A stretch of DNA of 48,517 nucleotides from Chitinophaga pinensis (GTDB taxonomy: Bacteria > Bacteroidota > Bacteroidia > UKL13-3). The position numbers were made by a program, and so were the translations under genes. The notes below the pieces were generated by a model, which saw nothing but the letters and a program-made list of their open reading frames with translations, was not told the DNA's origin and ran no database searches. Positions 1 to 48,517 of this stretch are shown here, piece by piece; within the stretch, counting starts at the first letter, position 1; the number at the start of each line of letters is the position of its first letter. Location of the stretch: contig CAMAWM010000015.1 of assembly GCA_945861965.1 (NCBI GenBank), positions 1 through 48,517 of the forward strand. Direction: 5' to 3'.

Positions 1-1385
1 CAAAATCACAAATGTTGAGCCCTTTTGTTGTAAATTCTGATGGGCAAGATATTGTTGAAGCGGTTCATCCAATGACCTACACAGCAGTTTTAGCTGATGC
101 TGGTACATATAAAAATGTTAAAGCGTGGTTTACAGATATCAATATCAACAAAGGAAATTCAGATACAATTTCATTTCAAATATTTGTAAATAAAGGAATC
201 ACTGGAACCAAACGCGTGTTGATTGAAGAAGCTTCGGGTGGATGGTGTGGTTTTTGCCCAGACGGACATATAAAAATGCGTGATATTTTAGAAGCTAATT
301 ACAATGTTGGCGGAACGATTTACAAAGCAATTGGCGTGGTGCACCACAATTCAGATGGAATGGCACACACTAAAAGCGATACCATAAATGCTGCGGGCTT
401 TTTAACAGGATATCCATCAGCATTTATTGACAGAACAAAATTTTCGGATGTTGCTACAGTTGCAACATCAAATCGTGGAATTTGGGGTCAAAAAGTTGCT
501 GATCAAGCTGCAACTCCTACTCCTTGTAATGTTAGTATTATAAATAAATCATTCAATGCAGTTACTCGTCAAATTAGCTTTGATGTTAAGGTTGATTTTG
601 TTGATTATGCCTTACCTGGCGATTTGCGTATTACTGCATTTATAGTTGAAGATAAAGTTAGAGGTCCATTGATTAGTACAACCAATACTCAATGGAATCA
701 ACACAACTATTATAGCATGAACGATGCTGGTGCCGGTGGTGCATCGCATGAATTGTATACACAACCAGCCTATTTCTATGGTTACATGCACAGACATGTA
801 GTTAGAGCAATATTACCATCGGCATGGGGCGTAGCCGGAGATATTGCAACAAGCCCAGCTCAAGGAGGATCGTATACAAAAAACTTTACTTATTCATTGC
901 CAGCAATGGTTAGCATGAATTCAGCTACTGATTATCCAGGATTTCAAAACATTTATACTGAGTTCCAAAATACATTTAGCGGACCTGCACAGAACAAACC
1001 TACCGATGTAAGTATAGTTGCTTTAGTTTCCTATTACGATACTGACATTAAAAAACGTATGGTAATAAATGCAAATAAAGCTCCATTGATGTGGGCTTCA
1101 TCTGTAAAAGAAAATACAAATAATTCAATAAGCAGCAATGTTTATCCTAACCCAGCCAATGGAATTACACGAATAGATTTTAATATGATGCAAACAGATA
1201 ACGTGAACATTGAAGTTTACAATCTAGTTGGTCAAAAAGTAATGGACATTAAAAACGGTGGTTTTGCCACAGGCGAACACTCGGTTTACTTTAATGCAAA
1301 TGATTTGAGCAATGGTGTTTATATAATCAACATCAATACTGCTAATGGAGGCAAATCTTCAAACAAAATTGTTGTAGCCAACTAA
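1..1385 (+). CDS. Omp28-like secreted protein with T9SS sorting domain (5' partial)
   Basis: The reading frame is open to the left edge, so the ATG at 12 is probably internal and the N-terminus with its signal peptide is missing. Counting from that ATG, a thioredoxin-like WCGFCP motif puts cysteines at residues 79 and 82, after a VLIEE strand. This is the arrangement of the Omp28-related outer membrane family. The last 80 or so residues (from about 375, with VYPNPANG and ending in KIVVAN) form a type A C-terminal sorting domain of the type IX secretion system. The protein is therefore expected to cross the outer membrane by T9SS and be cleaved by a PorU-type sortase such as the one encoded at 18279. 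Whether CxxC is redox-active or only structural is not known. A strong terminator follows the stop. Confidence 0.8.
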   Translation, partial: KSQMLSPFVVNSDGQDIVEAVHPMTYTAVLADAGTYKNVKAWFTDININKGNSDTISFQIFVNKGITGTKRVLIEEASGGWCGFCPDGHIKMRDILEANYNVGGTIYKAIGVVHHNSDGMAHTKSDTINAAGFLTGYPSAFIDRTKFSDVATVATSNRGIWGQKVADQAATPTPCNVSIINKSFNAVTRQISFDVKVDFVDYALPGDLRITAFIVEDKVRGPLISTTNTQWNQHNYYSMNDAGAGGASHELYTQPAYFYGYMHRHVVRAILPSAWGVAGDIATSPAQGGSYTKNFTYSLPAMVSMNSATDYPGFQNIYTEFQNTFSGPAQNKPTDVSIVALVSYYDTDIKKRMVINANKAPLMWASSVKENTNNSISSNVYPNPANGITRIDFNMMQTDNVNIEVYNLVGQKVMDIKNGGFATGEHSVYFNANDLSNGVYIININTANGGKSSNKIVVAN

Positions 1386-1410
1386 AATTAAGTTTGATTG
1401 GCTTTAAACG

Positions 1411-1444
1411 GCCCATGCTTTATTGCGTGGGCTGTTTTGTTTTC
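1411..1444 (+). terminator. Rho-independent terminator after the Omp28-like gene
   Basis: An 8 bp stem, GCCCATGC (1411-1418) with GCGTGGGC (1425-1432), has one G-T pair and a 6-base loop. It is followed by TGTTTTGTTTTC. It lies 25 bases after the stop codon and separates this gene from the downstream aminopeptidase. Confidence 0.85.
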
Positions 1445-1510
1445 AAACAATTGGATTTTTATACGTGGCGCTTTATCAAAAATCTTCAAAATCTCATAAA
1501 AAGAAATACC

Positions 1511-1518
1511 TATACTTG
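1511..1518 (+). promoter_or_regulatory. Possible -7 box for the M1 aminopeptidase
   Basis: TATACTTG differs at one position from the Bacteroidota -7 consensus TAnnTTTG. It lies 19 bases before the chosen ATG at 1538 and after the terminator at 1411-1444, where a promoter is needed. No clear upstream TTTG was found, so support is weak. Confidence 0.3.
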
Positions 1519-1537
1519 CGGCAAAAAAACAAGCGGA

Positions 1538-4168
1538 ATGAGAAATAAAATCGCCTTTACTTTCACGTTATTTATTATTGGATTATTCGCTATTATTTTT
1601 TTAAATTCATGCAATATTGGCAAAAGAAAAACAAGCAAGGATGCGTTGGCTTTTGAAAATGTTTATCCGGCTATAGTTGACATAAAGCAAAAAAAAATGC
1701 CCGATCCAATTTATCAAGCAAGCAGAACTCACTTAATGGATTTGCAGCACACTTGGCTTGATGTAAAATTTGATTACAGCAAACAGCATTTATTAGGTAA
1801 AGCTTGTCTTAGTTTCAAACCCTGGTTTTATGCTAACAATAAATTAGTTTTAGATGCCAAAGGAATGGATTTGCATAGAGTTGCGTTATTAAAAAATAAC
1901 GACACTTTGGATTTGAACTATTCGTATGACACATTACAAATAAACATTGCATTAGACAAAACGTATAAACGCAACGAAAGCTTCAAAATATTTATTGATT
2001 ACACTGCAAAACCAAACGATTTAAAAACAAAAGGAAGTGCAGCAATTACTGATGCAAAAGGATTGTATTTTATAAACCCCTTGAGAGAAACTGCTGACAA
2101 ACCGAGACAGATTTGGACTCAAGGCGAAACTGAAAGTAACAGTTGTTGGTTTCCAACTATTGATGCTCCAAACGAAAAACACACACAAGAAATTTATATT
2201 ACCGCTGACAAAAACGATGTAACACTTTGCAACGGTGATTTAATTTATAGCAAAATAAATGCTGACGGAACGCATACAGATTATTGGAAACAAATGCTGC
2301 CGCATGCTCCTTATTTAACGATGATGGCTGTAGGAGAATTTGTGGTAACAAAAGATAAATGGCGAGATACGGTAGAAGTAAATTATTATTTAGAACCTGC
2401 TTATGCACCTTTTGCAAAACTAATTTTTGGGACAACATCTGAAATGATTGAATGTTTCTCGCAACGCTTGGGAGTTGATTATCCTTGGGATAAATTTTCG
2501 CAAGTTGTAGTCCGCGATTTTGTGAGTGGCGCAATGGAAAATACAAGTGCTGTGGTGCATTATGAATTAGTGCAACACGATGCGCGTGAACATTTAGACA
2601 ATACACACGAAGACATTATTTCGCACGAATTATTTCATCAATGGTTTGGCGATTTGGTAACCTGCGAAAGCTGGAGTAACATTCCATTAAACGAAAGTTT
2701 TGCAACTTATGGCGAGTATTTGTGGAACGAATGGAAACACGGAAGAATGGAAGCAGATTATACTTTTGATGAAAATTTAGCAGGATACCTGAACTCAAAA
2801 AACGCAGAAAATAAAATTCCAATTCGTTACAAATACCACGACAAAGAAGACATGTTTGATGCGGTGAGTTATTCGAAAGGCGGAAGAATTTTGCACATGC
2901 TTCGCTATGCAGTTGGCGATGATGCTTTTTTTAAATCCTTGCAACTTTATCTTACTAAAAATAAATTCAAAACGGTAGAAATACATGAGCTTAGACTTGC
3001 ATTCGAAGAAATAACCGGTATGGATTTAAACTGGTTTTTCAACCAATGGTTTTTACAAGCCGGACATCCAGAGTTGGAACTTAAATATGAATTCAACACT
3101 GATAAAACTGAGGCAAAATTAATTGTAAAGCAAGTTCAAGATTCAACTCGTGGAGTGTATCAATTGCCTTTGGATGTTGATGTTTACAGCAACAACAAAA
3201 GATATCGTGAGCGCATTTTTATTGACAAAAAAGTTCAAGAATTTGTTTTTAAATCTGATGAAAAAATAGAACTGATAAATTTTGATGCTGAAAATATTTT
3301 GCTTGGAACTATAAAAGAAGAACTGTCAATTGAAGAGAATTTATTCAAACTTACTCATGCAAATTTGTACATTGATAAACGCGATGCAACAAATGAAATC
3401 AGTAAGCATTTTAGTAAAACAAAAAATTTCAACAACGACTACAAATTATCCATTCGGTATTGCTTGACAAATAGTTTTTGGGGTGTGAAGGAATTAGCAC
3501 TAAATTTAATTAATAAATTACCTGATTCACTTCACACAGAATTTGAACCAGCCTTGATTGAACTGGCAAATTACAAATCCAAATCCGACATTCGTTATTC
3601 AGCTATTGAAACATTGGCAAAATGGAATGCTAAAAAACATAAATCTGTTTTTGAAAATGCATTGAATGATTCTTCGTATCAAGTTTTAGCAAAAGCTATT
3701 TTGGCATTGAATGATGCAGACTCAACACACTATTTAAGCACTGTAGAATCTTTCAAAAGTTTAAAAAATGGCAGAGTTCAAAACAGTATTGCAAAAATTT
3801 TATCTAGCAATTCTGTCGAAAACGAAAACAGTTATTTTAAATCTATACTCGGAAAATTCGGCTATCAAGGCATGGGAATAATGGCATCGTACGGAAACTA
3901 TTTGTTAAAACAAAACGATGAAATAACAGATGAAGGAATTACTATTTTAACTGCGTTTGTTTCTACTAAAAAATTGGGCTATGCTAAATATTATTTGCCA
4001 AATGTTATAAATCAACTCATAGCAAAATACAATCAAAGAGTTACAGAATTAGATAAAAAAATAGCGAGCGCACAAAATGCAAATGAGAAAACAGATTTTC
4101 AAAAGCAAAAGGAAATTGCAAAGCAATTTGTTAATCGACTTGAATTGATTTTGCCTGAAGAAAAGTAA
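1538..4168 (+). CDS. M1 family metallo-aminopeptidase, lipoprotein
   Basis: A zinc aminopeptidase of the M1 (gluzincin) family, expected to trim N-terminal residues from peptides in the periplasm or at an outer-membrane face. Visible motifs are the exopeptidase motif GAMEN at residues 331-335 and the zinc site HELFH at 363-367 with the third ligand Glu386, an exact HExxH-x18-E spacing. The N-terminus is a lipoprotein signal: a hydrophobic run ends in the lipobox LNSC with Cys25. The start at 1538 was chosen because the open frame from 1394 begins with TTG inside the terminator region and would bury the signal peptide. The roughly 300-residue helical C-terminal part fits the long M1 architecture with alpha-helical repeats. 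ruvX follows after 23 bases. Substrate preference cannot be read from sequence. Confidence 0.9.
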   Translation: MRNKIAFTFTLFIIGLFAIIFLNSCNIGKRKTSKDALAFENVYPAIVDIKQKKMPDPIYQASRTHLMDLQHTWLDVKFDYSKQHLLGKACLSFKPWFYANNKLVLDAKGMDLHRVALLKNNDTLDLNYSYDTLQINIALDKTYKRNESFKIFIDYTAKPNDLKTKGSAAITDAKGLYFINPLRETADKPRQIWTQGETESNSCWFPTIDAPNEKHTQEIYITADKNDVTLCNGDLIYSKINADGTHTDYWKQMLPHAPYLTMMAVGEFVVTKDKWRDTVEVNYYLEPAYAPFAKLIFGTTSEMIECFSQRLGVDYPWDKFSQVVVRDFVSGAMENTSAVVHYELVQHDAREHLDNTHEDIISHELFHQWFGDLVTCESWSNIPLNESFATYGEYLWNEWKHGRMEADYTFDENLAGYLNSKNAENKIPIRYKYHDKEDMFDAVSYSKGGRILHMLRYAVGDDAFFKSLQLYLTKNKFKTVEIHELRLAFEEITGMDLNWFFNQWFLQAGHPELELKYEFNTDKTEAKLIVKQVQDSTRGVYQLPLDVDVYSNNKRYRERIFIDKKVQEFVFKSDEKIELINFDAENILLGTIKEELSIEENLFKLTHANLYIDKRDATNEISKHFSKTKNFNNDYKLSIRYCLTNSFWGVKELALNLINKLPDSLHTEFEPALIELANYKSKSDIRYSAIETLAKWNAKKHKSVFENALNDSSYQVLAKAILALNDADSTHYLSTVESFKSLKNGRVQNSIAKILSSNSVENENSYFKSILGKFGYQGMGIMASYGNYLLKQNDEITDEGITILTAFVSTKKLGYAKYYLPNVINQLIAKYNQRVTELDKKIASAQNANEKTDFQKQKEIAKQFVNRLELILPEEK

Positions 4169-4191
4169 AATAATTTTAAAAACTTACCTTT

Positions 4192-4605
4192 ATGTCACGA
4201 ATATTAGCAATCGATTATGGTACCAAACGTGTTGGTATTGCTGTAACTGATCCATTGCAAATTATTGCAAATACATTGGCTACAATTGATACAAAAGAGA
4301 TTATTAATTTTTTAAAAAAATATTTACAAACCGAATCTGTAGAATGTTTTGTTGTAGGAAAACCCATGCGACTTGACGGAAGAGATACAGACGCTACTCC
4401 TCACGTAGAAAAATTTATATCTTTGTTGGCCAAAAATTTTGAGCATATTAAAATTGAACGCGTGGATGAACGCTATACTTCAGTCATCGCACAACGCAGT
4501 TTGCTCGAAATGGGATTGAAGAAAAAAGACAGACAAATAAAATCAAATGTTGATCAAGTTAGCGCTGTATTAATTTTACAATATTATATGGCAATAAAAA
4601 AATAA
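4192..4605 (+). CDS. ruvX: RuvX/YqgF family Holliday junction resolvase-like nuclease
   Basis: A 137-residue protein of normal length for YqgF/RuvX, an RNase H-fold nuclease implicated in Holliday junction resolution and, in E. coli, in 16S rRNA 5' end maturation. The N-terminal strand LAIDYGTKRVGIAVTD carries the first catalytic Asp8. VDERYTS gives Glu93, and VDQVSA near the C-terminus gives Asp121, completing the acidic triad. It lies in a plus-strand run with def (18 bases downstream), a methyltransferase and gpsA. Adjacency to def suggests cotranscription. Confidence 0.93.
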   Translation: MSRILAIDYGTKRVGIAVTDPLQIIANTLATIDTKEIINFLKKYLQTESVECFVVGKPMRLDGRDTDATPHVEKFISLLAKNFEHIKIERVDERYTSVIAQRSLLEMGLKKKDRQIKSNVDQVSAVLILQYYMAIKK

Positions 4606-4623
4606 AAACACAAAAATTAGAAA

Positions 4624-5172
4624 ATGATTTTTCCAATAGTGGCATACGGTGATAAAATTTTACGTAAAATTGGCGTTGAAATTTCTGTTGATTATCCTGA
4701 ACTAAACCAATTGATAGAAAACATGAGAGAGACAATGGAAAATGCTCATGGAGTAGGGTTGGCAGCGCCACAAGTTGGCAAGTCAATAAATTTATTTATG
4801 GTTGATACAAGTGCATTTGAAGATAAAACGTATACAAAACTTAAACAGATTTTTATTAATTCGGAAATAAAAGAAGAATGGGGCGAAGAATGGGAATTTG
4901 AAGAAGGCTGTTTGAGCATTCCATTGATTCGTGAAAATGTAAAAAGACATAGCAACTTAACAATTCGTTTTCAGGATGAAAATTTTAAGTGGCACGAAAA
5001 AGATTTTGATGGAATGCCAGCACGAGTAATTCAGCACGAATATGATCACGTGAAAGGAAAACTTTTTGTTGATTATTTAAGTCCATTGAAAAAAAGATTA
5101 TTGAAAAATAAATTAATAAATATTTCAAAAGGTGGTGCAGATGTAGATTATAAAATGCGTTTACCTAAATAA
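4624..5172 (+). CDS. def: Peptide deformylase
   Basis: Removes the formyl group from the N-terminal methionine of new proteins. All three family motifs are present and in order: GVGLAAPQVG (43-52), EEGCLSIP (93-100, metal ligand Cys96) and QHEYDH (137-142, ligands His138 and His142, catalytic Glu139). The length of 182 residues is typical. The ATG at 4624 lies 18 bases after ruvX, and the next gene begins 21 bases after the stop, so a shared transcript is likely. No odd features were seen. Confidence 0.96.
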   Translation: MIFPIVAYGDKILRKIGVEISVDYPELNQLIENMRETMENAHGVGLAAPQVGKSINLFMVDTSAFEDKTYTKLKQIFINSEIKEEWGEEWEFEEGCLSIPLIRENVKRHSNLTIRFQDENFKWHEKDFDGMPARVIQHEYDHVKGKLFVDYLSPLKKRLLKNKLINISKGGADVDYKMRLPK

Positions 5173-5193
5173 TTTCAATTTTGTAATTAATTA

Positions 5194-5988
5194 ATGATAG
5201 AACTTCAAACAGATTTTAAAAGATATTTCAAACAACAATACGATACCGTAGTTGAATTTATTATTCCATTTATTAACGAAACAAAAAAAGTTAAATCGGG
5301 ATTAAATTTTCTGGAAGTAGGTAGTGGCTATGGTGGAATTTGCAAGGCATTTGCCGATGCTGGATGCAAAGTTACAGGAATTGAACTTGGCGAATATGCT
5401 ACAAAAATCGCTAATGATTTTTTGAAAGAAGATTTGAAAAATGGAAACATTCAATTGATAAATAAAAACATTTACGACATTGATGTAGAAAAAGAATTTC
5501 CTGAAAAATTTGACATCATTCTTTTAAAAGACACCATTGAACATATTCACGATCAGGCGAAATTTATCAAACATATTTATCCGTTTTTAAAAAATGATGG
5601 TGTATTGTTTTTTGCATTTCCACCTTGGTTTATGCCATTTGGCGGACACCAACAAAGTTTAGACAGTAAATTTTTAAGTAAACTTCCCTATTTTCATATT
5701 TTGCCAACTCCAATTTATCGTTTCATTATGCAATTATTTGGTGAAGTATCTGGAAGAATTGTAGACACACTTGAAGTAAAAGAAACACAAATCAGTATCA
5801 ACAGATTTGAAAAAATTACTGAACAAGTTGGACTAAAAATTATGAAAAGAGAATTTTACTTAATCAATCCAAGCTATAAACATAAATTTGGGACAACACC
5901 AAAAAAACAATTTGCTTGGCTCTCTAAAATTCCTTGGCTAAGAGATTTTTTTACAACAACTTGCTATTACGTTTTAAGCAAATCATAA
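5194..5988 (+). CDS. Class I SAM-dependent methyltransferase
   Basis: A 264-residue protein with a Rossmann-type methyltransferase core. Motif I is LEVGSGYGGICKAFADAG (about residues 46-63), followed by the acidic end of strand 2 (GIELGEYA). A motif IV-like segment, FDIILLKDTIEHIHD, is typical of Methyltransf_11/23 enzymes. The C-terminal half has an aromatic-rich segment (PPWFMPFGGHQQS) and a basic tail, which may bind a lipid or sugar substrate. The substrate cannot be identified. The stop is 2 bases before the gpsA start, so the two are very probably cotranscribed and perhaps translationally linked. Confidence 0.8.
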   Translation: MIELQTDFKRYFKQQYDTVVEFIIPFINETKKVKSGLNFLEVGSGYGGICKAFADAGCKVTGIELGEYATKIANDFLKEDLKNGNIQLINKNIYDIDVEKEFPEKFDIILLKDTIEHIHDQAKFIKHIYPFLKNDGVLFFAFPPWFMPFGGHQQSLDSKFLSKLPYFHILPTPIYRFIMQLFGEVSGRIVDTLEVKETQISINRFEKITEQVGLKIMKREFYLINPSYKHKFGTTPKKQFAWLSKIPWLRDFFTTTCYYVLSKS

Positions 5989-5990
5989 TT

Positions 5991-7016
5991 ATGCAAAAAA
6001 ACTTACCCGAAAACATTTCAGTGCTTGGTGGTGGAAGCTGGGGAACAGCCATTGTCAAAATGTTGAGCGAGCATAAAACTCTGCCTAATTCAAACATAAA
6101 AAAATTACAGTGGTGGGTACGTTCCGAAGAAAAAGCAAAATTTATTCGCGAGAAAAAACACAATCCCGATTACATCAGTTCGGTAGAAATAAATTCGGAT
6201 GTTGTAGAAATTGGAAGTGACATAAAAAAAATTATTTCATCAAGCGATTTAATTGTTTTGGCTATTCCTTCTGCGTTTTTAAAACAAAGTTTTGAAACTA
6301 TTTCGGCCGATGACTTAAAAGATAAATTTATTGTTTCGGCCATAAAAGGATTGTTGCCACACAGCCGAAAAATCGTAGCCGATTTTTTGCAAGATGAATA
6401 CAATGTACCTCACAAAAATTTATTGGTAATTTCAGGCCCATGCCATGCAGAAGAAGTTGCGAGCGAAAAATTATCGTATCTAACAATTGCAGGATTAAAC
6501 GAAGAGGTTACAAAACATTTTGCTTCATTGCTTGCCTGTCGTTATATTAAAACAATATACTCAGCAGATATCACGGGAACGGAATACGGAGCGGTTTTAA
6601 AAAACATATATGCTGTTGCTGCAGGTATTTGTTCTGGTTTGGGATATGGCGATAATTTTCAAGCGGTATTGGTTTCAAATGCCATTCGCGAAATGGAAAG
6701 TTTTTTATATGAAATTCATGTTCATCCGCGCGAAATAAATCACTCTGCATATTTGGGCGACTTATTGGTTACGGCTTATTCGCTTCATAGTAGAAACCGA
6801 AAATTTGGTTCAATGATTGGAAATGGATATTCAGTTTCGGAAGCACAATCCGAAATGAAAATGATTGCCGAAGGATATTACGCTACAAAAAGTTTGTTTG
6901 AATTAAATGAAAAACTTGGAACAGAAATGCCAATTGCCGAAGCGGTTTACAATATAATTTACAAGAATGCATCTGCAAAATCAGAGATTGAAAAACTATC
7001 AGAAAAACTTTTGTAA
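5991..7016 (+). CDS. gpsA: NAD(P)-dependent glycerol-3-phosphate dehydrogenase
   Basis: Reduces dihydroxyacetone phosphate to sn-glycerol-3-phosphate for phospholipid synthesis. The N-terminal nucleotide-binding loop is SVLGGGSWGTA (Gly13-Gly18). Further family motifs are ISGPCHAEEV and GAVLKNIYAVAAGI, the latter with the catalytic-region lysine. The ATG at 5991 was chosen over the upstream frame opening at 5934, because that extension overlaps the methyltransferase and would place sequence before the dinucleotide-binding strand. The mature length of 341 residues matches the family. It converges on the barrel gene at 7019 with only 2 bases between stops and no visible hairpin. Confidence 0.95.
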   Translation: MQKNLPENISVLGGGSWGTAIVKMLSEHKTLPNSNIKKLQWWVRSEEKAKFIREKKHNPDYISSVEINSDVVEIGSDIKKIISSSDLIVLAIPSAFLKQSFETISADDLKDKFIVSAIKGLLPHSRKIVADFLQDEYNVPHKNLLVISGPCHAEEVASEKLSYLTIAGLNEEVTKHFASLLACRYIKTIYSADITGTEYGAVLKNIYAVAAGICSGLGYGDNFQAVLVSNAIREMESFLYEIHVHPREINHSAYLGDLLVTAYSLHSRNRKFGSMIGNGYSVSEAQSEMKMIAEGYYATKSLFELNEKLGTEMPIAEAVYNIIYKNASAKSEIEKLSEKLL

Positions 7017-7018
7017 AA

Positions 7019-9853
7019 TTAGTTTGGCATTGGTTTAAACACCCTGAGATTGTAAGTAAAAGTTAACATAAAATACTGCGTAAGCACCAAACTTTTTATG
7101 TCTTCAATATAGGTATCGCTAACATTTCTGCTAATGCTGTTGTTTTGTTTCAGCACATCAAATACACTTAGTTTTATTTCTGCCGAATTGTTAGCTAAAA
7201 ATTTTGTGCCAATTGCCGCTGACCACAATGTAAAATTTTGATTGTATCCACCACTTAAACCCGAATAAAGAATATTTCTAAGATCTGAATTGATAAAAAT
7301 ATTTTTATAAAAAACCCAGTTGAGGCGGATGTTTGAGTTTTGAGAATAAAAATTGCTGTTCAATTGTTTTTGAATTGTATTTTCTACAAATGTATAAGTT
7401 GGTGTAAACGCCAATGTAAAATCAATTTTTTCGCTGATGTTGCTTGAAAGTACAAACCCAGAAAGTACAGCAGTTGAGTTACTAAAGTTAGTTTGTAAAT
7501 TAATTAAACTCGGCAGCCGATTGTAAGTTACTCCTAAATTCATATTCAGGTTGCATTTTATTTTTTTAATCGGAAAACCATAAGTTAAAAAACTATTTAT
7601 CCCCCAATTTCCATCTAAGTTTATTGGTTTTGAAATTTGAGCACCTCGCCTAAGTGGAATTCCATCTACAAAAACACTGTCTCCTGTTCCAATAGTTGTT
7701 GAGTTGCCAATATAATCGCGTGTAAAATTTGCAGACACAAATGCAAACAACATTTTTGCAGTTTCGCTTTGTGTTTTATTAAAGCGCAAACTAACGGAAT
7801 GCGAATACGATTGACTTAAATTTGGATTGCCGACATTAAGCGATAATGGATTTGAATTATCAATTACGTTTTGCATTTGCGAAACTGAAGGCGCATTGGT
7901 TGAAGTTCGGTAATTAAATCGCAATCCCGCTGAATTTCCTTTGCGGTATTGATATTGAATTGAAGGTAAAATATTTTCGAAATTGCGCTTAACAACATCT
8001 GGTTTTGGATATATCAAAGTAGCATTTAAATCTGCTTTTTGAACATTTAAATCTGCCGAAAAATTATGTGCATCCTTTACCCAACGATATGAAACTCCAG
8101 CACGATTTGTAAGATACTGATTCTGAAATTCGTTGCTAAGTCTATTATCTAACTGCGTAAATTCTTTGGTTATGGTATCAAACTTATAGGTATATTTCTG
8201 AGTAGTATTTTCATTGTTTGAAATATTATAGCTGAATTGCAACTGGCTGAATTTTCCTATTTGTTCAGTAAAATTTACCTGCGATGAAATGTTTTTCCCA
8301 GTGGTTTCGTTGTCGCTAATTTGTACAATTGGAATTGAAAAAGTGAATGTATCTTTATAAAAAGTATTTGCGGTTTCTTGGTTTGAATTCCCCTCTCGAT
8401 AACTGAATGCAGTTCCTAAATTTACCGAAAAAGTTCGTCCCGGTTTAACAAAACGATGACGAAAAAGCAATTCGTTATTGAAATTATATCCATTGTTATC
8501 GTTCCTTTTATTATTAAACAAATCATTCAATTTATTGCTTTCTGATAAAAAAGTTACGCCTTCGTTTTGGTTTAAACTGTGGTTGTTTTGGTAACTTATT
8601 TTTGGCAACATCACAATTGAATTCATCGTATCAATGTTCCATTCAATTCGCGCATTCAATCGGTGATTGTAATTGTAATTTTTAGTGCTGCTTGTGTCGT
8701 TGTAATACTGCAAACTATCGTTGCTTAAAAAATATTTTCTATCTGTTAATTGCTCATTCTTATTATCGGTAGCATTAAAAAAATAACTGCCCGAATAATT
8801 TAATTTACTTCCCAATTTATCAGAAAAATTAATTCCCGCTGAATTGGTAGTACTTATTCCGTTTTGCTGTCCAACTAAAAAATTTCCCATTCCTCCCATA
8901 TCTCCACCACCTCTAAACATCGCTCCCGAATTAATTCCCATACTTCCCATCATTCCTCCCATTTGTCTCATATTGCCACCGCCTCCGCCCATCACACCAA
9001 ATAAATCTTGCATGGCAAAATTCTGTTGGTTAATATTATTTGACATACCTAACAATGTAAACATTCTTTCACCTTTAAAGCGATTAAATGTTAATCCTGT
9101 TTGATAGCGATTATCGTTTCCAGCACCGGCATATAATTTTCCGAAAGTCCCGTTTTTGCGATTCTGTTTAGTAACAATATTCATTGTTTTTGAAGTATTG
9201 CCATCATTGAAACCCGTAAATCTCGATTGTTCACTCAGTTGGTCAAACACCTGTACTTTATCAATTATCTCAGCCGGTAAATTTTTTAAAGCTGCCGTTG
9301 GATCGTCACCCATAAATGGTTTTCCATCAACCAAAACTTTTTGAACTTGTTCGCCCTGAGCTTTTACTATTCCATTATTTTCAATTGTAATTCCTGGCAT
9401 TTTGCTCACCAAATCTTCGGCATTGGCGTCTTTGTTTACCTTGTATTGGCTTGCACTCATTTCGCTTGTATCGCCTCGCTGAACTGCTGCAGGAGCTTTA
9501 TCTTTTATCACCAGCGTTTTTAAAATAAGGTCTTCTTTCAATTCCACTTTATAAAATGGAAATCCCTTTTCGGTATTTATTTGTTCCGAATAATTTTCGT
9601 AACCTACATACGATACTTTTAAAACATATTTTGTTCCTTTAAAATCTGAAAATCTGAAAAATCCTCTATCGTTCGTAATTTGATTTAAAACCTCCGTTGT
9701 GTCATCCATATTTTTTATTGAAACATGGGCTCCAATTAATGCTTGGTTATTGGATTTTTCGCTAACCATTCCAGCTATTTTTTTGCCCTGTGGCTGAGCA
9801 ATTGCACTAATCGAAAGGAATATAATTAAAGGGATGGTGTAAACTTTTTTCAT
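7019..9853 (-). CDS. Outer-membrane beta-barrel protein, TonB-receptor-like, with CarboxypepD-regulatory domain
   Basis: A 944-residue protein with a signal peptide ending near AIAQ (residue 20). It has a carboxypeptidase-regulatory-like beta-sandwich (about 25-110), then a plug-like region (about 130-235, with VQKVLVDGKPFMGDD and DKVQVFDQ), then a long barrel of alternating aromatic and polar strands. It resembles the Bacteroidota outer_membrane_beta-barrel (OMP_b-brl_3) family rather than a classical SusC, and no SusD partner is nearby. Residues about 287-324 are extremely rich in glycine and methionine and probably form an extracellular or plug loop. A weak -7-like box (CAAAATAA on the plus strand near 9864-9871) precedes the start. 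The substrate is unknown. Confidence 0.85.
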   Translation of the reverse strand: MKKVYTIPLIIFLSISAIAQPQGKKIAGMVSEKSNNQALIGAHVSIKNMDDTTEVLNQITNDRGFFRFSDFKGTKYVLKVSYVGYENYSEQINTEKGFPFYKVELKEDLILKTLVIKDKAPAAVQRGDTSEMSASQYKVNKDANAEDLVSKMPGITIENNGIVKAQGEQVQKVLVDGKPFMGDDPTAALKNLPAEIIDKVQVFDQLSEQSRFTGFNDGNTSKTMNIVTKQNRKNGTFGKLYAGAGNDNRYQTGLTFNRFKGERMFTLLGMSNNINQQNFAMQDLFGVMGGGGGNMRQMGGMMGSMGINSGAMFRGGGDMGGMGNFLVGQQNGISTTNSAGINFSDKLGSKLNYSGSYFFNATDNKNEQLTDRKYFLSNDSLQYYNDTSSTKNYNYNHRLNARIEWNIDTMNSIVMLPKISYQNNHSLNQNEGVTFLSESNKLNDLFNNKRNDNNGYNFNNELLFRHRFVKPGRTFSVNLGTAFSYREGNSNQETANTFYKDTFTFSIPIVQISDNETTGKNISSQVNFTEQIGKFSQLQFSYNISNNENTTQKYTYKFDTITKEFTQLDNRLSNEFQNQYLTNRAGVSYRWVKDAHNFSADLNVQKADLNATLIYPKPDVVKRNFENILPSIQYQYRKGNSAGLRFNYRTSTNAPSVSQMQNVIDNSNPLSLNVGNPNLSQSYSHSVSLRFNKTQSETAKMLFAFVSANFTRDYIGNSTTIGTGDSVFVDGIPLRRGAQISKPINLDGNWGINSFLTYGFPIKKIKCNLNMNLGVTYNRLPSLINLQTNFSNSTAVLSGFVLSSNISEKIDFTLAFTPTYTFVENTIQKQLNSNFYSQNSNIRLNWVFYKNIFINSDLRNILYSGLSGGYNQNFTLWSAAIGTKFLANNSAEIKLSVFDVLKQNNSISRNVSDTYIEDIKSLVLTQYFMLTFTYNLRVFKPMPN
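8882..8995 (-). repeat. Gly/Met-rich low-complexity segment inside the barrel protein
   Basis: Residues about 287-324 of the barrel protein contain repeated GGM, GMG and MGG tripeptides, with glycine and methionine making up most positions. The DNA is locally rich in CCC/CAT triplets on the plus strand, unlike the AT-rich surroundings. The codons vary, so the segment is not a simple DNA microsatellite. Confidence 0.75.
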
Positions 9854-9949
9854 AAAAATTAGGGCAAAATAAGCTTTTGAGATGAGAACGAATTGTTTTG
9901 GTTTAAAATCACTTTTAAAAAATAGTTAAGTAGCTTAAAACAGAATTAT

Positions 9950-9957
9950 TATTTTCG
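9950..9957 (+). promoter_or_regulatory. Candidate -7 box for aspS
   Basis: TATTTTCG fits TAnnTTTG with C replacing one T. The same TAnnTTCG variant precedes the PspC gene and typA in this window, so it may be an accepted form in this genome. It is 65 bases before the aspS ATG. No TTTG element was found at the expected distance. Confidence 0.35.
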
Positions 9958-10022
9958 TGCACTTTAATAAAGTTGATAGGATAATTAAATTGATCATCAA
10001 ATCAACCCAACAACTATTGTTT

Positions 10023-11765
10023 ATGTTACGAACACACACTTGCGGAGAATTAAGAATTAATGATGTAAAAAATGTAGTAACCCTTTGTGGCTGGTTACAA
10101 AAAAGCCGTGATTTGGGTGGAATGACATTTATTGATTTGCGAGATAGATATGGAATTACGCAACTAGTTTTTAATATGGAAAGCTCGGCTGAATTGTGTG
10201 AAAAAGCACGCAAATTAGGAAGAGAGTTTGTATTAAAAGTTTCTGGAATTGTTTCTGAAAGAAGCAATAAAAATAAAAATTTAGCGACTGGCGAAATTGA
10301 AATTATTGTTAATGAATTAACAGTTTTAAATTCATCCGAAACTCCTCCATTTACAATTGAAGACAATAGCGATGGTGGCGATGATTTGCGAGCAAAATTT
10401 CGTTATTTAGATATTCGCAGAAATCCAGTAAAAAATAATTTATTGTTAAGAGCTCGAATGGCTACTGAAACGAGAAATTTTTTAAGCAATCAAAAATTTA
10501 TTGAAGTTGAAACTCCCGTTTTAATAAAATCTACTCCCGAAGGTGCGCGAGATTTTGTGGTTCCATCGCGTATGAATCAAGGACAATTTTATGCTTTGCC
10601 TCAATCGCCTCAAACATTTAAACAACTGCTGATGGTTGCTGGAATGGACCGATATTATCAAATAGTAAAATGTTTCAGAGATGAAGATTTAAGAGCGGAT
10701 AGACAGCCAGAATTTACTCAAATAGATTGCGAGATGAGTTTTGTAGATCAGGAAGATGTGCTGCAATTATTTGAACAAATGGTAAAACATCTTTTTAAAA
10801 CTGTAAAGGGAGTTGATATTGAGCCCTTGCAACGAATTACATTTTCTGAAGCCATAAAACAATATGGCAGCGATAAGCCAGATACTCGATTTGAAATGAA
10901 ATTTGTTGAGTTGACAGAACTTGTAAAAGGAAAAAACTTTCCGGTTTTTGACAATGCAGAAATTGTTGTTGGAATTTGCGCAAAATCTTGTGCCGAATAC
11001 ACACGAAAACAGTTGGATGAATTAACAGAATTTGTAAAAAAACCTCAAATTGGTGCAAGCGGTTTGGTTTATGCAAGAGTTAATTCTGATGGATCAATAA
11101 AATCTTCGGTTGATAAATTTTATACTGCAGACGATTTGCAAGAATGGGTTAATGCTTTTGATGCAAAGCCTGGAGATTTACTTTTAATTTTGGCAGGGCA
11201 AAACGAAGAAACAAAAAAAGCATTGTGCGAATTGCGTTTGGAAATGGGAACACGTTTGGGATTGCGTGATGCAAATAAATTTTCGTGTTTGTGGGTTTTG
11301 GATTTTCCATTGTTAGAGTTTAACGAAGAAGAAAACAGATATTTTGCAATGCATCATCCATTTACTTCGCCAAAACCAGAAGACATTTTATTGTTAGATA
11401 CTAAGCCAAAAGAAGTTCGCGCCAATGCGTATGATATGGTAATAAATGGTGTTGAAGTTGGTGGCGGTTCAATACGAATTTTTAACAAAGAATTGCAAAG
11501 TAAAATGTTTGGTATTTTGGGCTTTACCAAAGAGGAAGCCCAAAACCAGTTTGGATTTTTGATGAATGCATTTGAATATGGCGCACCTCCACATGGCGGA
11601 ATAGCCTTTGGGTTTGATAGACTTTGTTCTTTGTTTGGCGGAGAAAATTCAATTCGAGATTTTATCGCATTCCCAAAAAATAACTCAGGACGAGATGTTA
11701 TGATTGATGCACCAAGTGCGATTGATGGGAAGCAGTTGGGCGAATTGGGGCTTGGGGTGAAATGA
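10023..11765 (+). CDS. aspS: Aspartyl-tRNA synthetase
   Basis: A class IIb aminoacyl-tRNA synthetase that charges tRNA-Asp. It has an N-terminal OB-fold anticodon-binding domain (about 1-105, with [24 protein letters not shown]). The catalytic core carries motif 2 (FRDED, 218-222) and motif 3 (GFDR, 530-533), with the bacterial GAD-type insertion between them. The length of 580 residues is normal for the bacterial form. The ATG at 10023 is preferred over the GTG at 9957, because the OB-fold begins at once ([11 protein letters not shown]) and the extension has no homologous look. Whether it is discriminating or also charges Asn cannot be decided without the rest of the genome. Confidence 0.96.
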
Positions 11766-11829
11766 AATTTTTAGAAAATAAAACATTAGGATATTATGAT
11801 CGTTTAATTTGTAAATAAATTTATTAGTT

Positions 11830-12141
11830 ATGGCTTCAGAAACGTTTATTGTTGACCGTCCAACCTTAGAAATGTTATTAGGAGGAAAAACTATTGTTTT
11901 GCATACTTCATATATTCGAACTTTAAAAATTGGAGATTCTATAGGAGTAAGGCTTATAGACTCAAGTGAAACCTATTTTACACGAATAAAAATGATACTA
12001 CATAATAAAATGAGAAAGGATAAAAATATCCTAATTCAAATTGAGGTTAGTTATGCTAAAAAAGGATACAAAGCCCCAAGAGAAAAAAATGAGCAGACTT
12101 ATGTATTTGAACCTTACTTGGAATATTATGTTCTAAAATGA
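11830..12141 (+). CDS. Hypothetical protein, 103 residues
   Basis: Not recognised. The protein is small, without signal peptide or membrane segment, and appears mixed beta: hydrophobic strands such as KTIVLHTSYIRTL and NILIQIEVSYAKKGY are separated by a GDSIGVRLID turn. The strand pattern recalls small PUA/ASCH-like barrels, but no diagnostic motif supports this and it is only a guess. It starts 64 bases after aspS, and the intervening sequence shows no clear terminator, so read-through from aspS is possible. The coding frame is continuous with codon use like its neighbours, so it is probably a real gene. Confidence 0.6.
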   Translation: MASETFIVDRPTLEMLLGGKTIVLHTSYIRTLKIGDSIGVRLIDSSETYFTRIKMILHNKMRKDKNILIQIEVSYAKKGYKAPREKNEQTYVFEPYLEYYVLK

Positions 12142-12191
12142 AAGTATAAATAATAAAGTGGCTTGATAAATATTCAAAAAAAATAAATTTA

Positions 12192-12220
12192 TTTGAGCTA
12201 AAATTTTATTTTTATATTTG
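12192..12220 (+). promoter_or_regulatory. Bacteroidota promoter for the DUF5618-like gene
   Basis: TTTG at 12192-12195 and a perfect TAnnTTTG (TATATTTG) at 12213-12220 are separated by 17 bases. The ATG of the downstream gene is at 12225, only 4 bases after the box. Transcription would start at or within a few bases of the start codon, giving a leaderless or nearly leaderless mRNA. Confidence 0.75.
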
Positions 12221-12224
12221 CATT

Positions 12225-12614
12225 ATGAAGAAGGCGACAAAACTAAATCAGATAGAAGAGGCTGAAAGGTACCTTGCAAATGCCGTAGAGATTTTAAAAA
12301 CTAAAGGTGGCAATGGTGTGCCTGGTTATTACTCTGATGCCAAATATGTAAAAATGGCTTGCAATACCGCCTGGAACGGAATATTGGTTGCGCTTGATGA
12401 AAAAGTTCCTGCACACTCAAAAGTGAAACGTAAATCGGTTGATACCTACAAACAATACCTCACCACTAAAAACAAGAAAGTGCTAAATGATTTTGTAAGT
12501 AGCTACAACTATCTGCATCTTTTAGGTGGATATGATGGAGACCTGAACAAAAAAACAGCCCAAACAGGATTGGAACTTGCGCAAAATATTATTGATTGGT
12601 GTAGAAAAAATTAG
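12225..12614 (+). CDS. DUF5618-like small helical protein
   Basis: A 129-residue, lysine-rich, mainly helical protein. It resembles the Bacteroidota family known as DUF5618. Recognisable parts are the N-terminal helix IEEAERYLANAVEIL, the segment YYSDAKYVKMACNTAWNGILVAL, and the C-terminal LELAQNIIDWC. The helical-bundle look with conserved tyrosine and basic residues recalls HEPN-type folds, but no RxxxxH RNase motif is seen, so nuclease activity should not be assumed. The family assignment is from memory and no function is known. A strong promoter sits directly upstream, so it is transcribed alone. It converges on the secreted protein at 12656. Confidence 0.7.
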   Translation: MKKATKLNQIEEAERYLANAVEILKTKGGNGVPGYYSDAKYVKMACNTAWNGILVALDEKVPAHSKVKRKSVDTYKQYLTTKNKKVLNDFVSSYNYLHLLGGYDGDLNKKTAQTGLELAQNIIDWCRKN

Positions 12615-12621
12615 TTCACAG

Positions 12622-12653
12622 TGTGTCACAATGAGTTTGCCGAAGTGTCGAAG
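12622..12653. repeat. Degenerate REP-like intergenic element
   Basis: On the minus strand this reads CTTCGACACTTCGGCAAACT followed by CATTGTGACACA. That is close to the dispersed Bacteroidota-type intergenic element remembered as CTTCGACAAGCTCAGTGTGACA, with several substitutions. It sits exactly between two convergent stop codons, a common location for such repeats. Only one copy is visible in the window, so the assignment rests on recall of the element family. Confidence 0.4.
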
Positions 12654-12655
12654 CT

Positions 12656-13171
12656 TTACCTCGAAACTCCAGGTGGCAATGGACCCGAATAGTGAATACA
12701 AGGCTTTGCCCAAGAGCAATATTCATGGTAAATAATTTGAATGTCTGCAACTTCTTTATTTAAAACATTCAAACTGAAATCGCATTTTTGAAATTGTTCA
12801 GTCAAACATTTTACATCGTGTTTCATAACTTGGTTGTCCTTCGGAATGGTCAAAGGTTTTGTTTTGTTTTCATCAACTATGCAATAATTTCCCTTGGGTA
12901 AATTGATGCTGAATCCTCCAACACTATCTGTTACAAGTTTTGCAATTACTTTTGATTTTCCACTATTTGAATTTCCTTTTTTTATATAAATAGTTTTGCC
13001 AATTATTGGTCGTGGTCTAGCCAATTCTACCAAAACTTCTGGCATTGGTTCTGCTCCTCCACAGTATGTGTAGGTTTGAAAAATGACTCCATTTACTTTA
13101 AATTTTTTTTGAGCAAACAAATAGTTTGCACAAACTAAAAGCACAATAAAAAGCAGCGATTGTTTTTTCAT
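12656..13171 (-). CDS. Secreted hypothetical protein with carboxypeptidase-regulatory-like look
   Basis: A 171-residue protein with a clear signal peptide (residues 1-20, ending in LFAQ). The mature part has a strand-rich core with YCGGAEPMPEVL, a KTIYIKKG strand, and a segment LVTDSVGGFSINLPKGNYCI. This resembles the regulatory beta-sandwich fold found in many exported Bacteroidota proteins. Several cysteines (YCGG, YCI, CLTEQ, KCDF, YCSW, PCIH) suggest disulfides. Its ATG overlaps the TGA of the aminopeptidase P gene in an ATGA arrangement at 13168-13171, so it is translationally coupled to that gene. The function is unknown. Confidence 0.75.
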   Translation of the reverse strand: MKKQSLLFIVLLVCANYLFAQKKFKVNGVIFQTYTYCGGAEPMPEVLVELARPRPIIGKTIYIKKGNSNSGKSKVIAKLVTDSVGGFSINLPKGNYCIVDENKTKPLTIPKDNQVMKHDVKCLTEQFQKCDFSLNVLNKEVADIQIIYHEYCSWAKPCIHYSGPLPPGVSR

Positions 13172-14457
13172 TTTTGCATTAAATCTTCGATGTGTTCAAC
13201 TTCAATCGGAATATGTTCCATCAAATCTATACAAGCAGTTTCGGTTATAAGTATTTCGTTTTCCAATCTAATTCCAATTCCTTCTTCATTAATATATATT
13301 CCAGGTTCGCAACTAAAAGTCATACCAGCTTTAATAGGTTCATATCGCATGCCCACATCGTGCACATCAATTCCTAAAAAATGCGATGTTCCATGCATAA
13401 AATATTTTTTATATGCAGGCCAATCTGCATTTTGATTTTTGATATCGTTTGTGTTTATCAATCCTAAATCTATTAATTCCTTTTCCATTATCAATCCAAC
13501 TTGTTTCTGGTATTCCATCAACATAACTCCTGGTTTTAATAATTTTTTCGCTTCGCGCATTACATTTAAAACGGCATTGTAAACTTGTTTTTGCCTAGCC
13601 GAAAATTTTCCGTTTATCGGAATAGTTCGTGTCATATCACTTGCATAATTTGCATAATCTGCTCCGGTGTCTAACAGCAACAAATCTCCTTCTTTGCATT
13701 GACAATTATTATCAACATAATGCAAAATACAAGCATTTTTTCCGCTAGCTACAATAGGCCCAAATGAATGCCCGTTGGCTTTATTTTTTAAAAATTCATG
13801 TATTACTTCCGCTTCAATTTCGTTTTCCCAAGCTCCTGGTTTTACAAACTTTAATACGCGATTAAACATTTTTTCGCTGATTGAAATTGCTGCTTTCATC
13901 AACTCCAATTCATGTACTGATTTTATTGAACGAAGTCTATGCAAAATGGGTGCAGCGCGTTCAAAATTATGCAATGGATATTTGTTTCGCATTTCGTTTG
14001 CAAAGCGTAAATCTTTGTAATGCGAGCTTACTACACTGCGATCGTTTTCGTTTAATGTTAAATAAATATTTTGGGCGTAATTAATCATTGGGCGCATTTT
14101 TACCTCAAACTCATCAGTCCAATACACATTTTTAATTCCGCTTATTTCAGTAGCATGTTTTTGATTTACTTTATATCCGTTCCAAGTAATCATTTTTTCA
14201 TCGGTTCGTTTAACAAACAAACACTCACGAAATTCTTCAATAACACAATCAGGAAATAAAACTAAAATTGTTTCCTCCTGATCAATTCCGCTTAAATAAA
14301 ACAAATCGCTATTTTGCTTAAACGAATGCAACGCATCGCCATTCCAAGGATGTTCGTCATTGCTATTAAAAATTGCAATGCTATTGGCTTTTAATTGTTT
14401 CTTAAATCGTTCTCGATTTTGAATAAATAATTCGCTATTTATTTGATTGTATTTCAT
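13168..14457 (-). CDS. pepP: Aminopeptidase P family (M24B) Xaa-Pro aminopeptidase
   Basis: A di-metal hydrolase that removes N-terminal residues preceding proline. It has an N-terminal creatinase-like domain (about 1-165) and then a pita-bread catalytic domain. The five M24 metal ligands appear in order: Asp in LLLDTGADY, Asp in ASDMTRT, His in HGTSHFLGIDVHDVG, Glu in SCEPGIYI, and Glu in IRLENEILIT. The length of 429 residues fits bacterial PepP. No signal peptide is seen, so it is cytosolic. A weak TAATATTG box (14465-14472 on the minus strand) lies just before the ATG. The downstream gene overlaps by 4 bases. Confidence 0.93.
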   Translation of the reverse strand: MKYNQINSELFIQNRERFKKQLKANSIAIFNSNDEHPWNGDALHSFKQNSDLFYLSGIDQEETILVLFPDCVIEEFRECLFVKRTDEKMITWNGYKVNQKHATEISGIKNVYWTDEFEVKMRPMINYAQNIYLTLNENDRSVVSSHYKDLRFANEMRNKYPLHNFERAAPILHRLRSIKSVHELELMKAAISISEKMFNRVLKFVKPGAWENEIEAEVIHEFLKNKANGHSFGPIVASGKNACILHYVDNNCQCKEGDLLLLDTGADYANYASDMTRTIPINGKFSARQKQVYNAVLNVMREAKKLLKPGVMLMEYQKQVGLIMEKELIDLGLINTNDIKNQNADWPAYKKYFMHGTSHFLGIDVHDVGMRYEPIKAGMTFSCEPGIYINEEGIGIRLENEILITETACIDLMEHIPIEVEHIEDLMQK

Positions 14458-14522
14458 AAGACTTCAATATTAGTTGATTTTTTTAATATAAATAAAAACA
14501 CAAACCCTGTTACTTGAAAACA

Positions 14523-14553
14523 AAAAACCCTACTCAAAATGAGTAGGGTTTTT
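14523..14553 (-). terminator. Terminator downstream of gldJ
   Basis: A perfect 13 bp inverted repeat (14523-14535 with 14541-14553, core CCCTACTC/GAGTAGGG) has a 5-base loop. On the minus strand the stem is followed by a T-rich tract (TTTTTTGTTTTC), as expected at the end of the gldJ transcript. It lies 22 bases after the gldJ stop and separates gldJ from pepP. Confidence 0.9.
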
Positions 14554-14574
14554 AAAAATAGAAAATTATATAAA

Positions 14575-16020
14575 TTATTTTCTTCCTTTTTTAGTTTGTT
14601 CGCCTACTCTATCCATCACACAACGGAAACCAATCATTGATGTAGATTGTTCTTGATCTAAATATCTGCGAGTTCCTGGAGTTAACCAATATGCTCTATC
14701 CCACCAGCTACCGCCTTTGTAAACACGTGCAGCATTGTCAACTAATGAAGTTACACTATACTCATAACGTTGGTCAATATCTTCGTACTGAAGTTCGTCT
14801 TTGTATCCAATATTATTTGCTTTTTTATAGTTACGTCTTTTAATGTTATCTTCTTCTGTTACATCGCGATAAACAATTCTTCCCAATGAATCTTTTGATA
14901 ATGCACCATCTCCGTCTTTTCCTTGAGTTTGGTAGTTGTTTCCTCTAAATGCGTTTAAATCGTTAAAATCTTCAAGCGATAGTGGACGATAAATATCCAT
15001 TACCCATTCGCTCACATTTCCTGCCATGTGGTATAATCCCAAATCGTTTGGCAAATAATTATCGTCTTTTACTCTGCAAGTGTAAAGCGAAGCATCGTTT
15101 AGATTTCCAGAAATTCCTGCTTGGTCACCACGTCCTCTGGTATAGTTTGCATACATACGACCACGCGTTTTTTCGTTGTCGCTTCTACGTAATGTTAAAC
15201 CATTCCAAGGATAAATTCTTCTTACATCAATATTTTCGTTAAATGATGCAGTAGTTAATCCCATTGCAGCATATTCCCATTCTACTTCTGTTGGTAAGCG
15301 GTAATTTGGCAATAAAATTCCATCTTCCATTCTTACGTCACGCTTTTTTGATCCTGGTGCATAATCACGCAATTGTTTTTTAATATCAATAGGTGTCATT
15401 CCAAGTAAGTAAGCTTCGGTATTAAATATTTGTTCGGAACCTTGTTTTACTAACTGACTATTTTTCATCAATCCTTCACGAATCATGATCATTTCATTTA
15501 CACGGTCAGTTCTCCACTTACAATACTCAGTAGCTTGCAACCAGCTTATTCCTACTACAGGGTAATCTCTGTATGCAGGATGACGAAGATAATACAATAC
15601 ATAAGGTTCGTTATACGATAGTTTGTTTCTCCAAACCAAAGTGTCTGGCATTGCATTGGTTACAATTATTGGGTTTTCACCACCAAAACTGCGGTTAAGC
15701 CAATATAAATATTCTAGATAATCAAAGTTTCTAACTTCGGTTTCGTCCATGTAAAAACTTGAAACAGAAACGCGTCTTTTCAAATTATTTCTATCGTAAG
15801 TTAAATCTTGCTCGGTGTTTCCCATTACATAGGTTCCACCTTCAACAAACAATAACCCTGGACCGGTTTCTTGCTCTTTGAATTTGTGTTTTTCAAATCC
15901 GCCCCATTTGGTGTTATTGTATTGCCATCCGGTTGAGGTAGATTTATTGCCAGTGCATGCGGTTAGTATAACCAATCCTGCGGCTAAGCTTAGTAAAATA
16001 AATCGTGATACTATTTTCAT
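14575..16020 (-). CDS. gldJ: Gliding motility / T9SS lipoprotein GldJ
   Basis: A GldJ-type lipoprotein associated with the T9SS and gliding machinery, expected in the outer membrane facing the periplasm. The signal ends in the lipobox LTAC with Cys22. The mature part begins with TGWQYNNTKWGGFEKHKF and then an interrupted formylglycine-generating (SUMF1) domain: GLLFVEGGTYVMGN, FYMDETEV, YRLPTEVEWEYAAMG, LYHMAGNVSEWVMD and GFRCVMD. Long inserts between these blocks fit GldJ rather than GldK, and the catalytic cysteines of true formylglycine enzymes are not evident. A TATATTTG box (minus strand, 16049-16056) precedes the start and a terminator follows. Adjacent PorP/SprF and porU genes support the call. 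Confidence 0.9.
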   Translation of the reverse strand: MKIVSRFILLSLAAGLVILTACTGNKSTSTGWQYNNTKWGGFEKHKFKEQETGPGLLFVEGGTYVMGNTEQDLTYDRNNLKRRVSVSSFYMDETEVRNFDYLEYLYWLNRSFGGENPIIVTNAMPDTLVWRNKLSYNEPYVLYYLRHPAYRDYPVVGISWLQATEYCKWRTDRVNEMIMIREGLMKNSQLVKQGSEQIFNTEAYLLGMTPIDIKKQLRDYAPGSKKRDVRMEDGILLPNYRLPTEVEWEYAAMGLTTASFNENIDVRRIYPWNGLTLRRSDNEKTRGRMYANYTRGRGDQAGISGNLNDASLYTCRVKDDNYLPNDLGLYHMAGNVSEWVMDIYRPLSLEDFNDLNAFRGNNYQTQGKDGDGALSKDSLGRIVYRDVTEEDNIKRRNYKKANNIGYKDELQYEDIDQRYEYSVTSLVDNAARVYKGGSWWDRAYWLTPGTRRYLDQEQSTSMIGFRCVMDRVGEQTKKGRK

Positions 16021-16048
16021 TGTATTACAGAATAATGTTAAAAGTTTC

Positions 16049-16056
16049 CAAATATA
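16049..16056 (-). promoter_or_regulatory. -7 box for gldJ
   Basis: The plus strand reads CAAATATA, so the minus strand has TATATTTG, a perfect TAnnTTTG. It lies 28 bases before the gldJ ATG, between gldJ and the PorP gene upstream. No TTTG partner is visible. gldJ may have its own promoter as well as read-through. Confidence 0.5.
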
Positions 16057-16086
16057 ACGGAAAAAAAATCTGAATGTTATTTTTTT

Positions 16087-17094
16087 TTAAATTTCGGGAC
16101 ATTTTATTGGTTTTCCTCCACGTGGGCTTTGCTTTTGCTTGGTTTTTAATTCAAACCCTAGTGATACCTCATGCGAGCCAACTGTGGCGGTACTGGCACT
16201 TGAAACCGTCAAATCGTAACTATATCCCATTCTAAAATTAGGAAATCTGATACCTACTAAAAAAATAACTGCATCGGCATTTCTTGAGGTTTGTCTGAAC
16301 CAAGCGCCAACAGACAATGCTTGTTTTTTATAGTACATTCCTATATTTACTTGATAAAATTGCTTTTGGGCCATAAATAATATATTGGGCGATAACATGG
16401 TTCGATTTTGTTCGTTCCTTGATTTACTCAAATAAATATTAATTCCCGCGTGCCCTGTGTACCTTCGTGGAACAAGCAACTCGGCTCTGCTCGAATATTC
16501 ATCGTAAAAAGATTGATTGGGTTCAAATAAATTATGAACGGCAAATCCTCCGTAAAATATTGGATTATATACCAGAATTCCAGTTCCAAAATTTGTAAAT
16601 GTGCGTTTTATTAATCCTTGAGGTTCTTTGCTGGGAATATTTAAAAAACCAATAATCGGATCAAGTTGATCTCCAAAAATAAATTTACTGAAATCGTAAC
16701 TTTTTTGTTTTACCTCAGCTAAAATACCTGCATTTACTGACCAATTGCGATTAATATTGATACCATAAGAATAAACTGCCCCAAAACTAATGGTTCTTAA
16801 ATTGCCATCTCCCGCTTCGTCAAGTGTTGCAATTACACCCAATCCACTATTAAATTTACCAAGGTAAGCATCTAACGAAACTACTGCCGTTTTGTAATTA
16901 TTATTTAATCCGATGTATTGGCTTCGTGCGTTGCTAGCAAATCTAATTTTGCGAGAAGTACCAACAAAAGCGGGGTTTGTATAAATTGGCGATGCGTAAA
17001 ATTGACTAAGTTGTGGATCTTGAGCAAATGTATCTTCAGCAACAAGCAGAAAGCCTAAACTTGAGAATAGTATTTTTAATAAAATCTTGCGCAT
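16087..17094 (-). CDS. PorP/SprF family T9SS membrane protein (copy 2)
   Basis: A 335-residue outer-membrane barrel of the PorP/SprF family. Such proteins act with T9SS, often as partners that anchor or secrete a large adhesin. A signal peptide ends near DTFAQ. The mature N-terminus has the family signature QFYASPIYTNPAFVGT. Repeated beta strands follow, and the C-terminus shows SHEVSLGFEL and KPIKCPEI. It is a tandem paralog of the gene at 17110, with 15 bases between them, so one transcript is likely. No giant adhesin gene is next to it in this window, so its cargo is unknown. Confidence 0.9.
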   Translation of the reverse strand: MRKILLKILFSSLGFLLVAEDTFAQDPQLSQFYASPIYTNPAFVGTSRKIRFASNARSQYIGLNNNYKTAVVSLDAYLGKFNSGLGVIATLDEAGDGNLRTISFGAVYSYGININRNWSVNAGILAEVKQKSYDFSKFIFGDQLDPIIGFLNIPSKEPQGLIKRTFTNFGTGILVYNPIFYGGFAVHNLFEPNQSFYDEYSSRAELLVPRRYTGHAGINIYLSKSRNEQNRTMLSPNILFMAQKQFYQVNIGMYYKKQALSVGAWFRQTSRNADAVIFLVGIRFPNFRMGYSYDLTVSSASTATVGSHEVSLGFELKTKQKQSPRGGKPIKCPEI

Positions 17095-17109
17095 TGAATG
17101 TCAACTAAA

Positions 17110-18126
17110 TTAAAAATCAGGACAAGTCATTGGTCTTGGTTTGCGATGACGAATATGTTTCCTCATTTCAAAAGAAAGCGTAACTTCATGAGAATTTACA
17201 GCACCATAGCGCGCTTCAGACACAGTAGCATCGTACGAATAACCAATTTTTACTTTCGGAGTTCTTAATCCCATAAAGAAAATAAAAGCATCTGAGTTTA
17301 TGCTTGTTTGTCTGAAATATAATCCCGCTACAAAAGTTCCTCTGCTAACAAACAATCCAAGATTAAGTTGGTTAAATTGTTGTTGTTGCATATAAATTAC
17401 ATTGGGATATAAATTGGCTTGACGCCTTTTATTATTTGTAACAATCAAAGGTAAAATAATACCCGCATTGGCGGTATACTTCATTGGAATCTGAATAAAC
17501 GCTTTTCCATCTGGCAATGGATTTGTAAAAAATGTCTGCGCTGGCTCGGTAAGATTATGCGCTGCAAAACCCGCATAAAAATTTTTGGAATAACCCAATA
17601 TTCCAGCCGCAAAATTAGGATACAAAAGTGAAGAGTTTATTTTAGAAAGATCCTCTTGAGATGCCTTTAAAAATCCCTTGCGAGCTATAATTTCATCAAA
17701 CCAATGCAACTTACCAAAATCTATTGATTTTTGGACGAATCCGGCTTGTAATGCCGCACGAACAGTAAAACTTTTTGTTATCGGAATTTGGTATGAGTAA
17801 GCTACGTCAATACCTGTGGTGCGAAGTTTTCCAATTCCTTGTTCATCGTAATGCATTTGTATTCCTATGCCACCATTTATCACATCAAAATGTTCGTCAT
17901 ACGAAGCATTAACAGTACTGTATGAACCTGCAATTTGCGCCCATTGGCTTCGGCTTGCTAACACCAATCTGCCCACTTTACTGGTTCCGGCAAAAGCAGG
18001 ATTTGTATAAATTGGATTTGCGTAGAATTGTGAAAATTGCGCATCTTGAGCATGCAAGGATATTGCCATTAGCATTAACATTACGTATGTTATCAATCTG
18101 CAAGTAGCAGTAAATGGCAAAATCAT
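17110..18126 (-). CDS. PorP/SprF family T9SS membrane protein (copy 1)
   Basis: The first gene of the minus-strand T9SS run, 338 residues, with a signal peptide ending near SLHAQ. The signature QFYANPIYTNPAFAGT is nearly identical to that of the next gene. The C-terminus has the same plan (SHEVTLSFEM, PMTCPDF). The mid-protein loops differ clearly, so the duplication is old. The start is followed directly by a hydrophobic signal (LITYVMLMLMAIS). A perfect -7 box on the minus strand lies at 18202-18209 in the divergent region shared with porU. Confidence 0.9.
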   Translation of the reverse strand: MILPFTATCRLITYVMLMLMAISLHAQDAQFSQFYANPIYTNPAFAGTSKVGRLVLASRSQWAQIAGSYSTVNASYDEHFDVINGGIGIQMHYDEQGIGKLRTTGIDVAYSYQIPITKSFTVRAALQAGFVQKSIDFGKLHWFDEIIARKGFLKASQEDLSKINSSLLYPNFAAGILGYSKNFYAGFAAHNLTEPAQTFFTNPLPDGKAFIQIPMKYTANAGIILPLIVTNNKRRQANLYPNVIYMQQQQFNQLNLGLFVSRGTFVAGLYFRQTSINSDAFIFFMGLRTPKVKIGYSYDATVSEARYGAVNSHEVTLSFEMRKHIRHRKPRPMTCPDF

Positions 18127-18201
18127 TATTCCTTTATACGATTTTCTTTGAAAAATTTAAACTGCCAAAATTAAAAAACCTATTCAATTAACATTAATAT
18201 A

Positions 18202-18209
18202 CAAATTTA
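18202..18209 (-). promoter_or_regulatory. -7 box for the PorP/PorP (gldJ) direction
   Basis: The plus strand reads CAAATTTA, so the minus strand has TAAATTTG, a perfect TAnnTTTG. It is 75 bases before the PorP start and one base from the opposing porU box at 18211. No obvious TTTG element was found. Confidence 0.5.
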
Positions 18210-18210
18210 G

Positions 18211-18218
18211 TATGTTTG
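18211..18218 (+). promoter_or_regulatory. -7 box for porU
   Basis: TATGTTTG is a perfect TAnnTTTG, 60 bases before the preferred porU ATG at 18279. It is back-to-back with the minus-strand box at 18202-18209. The upstream TTTG element is not evident. Confidence 0.5.
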
Positions 18219-18278
18219 TCGTTGAATAGTTTTTAGTCTTTGGTAAAAGGTTCAATTATAATCAAAAACAAGTCTTAT

Positions 18279-21200
18279 ATGCAATTTTTATTCAAAAGGA
18301 CAAAAATAAATACTCTTAATATTTTCTTAATTATTTTATTATTTATAGATTATCAATCGTTTGCGGTCAATATTTCGCGTTTTGCAAAATTAAATTGGTC
18401 GCAAAAATCAGATATTCAATTTGCAGGCAAGAACTTTTCTACATTTTTAGATTTTACGGGCTCGTCAATAAATTTAGAAAAAGGGTATTTGCCCGAATAT
18501 TTTATTAACCTAGGCGATTGCGGTTCAAGCATCAAAAATATTGTGTTGGAAAATGCAGTTTTTGAGCCATGCGAAAACAAGAATTTTCAAGGCAAGGAAT
18601 TTCTGAATTCAGAAATAAGAATTGAGCACACAGTTTCGTATGAAAATGGCAAAGCAAAATTGCTGGTTTGGTTTGTACCAATTAAGAAGGTTGGAATTGA
18701 AATACAAAAACTAATTTCATTTACAATTAAAGCCGAGTTTGATGAAACTATTTTTGCATATAATGCTTTAAACAAAGCTGGATTTTCCGCAAATTCCGTT
18801 TTAGCAACGGGAGATTGGTATAAAATTGCAACTACTGCAAACGGCATTTATCGGATTGATTATACTTTTTTAAAAACAATTGGAATTGATGCAGATGCGA
18901 TAGATCCAAGAAACATAAAAATATATGGAAATGGCGCAGGAATGTTGCCCGAATTAGTTCGAAGTTTTAGATACGATGATTTGCAGGAAAACGCAATTTA
19001 TATTCAGGGCGAAAGCGATGGGAAATTCAATCCAAGCGACTACATTTTATTTTATGGCCAATCTCAGCGCGATGTGTGGCGATTTGATAATACTTCGAAA
19101 AAATATTTGCACTCGCCAAATTTGTATTCAGATACTTGTTATTATTTTATATCCATAAATGCGGGAATTGGAAAACGGACGCAAACACAAATTTCTTTGA
19201 CAATTGCAGACAGTATTACTACAAGCTACGATGCTTTGTATTTTCACGAAAACGATTTGAGCAATCTGATAAAATCAGGTAGAACCTGGTTTGGCGAAGA
19301 GTTTAATGACAGGCAACGAAGTCAAAATTTTAACATCAATATTCCAAACCTTCGAACTGATAATCCAATATTTTTTACTTCTGAAGCCACGTCTAGAGCG
19401 CCCTTAGCCCAAACTTTAACCATTACTTCAAATAGTCAGTCAGTTTTGATACATGATTTGCCAGCACTTTGGACACTTGGATTTGAAGATCCATTTACAA
19501 ATGGATTGCAAACTAAGTCAGTAAGTTTTTTTCCAAACTCATCTAATTTAAATATTAATTATAGTTACGCTGCTACTTTTGGTCAAACAGCAAATGCATG
19601 GTTAAATTGGTTTAGAATTCAAGGAAGAGCAGATTTAAAAAACACAAGTGGCCAATTAGTTTTTAGCGATTTGAGTTCCATTAACATGTCAAAAAATACT
19701 CAGTTTAATATAAATAGCGGTCGAAGTTTGACAATTTGGGATGTAAGTATTGCTACAACGCCATTTAAAATTGATGGGACTTTTGATTCTGGTTTATCCA
19801 TTTTTAATTTTATTGCAAATACCGATTCATTAAAAACATTTGTTGCATTTGATGGCAGCAATTATTTGATTCCAAAACCTGCCGGAAAACTTAACAATCA
19901 AAATTTACATGGATTGCCAGCAGCAGATTTTGTAATAATTACCCATCCAGCTTTTAAAAGCGAAGCAGATAGGTTGGCAAAGTTTCATATCGAAAAAGAT
20001 GCTATGAAAGTTCAAGTTGTTACAACTTTTGATGTGTATAATGAATTCAGTTCTGGATCGCAAGACATAAGTGCAATTCGCGATTTTTTAAAAATGTACT
20101 ACAGTAAATATCCAAGCGCTAATGAACGATTGAAATATGCTTTGTTTTTTGGCCGAGCATCTTACGATTACAAAAACAGAATTAAAGAAAATACCAATTA
20201 TTTCCCAACGTTTGAAAACACCGATAGTTGGAATCCAATTGGTTCATTTTGTACCGATGATTTTTTTGCTTGTATTGACGATAATGAAGGAAACATGAAT
20301 GGTGCAGGAGCAAATTCAGAATTATTAGATATCGGAATTGGCAGAATTCCATGCATCACTTTAGACCATGCAAAGGGCGTTGTAGATAAAATTATAAATT
20401 ACTCGAACAACAAATCGTTTGGAGATTGGAGAAACAGAGTAACGTATGTTGCCGATGACGATTATGAAAACATCGGATTTAATGAAGACATTGAAAATTA
20501 TGGCGATATTTTTTTAAACAAATTCCACAAATTTAATGTCGGAAAAGTTTTAACCAATGCCTATATTCCTGTTTACACCGCTGGTGGGAAAAGATCGCCA
20601 GACGCACAAAATTCGATTGTAAAAGCTGTCCAAAACGGTTGTTTGATGTTAAACTACACTGGTCATGGTGGCGAAGTTGGATGGAGCGCCAGAAGAATTT
20701 TAAATACTGACAATATCAATAGCTGGACAAATTTTAATTCGTTGCCATTATTTATTACTGCTACTTGCGAATTTAGTCGCTACGATGATCCTGCCAGAGT
20801 TTCGGCTGGCGAAATGGTTTTGTTAAATCCAAATGGCGGTGGAATTGCACTTTTTACAACTGTTCGTTTGGTTTTTTCAAGCAGCAATCAAACATTGAAT
20901 TTTCATTTGCACAACAACTTAGGATTGGATACAAGCAAAGTGCTTTCGCCACTTTACTTAGGCAATCTTATGCGCAATACTAAAAACAGCTATCCAAGCT
21001 CAAATACAAGAAACTTTATTTTACTTGGCGACCCTGCATTAAGACTTGCCTATCCGCAATGGTCAGTTAGCACTACCTCTGTAAATGGGAAGCCTATTGG
21101 CGGTTTGAATGACACATTGAAAGCACTTTCAAAAGTAAGCATTACAGGCATGGTAACTGATGCCAATGGCGGACCATTAACTAATTTCAATGGTGTAGTT

Positions 21201-22160
21201 TATCCAACAGTATTTGATAAGATGGATACTTTAGAAACCATTGATATTGGTCCATCTAATCCAGCGTTTAAATTTCGATTACAAAACAATGTTATTTATA
21301 GAGGAAAAGCCACAGTTACAAATGGCGCTTTTCAGTTCAGTTTTATTGTTCCTAAAGATATTTCATACCAGTATGGATTAGGCAAAATCAGTTATTATGC
21401 CAACAACGATGTCATAGATGCTTGCGGTTATGATAATTTATTTGTTGGTGGAACTGCCGATAGTTCTGCGATAGATAAAAATGGCCCTGAAATAAAACTT
21501 TACATGAACGATTCTAAATTTGTTTTTGGAGGAACAACAGATGAGAATCCGTTATTTATTGCCAATATTTTTGATTCAAGTGGAATTAATACTGTTGGCA
21601 GAGGAATAGGAAGAGATTTGATTGGCACAATGACATTGAAAGATGAAAACAACAACACCATTCATAGTTCAACCACAATTATGAATGAATATTTTCAAGC
21701 TGCAATAAATTCTTATCAGGCAGGCGAAGTAAAATATAAATACAACAAATTAACGCCAAGCCCAAAACCATATCATTTAACTTTTAGGGTTTACGATGTA
21801 TACAACAATTCAAACCAAGCCGAACTTGAATTTTTTGTGGCTTCATCAAGCGAATTGGCAATAAAAAATGTGTTGAATTACCCCAATCCATTTACAACAA
21901 AAACAACTTTTCATTTTGACCACAACAAAGCAGGAGAAGAAATGAATGTGATGATTCAGATTTTTACAGTAAGCGGTAAATTAGTAAAAACATTGACTGC
22001 AAATAAAGTAACGCCAAATTCGCATTTTGATCAACTAGAATGGAACGGAAAAGATGAATACAACGATGAAATAGCGAAAGGTGTTTACGTTTATAAAGTA
22101 AAAATTGCGACCGCATCAAAAACGGTTGAGGAATTTCAAAAGCTCGTCATTTTAAAATAA
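18279..22160 (+). CDS. porU: Type IX secretion system sortase PorU
   Basis: The T9SS surface protease (C25 gingipain-like) that removes C-terminal sorting domains from cargo and attaches it at the cell surface. A signal-like hydrophobic segment (about residues 10-25) is followed by a roughly 560-residue N-terminal region. The C25 catalytic domain has LNYTGHGGEVGWS with His796 and FITATCEFSRYDDP with the presumed nucleophile Cys830. The C-terminus is a FlgD-like domain (YPNPFTTKT, LVKTL, GVYVYKVKI), usual in PorU. The ATG at 18279 was preferred to a TTG at 18240 because the latter adds a polar leader before the signal. The 1293-residue length fits the family. The neighbours gldJ and PorP support the role. 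Confidence 0.92.
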   Translation: MQFLFKRTKINTLNIFLIILLFIDYQSFAVNISRFAKLNWSQKSDIQFAGKNFSTFLDFTGSSINLEKGYLPEYFINLGDCGSSIKNIVLENAVFEPCENKNFQGKEFLNSEIRIEHTVSYENGKAKLLVWFVPIKKVGIEIQKLISFTIKAEFDETIFAYNALNKAGFSANSVLATGDWYKIATTANGIYRIDYTFLKTIGIDADAIDPRNIKIYGNGAGMLPELVRSFRYDDLQENAIYIQGESDGKFNPSDYILFYGQSQRDVWRFDNTSKKYLHSPNLYSDTCYYFISINAGIGKRTQTQISLTIADSITTSYDALYFHENDLSNLIKSGRTWFGEEFNDRQRSQNFNINIPNLRTDNPIFFTSEATSRAPLAQTLTITSNSQSVLIHDLPALWTLGFEDPFTNGLQTKSVSFFPNSSNLNINYSYAATFGQTANAWLNWFRIQGRADLKNTSGQLVFSDLSSINMSKNTQFNINSGRSLTIWDVSIATTPFKIDGTFDSGLSIFNFIANTDSLKTFVAFDGSNYLIPKPAGKLNNQNLHGLPAADFVIITHPAFKSEADRLAKFHIEKDAMKVQVVTTFDVYNEFSSGSQDISAIRDFLKMYYSKYPSANERLKYALFFGRASYDYKNRIKENTNYFPTFENTDSWNPIGSFCTDDFFACIDDNEGNMNGAGANSELLDIGIGRIPCITLDHAKGVVDKIINYSNNKSFGDWRNRVTYVADDDYENIGFNEDIENYGDIFLNKFHKFNVGKVLTNAYIPVYTAGGKRSPDAQNSIVKAVQNGCLMLNYTGHGGEVGWSARRILNTDNINSWTNFNSLPLFITATCEFSRYDDPARVSAGEMVLLNPNGGGIALFTTVRLVFSSSNQTLNFHLHNNLGLDTSKVLSPLYLGNLMRNTKNSYPSSNTRNFILLGDPALRLAYPQWSVSTTSVNGKPIGGLNDTLKALSKVSITGMVTDANGGPLTNFNGVVYPTVFDKMDTLETIDIGPSNPAFKFRLQNNVIYRGKATVTNGAFQFSFIVPKDISYQYGLGKISYYANNDVIDACGYDNLFVGGTADSSAIDKNGPEIKLYMNDSKFVFGGTTDENPLFIANIFDSSGINTVGRGIGRDLIGTMTLKDENNNTIHSSTTIMNEYFQAAINSYQAGEVKYKYNKLTPSPKPYHLTFRVYDVYNNSNQAELEFFVASSSELAIKNVLNYPNPFTTKTTFHFDHNKAGEEMNVMIQIFTVSGKLVKTLTANKVTPNSHFDQLEWNGKDEYNDEIAKGVYVYKVKIATASKTVEEFQKLVILK

Positions 22161-22163
22161 ATT

Positions 22164-22191
22164 TTTGAGGATTTTAATTACACTAATTTCG
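22164..22191 (+). promoter_or_regulatory. Promoter for the PspC/two-component operon
   Basis: TTTG at 22164-22167, a 16-base spacer, then TAATTTCG at 22184-22191, which is TAnnTTTG with one T-to-C change. The GTG start of the PspC gene follows 11 bases later. It lies directly after the porU stop. Confidence 0.55.
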
Positions 22192-22202
22192 AAATATAGA
22201 AA

Positions 22203-22421
22203 GTGGAAAAAATAAAATATTTTATTGAAAAAAACGCATTTGGAGTTTGTGCTTATTTGGGCGAAAAGTTTGGAATTTCGTCCTCCATAATTCGAATGTA
22301 TTTTATTTATGCCTCATTCATTACCGTGGCATCGCCAGTTTTAGTGTATTTGTTTTTAGCGTTTTGGTTAAACATCAAAAAATATATTCGATCAAATAAG
22401 AAAACAGCTTGGAATCTATAA
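22203..22421 (+). CDS. PspC domain membrane protein
   Basis: A 72-residue protein made of a single PspC domain: an N-terminal amphipathic region with FGVCAYLGEKFGISSSIIRMYF, then one transmembrane segment (about 39-57, VASPVLVYLFLAFWL), then a basic tail. PspC proteins sense envelope stress in enterobacteria. The small stand-alone form is common but not functionally characterised in Bacteroidota. It starts with GTG, and no earlier in-frame ATG fits the domain. It is 27 bases upstream of a histidine kinase and response regulator, so it may feed an envelope signal into that pair. That link is inferred from position only. Confidence 0.85.
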   Translation: MEKIKYFIEKNAFGVCAYLGEKFGISSSIIRMYFIYASFITVASPVLVYLFLAFWLNIKKYIRSNKKTAWNL

Positions 22422-22448
22422 TTTCTTTAAAGCTAAAAATACTTTTCA

Positions 22449-23543
22449 ATGAACAAGCCGCGTACCATTTTTATAATACTCGCATTTTATATTTTAACAG
22501 CCTTTGGTTGGTGGGGTTTTGCACATTACAGAAGCAGCCGCGAAATTTACGAATTACAAAAATCTGTACTTGAAATATCATGCCACAAAGCAAGCGCAAT
22601 TATTAATGAAGAAATTGCAAGCGATGACTTGTCAGATACTGTTCAATTAAACAAATTATTTTATTTCAATTTTCCCAAATTAGAGATAATCTATTTAGAT
22701 TCCTTTTCGCCTCTAAGTAGTTTTTTAATTCGTCCATCTGAAAAATCTTACGATGAAATTGAAAAAAAATTCATTCGTAAAAAATGGATGTTTGCCAGCG
22801 AAGGAATTGTAATGATATCGCTTCTGTTTTGGGGTATTATTTGGGTGTACAGAAACTTACAACAAAGCATAAAACTTAGCAGACAACAAAATAATTTTTT
22901 GCTGTCAATTACGCACGAATTAAAAACTCCAATCACCAGCATTAAACTTTATCTTGAAACATTGTTGAAACGAAATTTGGAAAAAGAACAACAAGAAACC
23001 ATAATTAAAAATTCGATTGCAGACAGCGACCGATTGCGAGAGTTGGTTGATAATTTACTGATATCGGCACAACTTGAAAACAAAAAATTCGAACTCAACA
23101 AAACAAAAATTAACCTCAGCCAACTTGTAAATACTGCAATAGAAAAATTTGCGACACCAAGAAATATTTCAGAAAAATTTGTAAAAAACATTGAACATGA
23201 AATTTATCTAAACTGCGATGAACTTGCAATTGAAGCTGTATTTATAAATTTATTGAACAATGCATATAAATACACCGCTGGAAATATTTTTGTTTTGCTT
23301 CGAAGCGAAGAATCAAAAATAATATTATCAATAGCAGATGAAGGGGATGGAATTGCAAATGAGGATAAAGACAAATTATTCGATAAATTTTTTAGAAGTG
23401 GCGATGAAAATACTCGTAAAACGAAAGGAACAGGATTGGGATTATTTATTGTAAAAAATTTGTTAAACTTACACAAGGCTCAAATTGAGGTAAAAAATAA
23501 TTCTCCGAAAGGAGCAAACTTCGAGATAACATTCTTCGTATAG
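22449..23543 (+). CDS. Sensor histidine kinase, membrane-bound
   Basis: A 364-residue two-component kinase. Transmembrane helices at about residues 7-25 and 115-135 enclose a short periplasmic sensor of about 90 residues. The HisKA domain has LLSITHELKTPITSIKLYLE with phospho-acceptor His156. The ATPase domain shows the N box (INLLNNAYKYT), G1 (DEGDGI) and G2 (GTGLGLFIVKNLL). It is 28 bases before an OmpR-type response regulator, its likely partner. The upstream PspC gene is probably in the same operon. The signal sensed is unknown, but the porU neighbourhood and PspC suggest an envelope cue. Confidence 0.93.
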   Translation: MNKPRTIFIILAFYILTAFGWWGFAHYRSSREIYELQKSVLEISCHKASAIINEEIASDDLSDTVQLNKLFYFNFPKLEIIYLDSFSPLSSFLIRPSEKSYDEIEKKFIRKKWMFASEGIVMISLLFWGIIWVYRNLQQSIKLSRQQNNFLLSITHELKTPITSIKLYLETLLKRNLEKEQQETIIKNSIADSDRLRELVDNLLISAQLENKKFELNKTKINLSQLVNTAIEKFATPRNISEKFVKNIEHEIYLNCDELAIEAVFINLLNNAYKYTAGNIFVLLRSEESKIILSIADEGDGIANEDKDKLFDKFFRSGDENTRKTKGTGLGLFIVKNLLNLHKAQIEVKNNSPKGANFEITFFV

Positions 23544-23571
23544 TCTCATAAACATAGAACCTGTTTCGTAT

Positions 23572-24267
23572 ATGAATAAAATCTTACTAGTAGAAGACGA
23601 AGAAAATTTACAACACGCACTAAAACTTAACCTTGAATTTGAAAAGTATGAAGTAATTGCTGTTTCTACTGGCAAGCAGGCAATTGAAGCGTTTCGCGAA
23701 CGCAAATTCGATTTGGTGATTTTAGATATAATGCTTCCTGAAATAGATGGATATATGGTATGCGAAAACATACGGCAACAAGATACAAATGTTCCAATTA
23801 TGTTTCTTTCAGCAAAAAATACTTCTACAGATCGAGTGCTTGGTTTTAAAAAAGGAGGCGATGATTATTTAAGCAAACCATTTGATTTGGAAGAGTTGTT
23901 GTTAAGAGTTAAAAAACAACTGGATAACAGAAAAAAAATGTTGGATGGCGATCGATCAATTCGAAATATATTTCATTTTGGCAACAACTGGATAAACTTT
24001 GAAAATCACGAAGCAAAAGGAAGAAAAGGCAAATTGGAACTTACCAAAAAAGAAACTTTGTTGATGAAAATATTGATTGAAAATAAAAATCAAATTGTTA
24101 GTCGCGAGCACATTTTAAAAGTAGTTTGGGATTACAACGTAATTCCGAATACGCGCACAGTTGACAATTTTATGTTAAGCTTAAGAAAGTATTTTGAGGC
24201 CGATCCTAAAAATCCTAAATACTTATTTTCAGCTCGAGGAATTGGGTACAAGTTTGTTCTCGATTAA
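23572..24267 (+). CDS. OmpR-family response regulator
   Basis: The 231-residue partner of the upstream kinase. The receiver domain (1-118) has the acidic pair in VEDE (residues 8-10), phospho-acceptor Asp52 in VILDIMLPEIDGY, and the conserved lysine in YLSKPFD. The C-terminal winged-helix DNA-binding domain (about 130-231) has ELTKKETLLMKILIE, NQIVSREHILKVVW and the recognition helix TRTVDNFMLSLRKYF, ending in GIGYKFVLD. Its stop is one base from the stop of the convergent dgt gene. No repeated operator-like site was recognised nearby. Confidence 0.94.
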   Translation: MNKILLVEDEENLQHALKLNLEFEKYEVIAVSTGKQAIEAFRERKFDLVILDIMLPEIDGYMVCENIRQQDTNVPIMFLSAKNTSTDRVLGFKKGGDDYLSKPFDLEELLLRVKKQLDNRKKMLDGDRSIRNIFHFGNNWINFENHEAKGRKGKLELTKKETLLMKILIENKNQIVSREHILKVVWDYNVIPNTRTVDNFMLSLRKYFEADPKNPKYLFSARGIGYKFVLD

Positions 24268-24268
24268 T

Positions 24269-25621
24269 TTATTGAGTAAGCTCAATTCCTTTTAACATTC
24301 GATAAAAATTTATTGCATACGTATCGGTCATTCCTGCAATAAATTCACAAATTTTTAAAATCCTTACATACAATTCTTTTGATGGAATTTTGTTATCGCC
24401 CACAAATTGTTCGGGAATTAATTCTACTATTTTTTCGCTTTGATAAAATTTCAAATCACTATTTAAAGAAGATTCATATTTGTGGTTAACCGATTGAATA
24501 CACAAATGCAAAAGCCCCGCAATTACTTCAAATCCTGCAGCTTCGATCTCAACTACTTGACGACTTTTATATACTTTTTCGAGCGATACTTTTTTAATTT
24601 TCTTAATCTGATCCTTAAAAATACTTTCGTCAAGAAGCGCTTTGTCAAACTCTGCGTTTAGTATTTTTTCTTCGTTTGTCCAAAATATTTCAGCTACTTC
24701 GCTTGTGAGTTTGTTAATGGCATTTGCCCTCAAAAAAGCAATCTGCTCCTCTTGGTTCATTTTAATAAATTTAGCTTCATCAAATTTTTCTACAAAGGGA
24801 ATTAAATATTTTTCGGCATAGCTAAAATCAATCAAATGCAAATTCAATCCATCTTCAAAATCGATAATGCTGTAACAAATATCATCCGCAGCTTCAACTA
24901 AGAAAGCCAATGGATGTCTATAATAATGCAAATGCTCATTGGCATTCACTTTTTTCAATCCCAATTTCTCAGCCACATCGTTGAAATATTTTTTTTCGCT
25001 CTGAAAAACTCCATATTTTTTTTCGCTCACACAATCGCTTTTGTATTTTGGCAATCCTTCTTTTGGATATTTTGTAAATGCCGCCAATGTTGGATAGGTT
25101 AAATGCAATCCACGCGAATTGCCGCTGTAATTTGTAATAATTTTAAATCCATTTGCATTGCCTTCAAAATTTATAAAATCATTCCATTTTTTTTCATCGT
25201 TTATTTCCAATTCAAATATTTTTCCTCTTCCATTCAAGAAATATTCGCTTATTGCTTTTTCGCCACTGTGGCCAAATGGTGGATTTCCAATATCATGAGC
25301 AAGGCATGCCGCAGCAACAATGCTCCCAATTTCGTAACTTGAAATTTGATTTTTTAACTCTGGATATTTTTCAATTAATTTTTCGCCTACTAATCTACCA
25401 AGGCTTCTGCCAACACTTGAAACCTCCAAACTATGCGTTAATCGTGTGTGTACAAAATCATTTTCGGGCAATGGAATTACTTGCGTTTTATCCTGCAAAT
25501 GTCTGAATGCGGATGAAAAAACTACTCGATCAAAATCTTTATCAAATTCACTACGAGTTGATAATCCCTCAGCACTATTTTTTTCAAACCTGTATGGTTT
25601 TAATAATTGACTCCAATTCAT
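24269..25621 (-). CDS. dgt: Deoxyguanosinetriphosphate triphosphohydrolase (HD domain)
   Basis: An HD-domain dNTPase that hydrolyses dGTP to deoxyguanosine and triphosphate, affecting dNTP pools. Family motifs are FRHLQDKTQVIPL (39-51), FVHTRLTHSLEVSSVGR (56-72, metal ligand His63 or nearby) and ACLAHDIGNPPFGHSGE (105-121, His109-Asp110). The length of 450 residues fits the shorter Dgt type. It is the last gene of a minus-strand series (nadK, rlmB, M28 peptidase, dgt), 51 bases after the peptidase. Some members of this family limit phage growth by lowering dNTPs. Nothing in this sequence proves such a role. Confidence 0.92.
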   Translation of the reverse strand: MNWSQLLKPYRFEKNSAEGLSTRSEFDKDFDRVVFSSAFRHLQDKTQVIPLPENDFVHTRLTHSLEVSSVGRSLGRLVGEKLIEKYPELKNQISSYEIGSIVAAACLAHDIGNPPFGHSGEKAISEYFLNGRGKIFELEINDEKKWNDFINFEGNANGFKIITNYSGNSRGLHLTYPTLAAFTKYPKEGLPKYKSDCVSEKKYGVFQSEKKYFNDVAEKLGLKKVNANEHLHYYRHPLAFLVEAADDICYSIIDFEDGLNLHLIDFSYAEKYLIPFVEKFDEAKFIKMNQEEQIAFLRANAINKLTSEVAEIFWTNEEKILNAEFDKALLDESIFKDQIKKIKKVSLEKVYKSRQVVEIEAAGFEVIAGLLHLCIQSVNHKYESSLNSDLKFYQSEKIVELIPEQFVGDNKIPSKELYVRILKICEFIAGMTDTYAINFYRMLKGIELTQ

Positions 25622-25672
25622 TTTAATGTCACTTGATTAATAAAAATTTTACTGTGCAATTGCGATACTTTT

Positions 25673-27040
25673 TTATTTTACACCGTATTCGCTTATCAAA
25701 TAAATCAAACTTGCCATTGCCGCTGCTCCCATGTGAAGCTCTCTTCTACTTACGTTTTCAAAAACATCGTTGGCGCTGTGATGAATATCAAAATACCTTT
25801 GGCTATCGGGCGATAATCCAATACAAACCGTACCAGATTTCTTCAATGGACCAATATCAGATCCACCATGTCCGCTTTTAATTTGTTCGCATAAATATGG
25901 CTTCAAAAGTGGAATGTATTTTTGAAAACGAATTAACGCAACAGAGTCCTCAATACCAAAACCACGTGGAGCAAAACCACCTGCATCGCTTTCAATTGCA
26001 GCAATGTGTTTTTCGTTGTTTTGTTCGGCAAGTTCAGCATATTTTATTCCTCCTCGCAATCCATTTTCTTCGTTCATAAACATTACTGCATGAAGCGTGC
26101 GCTTTGGTTTTATATTCAAAGATTTAAATATTCGCAATGCTTCGATGCTTTGCACACAACCTGCTCCGTCATCGTGTGCTCCTTCAGCCAAATCCCAACT
26201 ATCTAAGTGCCCCCCAACACAAATTATTTCATTTGGCTTTTCTGTTCCCTGTATTTTGCCAACTACGTTATAACTTTTTACGTCATCAAGTGTTTGACAA
26301 TTTTGATTAAAATAAAATTTCAATTTCGGATTTTTCTTTAATTCATCGCTTAATATTTCGGCATCTACAGTACTGATTGCACAAGCCGGTATTTTTTCAA
26401 CTGAATCTTTATAACGCATTGCGCCAGTGTGTGGATTTGGGTCGTTTCGATAAGCCATGCTACGAACTACAACACCAATTGCTCCATATTTTGCTGCTTC
26501 AATTGCTCCGCTTCCTCTTTGGTCAACTGCCGATCCGTAAGCCGAAAAAGTGGTGATGTACTTTTCGTCAAACATGCGATTGAAAAAAACAATTTTACCT
26601 TCAATTTTTTCTTTGCCTATTTTTGATAATTCCGAAAAAGATTTTACCTCTATTACTTCAGCTAAAATTCCGCCCGATTTACATGCAACCGATCCGCCTA
26701 AAGCACAAATGGAAGTATTAATTCTTTTATCATTTGTAATAATTGCTGCCGTTTCTTTTGCTCCTCTAACCCACATCGGAACCATTACTTCTTGAAGCCA
26801 AACACTGTCGAAACCATAATTTTTCATCAACGAAAAAGTATATTCAACCGCTTTCTGTGCATTTTGAGTTCCGCTTAATCGCTGTCCAATTTCTTTGCAT
26901 AAAACGCGAAGATCATCGTAAGCTTTTCCATTCATCAATGCTTCATTAAAAATTTGTTTGATAATGATGGAGTCTTTATTTTGAGCATTTACAAAAATGG
27001 ACGAACATAAAAATAGCGCTATAAGTATTTGTTTTTTCAT
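25673..27040 (-). CDS. M28 family zinc peptidase, secreted
   Basis: An exported aminopeptidase-like enzyme of 455 residues. A signal peptide (1-20, ending in FVNAQ) is followed by a PA (protease-associated) insert around residues 130-190. The M28 zinc ligands are His and Asp in GGHLDSWDLAEGAHDDGAG, the Glu pair in MNEENGL, Asp in ESDAGG, and His in SGHGGSDIGPL. It is similar to bacterial and animal glutamate carboxypeptidase or carboxypeptidase Q-like proteins. It follows rlmB by 21 bases in the same direction, so it may be cotranscribed. The substrate is not determinable. Confidence 0.9.
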   Translation of the reverse strand: MKKQILIALFLCSSIFVNAQNKDSIIIKQIFNEALMNGKAYDDLRVLCKEIGQRLSGTQNAQKAVEYTFSLMKNYGFDSVWLQEVMVPMWVRGAKETAAIITNDKRINTSICALGGSVACKSGGILAEVIEVKSFSELSKIGKEKIEGKIVFFNRMFDEKYITTFSAYGSAVDQRGSGAIEAAKYGAIGVVVRSMAYRNDPNPHTGAMRYKDSVEKIPACAISTVDAEILSDELKKNPKLKFYFNQNCQTLDDVKSYNVVGKIQGTEKPNEIICVGGHLDSWDLAEGAHDDGAGCVQSIEALRIFKSLNIKPKRTLHAVMFMNEENGLRGGIKYAELAEQNNEKHIAAIESDAGGFAPRGFGIEDSVALIRFQKYIPLLKPYLCEQIKSGHGGSDIGPLKKSGTVCIGLSPDSQRYFDIHHSANDVFENVSRRELHMGAAAMASLIYLISEYGVK

Positions 27041-27061
27041 ACTATAAAAATCTGCTGTAAA

Positions 27062-27841
27062 TTAAATTTCAATTACTCTCTGTCTTACCACTTCGTACAT
27101 TGCAATTCCTGCTGCTACGCTTACATTTAACGATTGCACTCCAAAACTCAATGGGATTTTAACCAAGTCATTGCACTTTCGAATTATATCATTTGATATG
27201 CCTGTTTCTTCATTTCCCATTACAATCGCAAGGGGTGTTGTTAAATCAATTTCGTGTAAATTATTTTTTGATTTTTCGCTGCACGCAATAGTTTTCAATC
27301 CGCTTTGATTTAAAAATTCAAGCGTTGACTTTAGATTTTTTTCGCGACAAACTGGGATATGCATTAATGCGCCCGCAGAAGTTTTTACCGCATCGTCATT
27401 AACTGGAGCATTGTCAGTAGCTGGAACAACCAATGCGTGAACTCCAGCGCAAAATGCAGTACGCGCAATGGCTCCAAAATTTCTGACATCGGTAATTCTA
27501 TCTAAAATTAAAATAAATGGAACCTTTCCTTCTTCAAACAATTGAGGTAAAATATTTTCGATTGAATGGTATGAAATAGGCGAGACAAATGCGCAAATTC
27601 CTTGGTGGTTTTTATTTGTTAAAAAACTAAATTTTTCTCTTGGTACAAATGAAAATGGTATGCTTCGTTCTTTGCAAATTTTAATAATGTCAGAAAATAA
27701 TTCGCTTTTATTTCCTTGCTGAATCAAAATTTTGTTGATGTCTTTTCCTGCTTGAATAGATTCGGTAATTGAATGAATTCCATAGATCAGATTTTCATCT
27801 TTTGCAGGGTTTTTCCTAAATGATTTTCGTTCGAATGGCAT
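27062..27841 (-). CDS. rlmB: 23S rRNA 2'-O-methyltransferase RlmB (SpoU/TrmH family)
   Basis: A SPOUT methyltransferase of 259 residues, most like RlmB, which methylates G2251 in the ribosomal P loop. The N-terminal substrate-binding domain begins LIYGIHSITESIQAGKDINKI. The knot domain has motif 1 (ILDRITDVRNFGAIARTAFCAG), motif 2 (IVMGNEETGI) and motif 3 (IPLSFGVQSLNVSVAAGIAMYE). Other TrmH-type targets cannot be fully excluded. It starts 3 bases after the nadK stop, so the two are tightly coupled. Confidence 0.88.
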   Translation of the reverse strand: MPFERKSFRKNPAKDENLIYGIHSITESIQAGKDINKILIQQGNKSELFSDIIKICKERSIPFSFVPREKFSFLTNKNHQGICAFVSPISYHSIENILPQLFEEGKVPFILILDRITDVRNFGAIARTAFCAGVHALVVPATDNAPVNDDAVKTSAGALMHIPVCREKNLKSTLEFLNQSGLKTIACSEKSKNNLHEIDLTTPLAIVMGNEETGISNDIIRKCNDLVKIPLSFGVQSLNVSVAAGIAMYEVVRQRVIEI

Positions 27842-27844
27842 GCT

Positions 27845-28744
27845 TTATGAGTTGCGGAAGTTTCTGTTGTCGTATCCCCACATTAGTTTTTCGCGTAAGG
27901 TTTGCAAATAATTTTCGTTGCTCAATCGAATCAAATTAAATTTAAAATCTGCTTTTCGTATCGCTAATTGAACTTCGTTCTGAATACTTTCTGATCGAGA
28001 ATCAAGTGTTGCTAAATACGATGAACTTCGCCCTTCAGTTTCAAAAGAAATAACATTGCTATCTGAAATTATTATTGGCCTAACATTTAAATTATGCGGA
28101 GCAATTGGTGTTATTACTAAGCTTGCTGAAGTCGGGTATAAAATTGGTCCGCCACAACTTAAATTATATCCCGTACTTCCAGTTGGTGTTGACACAATTA
28201 GCCCATCGCTCCAATATGAATTTAAGAAAACACCATTCACAAAAGTGTGAATCGTAATCATACTTGAGCTATTTTTTTTGTGAATTACAAAATCATTTAA
28301 TGCGTATTTAATTCCACCAAATAATTCGGGTTTATCGCTTTCCAATTGCAAAACAGTTCGAGAGTCAATACTAAAATGCGATTTCTCTAATTCGTCAATC
28401 ATGTGCGTGGCTTCGTTTGCCGGAACACTTGCTAAAAACCCAAGTCTGCCTGTGTTTATTCCTATTACCGGAATTGCATTTTCACGAATAAATTCAAGGC
28501 ACATTAACATGGTTCCATCGCCACCGATGCCTATAACATAATCAACTTTTTGTGTTGAAAAATCTTTGTAATTAGTAAACGTTTTTGCGGACGAAGAAAC
28601 TTTTATTCCGCTTTTTTTACCCTCCTCTAAATACTTTTCATAAACTAAAATATCAATTTTTTTCTTTGCAAGACAATCAAATAGTTGCTGAATTTCAGCA
28701 AAGCGTTCATTTTTAAAGTATTTGCCGAAAATGGCTATTTGCAT
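27845..28744 (-). CDS. nadK: NAD kinase
   Basis: Phosphorylates NAD to NADP. Family motifs are present: GIGGDGTML (residues 72-80, catalytic Asp76), NTGRLGFLA, LNDFVIHK, and the long SDGLIVSTPTGSTGYNLSCGGP. The 299-residue length is typical. A TACATTTG box on the minus strand (28765-28772) lies 20 bases before the ATG. It is the first gene of the nadK-rlmB-M28 peptidase series. Confidence 0.95.
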   Translation of the reverse strand: MQIAIFGKYFKNERFAEIQQLFDCLAKKKIDILVYEKYLEEGKKSGIKVSSSAKTFTNYKDFSTQKVDYVIGIGGDGTMLMCLEFIRENAIPVIGINTGRLGFLASVPANEATHMIDELEKSHFSIDSRTVLQLESDKPELFGGIKYALNDFVIHKKNSSSMITIHTFVNGVFLNSYWSDGLIVSTPTGSTGYNLSCGGPILYPTSASLVITPIAPHNLNVRPIIISDSNVISFETEGRSSSYLATLDSRSESIQNEVQLAIRKADFKFNLIRLSNENYLQTLREKLMWGYDNRNFRNS

Positions 28745-28764
28745 TTTTTAGTTTGAATAATAAA

Positions 28765-28795
28765 CAAATGTAAACTCAAGTATAGATTTTTCAAT
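28765..28795 (-). promoter_or_regulatory. Promoter for nadK
   Basis: On the minus strand, an ATTG element (28792-28795) is 19 bases upstream of TACATTTG (28765-28772), a perfect TAnnTTTG. The nadK ATG follows 20 bases after the box. Confidence 0.55.
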
Positions 28796-28828
28796 AAATA
28801 ATTTTTATTGATTAGAAAAAATCAATGA

Positions 28829-29329
28829 TTATTCTAAGTACAAGAAAAATGCTAATGGCAATTGTCCTGGTTTTGGATTGCGAACACCAGCCGAATTCGG
28901 CCCGTCCAAATCAGTAATAGCCAAACTAACTTCAGTAAATGTAATCGTTGCACCCACATTCTGAGCTATAATTGTATTGTTAGCGTCTTTTGTAAATCGG
29001 GAGCCCATAATTGTAAATGTATTTTTCATGGGCTTTGCGTTTATATCATTGCTTTTGGGGTTGATTATTAGCGTGTATGAAATAATTAAATTTTTTCGGC
29101 TGTATGGTCCACTTTTCGCAACCAATAACAATTGTGGAGTTCCTAGTTTAAAAAAGGATCTTGATATGGTTCCTTTTTGAAGCAGGTCTATTTTTTCAAA
29201 ACCATTATCGAGATAGACGGTATATCCAACTCTAATTTTAGTAAGTGTTAAGTTCTCTTTTTGTTGCGAAAATAAATTGCCAATTAGCAAGAGCAAAATT
29301 GCACTAGTTGAAATTATTTTGTTAATCAT
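28829..29329 (-). CDS. Small exported hypothetical protein
   Basis: A 166-residue protein with a signal peptide (residues 1-21, ending in NLFSQ). The start was moved to the ATG at 29329, because the longer frame to 29371 begins with a non-ATG codon and delays the signal. The mature part is beta-rich (TLTKIRVGYTVYLDNG, NLIISYTLIINP, ATITFTEVSLAITD) and ends in PLAFFLYLE. No domain was recognised. A weak likeness to the beta domains of T9SS motor protein GldM was considered but not supported. A perfect -7 box (29339-29346) lies 9 bases upstream, so the mRNA leader is very short. Confidence 0.65.
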   Translation of the reverse strand: MINKIISTSAILLLLIGNLFSQQKENLTLTKIRVGYTVYLDNGFEKIDLLQKGTISRSFFKLGTPQLLLVAKSGPYSRKNLIISYTLIINPKSNDINAKPMKNTFTIMGSRFTKDANNTIIAQNVGATITFTEVSLAITDLDGPNSAGVRNPKPGQLPLAFFLYLE

Positions 29330-29338
29330 AATTAAGGA

Positions 29339-29346
29339 CAAATTTA
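29339..29346 (-). promoter_or_regulatory. -7 box for the exported hypothetical protein
   Basis: The minus strand has TAAATTTG, a perfect TAnnTTTG, 9 bases before the ATG at 29329. The nearest TTTG upstream is 22 bases away, longer than usual. Confidence 0.5.
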
Positions 29347-29420
29347 TGTTAATCGAACAATAATCATGCAAAACAATTCTTAATAATTTCTGTAAACGTA
29401 AAAGTTTATAGTCCGAAACT

Positions 29421-29428
29421 TACATTTG
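29421..29428 (+). promoter_or_regulatory. -7 box for the aminotransferase, near-leaderless
   Basis: TACATTTG is a perfect TAnnTTTG. It is followed by five bases (TTGCC) and the ATG at 29434. This is the same close spacing seen before the DUF5618-like gene, suggesting a leaderless or nearly leaderless transcript. No upstream TTTG is clear. Confidence 0.55.
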
Positions 29429-29433
29429 TTGCC

Positions 29434-30624
29434 ATGTTAAGCAATCGTCAATTGTTTTTATCCAATCAAGCACAAACATCAAATTTTCCATTGATGTTAG
29501 AAATCGAACGTGCAGAAGGAGTTTATTTATACGATACAAGCAACAAGCCTTATTTGGATTTGATTTCTGGCATAAGTGTTAGCAGTTTAGGTCACGGAAA
29601 CGAGGCGGTAAAAAATGCAATAAAAAAGCAAGTTGATACACATATGCACCTTTTGGTTTATGGTGAATTAATACAACAACCTCAAGTACATTTAGCCAAA
29701 CGCCTTAGTGATTTATTGCCCCAAAATTTAAGCTCAATATATTTTGTAAATTCTGGTGCCGAAGCCACAGATGGCGCAATGAAATTAGCAAAACGATACA
29801 CGGGTAGAAGTCAAATTATTGCTTGCAAAAAAGGATATCATGGAAGTACACATGCTGCTTTAAGTTTGAATAGCGATGAGTATTACAAACAAGCTTATCG
29901 TCCGCTTTTGCCCGATATAGATTTTATTGAATTTAATAAGGAGGAAACTCTTTCAAAAATTACTGATCGTACGGCTTGTGTATTTGCCGAAACCATTCAA
30001 GGAGAAGCTGGCTGTATAACACCAGAAAATAATTTTCTTCAGAAACTCAGGAAAAAATGCGATGAAACTGGTGCTTTATTAGTGTTGGATGAAATTCAAA
30101 CTGGAATTGGAAGAACCGGAAAGATGTTTGCATTTGAACATTACAATGTGCACCCCGACATCTTACTTTTAGGAAAAGCCTTGGGTGCCGGAATGCCAAT
30201 TGGAGCATTTATTTCATCACAAAAAATAATGAGCTCGCTTGCAGAAAATCCGATGCTTGGCCACCTAACAACTTTTGGTGGACATCCAGTGGTTTGTGCA
30301 GCTGCTCTTGCAGGAATAAACGAATTGCTAGATAAAAATTTGATGGCCGATGTTAAAACAAAAGAAACTATTTTTCGTGAAGAGTTAAAAGATATTGATC
30401 TAATAAAAAAAATAAGCGGCAAAGGATTGATGCTTGCAATTGAATTGGAAAATTTTGAAATGAATATGTCCGTGATTAAATCATGCCTTTCGGATAGCTT
30501 ATTAACTGATTGGTTTTTGTTTGCAAATAATTGTATGCGCGTAGTTCCTCCACTAATTATTACTGAAAAGGAAATAAAATGGGCATGTGGAATTATCAAA
30601 AAAAATTTATTGCATTATAGCTAA
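29434..30624 (+). CDS. Class III PLP-dependent aminotransferase (ornithine/acetylornithine type)
   Basis: A fold-type I aminotransferase of 396 residues. Key features are FVNSGAEATDGAMKLAK (phosphate-binding region), LVLDEIQTGIGRTGK with Asp219, and LLLGKALGAGMPIG with Lys248 as the PLP Schiff-base residue. Closest in type to acetylornithine, succinylornithine or ornithine aminotransferases. The exact substrate is uncertain and there is no arginine-biosynthesis neighbour. Its last 18 bases overlap the end of the convergent menA gene. Confidence 0.88.
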   Translation: MLSNRQLFLSNQAQTSNFPLMLEIERAEGVYLYDTSNKPYLDLISGISVSSLGHGNEAVKNAIKKQVDTHMHLLVYGELIQQPQVHLAKRLSDLLPQNLSSIYFVNSGAEATDGAMKLAKRYTGRSQIIACKKGYHGSTHAALSLNSDEYYKQAYRPLLPDIDFIEFNKEETLSKITDRTACVFAETIQGEAGCITPENNFLQKLRKKCDETGALLVLDEIQTGIGRTGKMFAFEHYNVHPDILLLGKALGAGMPIGAFISSQKIMSSLAENPMLGHLTTFGGHPVVCAAALAGINELLDKNLMADVKTKETIFREELKDIDLIKKISGKGLMLAIELENFEMNMSVIKSCLSDSLLTDWFLFANNCMRVVPPLIITEKEIKWACGIIKKNLLHYS

Positions 30625-31500
30625 GCCAAAAACTATTACAAATAAAAATATACTTAACGAAAGCTCTTTAAGCAAAGGATCAAGCTGTTGTTTGTCTTTA
30701 GTTTTTTTTACTTTTATCATATGATAAACAAAAAGTAAAACACTTAAAAAAACTAAACTAATTTTAAACGAAAAATCATTCTCAAACAAAAAAATTAAAG
30801 AAATAATGCATGCCATACTTATTAAAATATAATGGTAGATTTTAGATTTATCAAATCCTAAGCGAACAGGAATACTTTTTTTGCCTGCGATTCTATCGCT
30901 ATCTATATCGCGCATATTGTTTATGTTTAAAACAGCCACTGAAAACAAACCACAACTTGCTGCTGGCAAAATATTTTCGAGTATAAATTTTCCGGAATGA
31001 ATATAAAAAGTACCATAAACTGCAAGCAAACCAAAAAACAAAAAAACAGAAACATCGCCCAATCCAACATATCCATAAGGTCGTTTTCCGTTGGTATAAA
31101 AAACGGCTGCTGCAATGGCTAACAATCCAAAAATAAAAAGCGATACAATGCTTATCATTCCTATAATTTCAAAAGAAAAATACAAAAGTATTGTGCCTGA
31201 AATTAAACTAAGAATTACAAAAATTGCAATCGCATTTTTCAATTGCCGTTTTGAAATTTCGCCTTTTTGCAAAGGTCTTTTTGGCCCTTTTCTCAAATCA
31301 TGATCTGCTCCGTGAATGCTGTCACCATAGTCGTTGGCAAGGTTGCTTAGTATTTGCAAAAACAAAGCCGTCAGGATTGCAAATGCAGAAATTTTAAAAT
31401 TAAAAAATCCTTTTGAAGCGCTTAAAAAAATTCCCATCATTATGCATGAAAGCGAGAGAAATAATGTTCGAAGGCGCAATGTTTGAATCCAAATTTTCAT
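30607..31500 (-). CDS. menA: 1,4-dihydroxy-2-naphthoate polyprenyltransferase
   Basis: A membrane prenyltransferase of the UbiA superfamily that attaches the isoprenoid tail in menaquinone synthesis. The first aspartate motif is NDYGDSIHGADHD (about residues 56-68) and the second is NNMRDIDSDRIAGKKS. About eight hydrophobic segments are visible. The ATG at 31500 was chosen over a TTG two codons earlier. It lies 26 bases after the histidine kinase gene on the same strand. It overlaps the aminotransferase tail-to-tail by 18 bases. Confidence 0.9.
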   Translation of the reverse strand: MKIWIQTLRLRTLFLSLSCIMMGIFLSASKGFFNFKISAFAILTALFLQILSNLANDYGDSIHGADHDLRKGPKRPLQKGEISKRQLKNAIAIFVILSLISGTILLYFSFEIIGMISIVSLFIFGLLAIAAAVFYTNGKRPYGYVGLGDVSVFLFFGLLAVYGTFYIHSGKFILENILPAASCGLFSVAVLNINNMRDIDSDRIAGKKSIPVRLGFDKSKIYHYILISMACIISLIFLFENDFSFKISLVFLSVLLFVYHMIKVKKTKDKQQLDPLLKELSLSIFLFVIVFGLAIMQ

Positions 31501-31526
31501 TAACAAATTTTCAAATTAATTTAAAA

Positions 31527-32678
31527 CTATTCGGCATTCAACGAAATTCTAAATGTAGTTCCTTTTCCTAAATCTGAATTGCGAACTACAATTTTGCCCT
31601 TGTGGTAATCAAAAATAATTCTTCGAACCAATGACAAACCCAATCCCCAACCACGTTTTTTGGTGGTATAACCTGGCTTGAAGACTGTTTTAAATTTCGA
31701 TTTCGGTATGCCTTTTCCTGTGTCAGAAATATCAATGTAAACCAACAAATCATCCCGACTAATTTTGATGTTTAATGATCCTTCTCCATTCATTGCATCT
31801 ATTGCATTTTTGCAAATATTTTCGAGGACCCAATCGAAAAGCGGCACATTAATTTTTGCTAAATTTTCGGAAGATTCAATATTTATATTAAACTTAATTT
31901 TGCTTGAAGTTCGTGCACGCAAATATTGAATTGAATTCTCAACTACAGTATTCAAATTTTCTGTTTTAAGTTCTGGTTCCGAACCAATTTTGCTAAATCT
32001 TTCGGTGATTAATTCCAATCTTTTAACATCGTTTCGCAGTTCGTTTACAATTTCATCTTGTTTTTCTTTAGGTGTTTCTGCTAACATATTTACCCATTCA
32101 TTCAGCGATGAAATTGGAGTTCCAAGTTGATGTGCAGTTTCTTTGCTCATGCCTACCCAAACTTGATTTTGTTCTGCTTTTCGACTGCTGCTAAAAGCTA
32201 AATAACTCATAACAACAAAAAACATTATAAGTGCAAGTTGTATGATTGGATACGTTTTAAGTTGCGTTAAAATAGTTGAGTTTTTATAATACAACAAATT
32301 GTAACTTCCGTTTTGTTCGTCATAAATAATTTTTATTGGCTCGTGTTGCAATTTCATTTCTTTAAGCTGAGTGCTTAAATATTTTGTGTCGTTCAGTTTT
32401 GATGTATCAAGATTTCGTGCGCTTAAAATAGCATCCTTTTCATCAGTTAAGATAATTGGAATAGTTTCGTTTCCTCGAATCATTTCAATAAAAAAAGGAT
32501 TCTCTCCTTGCGTTGGTAGTTGCCGTGTTGCTTCGGCCCACAATTTTATTTTTTTGTCTTCTTCGTAGGTAAGTAATTTTACCAGTTTATTGGTATACAA
32601 AATTGAAAACAAGCCAATACAAATGGCAGCAAGTGCTAATATTCTTTTCCACCACTTTTTTTGTTCGTATGATTGCAC
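31527..32678 (-). CDS. Sensor histidine kinase, membrane-bound (orphan)
   Basis: A 383-residue kinase with transmembrane helices at about 13-29 and 143-163 and a periplasmic region of about 110 residues between them. The H box is unusual in form: MSKETAHQLGTPISSLNEW, with His183. The ATPase part has ICKNAIDAMNGEG (N box), DTGKGIP (G1) and GWGLGLSLVRRI (G2). The start is GTG. No response regulator is adjacent, so the partner must be elsewhere. menA lies 26 bases downstream, so the two may be cotranscribed, and a link to quinone or redox status is only a guess. Confidence 0.88.
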   Translation of the reverse strand: MQSYEQKKWWKRILALAAICIGLFSILYTNKLVKLLTYEEDKKIKLWAEATRQLPTQGENPFFIEMIRGNETIPIILTDEKDAILSARNLDTSKLNDTKYLSTQLKEMKLQHEPIKIIYDEQNGSYNLLYYKNSTILTQLKTYPIIQLALIMFFVVMSYLAFSSSRKAEQNQVWVGMSKETAHQLGTPISSLNEWVNMLAETPKEKQDEIVNELRNDVKRLELITERFSKIGSEPELKTENLNTVVENSIQYLRARTSSKIKFNINIESSENLAKINVPLFDWVLENICKNAIDAMNGEGSLNIKISRDDLLVYIDISDTGKGIPKSKFKTVFKPGYTTKKRGWGLGLSLVRRIIFDYHKGKIVVRNSDLGKGTTFRISLNAE

Positions 32679-32766
32679 AGAAGAATTTAAATTATCGTTT
32701 ACAAATTAATATTTTTTTAAACAAAGTTCGCATAATACACAATCTTTGCAATTCAAGCCTTAATTT

Positions 32767-33513
32767 ATGGTAATTACCTTTAGTCACAACAACAAAAACT
32801 ACCAAGCCGATTTGGCTATTCCCATTGATATTTCTATTCCGCTTCAATCGGGCAATGCAAATCCAAATACTTTTTTTTTAAACGAACCGATTTTTGAACC
32901 AGTACGAGCAAACAATTTTATTGGCTCAGTAGCTTTGGGCGGAAATTGCAACTGTGAAAACTTAAGCATAAATGCTCATGGAAACGGAACGCATACTGAA
33001 TGTGTAGGACATATTTCAAACGAAAAAATAACAATTAATAAATCGCTAAAAACTTTTTTTTCTATAGCACAACTCATCAGCATCGAAGCAAAAAGTCAAA
33101 GCAATGGCGACAAAGTAGTGATGTTGGATGATGTGAAAAATATTCTAGACAATTCGGCTGAATCAATTGTATTACGAACATTGCCAAACGATGAATCTAA
33201 ATGCATTCAAAATTATTCTGGCGCTAATCCAACTTACGTTCAAGAAGAATTTTGCGAATTTTTAGCTCAAAAAAACATCAAACATTTTTTGCTTGATTTG
33301 CCTTCGGTTGATAAAGAATCAGACGAAGGAAAACTTTTGGCTCATCATGCTTTTTGGCAATATCCGCTGAAACCAAGATTGGATGCTACAATAAGTGAAA
33401 TGATTTATGTGCCAACTAAAATTGAAGATGGAATGTACTTGCTAAATATTCAGATTGCTTCATTTGAAAGCGATGCAAGCCCAAGTAAACCGGTACTATA
33501 CAAATTGTTTTGA
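32767..33513 (+). CDS. Cyclase-family (kynurenine formamidase-like) hydrolase
   Basis: A 248-residue protein of the cyclase/KynB family of metal-dependent hydrolases. The metal motif appears as HGNGTHTECVGH (residues 71-82). It differs from the canonical HxGTHxDxPxH by Glu78 in place of Asp and by loss of the Pro. A second conserved part is LLDLPSVDKESDEGKLLAHHAFW. The family includes kynurenine formamidase and isatin hydrolase, and no kyn genes are nearby to fix the substrate. The glycosyltransferase starts 10 bases after the stop. Confidence 0.8.
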   Translation: MVITFSHNNKNYQADLAIPIDISIPLQSGNANPNTFFLNEPIFEPVRANNFIGSVALGGNCNCENLSINAHGNGTHTECVGHISNEKITINKSLKTFFSIAQLISIEAKSQSNGDKVVMLDDVKNILDNSAESIVLRTLPNDESKCIQNYSGANPTYVQEEFCEFLAQKNIKHFLLDLPSVDKESDEGKLLAHHAFWQYPLKPRLDATISEMIYVPTKIEDGMYLLNIQIASFESDASPSKPVLYKLF

Positions 33514-33523
33514 GGAAAAAGAT

Positions 33524-34318
33524 ATGTCCGAAATTTCTCTAATCGTTAGCGTTTATAAAAGAGTTGACAAGTTACAACTTTTGTTAAATTATCTAAAAAA
33601 ACAAACCTGCAAAAACTTTGAAGTAATCATAGCAGAAGATGATAATTCCAATGCAATAAAATCTTTAATTCAAATTTCAAAAGAAAAATATTCGTTTAAA
33701 ATAAAACATGTTTTTCAGGAAGATGAAGGTTTTAGAAAATGTAAAATTTTGAATCGGGCAATATTGGTTTCCGAGTCAGATTTTTTAGTTTTTACTGATG
33801 GCGATTGCATTCTTCATCCTCATTTTATTGATGAATATAAAAAAATTAAAAAAGGAAATGCAGCCTATGTTGGCAGAAGAGTAATGCTAAGTGAAAAATT
33901 AACACATACATTATTATCCAAAAATATGGGTATTAATTTTTTCAATTTGCTGCTATACAAATGCAAAAGAATTGAAGATGGAATTTATTCTCCATTAATA
34001 AATAAATTTAAACAACGCAGTAGAGGGATTTGGGGTTGTAATTGGGGGATTTCAAAACAACATTTATTAGCTATAAATGGATTTGATGAAGATTATATCA
34101 AGCCCGGAATTGGTGAAGATACAGATATTGAATGGCGACTTAAACGAAATGGAGTTCAACTAAAATCAATGCGTTTTAAAGCCATTGTGTATCATTTATT
34201 CCATATCGAAAATTACAATAGCACTAAAGAAACAGAAGAATTAATGCGCCAAAAAAAGCTTACTGACCATTTCAAATGTATCAATGGCATTACAAAATCT
34301 TCATCCCATAACATTTAA
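33524..34318 (+). CDS. Family 2 glycosyltransferase
   Basis: A 264-residue GT-A enzyme. The N-terminus ISLIVSVYKRVDKLQLLLNYLKKQ is typical of GT2. FTDGDCIL carries the DxD metal motif. The C-terminal part, WGCNWGISKQHLLAINGFDEDYIKPGIGEDTDIEWRL, resembles the galactosyltransferase C-terminal domain with the acidic ED catalytic region. The ATG at 33524 was chosen over the longer frame at 33455, which overlaps the previous gene, and a GAGG ribosome-binding site precedes it. It is 36 bases before an ABC exporter gene, suggesting a role in glycan or lipid assembly. The acceptor is unknown. Confidence 0.88.
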   Translation: MSEISLIVSVYKRVDKLQLLLNYLKKQTCKNFEVIIAEDDNSNAIKSLIQISKEKYSFKIKHVFQEDEGFRKCKILNRAILVSESDFLVFTDGDCILHPHFIDEYKKIKKGNAAYVGRRVMLSEKLTHTLLSKNMGINFFNLLLYKCKRIEDGIYSPLINKFKQRSRGIWGCNWGISKQHLLAINGFDEDYIKPGIGEDTDIEWRLKRNGVQLKSMRFKAIVYHLFHIENYNSTKETEELMRQKKLTDHFKCINGITKSSSHNI

Positions 34319-34354
34319 ATTAATTACAGCATATTTGCACAACAAAAAAAATAG

Positions 34355-36181
34355 ATGAAAGGTTATATAAAATTTCTTCGTTTCACGCTTCCTTATAAAT
34401 CGCTTACTGTATTAAATATTTTATGCAATCTGCTGTCAACGATTTTTGGTTTGTTTTCTATTTCCATGCTTATGCCATTGCTTACTATTTTGTTTGATCA
34501 AAATGCATTTAGCAGTCCAATAACGCAAGCGCCAAATTCAAATGCTTCAAACGTATTTGAGTATTTAAAACAATTTTTAACTAACTACAAAAACATTCAC
34601 GGAGCTTCGTCAACATTGCTATTAATATGTATTGCGATAGTAGTTATGATTGTGCTAAAAAATATTTTTCGTTATTTGGCTTTGTATTTTATGATTCCAA
34701 TGCGCAATTACATCATGAGTGATTTGCGCGTTAGGGCATACAACAGAATATTAATTTTACCTCTCTCCTATTTTAGCGAAGAAAAAAAAGGCGATATACT
34801 TAGTCGCTTAACCAGCGATATGCATCAGGTAGAAGTAGCCATCATGAACTCTCTTGAAGCATTTACCAAAGAACCCATTGCAATACTTGTATTTGTAAGT
34901 TCGCTTATTTGGATTAGTCCAATGTTAACTTTAATTGTGTTTTTGACCTTGCCGATTAGCGCATTGTTTTTATCGTTGATAGGAAAAATATTAAAAAAAC
35001 AATCCATCAGAAGTCAGGTGAAATTTGGCGAATTGGTTTCAATGATTGAAGAAACATTGATGGGCATTCGTGTGATAAAAGCATTTAATGCGCAAGACTT
35101 TTTTTTACGAAATTTTAAAACCGAAAATGCCGTTTATACCAAATTAAATATTGCCGCTAACCGCACCAGCGATGGATCTTCTCCAATTAGCGAAACCATT
35201 AGTGTTAGTGTTTTTGCGCTAATATTATTAATTGGAGGCAACATGGTTTTGTCGAATGACAATAGTTTATCGCCCGAAGTTTTTATAACATATCTTGGAG
35301 TTTTCTCGCAAATTATTTCGCCTGCAAAAATGTTTTCTACTGCATTTAATTATATGAATAAGGGACTTGCTTCATTAGAAAGAATTGATGAAATTATTAC
35401 TAGCGAAGAAATCATTATCGAAAAACCTGCAGCAGTTTCATTAACTAAATTTTCAAAAAATATTGAGTTTAAAAATGTGAGTTTTAAATATGCCGATGAG
35501 TATGTTTTACAAAACATAAATTTAAATATCGAAAAAGGCAAAACCATTGCGCTGGTTGGTCCTTCAGGTGGAGGAAAATCAACATTAACAGATCTTGTTC
35601 CACGATTTTACGACCCTACAGAAGGTTCAATTTTGATTGATGGTATTGACATTCGCGAATATAAAATTTTAGACCTTCGTGCAATTATGGGAATTGTAAC
35701 TCAAGAATCTATTTTATTTAACGAAAGTATTTACAACAACATTGCATTTGGCAAAACTGGAGTTTCGAATGAACAAATAGAAAATGCTGCAAAGACAGCC
35801 AATGCTCACGAATTTATTATTGAAACCGAAAACAATTACCAAACCAATATTGGTGATCGTGGAAACAAACTTAGTGGTGGACAGAAACAAAGATTGAGCA
35901 TTGCACGAGCGGTAAATATAAATCCCGATATTTTGATTTTGGACGAAGCCACCTCGTCATTAGATACACAAAGCGAGCGATTGGTGCAAGAAGCTTTGGC
36001 AAATGTGATGAAAAACCGAACTACAATTGTTGTAGCTCATAGACTAAGCACTGTAAAAAATGCGGACATAATTGTGGTTTTAGAAAAAGGAAAAATTGTG
36101 CAACAAGGAACACACAATGAATTAATAAATACAGATGGTTTGTATAGAAAACTTACCGATATGCAACAGTTAGTTGACTAA
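34355..36181 (+). CDS. MsbA-like ABC exporter (fused membrane and ATPase domains)
   Basis: A 608-residue half-transporter. The N-terminal type IV membrane domain has six hydrophobic helices (about 20-330). The nucleotide-binding domain has Walker A GPSGGGKST (402-410), a Q loop, signature LSGGQ (506-510) and Walker B ILILDEA with Asp530-Glu531, followed by a D loop and the switch His in VVAHRLS. It is most like lipid A/glycolipid flippases of the MsbA group, although many multidrug exporters share this plan. A box CATATTTG (34330-34337), one mismatch from TAnnTTTG, lies 17 bases before the ATG. The upstream glycosyltransferase fits a lipid or glycan role. Confidence 0.88.
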   Translation: MKGYIKFLRFTLPYKSLTVLNILCNLLSTIFGLFSISMLMPLLTILFDQNAFSSPITQAPNSNASNVFEYLKQFLTNYKNIHGASSTLLLICIAIVVMIVLKNIFRYLALYFMIPMRNYIMSDLRVRAYNRILILPLSYFSEEKKGDILSRLTSDMHQVEVAIMNSLEAFTKEPIAILVFVSSLIWISPMLTLIVFLTLPISALFLSLIGKILKKQSIRSQVKFGELVSMIEETLMGIRVIKAFNAQDFFLRNFKTENAVYTKLNIAANRTSDGSSPISETISVSVFALILLIGGNMVLSNDNSLSPEVFITYLGVFSQIISPAKMFSTAFNYMNKGLASLERIDEIITSEEIIIEKPAAVSLTKFSKNIEFKNVSFKYADEYVLQNINLNIEKGKTIALVGPSGGGKSTLTDLVPRFYDPTEGSILIDGIDIREYKILDLRAIMGIVTQESILFNESIYNNIAFGKTGVSNEQIENAAKTANAHEFIIETENNYQTNIGDRGNKLSGGQKQRLSIARAVNINPDILILDEATSSLDTQSERLVQEALANVMKNRTTIVVAHRLSTVKNADIIVVLEKGKIVQQGTHNELINTDGLYRKLTDMQQLVD

Positions 36182-36198
36182 TGAAATTTTTTATTTCA
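36182..36198. terminator. Weak AT-rich hairpin between convergent genes
   Basis: TGAAAT (36182-36187) and ATTTCA (36193-36198) form a 6 bp stem with a 5-base loop, between the ABC exporter stop and the end of the convergent MazG-like gene. On the plus strand it is followed by a long T-rich run. The stem lacks G-C pairs apart from one, so it is a weak candidate. Confidence 0.3.
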
Positions 36199-36523
36199 AC
36201 TTTTTATTTTTTTTATGTCTGTCTTTATCTCGCAAAGTTTTCTTCTTGATATTTTTTTCGAACGCATCGGTTAAATCAACTCCGGTTTGATTGGCAAGAC
36301 AAATTAAAATCCATAAAACATCAGCCATTTCATCGGCTATTTTTTTTTCTTCTTCTTTGTTTTTAAAACTTTGATCGCCATATTTTCTTGCCATTAATCT
36401 TGCCAATTCTCCTACTTCTTCCATCAAGATTGCAGTATTTGTCAACTCGCTAAAATAGTTCACGCCAATTGTTTTTATCCAGTTATCAACTTGCTTTTGC
36501 GCATCTTTTAAGGTCATTGTCAT
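36191..36523 (-). CDS. MazG-like nucleotide pyrophosphohydrolase
   Basis: A 110-residue all-alpha NTP pyrophosphatase of the MazG/dUTPase-C type, which clears non-canonical or surplus nucleoside triphosphates. The metal-binding motif EExxE is seen as MEEVGELARL, and the second part as KIADEMADVLWILICLAN (ExxD). The C-terminus is strongly basic (KKKTLRDKDRHKKNKK). The usual single-domain length fits. It starts with ATG, and a second ATG two codons later is an equal possibility. It is convergent with the ABC exporter and divergent from the MFS gene. Confidence 0.88.
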   Translation of the reverse strand: MTMTLKDAQKQVDNWIKTIGVNYFSELTNTAILMEEVGELARLMARKYGDQSFKNKEEEKKIADEMADVLWILICLANQTGVDLTDAFEKNIKKKTLRDKDRHKKNKKLK

Positions 36524-36618
36524 TAGTTTAATTTTTATGCAAGTAAAACAATGTGGTTAAATTTTATTGTTTGGTTTGTAGCTTTTATTTTATTTCACTC
36601 AAAAATTATAGTAAAAAA

Positions 36619-38046
36619 ATGCAACAACAATATAAAAATTCACATCTTTATTCTCTTATCATCGTATTTTTCTTTTGGGGTTTTGTTGCAGCAAGCAACG
36701 ACATTTTAATCCCTGTTTTTAAAGAGGCATTGCAGCTTGAGCAATGGCAATCGCAAATGGTTTCGTTTGCATTTTATGTTGCTTATACAGTTGGTTCACT
36801 TATTTATTTTTTTGTATCAAAAATTAGCAAAGGCGATATCTTAAATCGAATTGGATATAAAAACGGAATTGCCCTTGGATTGTTAATTTCTGCATTGGGC
36901 ACATTGTTGTTTTATCCAGCCGCGCAATCAAATTCATTTATTTTAATGATAAGCGGTTTGTTTATTGTTGGATTGGGATTTTCGCTTCAACAAATTGCTG
37001 CAAATCCATTGGCAATTGCAATGGGAAAACCAGAAAGCGCATCGCAAAGATTGAGCCTTGCTGGTGGAGTAAACAATATTGGAACCACCATCGGACCTAT
37101 TTTGGTAAGTCTTGCAATATTTGGTGCTGTTAGTTCCGACATAAAATCTGTTGCGAATATCGAAAGTGTAAAAATACCTTATTTGATTTTGGGAGCAGCA
37201 TTTGTTTTGGTTGCTTTGTTTTTTAAATTTTCTTCATTGCCCGATAAAATTGAAACCGAACAAGAAGAAAATATTTCTGCAACAAGCAAAAGCAAAAACT
37301 TGCTTACTAATTCTCGCTTGGTTTTAGGCATGGTAGCAATATTTGTTTATGTAGGCGTTGAAGTTTCTACTGCAAGCAATCTTCCTGAATTTATGCGCCA
37401 ACATTTGCAAACATCAACCGACAAGATTGCGCCTTATGTTTCGCTTTTTTGGGCAAGTTTGATGATAGGCAGATGGACATCATCTGTAGGTGCAATGGAA
37501 TTAAAAAAAGGAACGAAAAATATTCTACGATTTATAATGCCCTATTTAGCTTTCGCATTTTTTCTCTTGGTAAATAAACTTGCAAATCACGACATCACTC
37601 CATTTTATGTTTATGCATTTGTAATTGTTGCATTAATTGTTGGCGATATTTTAAGCAAAGGAATGCCAGCAAGACAGCTTTTGATATTTTCTATTTTGGG
37701 AATTGTTGCATTAATGGTGGGCATGTTATCTGACGGAATGCTTAGTGTTTATGCATTTATAAGCGTTGGATTATTTTGCAGCACATTGTGGCCATGTATT
37801 TTTACTTTGGCAATTCGTGGATTAGGAAAATCAACCAACGAAGGATCAGGGCTTTTAATTATGATGATAATGGGTGGCGGATTTGTTAGTTTGCTCCAAG
37901 GATATCTTGCCAAAGATGAGTTGCTTGGAATTCAATGGAGTTACCTTGTTGGTGTAGCTTGTTTTGCATACATGGCTTTTTATGCATTGAAAGTTGGCGA
38001 TACAAAAAAGACTGCAGATGGTGTTTTGGATAAAGAAAAGGAATAA
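36619..38046 (+). CDS. Sugar MFS transporter, FucP-like
   Basis: A 475-residue major facilitator with about 12 transmembrane helices, of the fucose/glucose-galactose permease type. The first helix, FFFWGFVAASNDILIPVFKEAL, carries the acidic residue and N of the FucP-type proton site. The ATG at 36619 was chosen because the longer frame from 36553 adds a non-conserved stretch. The gene ends 2 bases before arsC and is therefore probably cotranscribed with arsC and the aquaporin gene. This does not make it an arsenic transporter: it does not resemble ArsJ, which travels with a GAPDH gene. Confidence 0.85.
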   Translation: MQQQYKNSHLYSLIIVFFFWGFVAASNDILIPVFKEALQLEQWQSQMVSFAFYVAYTVGSLIYFFVSKISKGDILNRIGYKNGIALGLLISALGTLLFYPAAQSNSFILMISGLFIVGLGFSLQQIAANPLAIAMGKPESASQRLSLAGGVNNIGTTIGPILVSLAIFGAVSSDIKSVANIESVKIPYLILGAAFVLVALFFKFSSLPDKIETEQEENISATSKSKNLLTNSRLVLGMVAIFVYVGVEVSTASNLPEFMRQHLQTSTDKIAPYVSLFWASLMIGRWTSSVGAMELKKGTKNILRFIMPYLAFAFFLLVNKLANHDITPFYVYAFVIVALIVGDILSKGMPARQLLIFSILGIVALMVGMLSDGMLSVYAFISVGLFCSTLWPCIFTLAIRGLGKSTNEGSGLLIMMIMGGGFVSLLQGYLAKDELLGIQWSYLVGVACFAYMAFYALKVGDTKKTADGVLDKEKE

Positions 38047-38048
38047 GT

Positions 38049-38465
38049 ATGCGCAAAAAAATTTTAGTTTTATGCACCGGCAATAGTTGTCGAAGCCAAA
38101 TTGCAGAAGCTTACATCCGATATTTTTCTAAAAACAAAGCAGAAGTTTTTAGTGCCGGCATTGAAATCCATGGTGTAAATCCTCGGGCCATTGCTAGTAT
38201 GAAAGAAGACGACATTGACATTTCAAATCACAGCTCAAATGCAATTGACGAATACAGAAATACTGCGTTTGATTTCATAATTACTGTTTGCGATAATGCA
38301 AACGAACGCTGTCCATACTTTCCTTCGACAGCAAAGAAATTTCATCACAATTTTCCTGATCCCGCAAAAGCAATTGGAACAGAATTAGAAATCACGAATG
38401 AATTTAGAACGGTGAGAGAAATGATAAAAGTGTATTGCAAAAATTTTGTTGAAGAAAGTTTATGA
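38049..38465 (+). CDS. arsC: Thioredoxin-type arsenate reductase / LMW phosphatase fold
   Basis: A 138-residue protein. The P-loop VLCTGNSCRSQIAEA gives Cys9 and Arg15 (CX5R). Two further cysteines, Cys81 (VCDNANERC) and Cys88, match the redox cysteine pair of the S. aureus pI258 ArsC type, in which arsenate is reduced through a three-cysteine relay to thioredoxin. That triad distinguishes arsenate reductase from plain LMW tyrosine phosphatases. The gene sits between an MFS gene (2 bases) and an aquaporin gene (ATGA overlap). An ArsR repressor is not seen nearby. Confidence 0.87.
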   Translation: MRKKILVLCTGNSCRSQIAEAYIRYFSKNKAEVFSAGIEIHGVNPRAIASMKEDDIDISNHSSNAIDEYRNTAFDFIITVCDNANERCPYFPSTAKKFHHNFPDPAKAIGTELEITNEFRTVREMIKVYCKNFVEESL

Positions 38466-39097
38466 AAAAATATTTGGCGGAATTTACTGGCACGTTTGCA
38501 TTGGTTTTTTTCGGGACAGGTTCAATAATTATTAATGATCAAACAGGTTTTTTTGGCAACACAGGAATTGCCTTTACTTTTGGTTTAATCGTAATGGCTA
38601 TGATTTATTCGTTCAGAAATATTTCGGGTGCACATTTTAATCCTGCGGTTACAATTGGATTTTCATTAGCAAAACTTTTTACCCCAAAAGAAATTTTGCC
38701 ATACATTTTATTTCAGATTTTAGGGGCGTTTGTAGCATCTTTTTTACTAAAGCTTTTGTTCCCTGCAAATCTAAATTTGGGCTCAACCATTCCGGCAGGT
38801 TCACAAATCCAATCTTTTATTCTTGAAATTGTACTTACGTTAATTTTAATGCTTGTTATACTTGTTACTTCGCAAGGGATATGGACAATAAAACAATTTG
38901 CAGGCATATTAATAGGTTTAACCATTTTGCTCGAATCCATGTTTGCCGGACCCATTTGTGGGGCAAGTATGAATCCTGCCAGAAGTTTAGCGCCTGCAAT
39001 TGTTTCAGGAAATATCCAAAGCCTCTGGATTTATTTAGTTGCTCCACCTTTGGGAGCAAGCCTTGCCGTTTCTCTTTGGAAATTATTGAAGGACTGA
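38462..39097 (+). CDS. MIP-family aquaporin, AqpS-like
   Basis: A six-helix channel of 211 residues with both NPA boxes: HFNPAVTIG (Asn60-Ala62) and SMNPARSLAP (Asn171-Ala173). The segment LTILLESMFAGPICGASMNPAR is of the type found in arsenic-linked aquaporins. Its ATG overlaps the arsC TGA by 4 bases, so translation is coupled. In S. meliloti, AqpS channels arsenite out of the cell after reduction by ArsC, and a similar path is a reasonable inference here. Water or glycerol conduction cannot be excluded. Confidence 0.88.
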   Translation: MKKYLAEFTGTFALVFFGTGSIIINDQTGFFGNTGIAFTFGLIVMAMIYSFRNISGAHFNPAVTIGFSLAKLFTPKEILPYILFQILGAFVASFLLKLLFPANLNLGSTIPAGSQIQSFILEIVLTLILMLVILVTSQGIWTIKQFAGILIGLTILLESMFAGPICGASMNPARSLAPAIVSGNIQSLWIYLVAPPLGASLAVSLWKLLKD

Positions 39098-39163
39098 CAA
39101 TTCCACCCAGATTTAACAGTTTAAAGTCATTTTTAACTGCTTAGTCTGTTTACTTATTTTTCC

Positions 39164-39171
39164 TACCTTCG
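39164..39171 (+). promoter_or_regulatory. Candidate -7 box for typA
   Basis: TACCTTCG is TAnnTTTG with one T-to-C change, 26 bases before the typA ATG. It is the third example of the TAnnTTCG variant in the window. No clear upstream TTTG. Confidence 0.4.
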
Positions 39172-39197
39172 CACCCTTATTTTTTTATATAAAATTT

Positions 39198-41006
39198 ATG
39201 CAAAAGATTCGCAACATAGCCATCATTGCCCACGTTGATCATGGAAAAACAACATTGGTAGATAAGATTTTACATCAAACCAAATTGTTTCGCGACAACC
39301 AACAAACAGGCGAATTGATATTAGACAACAACGATTTAGAACGAGAACGCGGTATAACCATTTTAGCAAAAAATGTATCGGTTAGATACAAAGACACTAA
39401 AATAAATATAATAGATACGCCTGGTCACGCAGATTTTGGTGGCGAAGTTGAGCGTGTTTTAAATATGGCTGACGGAGTTTTGTTACTAGTTGATGCTTTT
39501 GAAGGCCCCATGCCACAAACCCGTTTTGTTTTACACAAAGCACTTTCGCTTGGCAAAAAACCAATAGTCGTTATCAATAAAGTAGATAAACCAAATTGTC
39601 GTCCGGATGAAGTGCACGATGCTGTTTTTGAATTGTTTTTTAATTTAGACGCAACCGAAGAACAGTTGAACTTTCACACCATTTATGGTAGTTCAAAACA
39701 AGGATGGATGAGCCGTGACTGGAAAAACCCAACAAGTGATTTCACTGAATTATTAGATGATATTTTAACTCAAATTCCTGAGCCTCATGTTGAGAAAGGA
39801 AATCTGCAAATGCAAATTACTTCGCTTGATTATTCATCTTACACAGGCAGAATTGCAATTGGAAGAATTTTACGCGGAAATATTAAAGTAAATCAACCTG
39901 TAAGTTTAGTAAAACGCGATGGAAGTATTCAGAAATCGCGTGTTAAAGAACTTTATACTTTTGAAGGACTAGGAAAAATGAAGGTTGAAGAGGCATTTGC
40001 TGGTGATATTTGCGCCATTTTTGGAATCGAGAATTTTGAAATTGGCGATACTGTTGCCGATTTTGAAAGCCCTGAAGGATTAAAACCCATTTCGATTGAT
40101 GAGCCAACCATGAGCATGTTGTTTACTATTAACAACTCTCCTTTTTTTGGCAAGGAAGGAAAATTTGTAACCAGCCGACATGTTCGCGAAAGATTGGAAA
40201 AAGAAATAGAAAAAAATCTTGCCATGAAACTTGAAAACACCGCTTCTCAAGATTCTATATTGGTTTACGGACGTGGAATTCTCCATCTATCTATTTTAAT
40301 TGAAACGATGAGACGCGAAGGATACGAGTTTCAAGTTGGACAACCACGAGTAATTATTAAAGAAATTAATGGGCAAAAATGTGAACCTATCGAAAATTTA
40401 ACGGTTGATGTTCCTGAAGAAAGTGCCGGAAAAGTTATTGAACTTGTTAGCCAACGCAGAGGTGAAATGTTGGTTATGGAACCCAAAGGCGATTTGCAAC
40501 ATTTGGCATTTTCAATTCCTGCTCGTGGAATTATTGGTTTAAGAAATAATGTATTAACAGCAACTGCAGGCGAAGCCATCATGGCTCACCGATTTGTTGG
40601 ATACGAACCTTGGAAAGGGCATATTTCTCATCGCTCGGCAGGAGTATTAATTAGTGGCGACAAAGGAGCAGTGACTGGTTATTCGTTGGATAAATTGCAA
40701 GACAGAGGAAGATTTTTTGTTGAACCAGGTGATGAAATTTATGAAGGAATGGTAATTGGCGAAAATATTCGTCAAGATGATTTAGTGGTAAATGCTATCA
40801 GACCAAAACAACTTACAAACATGCGCGCTTCGGGTACTGATGATAAAACCCGTATTGCTCCAAAAATTAATTTTTCGCTTGAAGAATGTATGGAATATAT
40901 TCAGGAGGATGAATACGTAGAGATTACACCAAAAAATTTACGACTTCGAAAAATAATGTTGAACGAGAACGATAGAAAAAGAATGAAAAACGCAAGCGCG
41001 AGCTAA
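39198..41006 (+). CDS. typA: Translational GTPase TypA/BipA
   Basis: A ribosome-binding GTPase of the EF-G/LepA group involved in ribosome assembly and stress adaptation. GTPase motifs are AHVDHGKT (G1, 11-18), RERGITI (G2), DTPGHADFGGEV (G3) and NKVDKP (G4). EF-G-like domains 2, 3 and 5 follow, and then the TypA-specific C-terminal domain (GIIGLRN, GTDDKTRIAPKINFSLEECMEYI, LRKIML). The length of 602 residues is standard. It follows the aquaporin gene by 100 bases and has its own candidate promoter. Confidence 0.96.
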   Translation: MQKIRNIAIIAHVDHGKTTLVDKILHQTKLFRDNQQTGELILDNNDLERERGITILAKNVSVRYKDTKINIIDTPGHADFGGEVERVLNMADGVLLLVDAFEGPMPQTRFVLHKALSLGKKPIVVINKVDKPNCRPDEVHDAVFELFFNLDATEEQLNFHTIYGSSKQGWMSRDWKNPTSDFTELLDDILTQIPEPHVEKGNLQMQITSLDYSSYTGRIAIGRILRGNIKVNQPVSLVKRDGSIQKSRVKELYTFEGLGKMKVEEAFAGDICAIFGIENFEIGDTVADFESPEGLKPISIDEPTMSMLFTINNSPFFGKEGKFVTSRHVRERLEKEIEKNLAMKLENTASQDSILVYGRGILHLSILIETMRREGYEFQVGQPRVIIKEINGQKCEPIENLTVDVPEESAGKVIELVSQRRGEMLVMEPKGDLQHLAFSIPARGIIGLRNNVLTATAGEAIMAHRFVGYEPWKGHISHRSAGVLISGDKGAVTGYSLDKLQDRGRFFVEPGDEIYEGMVIGENIRQDDLVVNAIRPKQLTNMRASGTDDKTRIAPKINFSLEECMEYIQEDEYVEITPKNLRLRKIMLNENDRKRMKNASAS

Positions 41007-41017
41007 TTCAATTAAGT

Positions 41018-43033
41018 TTATTTTATTGGTAAGGTAAAATTAAAACAGCTGCCTTTTTCTTCTTCACTTTCAGCCCAAATTTCACCTCCGTTTTTTTCTA
41101 TAAAATCTTTGCAAAGCAATAAGCCTAGCCCAGTACCTTTTTCGTTTGCCGTACCTTTGCTCGAGCTGTCTGCATGTTGTGTAAACATAATTTTTAATTT
41201 GTCTTTGCTAATTCCAATTCCATTGTCAATTACAGATACTTTCAAATAATTATTCTCTATTTCAGTACTGATACTAACCTCTCCGCCCGATTTTGTAAAT
41301 TTAATGGCATTAGAAATTAAGTTTCTTAAAACCAAATTAACCATATTTAAATCTGCATAAGCAAGCTCGTTTTCATCGGTTAAATTTAAAAGTGAAATGT
41401 TTTTCTGATTTGATGAAGAGTTCAGTATTTTGATATTTTGATCTACTAATTTATGGATTTTTATATGTTCAACTTTTAATGGAATTCCTTTGATTTGTGC
41501 AGATGCCCAAACCAATAAATTTTCTAACAAATCAATATTGTTTTGTACAGACATTGCTATCTCATTTGTTAAATCAGAATTGTTTTTTGCAACGTAATTT
41601 TTATTGCTAACCAAATCAAAATAAAGTTTCATCGTGGTCAGGTTGTTCCTTAAATCATGGCTTATGATTGAAAAAAATCTGTCTTTAACGTTGTTTAATC
41701 TTGTAAGTTCTTGCTTTTGTTGTTCAAGCAGTTTGTACTGCAGCGAAAGGTCTTTGCTTATCTGTTTATTTTTGTTGAAGTAATAATAAAACACTGCAAA
41801 CAATATCAACATCAAAACCGAAAGCGCAATTAAAAAGTTGCGGATTTGTATCTCGCGACCAAGCTCAATGTTTTTCAATTCGCTGTCTTTATTTAGCAAT
41901 GCAATTCGATTTTTTTGCTGTTCCGATTCATAAATCAATTGCAAATTACTCATCTGTTTTAGTATCGAATCGTTAAACATCGAGTCTTGAATTTGAGTAC
42001 TGAGATTATGAAAAGCCAGTGATTTATTTTTTTTATTTGTTACGTTATACAATTGCCTCAAACCTTCGTACGCTTCGTCCAATTCTATTCTTTGGCCAAT
42101 TTCTTTTGATATGTTTATAGCCTTTAAATAGTTTTTTTCTGCCTCTTCGTATTCGCCTAAATTCAATTGCGTTTTTGCAATTCCATTTAAATTTAAAACT
42201 ATCAACGGTTTTGCATTTGCATTGTTCGCAATTGTTAATGAGAGCTTGAAAAACTCTTTTGCTTGATGAAAATTGTTTTTCTCTGAATTAAGTTTTCCAA
42301 TTTTTTGAAGTGTAATTGCTTCGCCAGCTTTGTTTCCAATTTCACGATAAATTTTCAGTGCTTTATCAAAATATTTTTCTGCCTCAGCATGCTTTTTTTT
42401 GTTTAAAAAAATATTTCCGACATTCTCATAACTACTCAACAAACGAAATTTATCCTTGTTGTTTTCAAATATCGAAAGTGCTTTTAAATTGTATTCAATT
42501 GAACTCGAAAAATTATTTTGCCTTTCGTAAATTCCGGCAAGCGCCAAGTACGTATTCAATTTTCCATTACTATTTTTTTGCAATGTGTAAATTTGTAAAG
42601 CATCCAAATAGTTTTTGACTGCAGCAGGCAAACCTCCATTTGCAAACGAAATGTTTCCAATTGCATAAAGCACATCTGCTTTTTCAATCGATTTTTCTTC
42701 CGTATTTTTTAATGCTTTTGTATACGCATCTTTTGCCAACTGAAAATTTCCGATGACATAATAAATCGAACCTAAATTTTTATTGGTCGAGAAAATTATA
42801 CTTCGATCGTTTATTTTATCAGCTACTTCAGCAGCTTGTTTGTAATATTCTATTGCCTGCGAAGTATTGTTTTTTTTGTACGCAATTTGCGCTTCTTGTT
42901 GTAGCAAATTTGCTTTCCCTTTGTCTGTTTGACTTTGCAATGCATTTTGCAAACTGTCATTTTTTTGACCCATTGCAAAAATATTTGCAAACAACAAAAA
43001 GAAAATAATTTTTGATTTTAAAGTGTGCAACAC
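41018..43033 (-). CDS. TPR-containing sensor histidine kinase
   Basis: A 671-residue kinase with a signal peptide (1-22). A TPR solenoid (about 35-335, with paired helices such as LGSIYYVIGNFQLAKDAY) lies outside the cytoplasm. A coiled-coil linker, a transmembrane helix (about 400-420) and a HisKA domain follow, with RFFSIISHDLRNNL (His459). The HATPase has NAIKFTKSGG, DNGIGI and GTGLGLLLCKDFI. The start is GTG at 43033, directly after the regulator's TAA, with TTG as the next codon. The signal peptide requires this start. It is paired with the response regulator and belongs to the Bacteroidota-type TPR kinases, which may sense an envelope protein. Confidence 0.9.
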   Translation of the reverse strand: MLHTLKSKIIFFLLFANIFAMGQKNDSLQNALQSQTDKGKANLLQQEAQIAYKKNNTSQAIEYYKQAAEVADKINDRSIIFSTNKNLGSIYYVIGNFQLAKDAYTKALKNTEEKSIEKADVLYAIGNISFANGGLPAAVKNYLDALQIYTLQKNSNGKLNTYLALAGIYERQNNFSSSIEYNLKALSIFENNKDKFRLLSSYENVGNIFLNKKKHAEAEKYFDKALKIYREIGNKAGEAITLQKIGKLNSEKNNFHQAKEFFKLSLTIANNANAKPLIVLNLNGIAKTQLNLGEYEEAEKNYLKAINISKEIGQRIELDEAYEGLRQLYNVTNKKNKSLAFHNLSTQIQDSMFNDSILKQMSNLQLIYESEQQKNRIALLNKDSELKNIELGREIQIRNFLIALSVLMLILFAVFYYYFNKNKQISKDLSLQYKLLEQQKQELTRLNNVKDRFFSIISHDLRNNLTTMKLYFDLVSNKNYVAKNNSDLTNEIAMSVQNNIDLLENLLVWASAQIKGIPLKVEHIKIHKLVDQNIKILNSSSNQKNISLLNLTDENELAYADLNMVNLVLRNLISNAIKFTKSGGEVSISTEIENNYLKVSVIDNGIGISKDKLKIMFTQHADSSSKGTANEKGTGLGLLLCKDFIEKNGGEIWAESEEEKGSCFNFTLPIK

Positions 43034-43756
43034 TTAATTGCTTTTTAAATTGTCGACTAATTTAAACCCGCTTCCATGAATGTTTTTAAGTTCTAACGAA
43101 GGGTCGGGTTTTAATAGCTTACGAATCTTGTTTATGTAAACATCCAAGTTGCGAGCTGTGTAAAAATCATCGCGACCCCAAATATGCATTAATAAATTGC
43201 TTCGCGGAATAAGTTGATTTTTGTTTTTGATAAATATATTAAGAATTTCTCGTTCTGTATTGCTAATTTTTTTATCCTTACCATCAGGAAAAAGTATGGT
43301 GTTATTGGTAAAATCACAATTGATTTTACCAATAGTCAATGATTCAATAGGCGCAGAAAGTGTAGTATCGGGTTTTGTCTGGCTTCGTTTTAAAATTGCT
43401 TTAATTCTTGCTATTAATTCTTTTGTGCTAAACGGTTTTGTGATGTATTCATCACCGCCAATTTCAAAACCCATTAATTTGTCTTCTTCACCAGAATTTG
43501 CAGTTAAAAAAATGATGGGAATGTGTTGGTTTTTTTCTCTAATTTTTATGCCCATTTCAAAGCCATTCATTTTTGGCATATTCACATCCAATATACACAA
43601 GTCAAATCTTTCGTGTTGAAATGAATACCAACCTTCTTCGCCATCTTTACATAGTTTTACGTTAAAATCTGCAAATCTCAGATTTTCTTTAATTAAAAAA
43701 CCGAGACTACTTTCGTCCTCGGCTAAAAGAATATGAGTTTGTAATTTTTTTGTCAT
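43034..43756 (-). CDS. OmpR-family response regulator
   Basis: The 240-residue partner of the TPR kinase. The receiver domain has the acidic AEDES, Asp57 in CILDVNMPKMNGFEM, the conserved Lys in YITKPFS, and GGDEY. The winged helix (about 140-235) has ISNTEREILNIFIKNKNQ and the recognition helix ARNLDVYINKIRKLL, ending in HGSGFKLVDNL. The next gene starts at the base after its stop, so translation is probably coupled. A perfect -7 box lies at 43810-43817. Confidence 0.92.
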   Translation of the reverse strand: MTKKLQTHILLAEDESSLGFLIKENLRFADFNVKLCKDGEEGWYSFQHERFDLCILDVNMPKMNGFEMGIKIREKNQHIPIIFLTANSGEEDKLMGFEIGGDEYITKPFSTKELIARIKAILKRSQTKPDTTLSAPIESLTIGKINCDFTNNTILFPDGKDKKISNTEREILNIFIKNKNQLIPRSNLLMHIWGRDDFYTARNLDVYINKIRKLLKPDPSLELKNIHGSGFKLVDNLKSN

Positions 43757-43809
43757 ACTACTTTGATTTTATGAACAATATTAAACAAACAAATTGAATG
43801 TGTGTTTAG

Positions 43810-43817
43810 CAAAATTA
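43810..43817 (-). promoter_or_regulatory. -7 box for the TPR kinase operon
   Basis: The minus strand has TAATTTTG, a perfect TAnnTTTG, 53 bases before the response regulator ATG. It lies in the 133-base space after the AAA+ gene. No TTTG partner at standard distance. Confidence 0.45.
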
Positions 43818-43889
43818 ATTATTAAGAAAAGTTTAAGTATGAAATTGCTTTTATTGCATTTAAATATTGCTGCTAATTTTTAGTAAAAA

Positions 43890-46490
43890 TTAGCTTTGCT
43901 TAAATCCAATTCCACGTTTTTCAACGGCCGACTCATCAATTTTAAATTCTTCCAAATCTTCAAAAATTAATTCATGAATCATTTCTGATTTACGATTTGC
44001 AGCGTCTAATTTTGCAAGTCGTAAGTGTTGGTTTTTTATTGCTTCTTCTACTAATTTACGAATGCTGCGCGCATTTCCAAAAAATTTGTCGCGTGTTTTA
44101 TATAAAAATTCTGTGTATTTTTTTAAATGGTTTCCTGCCAATTCGTCAACAGAAATACCATTATTAAAAAACATTTTTATTGCAATTTCATACAATTGTT
44201 GTGCATCGCAATCTTCAAAATGCATTTCACGATCAAAACGACTTCGCAAACCCGGATTGCTTTCCAAAAAGCTTTTCATGTTGTCGGTATATCCAGCTAC
44301 AATTACAATAAATTCGCCACGGTAGTCTTCCATTTTTTTCAAAATGGTTTCAATCGCTTCTTTTCCAAAATCATTTTCTCCGCCTTCGCTTAGCGCATAC
44401 GCTTCGTCAATAAACAAAACTCCGCCCATTGCTTTGTTCAACACTTCGTTTGTTTTGATGGCTGTTTGTCCAACAAAACCACCAACCAACGCTTGCCTAT
44501 CGCACTCTACCAAATTACCTCGTTCCAAAATACCAAGTGCTTTATAAATTTGAGCTAATATTCGCGCAACGGTGGTTTTTCCTGTTCCCGGATTTCCAGT
44601 AAAAACTGAATGGAGCGAAAAAGATTGTCGGACATCTTTGCCAATTTCGCGATAGAATCGAACCAATTTTACCAATTCATCAATTTCATTTTTTACCGTA
44701 GCCAAGCCAATCAAATTGTGCAATGCATTCAATGCGCTTTTAAGCAGTTCTTCGTCTATTGGAATGTCTGCAATTGCTTTTTGTTTTACACCAAATATTT
44801 TTTCAATATCATTCGTTTCAATAGTGCTTAATTCTTCGTTGCTTAGTTCATTCGGGTTTTGTTTTTTCATTATTCGCAAACCCATATTCATTTTGCTTTC
44901 CTCAATCAAACTATTTACATAACGAGCATTTCCAAACATTTTATCTCTTTCGCGATAAGCATCTACAAGGCGCTTGTAAAAATATTCGCGCGATGCTTCG
45001 TTAAAAATAATTCCTCTTTTTTTTGCAGTGTAATCGGCAATTAAAATTAATTCTTGAGGCGTATAATCAGGATAATTATAATTCATCTGAAAACGGCTTC
45101 TCATTCCCGGATTGCTTTCCAAAAACCCTTCCATTTCTTCGGGATAACCAGCAACAATTATTGCTAAATCGCCATCTCCATCGCTCATTTCTTTCAATAA
45201 TATTTCAATTGCTTCTTTTCCAAAATCTTTCGAATCGTCATTTTTTCGTGCAAGCGAATAGGCTTCGTCAATAAATAAAATTCCGCCTTTTGCTTTCTTA
45301 ATTACTTCTTTTGTCTTAGGTGCAGTTTGCCCAATATATTCTGCAACTAAGTCGCTGCGGTCAACTTCCATCACATGGCCTTTGCTAAGCAATCCTAATT
45401 GTTTGTAAATTTTCCCAAGCATTTTTGCTACTGTTGTTTTCCCCGTTCCGGGATTGCCGGTGAATACCGAATGAAGATTTATTCTTTCTGAATCTTCAAA
45501 TCCTTTTTCTTTTCTAATTTTTAAAAAATTAAGATAGGTAGTGTATTCCTTTACTTTCTTTTTAATAGAATCTAAACCAATTAAACTGTCAAGCTCAATT
45601 AATACCTCATCAATATTTCCATCAACCGTTTTAGATTTTTCCGAACTTTTACTCTTCGATTTTGATTGAGTTGTAGCTTTGGGTTCGTCTTTAGTTTCAT
45701 TGCCCACTACAAAAGGAATATTGGCAATAATTGTATCCATAAAAATAACATCAACCGAATAATTATCGTTTCCCCAGGTTCCTTTCGAATCGCTTCCCCA
45801 ACCAATGCTACATTCAAAACCTTCTTCAGTTCCTTTAACAAAAAATAGCTTTTCGATTGAACCCTTTAATTGGCCTAAATGAGTTTTAAAATTATAATAA
45901 AACTCGCAATGCCAACTTTCTCGATCACGAACTAAATTCTCTGCCAAAAGTTCGAGCCAAACATAGCGCGTATCTTTGTTGTCAAAAGTTGTAAGATATT
46001 TTCTGTTTTTTTTCGGAACGTTTGCATCCGGCCCTTCGTAAGTTCTAAGTCCTGTAATATTGAAATAGGGGTTGTGGCTTTCGTTAACTATTCCCAAATC
46101 ATCTATGTAAAATACCTTTTCAATAATAAAAACATTGTCTATCCAAGCTTCCCATCTATAACTTCCTTTTTTCCAATAACTGCCTGGAGTTTTTACTCCC
46201 CATCCTTCGCGAACAAATACAATATTTTCATCTTTTCGTATAACTCTGTCTGCCGACAAATTGCACATTTCTGTTCCGTCATTTTGGTTTACACATTTTA
46301 GATTGATTTTTATATCCCAATCGTCTTCGTCAAATAATTTATTGAAAAAAGAAAGTTCGCAGTAAATAAATGTACAATCTGACTCGTCATAAACAAGGCG
46401 ATATTTTTTTTCATTGTTAGCAAGCCATTCGGTGCTACCAAAAATTTTCAAATCGCGAAATTTATAATTTACTGATTTCTCTTTAGGCAT
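43890..46490 (-). CDS. Double AAA+ ATPase (CbxX/CfqX type) with duplicated N-terminal beta domain
   Basis: An 866-residue, apparently cytosolic protein without signal or membrane segment. Residues about 38-130 and 173-262 look like two copies of the same strand-rich unit (paired hydrophobic and aromatic positions, each ending in a Trp/Gly turn and a V/I-rich strand). A Ser/Lys-rich linker (about 273-290) follows. Then come two CbxX-type AAA+ modules: Walker A GNPGTGKT at 345-352 and 632-639, Walker B LFIDEAY near 405-411 and 692-698, and the SRF arginine-finger region in both. Both Walker sites are intact, so both modules could hydrolyse ATP. The family includes rubisco activase CbbX, SpoVK and EccA, but this architecture is not tied to any of them. 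The partner is unknown and there is no rubisco or T7SS gene nearby. A TGTATTTG box with one mismatch lies 27 bases before the ATG. Confidence 0.88.
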   Translation of the reverse strand: MPKEKSVNYKFRDLKIFGSTEWLANNEKKYRLVYDESDCTFIYCELSFFNKLFDEDDWDIKINLKCVNQNDGTEMCNLSADRVIRKDENIVFVREGWGVKTPGSYWKKGSYRWEAWIDNVFIIEKVFYIDDLGIVNESHNPYFNITGLRTYEGPDANVPKKNRKYLTTFDNKDTRYVWLELLAENLVRDRESWHCEFYYNFKTHLGQLKGSIEKLFFVKGTEEGFECSIGWGSDSKGTWGNDNYSVDVIFMDTIIANIPFVVGNETKDEPKATTQSKSKSKSSEKSKTVDGNIDEVLIELDSLIGLDSIKKKVKEYTTYLNFLKIRKEKGFEDSERINLHSVFTGNPGTGKTTVAKMLGKIYKQLGLLSKGHVMEVDRSDLVAEYIGQTAPKTKEVIKKAKGGILFIDEAYSLARKNDDSKDFGKEAIEILLKEMSDGDGDLAIIVAGYPEEMEGFLESNPGMRSRFQMNYNYPDYTPQELILIADYTAKKRGIIFNEASREYFYKRLVDAYRERDKMFGNARYVNSLIEESKMNMGLRIMKKQNPNELSNEELSTIETNDIEKIFGVKQKAIADIPIDEELLKSALNALHNLIGLATVKNEIDELVKLVRFYREIGKDVRQSFSLHSVFTGNPGTGKTTVARILAQIYKALGILERGNLVECDRQALVGGFVGQTAIKTNEVLNKAMGGVLFIDEAYALSEGGENDFGKEAIETILKKMEDYRGEFIVIVAGYTDNMKSFLESNPGLRSRFDREMHFEDCDAQQLYEIAIKMFFNNGISVDELAGNHLKKYTEFLYKTRDKFFGNARSIRKLVEEAIKNQHLRLAKLDAANRKSEMIHELIFEDLEEFKIDESAVEKRGIGFKQS

Positions 46491-46671
46491 GATTCAAATA
46501 CTCGTTGCTAATAAAGACAAATACAATGTTATATTGGTTGCGTTAGTTTAGTTTTAAGAATTAATTAATGTAAAAATTTATAAACTATTCGTTTTCAGAC
46601 AATTTAACTATTAACAAAAGTGATTTTAAAAAAAACAAGCGTTAAGGCAAAAAAAAGAAATTTAAATGTTT

Positions 46672-46699
46672 TTTGTTTCAGATTGAGTTTTTACATTTG
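46672..46699 (+). promoter_or_regulatory. Promoter for the tRNA-Ser/tRNA-Pro operon
   Basis: TTTG at 46672-46675, a 16-base spacer and TACATTTG at 46692-46699 form a complete Bacteroidota-type promoter, 56 bases before the first tRNA. The 46491-46755 stretch holds no other gene. Confidence 0.75.
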
Positions 46700-46755
46700 C
46701 AGCCCTTTGAAACAGCGTTTGTGTAATTGCAATTGATGTTAACAAGACTCAACTT

Positions 46756-46848
46756 GGAGAGATGGGTGAGTGGCTGAAACCACCGGTTTGCTAAACCGAC
46801 ATACGCTGTTTAGGTGTATCGAGGGTTCGAATCCCTCTCTCTCCGCCA
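46756..46848 (+). tRNA. tRNA-Ser (GCT anticodon)
   Basis: A class II tRNA with a long variable arm. The acceptor stem is GGAGAGA (46756-46762) with TCTCTCC (46838-46844). The anticodon loop is TTGCTAA, giving anticodon GCT for AGC/AGT serine codons. The T arm is GAGGG-TTCGAAT-CCCTC (46821-46837). The discriminator G is followed by an encoded CCA at 46846-46848. It abuts tRNA-Pro with no spacer. Confidence 0.96.
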
Positions 46849-46922
46849 CGGGGTGTAGCGTAGCCTGGTATCGCGCCTGCTTTGGGAGCAGGAGGTCGTA
46901 GGTTCGAATCCTGCCACCCCGA
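46849..46922 (+). tRNA. tRNA-Pro (TGG anticodon)
   Basis: A cloverleaf with acceptor CGGGGTG (46849-46855) and CACCCCG (46915-46921), discriminator A, and anticodon loop TTTGGGA with anticodon TGG. The T loop TTCGAAT is present. The CCA end is not encoded (the gene ends ...CCCCGA then CACA), so CCA must be added after transcription. It starts at the base after tRNA-Ser CCA. Confidence 0.96.
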
Positions 46923-46938
46923 CACAAATTAAATAATG

Positions 46939-46978
46939 ATGGTTTTCAGGTATTCTGAAAACCATTTTTTATTTTTGA
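46939..46978 (+). terminator. Terminator after the tRNA pair
   Basis: A perfect 11 bp stem, ATGGTTTTCAG (46939-46949) with CTGAAAACCAT (46955-46965), has a 5-base loop. It is followed by TTTTTATTTTTG. It ends the tRNA transcript and separates it from the next gene. Confidence 0.93.
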
Positions 46979-47007
46979 GAACGCTGCATTTATTTTGAAT
47001 TTACCAA

Positions 47008-47667
47008 ATGAACTACCTTTCTCATTTTTTTATAGACCAGAAGTTAGGCAATCATTATTTCAATACAGCCTTACTATTGCCCGATTTGGCAAGATTAATC
47101 GTTCATGATTTTTCAAAACCATTCAATGATTTTTCAACGGATGAAAAAGAATTGTACTGCGGATGTTTGGCTCATTATGCTGCCGATAGAAAATTTCATG
47201 ATTCCAATTTTTTCAAACTGCATTTCGAATTAATAAATCAAAAAATAAACGCCTCTAACTTTGGAAATGAAGTAAATCGCAAATTTTTTTTGGCACACAT
47301 TCTTTTTGAAATGTTGTTGGACAGAATTATTGTAAAACATCAAATTGAGGTTAGCGAGAATTTTTATTCATCGTTGAATAAAATAGATTGCAATACACTA
47401 AAAGCTTTTGTAATGCGTTATTCAAACGCAGAAGCTGATGGTTTTATCAATTCATTTAATCAATTTAGAAAAGTTCAGTATTTATTTAGATATGCCAACG
47501 ACACTGAATTTGTTTACTCCATTAGTCGTGTTATGAGAAATGTGACAAAAGTTGAACTAGATTGGAGTAATAAATTTATTTTATTGCGCCTAATTAATGA
47601 AATAGAAAATGAACTATTTAGTAATGTGCAAGAAGTTTTGTTAAATTTGAAATCACTATTTAAATGA
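47008..47667 (+). CDS. AcpH-like (ACP phosphodiesterase-type) hypothetical protein
   Basis: A 219-residue helical protein. The N-terminus MNYLSHFFID with GN and PDLAR, the CGCLAHYAADRKFHDS region and the helix RKFFLAHILFEMLLDRII resemble the bacterial ACP phosphodiesterase (AcpH) family, which removes the phosphopantetheine arm from acyl carrier protein. Histidines and aspartates sit where that HD-like family has metal ligands. The overall similarity is weak by eye, so the function is provisional. Its TGA at 47665-47667 overlaps the ATG of the next gene (47664), an ATGA junction that implies translational coupling to the PorV-family protein. Confidence 0.55.
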   Translation: MNYLSHFFIDQKLGNHYFNTALLLPDLARLIVHDFSKPFNDFSTDEKELYCGCLAHYAADRKFHDSNFFKLHFELINQKINASNFGNEVNRKFFLAHILFEMLLDRIIVKHQIEVSENFYSSLNKIDCNTLKAFVMRYSNAEADGFINSFNQFRKVQYLFRYANDTEFVYSISRVMRNVTKVELDWSNKFILLRLINEIENELFSNVQEVLLNLKSLFK

Positions 47668-48517
47668 AATTCATAAAACTTTTTTTATTGATTTTTTTAT
47701 TGAGCAACACAACATTTGCTCAATTAAAGTATAGCAATGAGTTTTTATCGCTTGGTGTTGGCGCACGTAGTTTAGGGCTTTCGGGAGCAGTAACAGCAAG
47801 TGTTGACGATGTGTCGGCAGGATATTGGAATCCAGCAGCATTAATAAAAACAATTGATAAACCACAACTAATTGGAATGCACAACGAGCAATTTGCAGGC
47901 ATCGTAAAACACGATTATGCAGCAATCTCGTTTGGATTAAACGATAAAAGCGCATTTGCATTTTCTGTTATTCGTGTTGGAGTTGATAATATTCCAAATA
48001 CTTTGTTTTTAGTAAACAGCAGCGGACAAATTGATTATTCGAAAATCACATCTTTTTCAGCCGTTGATTATGCATTTATTGGAAGTTACGCCACCAAAAC
48101 AAAAATTGAAGGACTAAGTATTGGAGTAAATGTAAAAGTCATTCGCAGAGTAATTGGAACTTTTGCTGACGCATGGGGTTTTGGTGCGGATGCAGCAGTT
48201 TTATACCAAAAAAACAAATGGAATTTAGGCTTTGTTTTGCGCGATGTTACATCCACTTTCAATGCTTGGAATTATACATTTAGTCAAGCCGAAAAAGAAA
48301 AATTACTTGCAACAGGAAATGCATTGCCGCAAAATAATTTAGAGCTTACATTACCAAAAGCAACTTTTGGGGCTGCTAACAAACAAACTTTTTTTGAAGA
48401 GAAATTTTCGATTTTATCTACAGTTGATTTAGATATCAATACCGATGGACAAAGAAATACATTAATAAGCAGCAGTTTTTTTAATATTGATCCTCGTTTG
48501 GGTTTAGAGTTTGGATA
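47664..48517 (+). CDS. PorV/PorQ-family outer-membrane protein (3' partial)
   Basis: The frame runs to the right edge, so about 284 residues are visible and the C-terminus is missing. A signal peptide (residues 1-20, ending in TTFAQ) is followed by the family-typical start YSNEFLSLGVGARSLGLSGA, then DDVSAGYWNPAAL and MHNEQFAGIVKHDYAAI. These are features of the PorV/PorQ (UPF0164) barrel family linked to T9SS. LGVGARxLGMSG-type starts are found in PorV, PorQ and related paralogs, and this copy is not adjacent to porU, so it is not assigned to PorV itself. Beta strands such as SIGVNVKVI continue to the edge. It is coupled to the AcpH-like gene upstream. Confidence 0.82.
   Translation, partial: MKFIKLFLLIFLLSNTTFAQLKYSNEFLSLGVGARSLGLSGAVTASVDDVSAGYWNPAALIKTIDKPQLIGMHNEQFAGIVKHDYAAISFGLNDKSAFAFSVIRVGVDNIPNTLFLVNSSGQIDYSKITSFSAVDYAFIGSYATKTKIEGLSIGVNVKVIRRVIGTFADAWGFGADAAVLYQKNKWNLGFVLRDVTSTFNAWNYTFSQAEKEKLLATGNALPQNNLELTLPKATFGAANKQTFFEEKFSILSTVDLDINTDGQRNTLISSSFFNIDPRLGLEFG

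Follow-up and report, generated by a model that had tools for sequence, protein, structure and literature searches.

The open reading frame at positions 43890-46490 on the minus strand of the window, i.e. the 48,517-nucleotide stretch of Chitinophaga pinensis DNA analysed here, probably encodes a cytosolic double-ring AAA+ remodelling chaperone, in which a pair of N-terminal beta-sandwiches would act as the receptor that catches one dedicated client or adaptor. On sequence signatures its ATPase part belongs to the SpoVK-CbbX-EccA clade of classical AAA proteins, and the sandwich pair represents undescribed N-terminal domains on this known-clade ATPase. The protein itself is apparently undescribed in the literature searched, the coverage of which was partial. 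The source genome (2.1 Mb, 61 contigs) contains one copy of the gene, with other matches being weak only (E 7e-6 and 2.4e-5); a search of a plasmid collection gave no match, and no signal peptide is apparent by eye on the 866-aa sequence. The parts of the gene, and two divergent tRNA genes which lie outside the machine, are as follows:

43890..46490, minus strand: whole ORF, 866 aa, with an ATG start and the stop codon at 43890-43892
46095..46466, minus strand: beta-sandwich unit 1, residues 9-132 (alignment, repeat comparison, model, unit profile)
46398..46436, minus strand: segment S19-R31 of unit 1, STEWLANNEKKYR (37-sequence alignment)
45699..46067, minus strand: beta-sandwich unit 2, residues 142-264 (alignment, repeat comparison, model, unit profile)
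45606..45698, minus strand: linker, residues 265-295, rich in Lys, Ser and Glu (pLDDT < 50 at 272-290)
44793..45599, minus strand: AAA+ module D1, residues 298-566 (Pfam, motif alignment), with Walker A 345-352, pore-loop aromatic Y385, Walker B 405-409, sensor 1 GY 448-449, R466 and sensor 2 R523
43956..44729, minus strand: AAA+ module D2, residues 588-845 (Pfam, motif alignment), with Walker A 632-639, pore-loop aromatic F672, Walker B 692-696, sensor 1 GY 733-734, R751 and sensor 2 R808
43902..43910, minus strand: conserved C-terminal tail motif I861-G862-F863 (alignments; low confidence in the monomer model)
46756..46845, plus strand: divergent tRNA gene, tRNA-Ser GCT in relatives (synteny)
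46849..46922, plus strand: divergent tRNA gene, tRNA-Pro TGG in relatives (synteny)

The N-terminal beta-sandwich pair

The first-pass annotation of this DNA had described a duplicated beta unit, with residues 38-130 matching residues 173-262 by eye. Profile-profile comparison recovers the same register: with a 37-sequence alignment of residues 1-266 divided into halves 8-138 and 139-265, hhalign pairs residues 12-130 with residues 146-263 over 117 columns at 18% identity (probability 94.9%, E 4.1e-8, score 49.6), the real unit thus starting about 26 residues earlier than noted. One hundred column-shuffled controls reached scores of at most 23.9 and probabilities of at most 12.8, and a reversed control gave a probability of 1.0. 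As single sequences the two units are marginally similar, with a BLASTP E-value of only 0.002, which makes the by-eye call of a repeat a good one. AlphaFold2 modelled the N-terminal region as two beta-sandwiches (strands within 9-130 and 143-262, mean pLDDT 91.7, pTM 0.84), and not as one non-repeating domain. Comparison of Pfam with the 37-member N-domain alignment yielded scattered matches in at most 3 members each (best E 0.013) and no convincing family, and no PDB sequence matched the N-domain profile at E<=10. Segment S19-R31 of unit 1 is mostly invariant in the 37 sequences, and no conserved counterpart of it is present in unit 2 in the same alignment.

The domain family DUF3859 (PF12975), a candidate family for the sandwich unit, is absent from the Pfam matches of the 37 N-domain members and has no match in the source genome at E<=1. 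It matches one secreted relative weakly (18.2 bits, cut-off 24). The sole DUF3859 member above cut-off gives no alignment to the unit profile (prob 0.15), and two sub-threshold DUF3859 hits, at loci L179 and L180, match that profile at 13-17 bits.

In structural comparisons with VIA-align, model residues 5-132 and 139-265 superpose on the Wzt carbohydrate-binding domains 8dl0_C (Z 9.7) and 8dne_C (Z 10.4), respectively, and each half alone also aligns with GH2 sandwich domains (Z ~10). These matches invite another reading, that of a ligand sensor in which the sandwiches would bind a sugar, a nucleotide-sugar or an envelope precursor and so set the activity of the ATPase, with no protein client being caught. 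Such a glycan- or surface-binding module would be in keeping with proteins of other classes that have two units and, apparently, a signal peptide, and the arrangement would be analogous to CbbX, which is regulated by RuBP. The sandwich fold is of a common, generic type, however, and likeness of fold says little about function. Among PDB entries, Foldseek places the biofilm protein RbmA, itself a tandem-domain protein, first for the pair (E 1.6e-8), followed by unrelated Ig-like domains, and a viral fold library returned generic sandwich matches only. No binding residue was identified, and we regard a ligand sensor as rather unlikely.

AAA+ modules and clade membership

The presence of two complete CbxX-type AAA+ domains, also claimed in the first-pass annotation, holds: Pfam detects AAA twice and AAA_lid_6 twice, and the motifs are intact. 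AAA_lid_6 is associated with the SpoVK-CbbX-EccA clade. Walker A and B, the GY of sensor 1 and the sensor-2 arginine are kept in both D1 and D2 in 36/36 sequences, including G448-Y449 and G733-Y734, the GY signature of the clade, and R523 and R808 at sensor 2; the single exception among these motifs is one P-to-A change in the Walker A of D2. The arginine finger is conserved in both modules of the 36 sequences. The pore-loop position is Tyr or Phe in 36/36 sequences in D1 and in 33/36 in D2, with His in the other 3/36. Residues N460 and N745 are invariant and are followed by a variable residue at +4 (K/R in D1, K/R/S/H in D2) and an invariant Arg at +6. In the model, a bihelical hairpin, which like the sensor-2 arginine is a trait of the clade, precedes Walker A in both modules (helices 293-301/307-328 ahead of D1 and 580-591/597-616 ahead of D2). 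The two modules of the 866-aa protein are 46.6% identical to each other. According to the accessible part of PMC10659427, a tyrosine in sensor 1, within a GY signature, is a criterion of the SpoVK-CbbX-EccA clade.

The best NCBIfam profiles are those of SpoVK (538.7 bits), CbbX (463.5 bits) and EccA (436.5 bits), with the first two scores above the curated cut-offs and the third below (436.5 vs 466.65); the SpoVK label is not to be taken literally, because each of these scores sums two domain hits in one protein. By sequence, the closest solved structures are CbbX (1.7e-57) and EccA1 (3.1e-47). Foldseek with the full-length model also ranked CbbX first, and then the double-ring ATPases Drg1, ClpC, Rix7 and Cdc48/p97; at a pTM of 0.39, this model does not resolve how the N-domains and the rings are placed relative to each other.

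Domain architectures across the phylum and the C-terminal tail

A profile of the sandwich unit (16 rows and 122 positions, including the units of the window protein itself) was positive in 32/296 phylum genomes. Architectures were counted over loci L059-L115 and L137-L176, and the counts are not independent because near relatives are included. Two units followed by two AAA modules were found in 76 full ORFs, and one unit followed by three AAA modules in 8 ORFs. The latter carry a helical, TPR-like front, which in the one protein tested gave weak TPR profile matches below cut-offs. Rarer forms combine one unit with two AAA modules (1 ORF), two units with one AAA module (3 ORFs) or two units with none (3 ORFs), and six more ORFs run off a locus end. 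Among the ORFs lacking AAA modules, two have an apparent signal peptide by eye and the third (L156:8765-9868, 368 aa) occurs in a genome that also carries the full-length gene.

Single-unit relatives (L137-L145) have three CbxX AAA modules each, or two in the shorter ORF of L143. In one of the three-AAA proteins (L137:7332-11174), modules 2 and 3 lie on very long branches and are perhaps degenerate. Proteins with two units, an apparent signal peptide and no ATPase (L122:1429-2265, L123:1429-2265 and L127:862-2883 on the minus strand) are possibly extracytoplasmic users of the sandwich fold.

In a tree of 61 AAA domains rooted on one CbbX, all 18 D1 modules group together (support 0.98), all 18 D2 modules group with the three AAA modules that stand alone in their proteins (at a support of just 0.5), and D2 joins the middle AAA module of the three-AAA proteins (0.97). 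On this grouping the tandem is ancient, and loss of D1 is the most likely origin of the one-AAA form.

A second feature follows the domain architecture. The tail motif, scored as [ILV]G[FY] anywhere in the final 25 residues, is present in 72/76 proteins with two units and two AAA modules and in 3/3 with two units and one AAA module, compared to 0/9 single-unit proteins (75/88 proteins overall) and a background of 43/1102 other ORFs in the same loci. I861 and G862 are invariant in a 36-sequence alignment (36/36), and F863 is kept in 35/36. The tail thus accompanies the paired units; as proteins of this form share a common descent, the association is not independent evidence of function. In the monomer model the tail is unstructured (pLDDT < 50 at residues 859-866), and intra-chain docking of this low-confidence segment on the sandwiches was not seen.

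A core gene at an ancestral locus

The N-domain was detected in 60/64 genomes of the family and in 44/45 good-quality ones. Every positive genome has one copy, which in one case is split across two contig ends. The order-wide sample consists of the same 64 genomes and adds nothing to this count. In wider samples it was found in 66/295 class genomes and 21/395 phylum genomes, and its relatives are Bacteroidota. A search with the AAA half was positive in 78/295 class genomes at E<=1e-30. Every one of the 66 genomes that have the sandwich region is among them (the two lists were compared by hand); in the remaining 12, the CbxX modules belong to other proteins and are more distant (37-49% identity). 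The tRNA genes upstream are also shared. In 30/37 loci a divergent tRNA-Ser(GCT) is found no more than about 450 bases from the gene, the 37 being the loci out of 58 with sufficient upstream DNA for the scan, and most family members have the same tRNA-Pro/tRNA-Ser pair beside it. These data describe a core gene at a vertically kept, ancestral chromosomal locus.

This distribution bears on the suggestion of an anti-phage defence ATPase related to IetA, which would be in line with a match to the PADLOC IetA profiles at 2.7e-20. Generic AAA similarity seems to account for that match (60.2 bits for NCBIfam IteA vs a cut-off of 510), and a single-copy gene present in 44/45 good family genomes at a tRNA-flanked ancestral locus (30/37) is unlike a gene of a defence island. 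The defence reading is therefore rejected, as highly improbable, on both profile score and core-gene distribution.

Neighbouring genes and candidate partners

Recurrent neighbours, which the first-pass annotation had named as support for its reading of a double-ring motor served by paired substrate-binding units, were not found: no neighbour of the two-unit gene is widespread across families (53 loci). At 20/59 loci, genes for a TPR histidine kinase and a response regulator lie downstream, always co-directional, and in no more than 5 of these 20 does the regulator gene come immediately next. In the window the pair, with a regulator of the OmpR type, is at 41018-43756 on the minus strand, and 19 other loci have it as well. 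As a general partner it was rejected on these frequencies. At the other side of the gene, an ORF running off the window end (47664-48515, plus strand) has by eye the look of a PorV/PorQ-type outer-membrane protein, with no Pfam match at E<=0.01.

A different possibility is raised by two sets of membrane-associated neighbours, namely that of an envelope-assembly chaperone at the inner membrane, which would work with a membrane partner and have an exporter or an envelope enzyme as its client. A hydrophobic protein of 115 aa is encoded in 9/62 family genomes (8 clear matches at E < 1e-23 and one weak further match at E 1.4e-4), and in the 8 clear cases its gene directly follows that of the chaperone. 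In 4/9 single-unit loci (L140-L143) the gene is followed, in the same direction, by one for an ABC ATPase and one for a membrane protein of some 565 aa. The available part of PMC10659427 offers precedents within the clade, with MurG as the client of SpoVK and a link between EccA1 and the production of mycolic acid. Against this, the small protein is missing from the genome of the window and from 53/62 family genomes, for which reason it was rejected as partner, and the ABC pair is absent from 5/9 single-unit loci and was not seen beside two-unit proteins. An envelope chaperone of this kind is accordingly doubtful, and we consider it quite improbable. As to the loci themselves, the small proteins (114-118 aa, e.g. 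L059:10625-10969, L060:10634-10984 and L064:10634-10987) have three hydrophobic stretches, and groEL lies upstream in three single-unit loci (L137, L140 and L143).

Rubisco and type VII secretion substrates, the clients of other clade members, were likewise rejected. The first-pass annotation had seen genes for neither in the window, and this absence extends to the family: RuBisCO_large has no match in the source genome and is present in 1/62 family genomes, and WXG100 is found in 0/62. Altogether, this has the appearance of a core gene that stands by itself and does not belong to a gene system.

Comparison with known systems

As described in the accessible part of PMC10659427, SpoVK, CbbX and EccA form one clade of dedicated chaperones, their varied N-terminal domains likely recruit substrates, and no peptidase fusions were found in the clade. 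CbbX, the red-type Rubisco activase (PDB 3zuh, 3syk and 3syl), is the best solved relative by both sequence and fold; it is of the same AAA+ type and shares the pore-loop aromatic residue, but it has one AAA module and no sandwich pair, and its client Rubisco is missing from 61/62 family genomes. The part of PMC5437159 available describes CbbX as encoded in an operon with Rubisco in proteobacteria, reports that replacement of its Tyr114, the counterpart of the pore-loop aromatic residue, by Ala abolishes activase function with ATPase activity being retained, and proposes a threading model for the red-type activase. SpoVK, the MurG chaperone of sporulation, is of the same clade and provides the top profile for the window protein (NCBIfam TIGR02881). 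Its short N-domain of three strands and a helix, and its restriction to sporulating Firmicutes (PMC10659427, accessible part), differ from the two sandwiches and the Bacteroidota relatives found here. EccA of type VII secretion (PDB 9lur), also of this clade, has a TPR front which the TPR-like-[beta]-AAA-AAA-AAA relatives resemble; the window protein, in contrast, scores under the EccA cut-off, its residues 1-265 are beta with no TPR profile match, and its family lacks WXG100 (0/62). The double-ring classical AAA proteins Cdc48/p97, Rix7 and Drg1 likewise carry N-terminal domains ahead of a D1-D2 tandem, but belong to another AAA group (CDC48 profile 41.7 bits vs a cut-off of 802.65) and have other N-domains.

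Proposed mechanism

The reading as a double-ring remodelling chaperone remains the most economical one. What the first-pass annotation proposed in this respect stands as far as the domains are concerned, which are real, and is not backed by recurrent neighbours; substrate binding is a putative role of the pair. In support, an AAA match accompanies the sandwich region in 66/66 genomes of the class sample. The D1 and D2 modules of six subunits would form two stacked rings, with the two N-terminal beta-sandwiches on the entry side serving as a receptor pair for one dedicated client or for an adaptor of it. At the expense of ATP, a terminus or loop of the client would then be pulled into the axial channel by the aromatic pore loops (Y385 in D1 and F672 in D2), presumably resulting in activation, disassembly or assembly of the client and not in its degradation. 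We infer the hexamer, the double ring and threading, as well as the receptor role of the sandwiches and a docking role of the flexible C-terminal IGF tail, which may engage an adjacent subunit or a partner.

One may speculate further, at a level at which we would sooner expect to be wrong, that the paired sandwich represents a new family of client receptors, defining a Bacteroidota-specific branch of dedicated unfoldases that is core to several lineages and has an envelope enzyme or exporter as client. The IGF tail would in that case be a built-in pseudo-substrate that docks either on the client or on the sandwiches of an adjacent subunit, which would account for the co-occurrence of tail and paired sandwiches.

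Implications

The 122-position profile of the sandwich unit provides a sequence handle for finding more members of this family and possible partners. Characterised members of the clade serve one narrow client each, i.e. Rubisco, MurG or type VII secretion substrates (PMC10659427, accessible part). A member that is core to a lineage, and in which a distinct receptor is joined to two or three AAA modules, speaks for an additional client in Bacteroidota, a candidate which an automatic SpoVK or CbbX label would hide.
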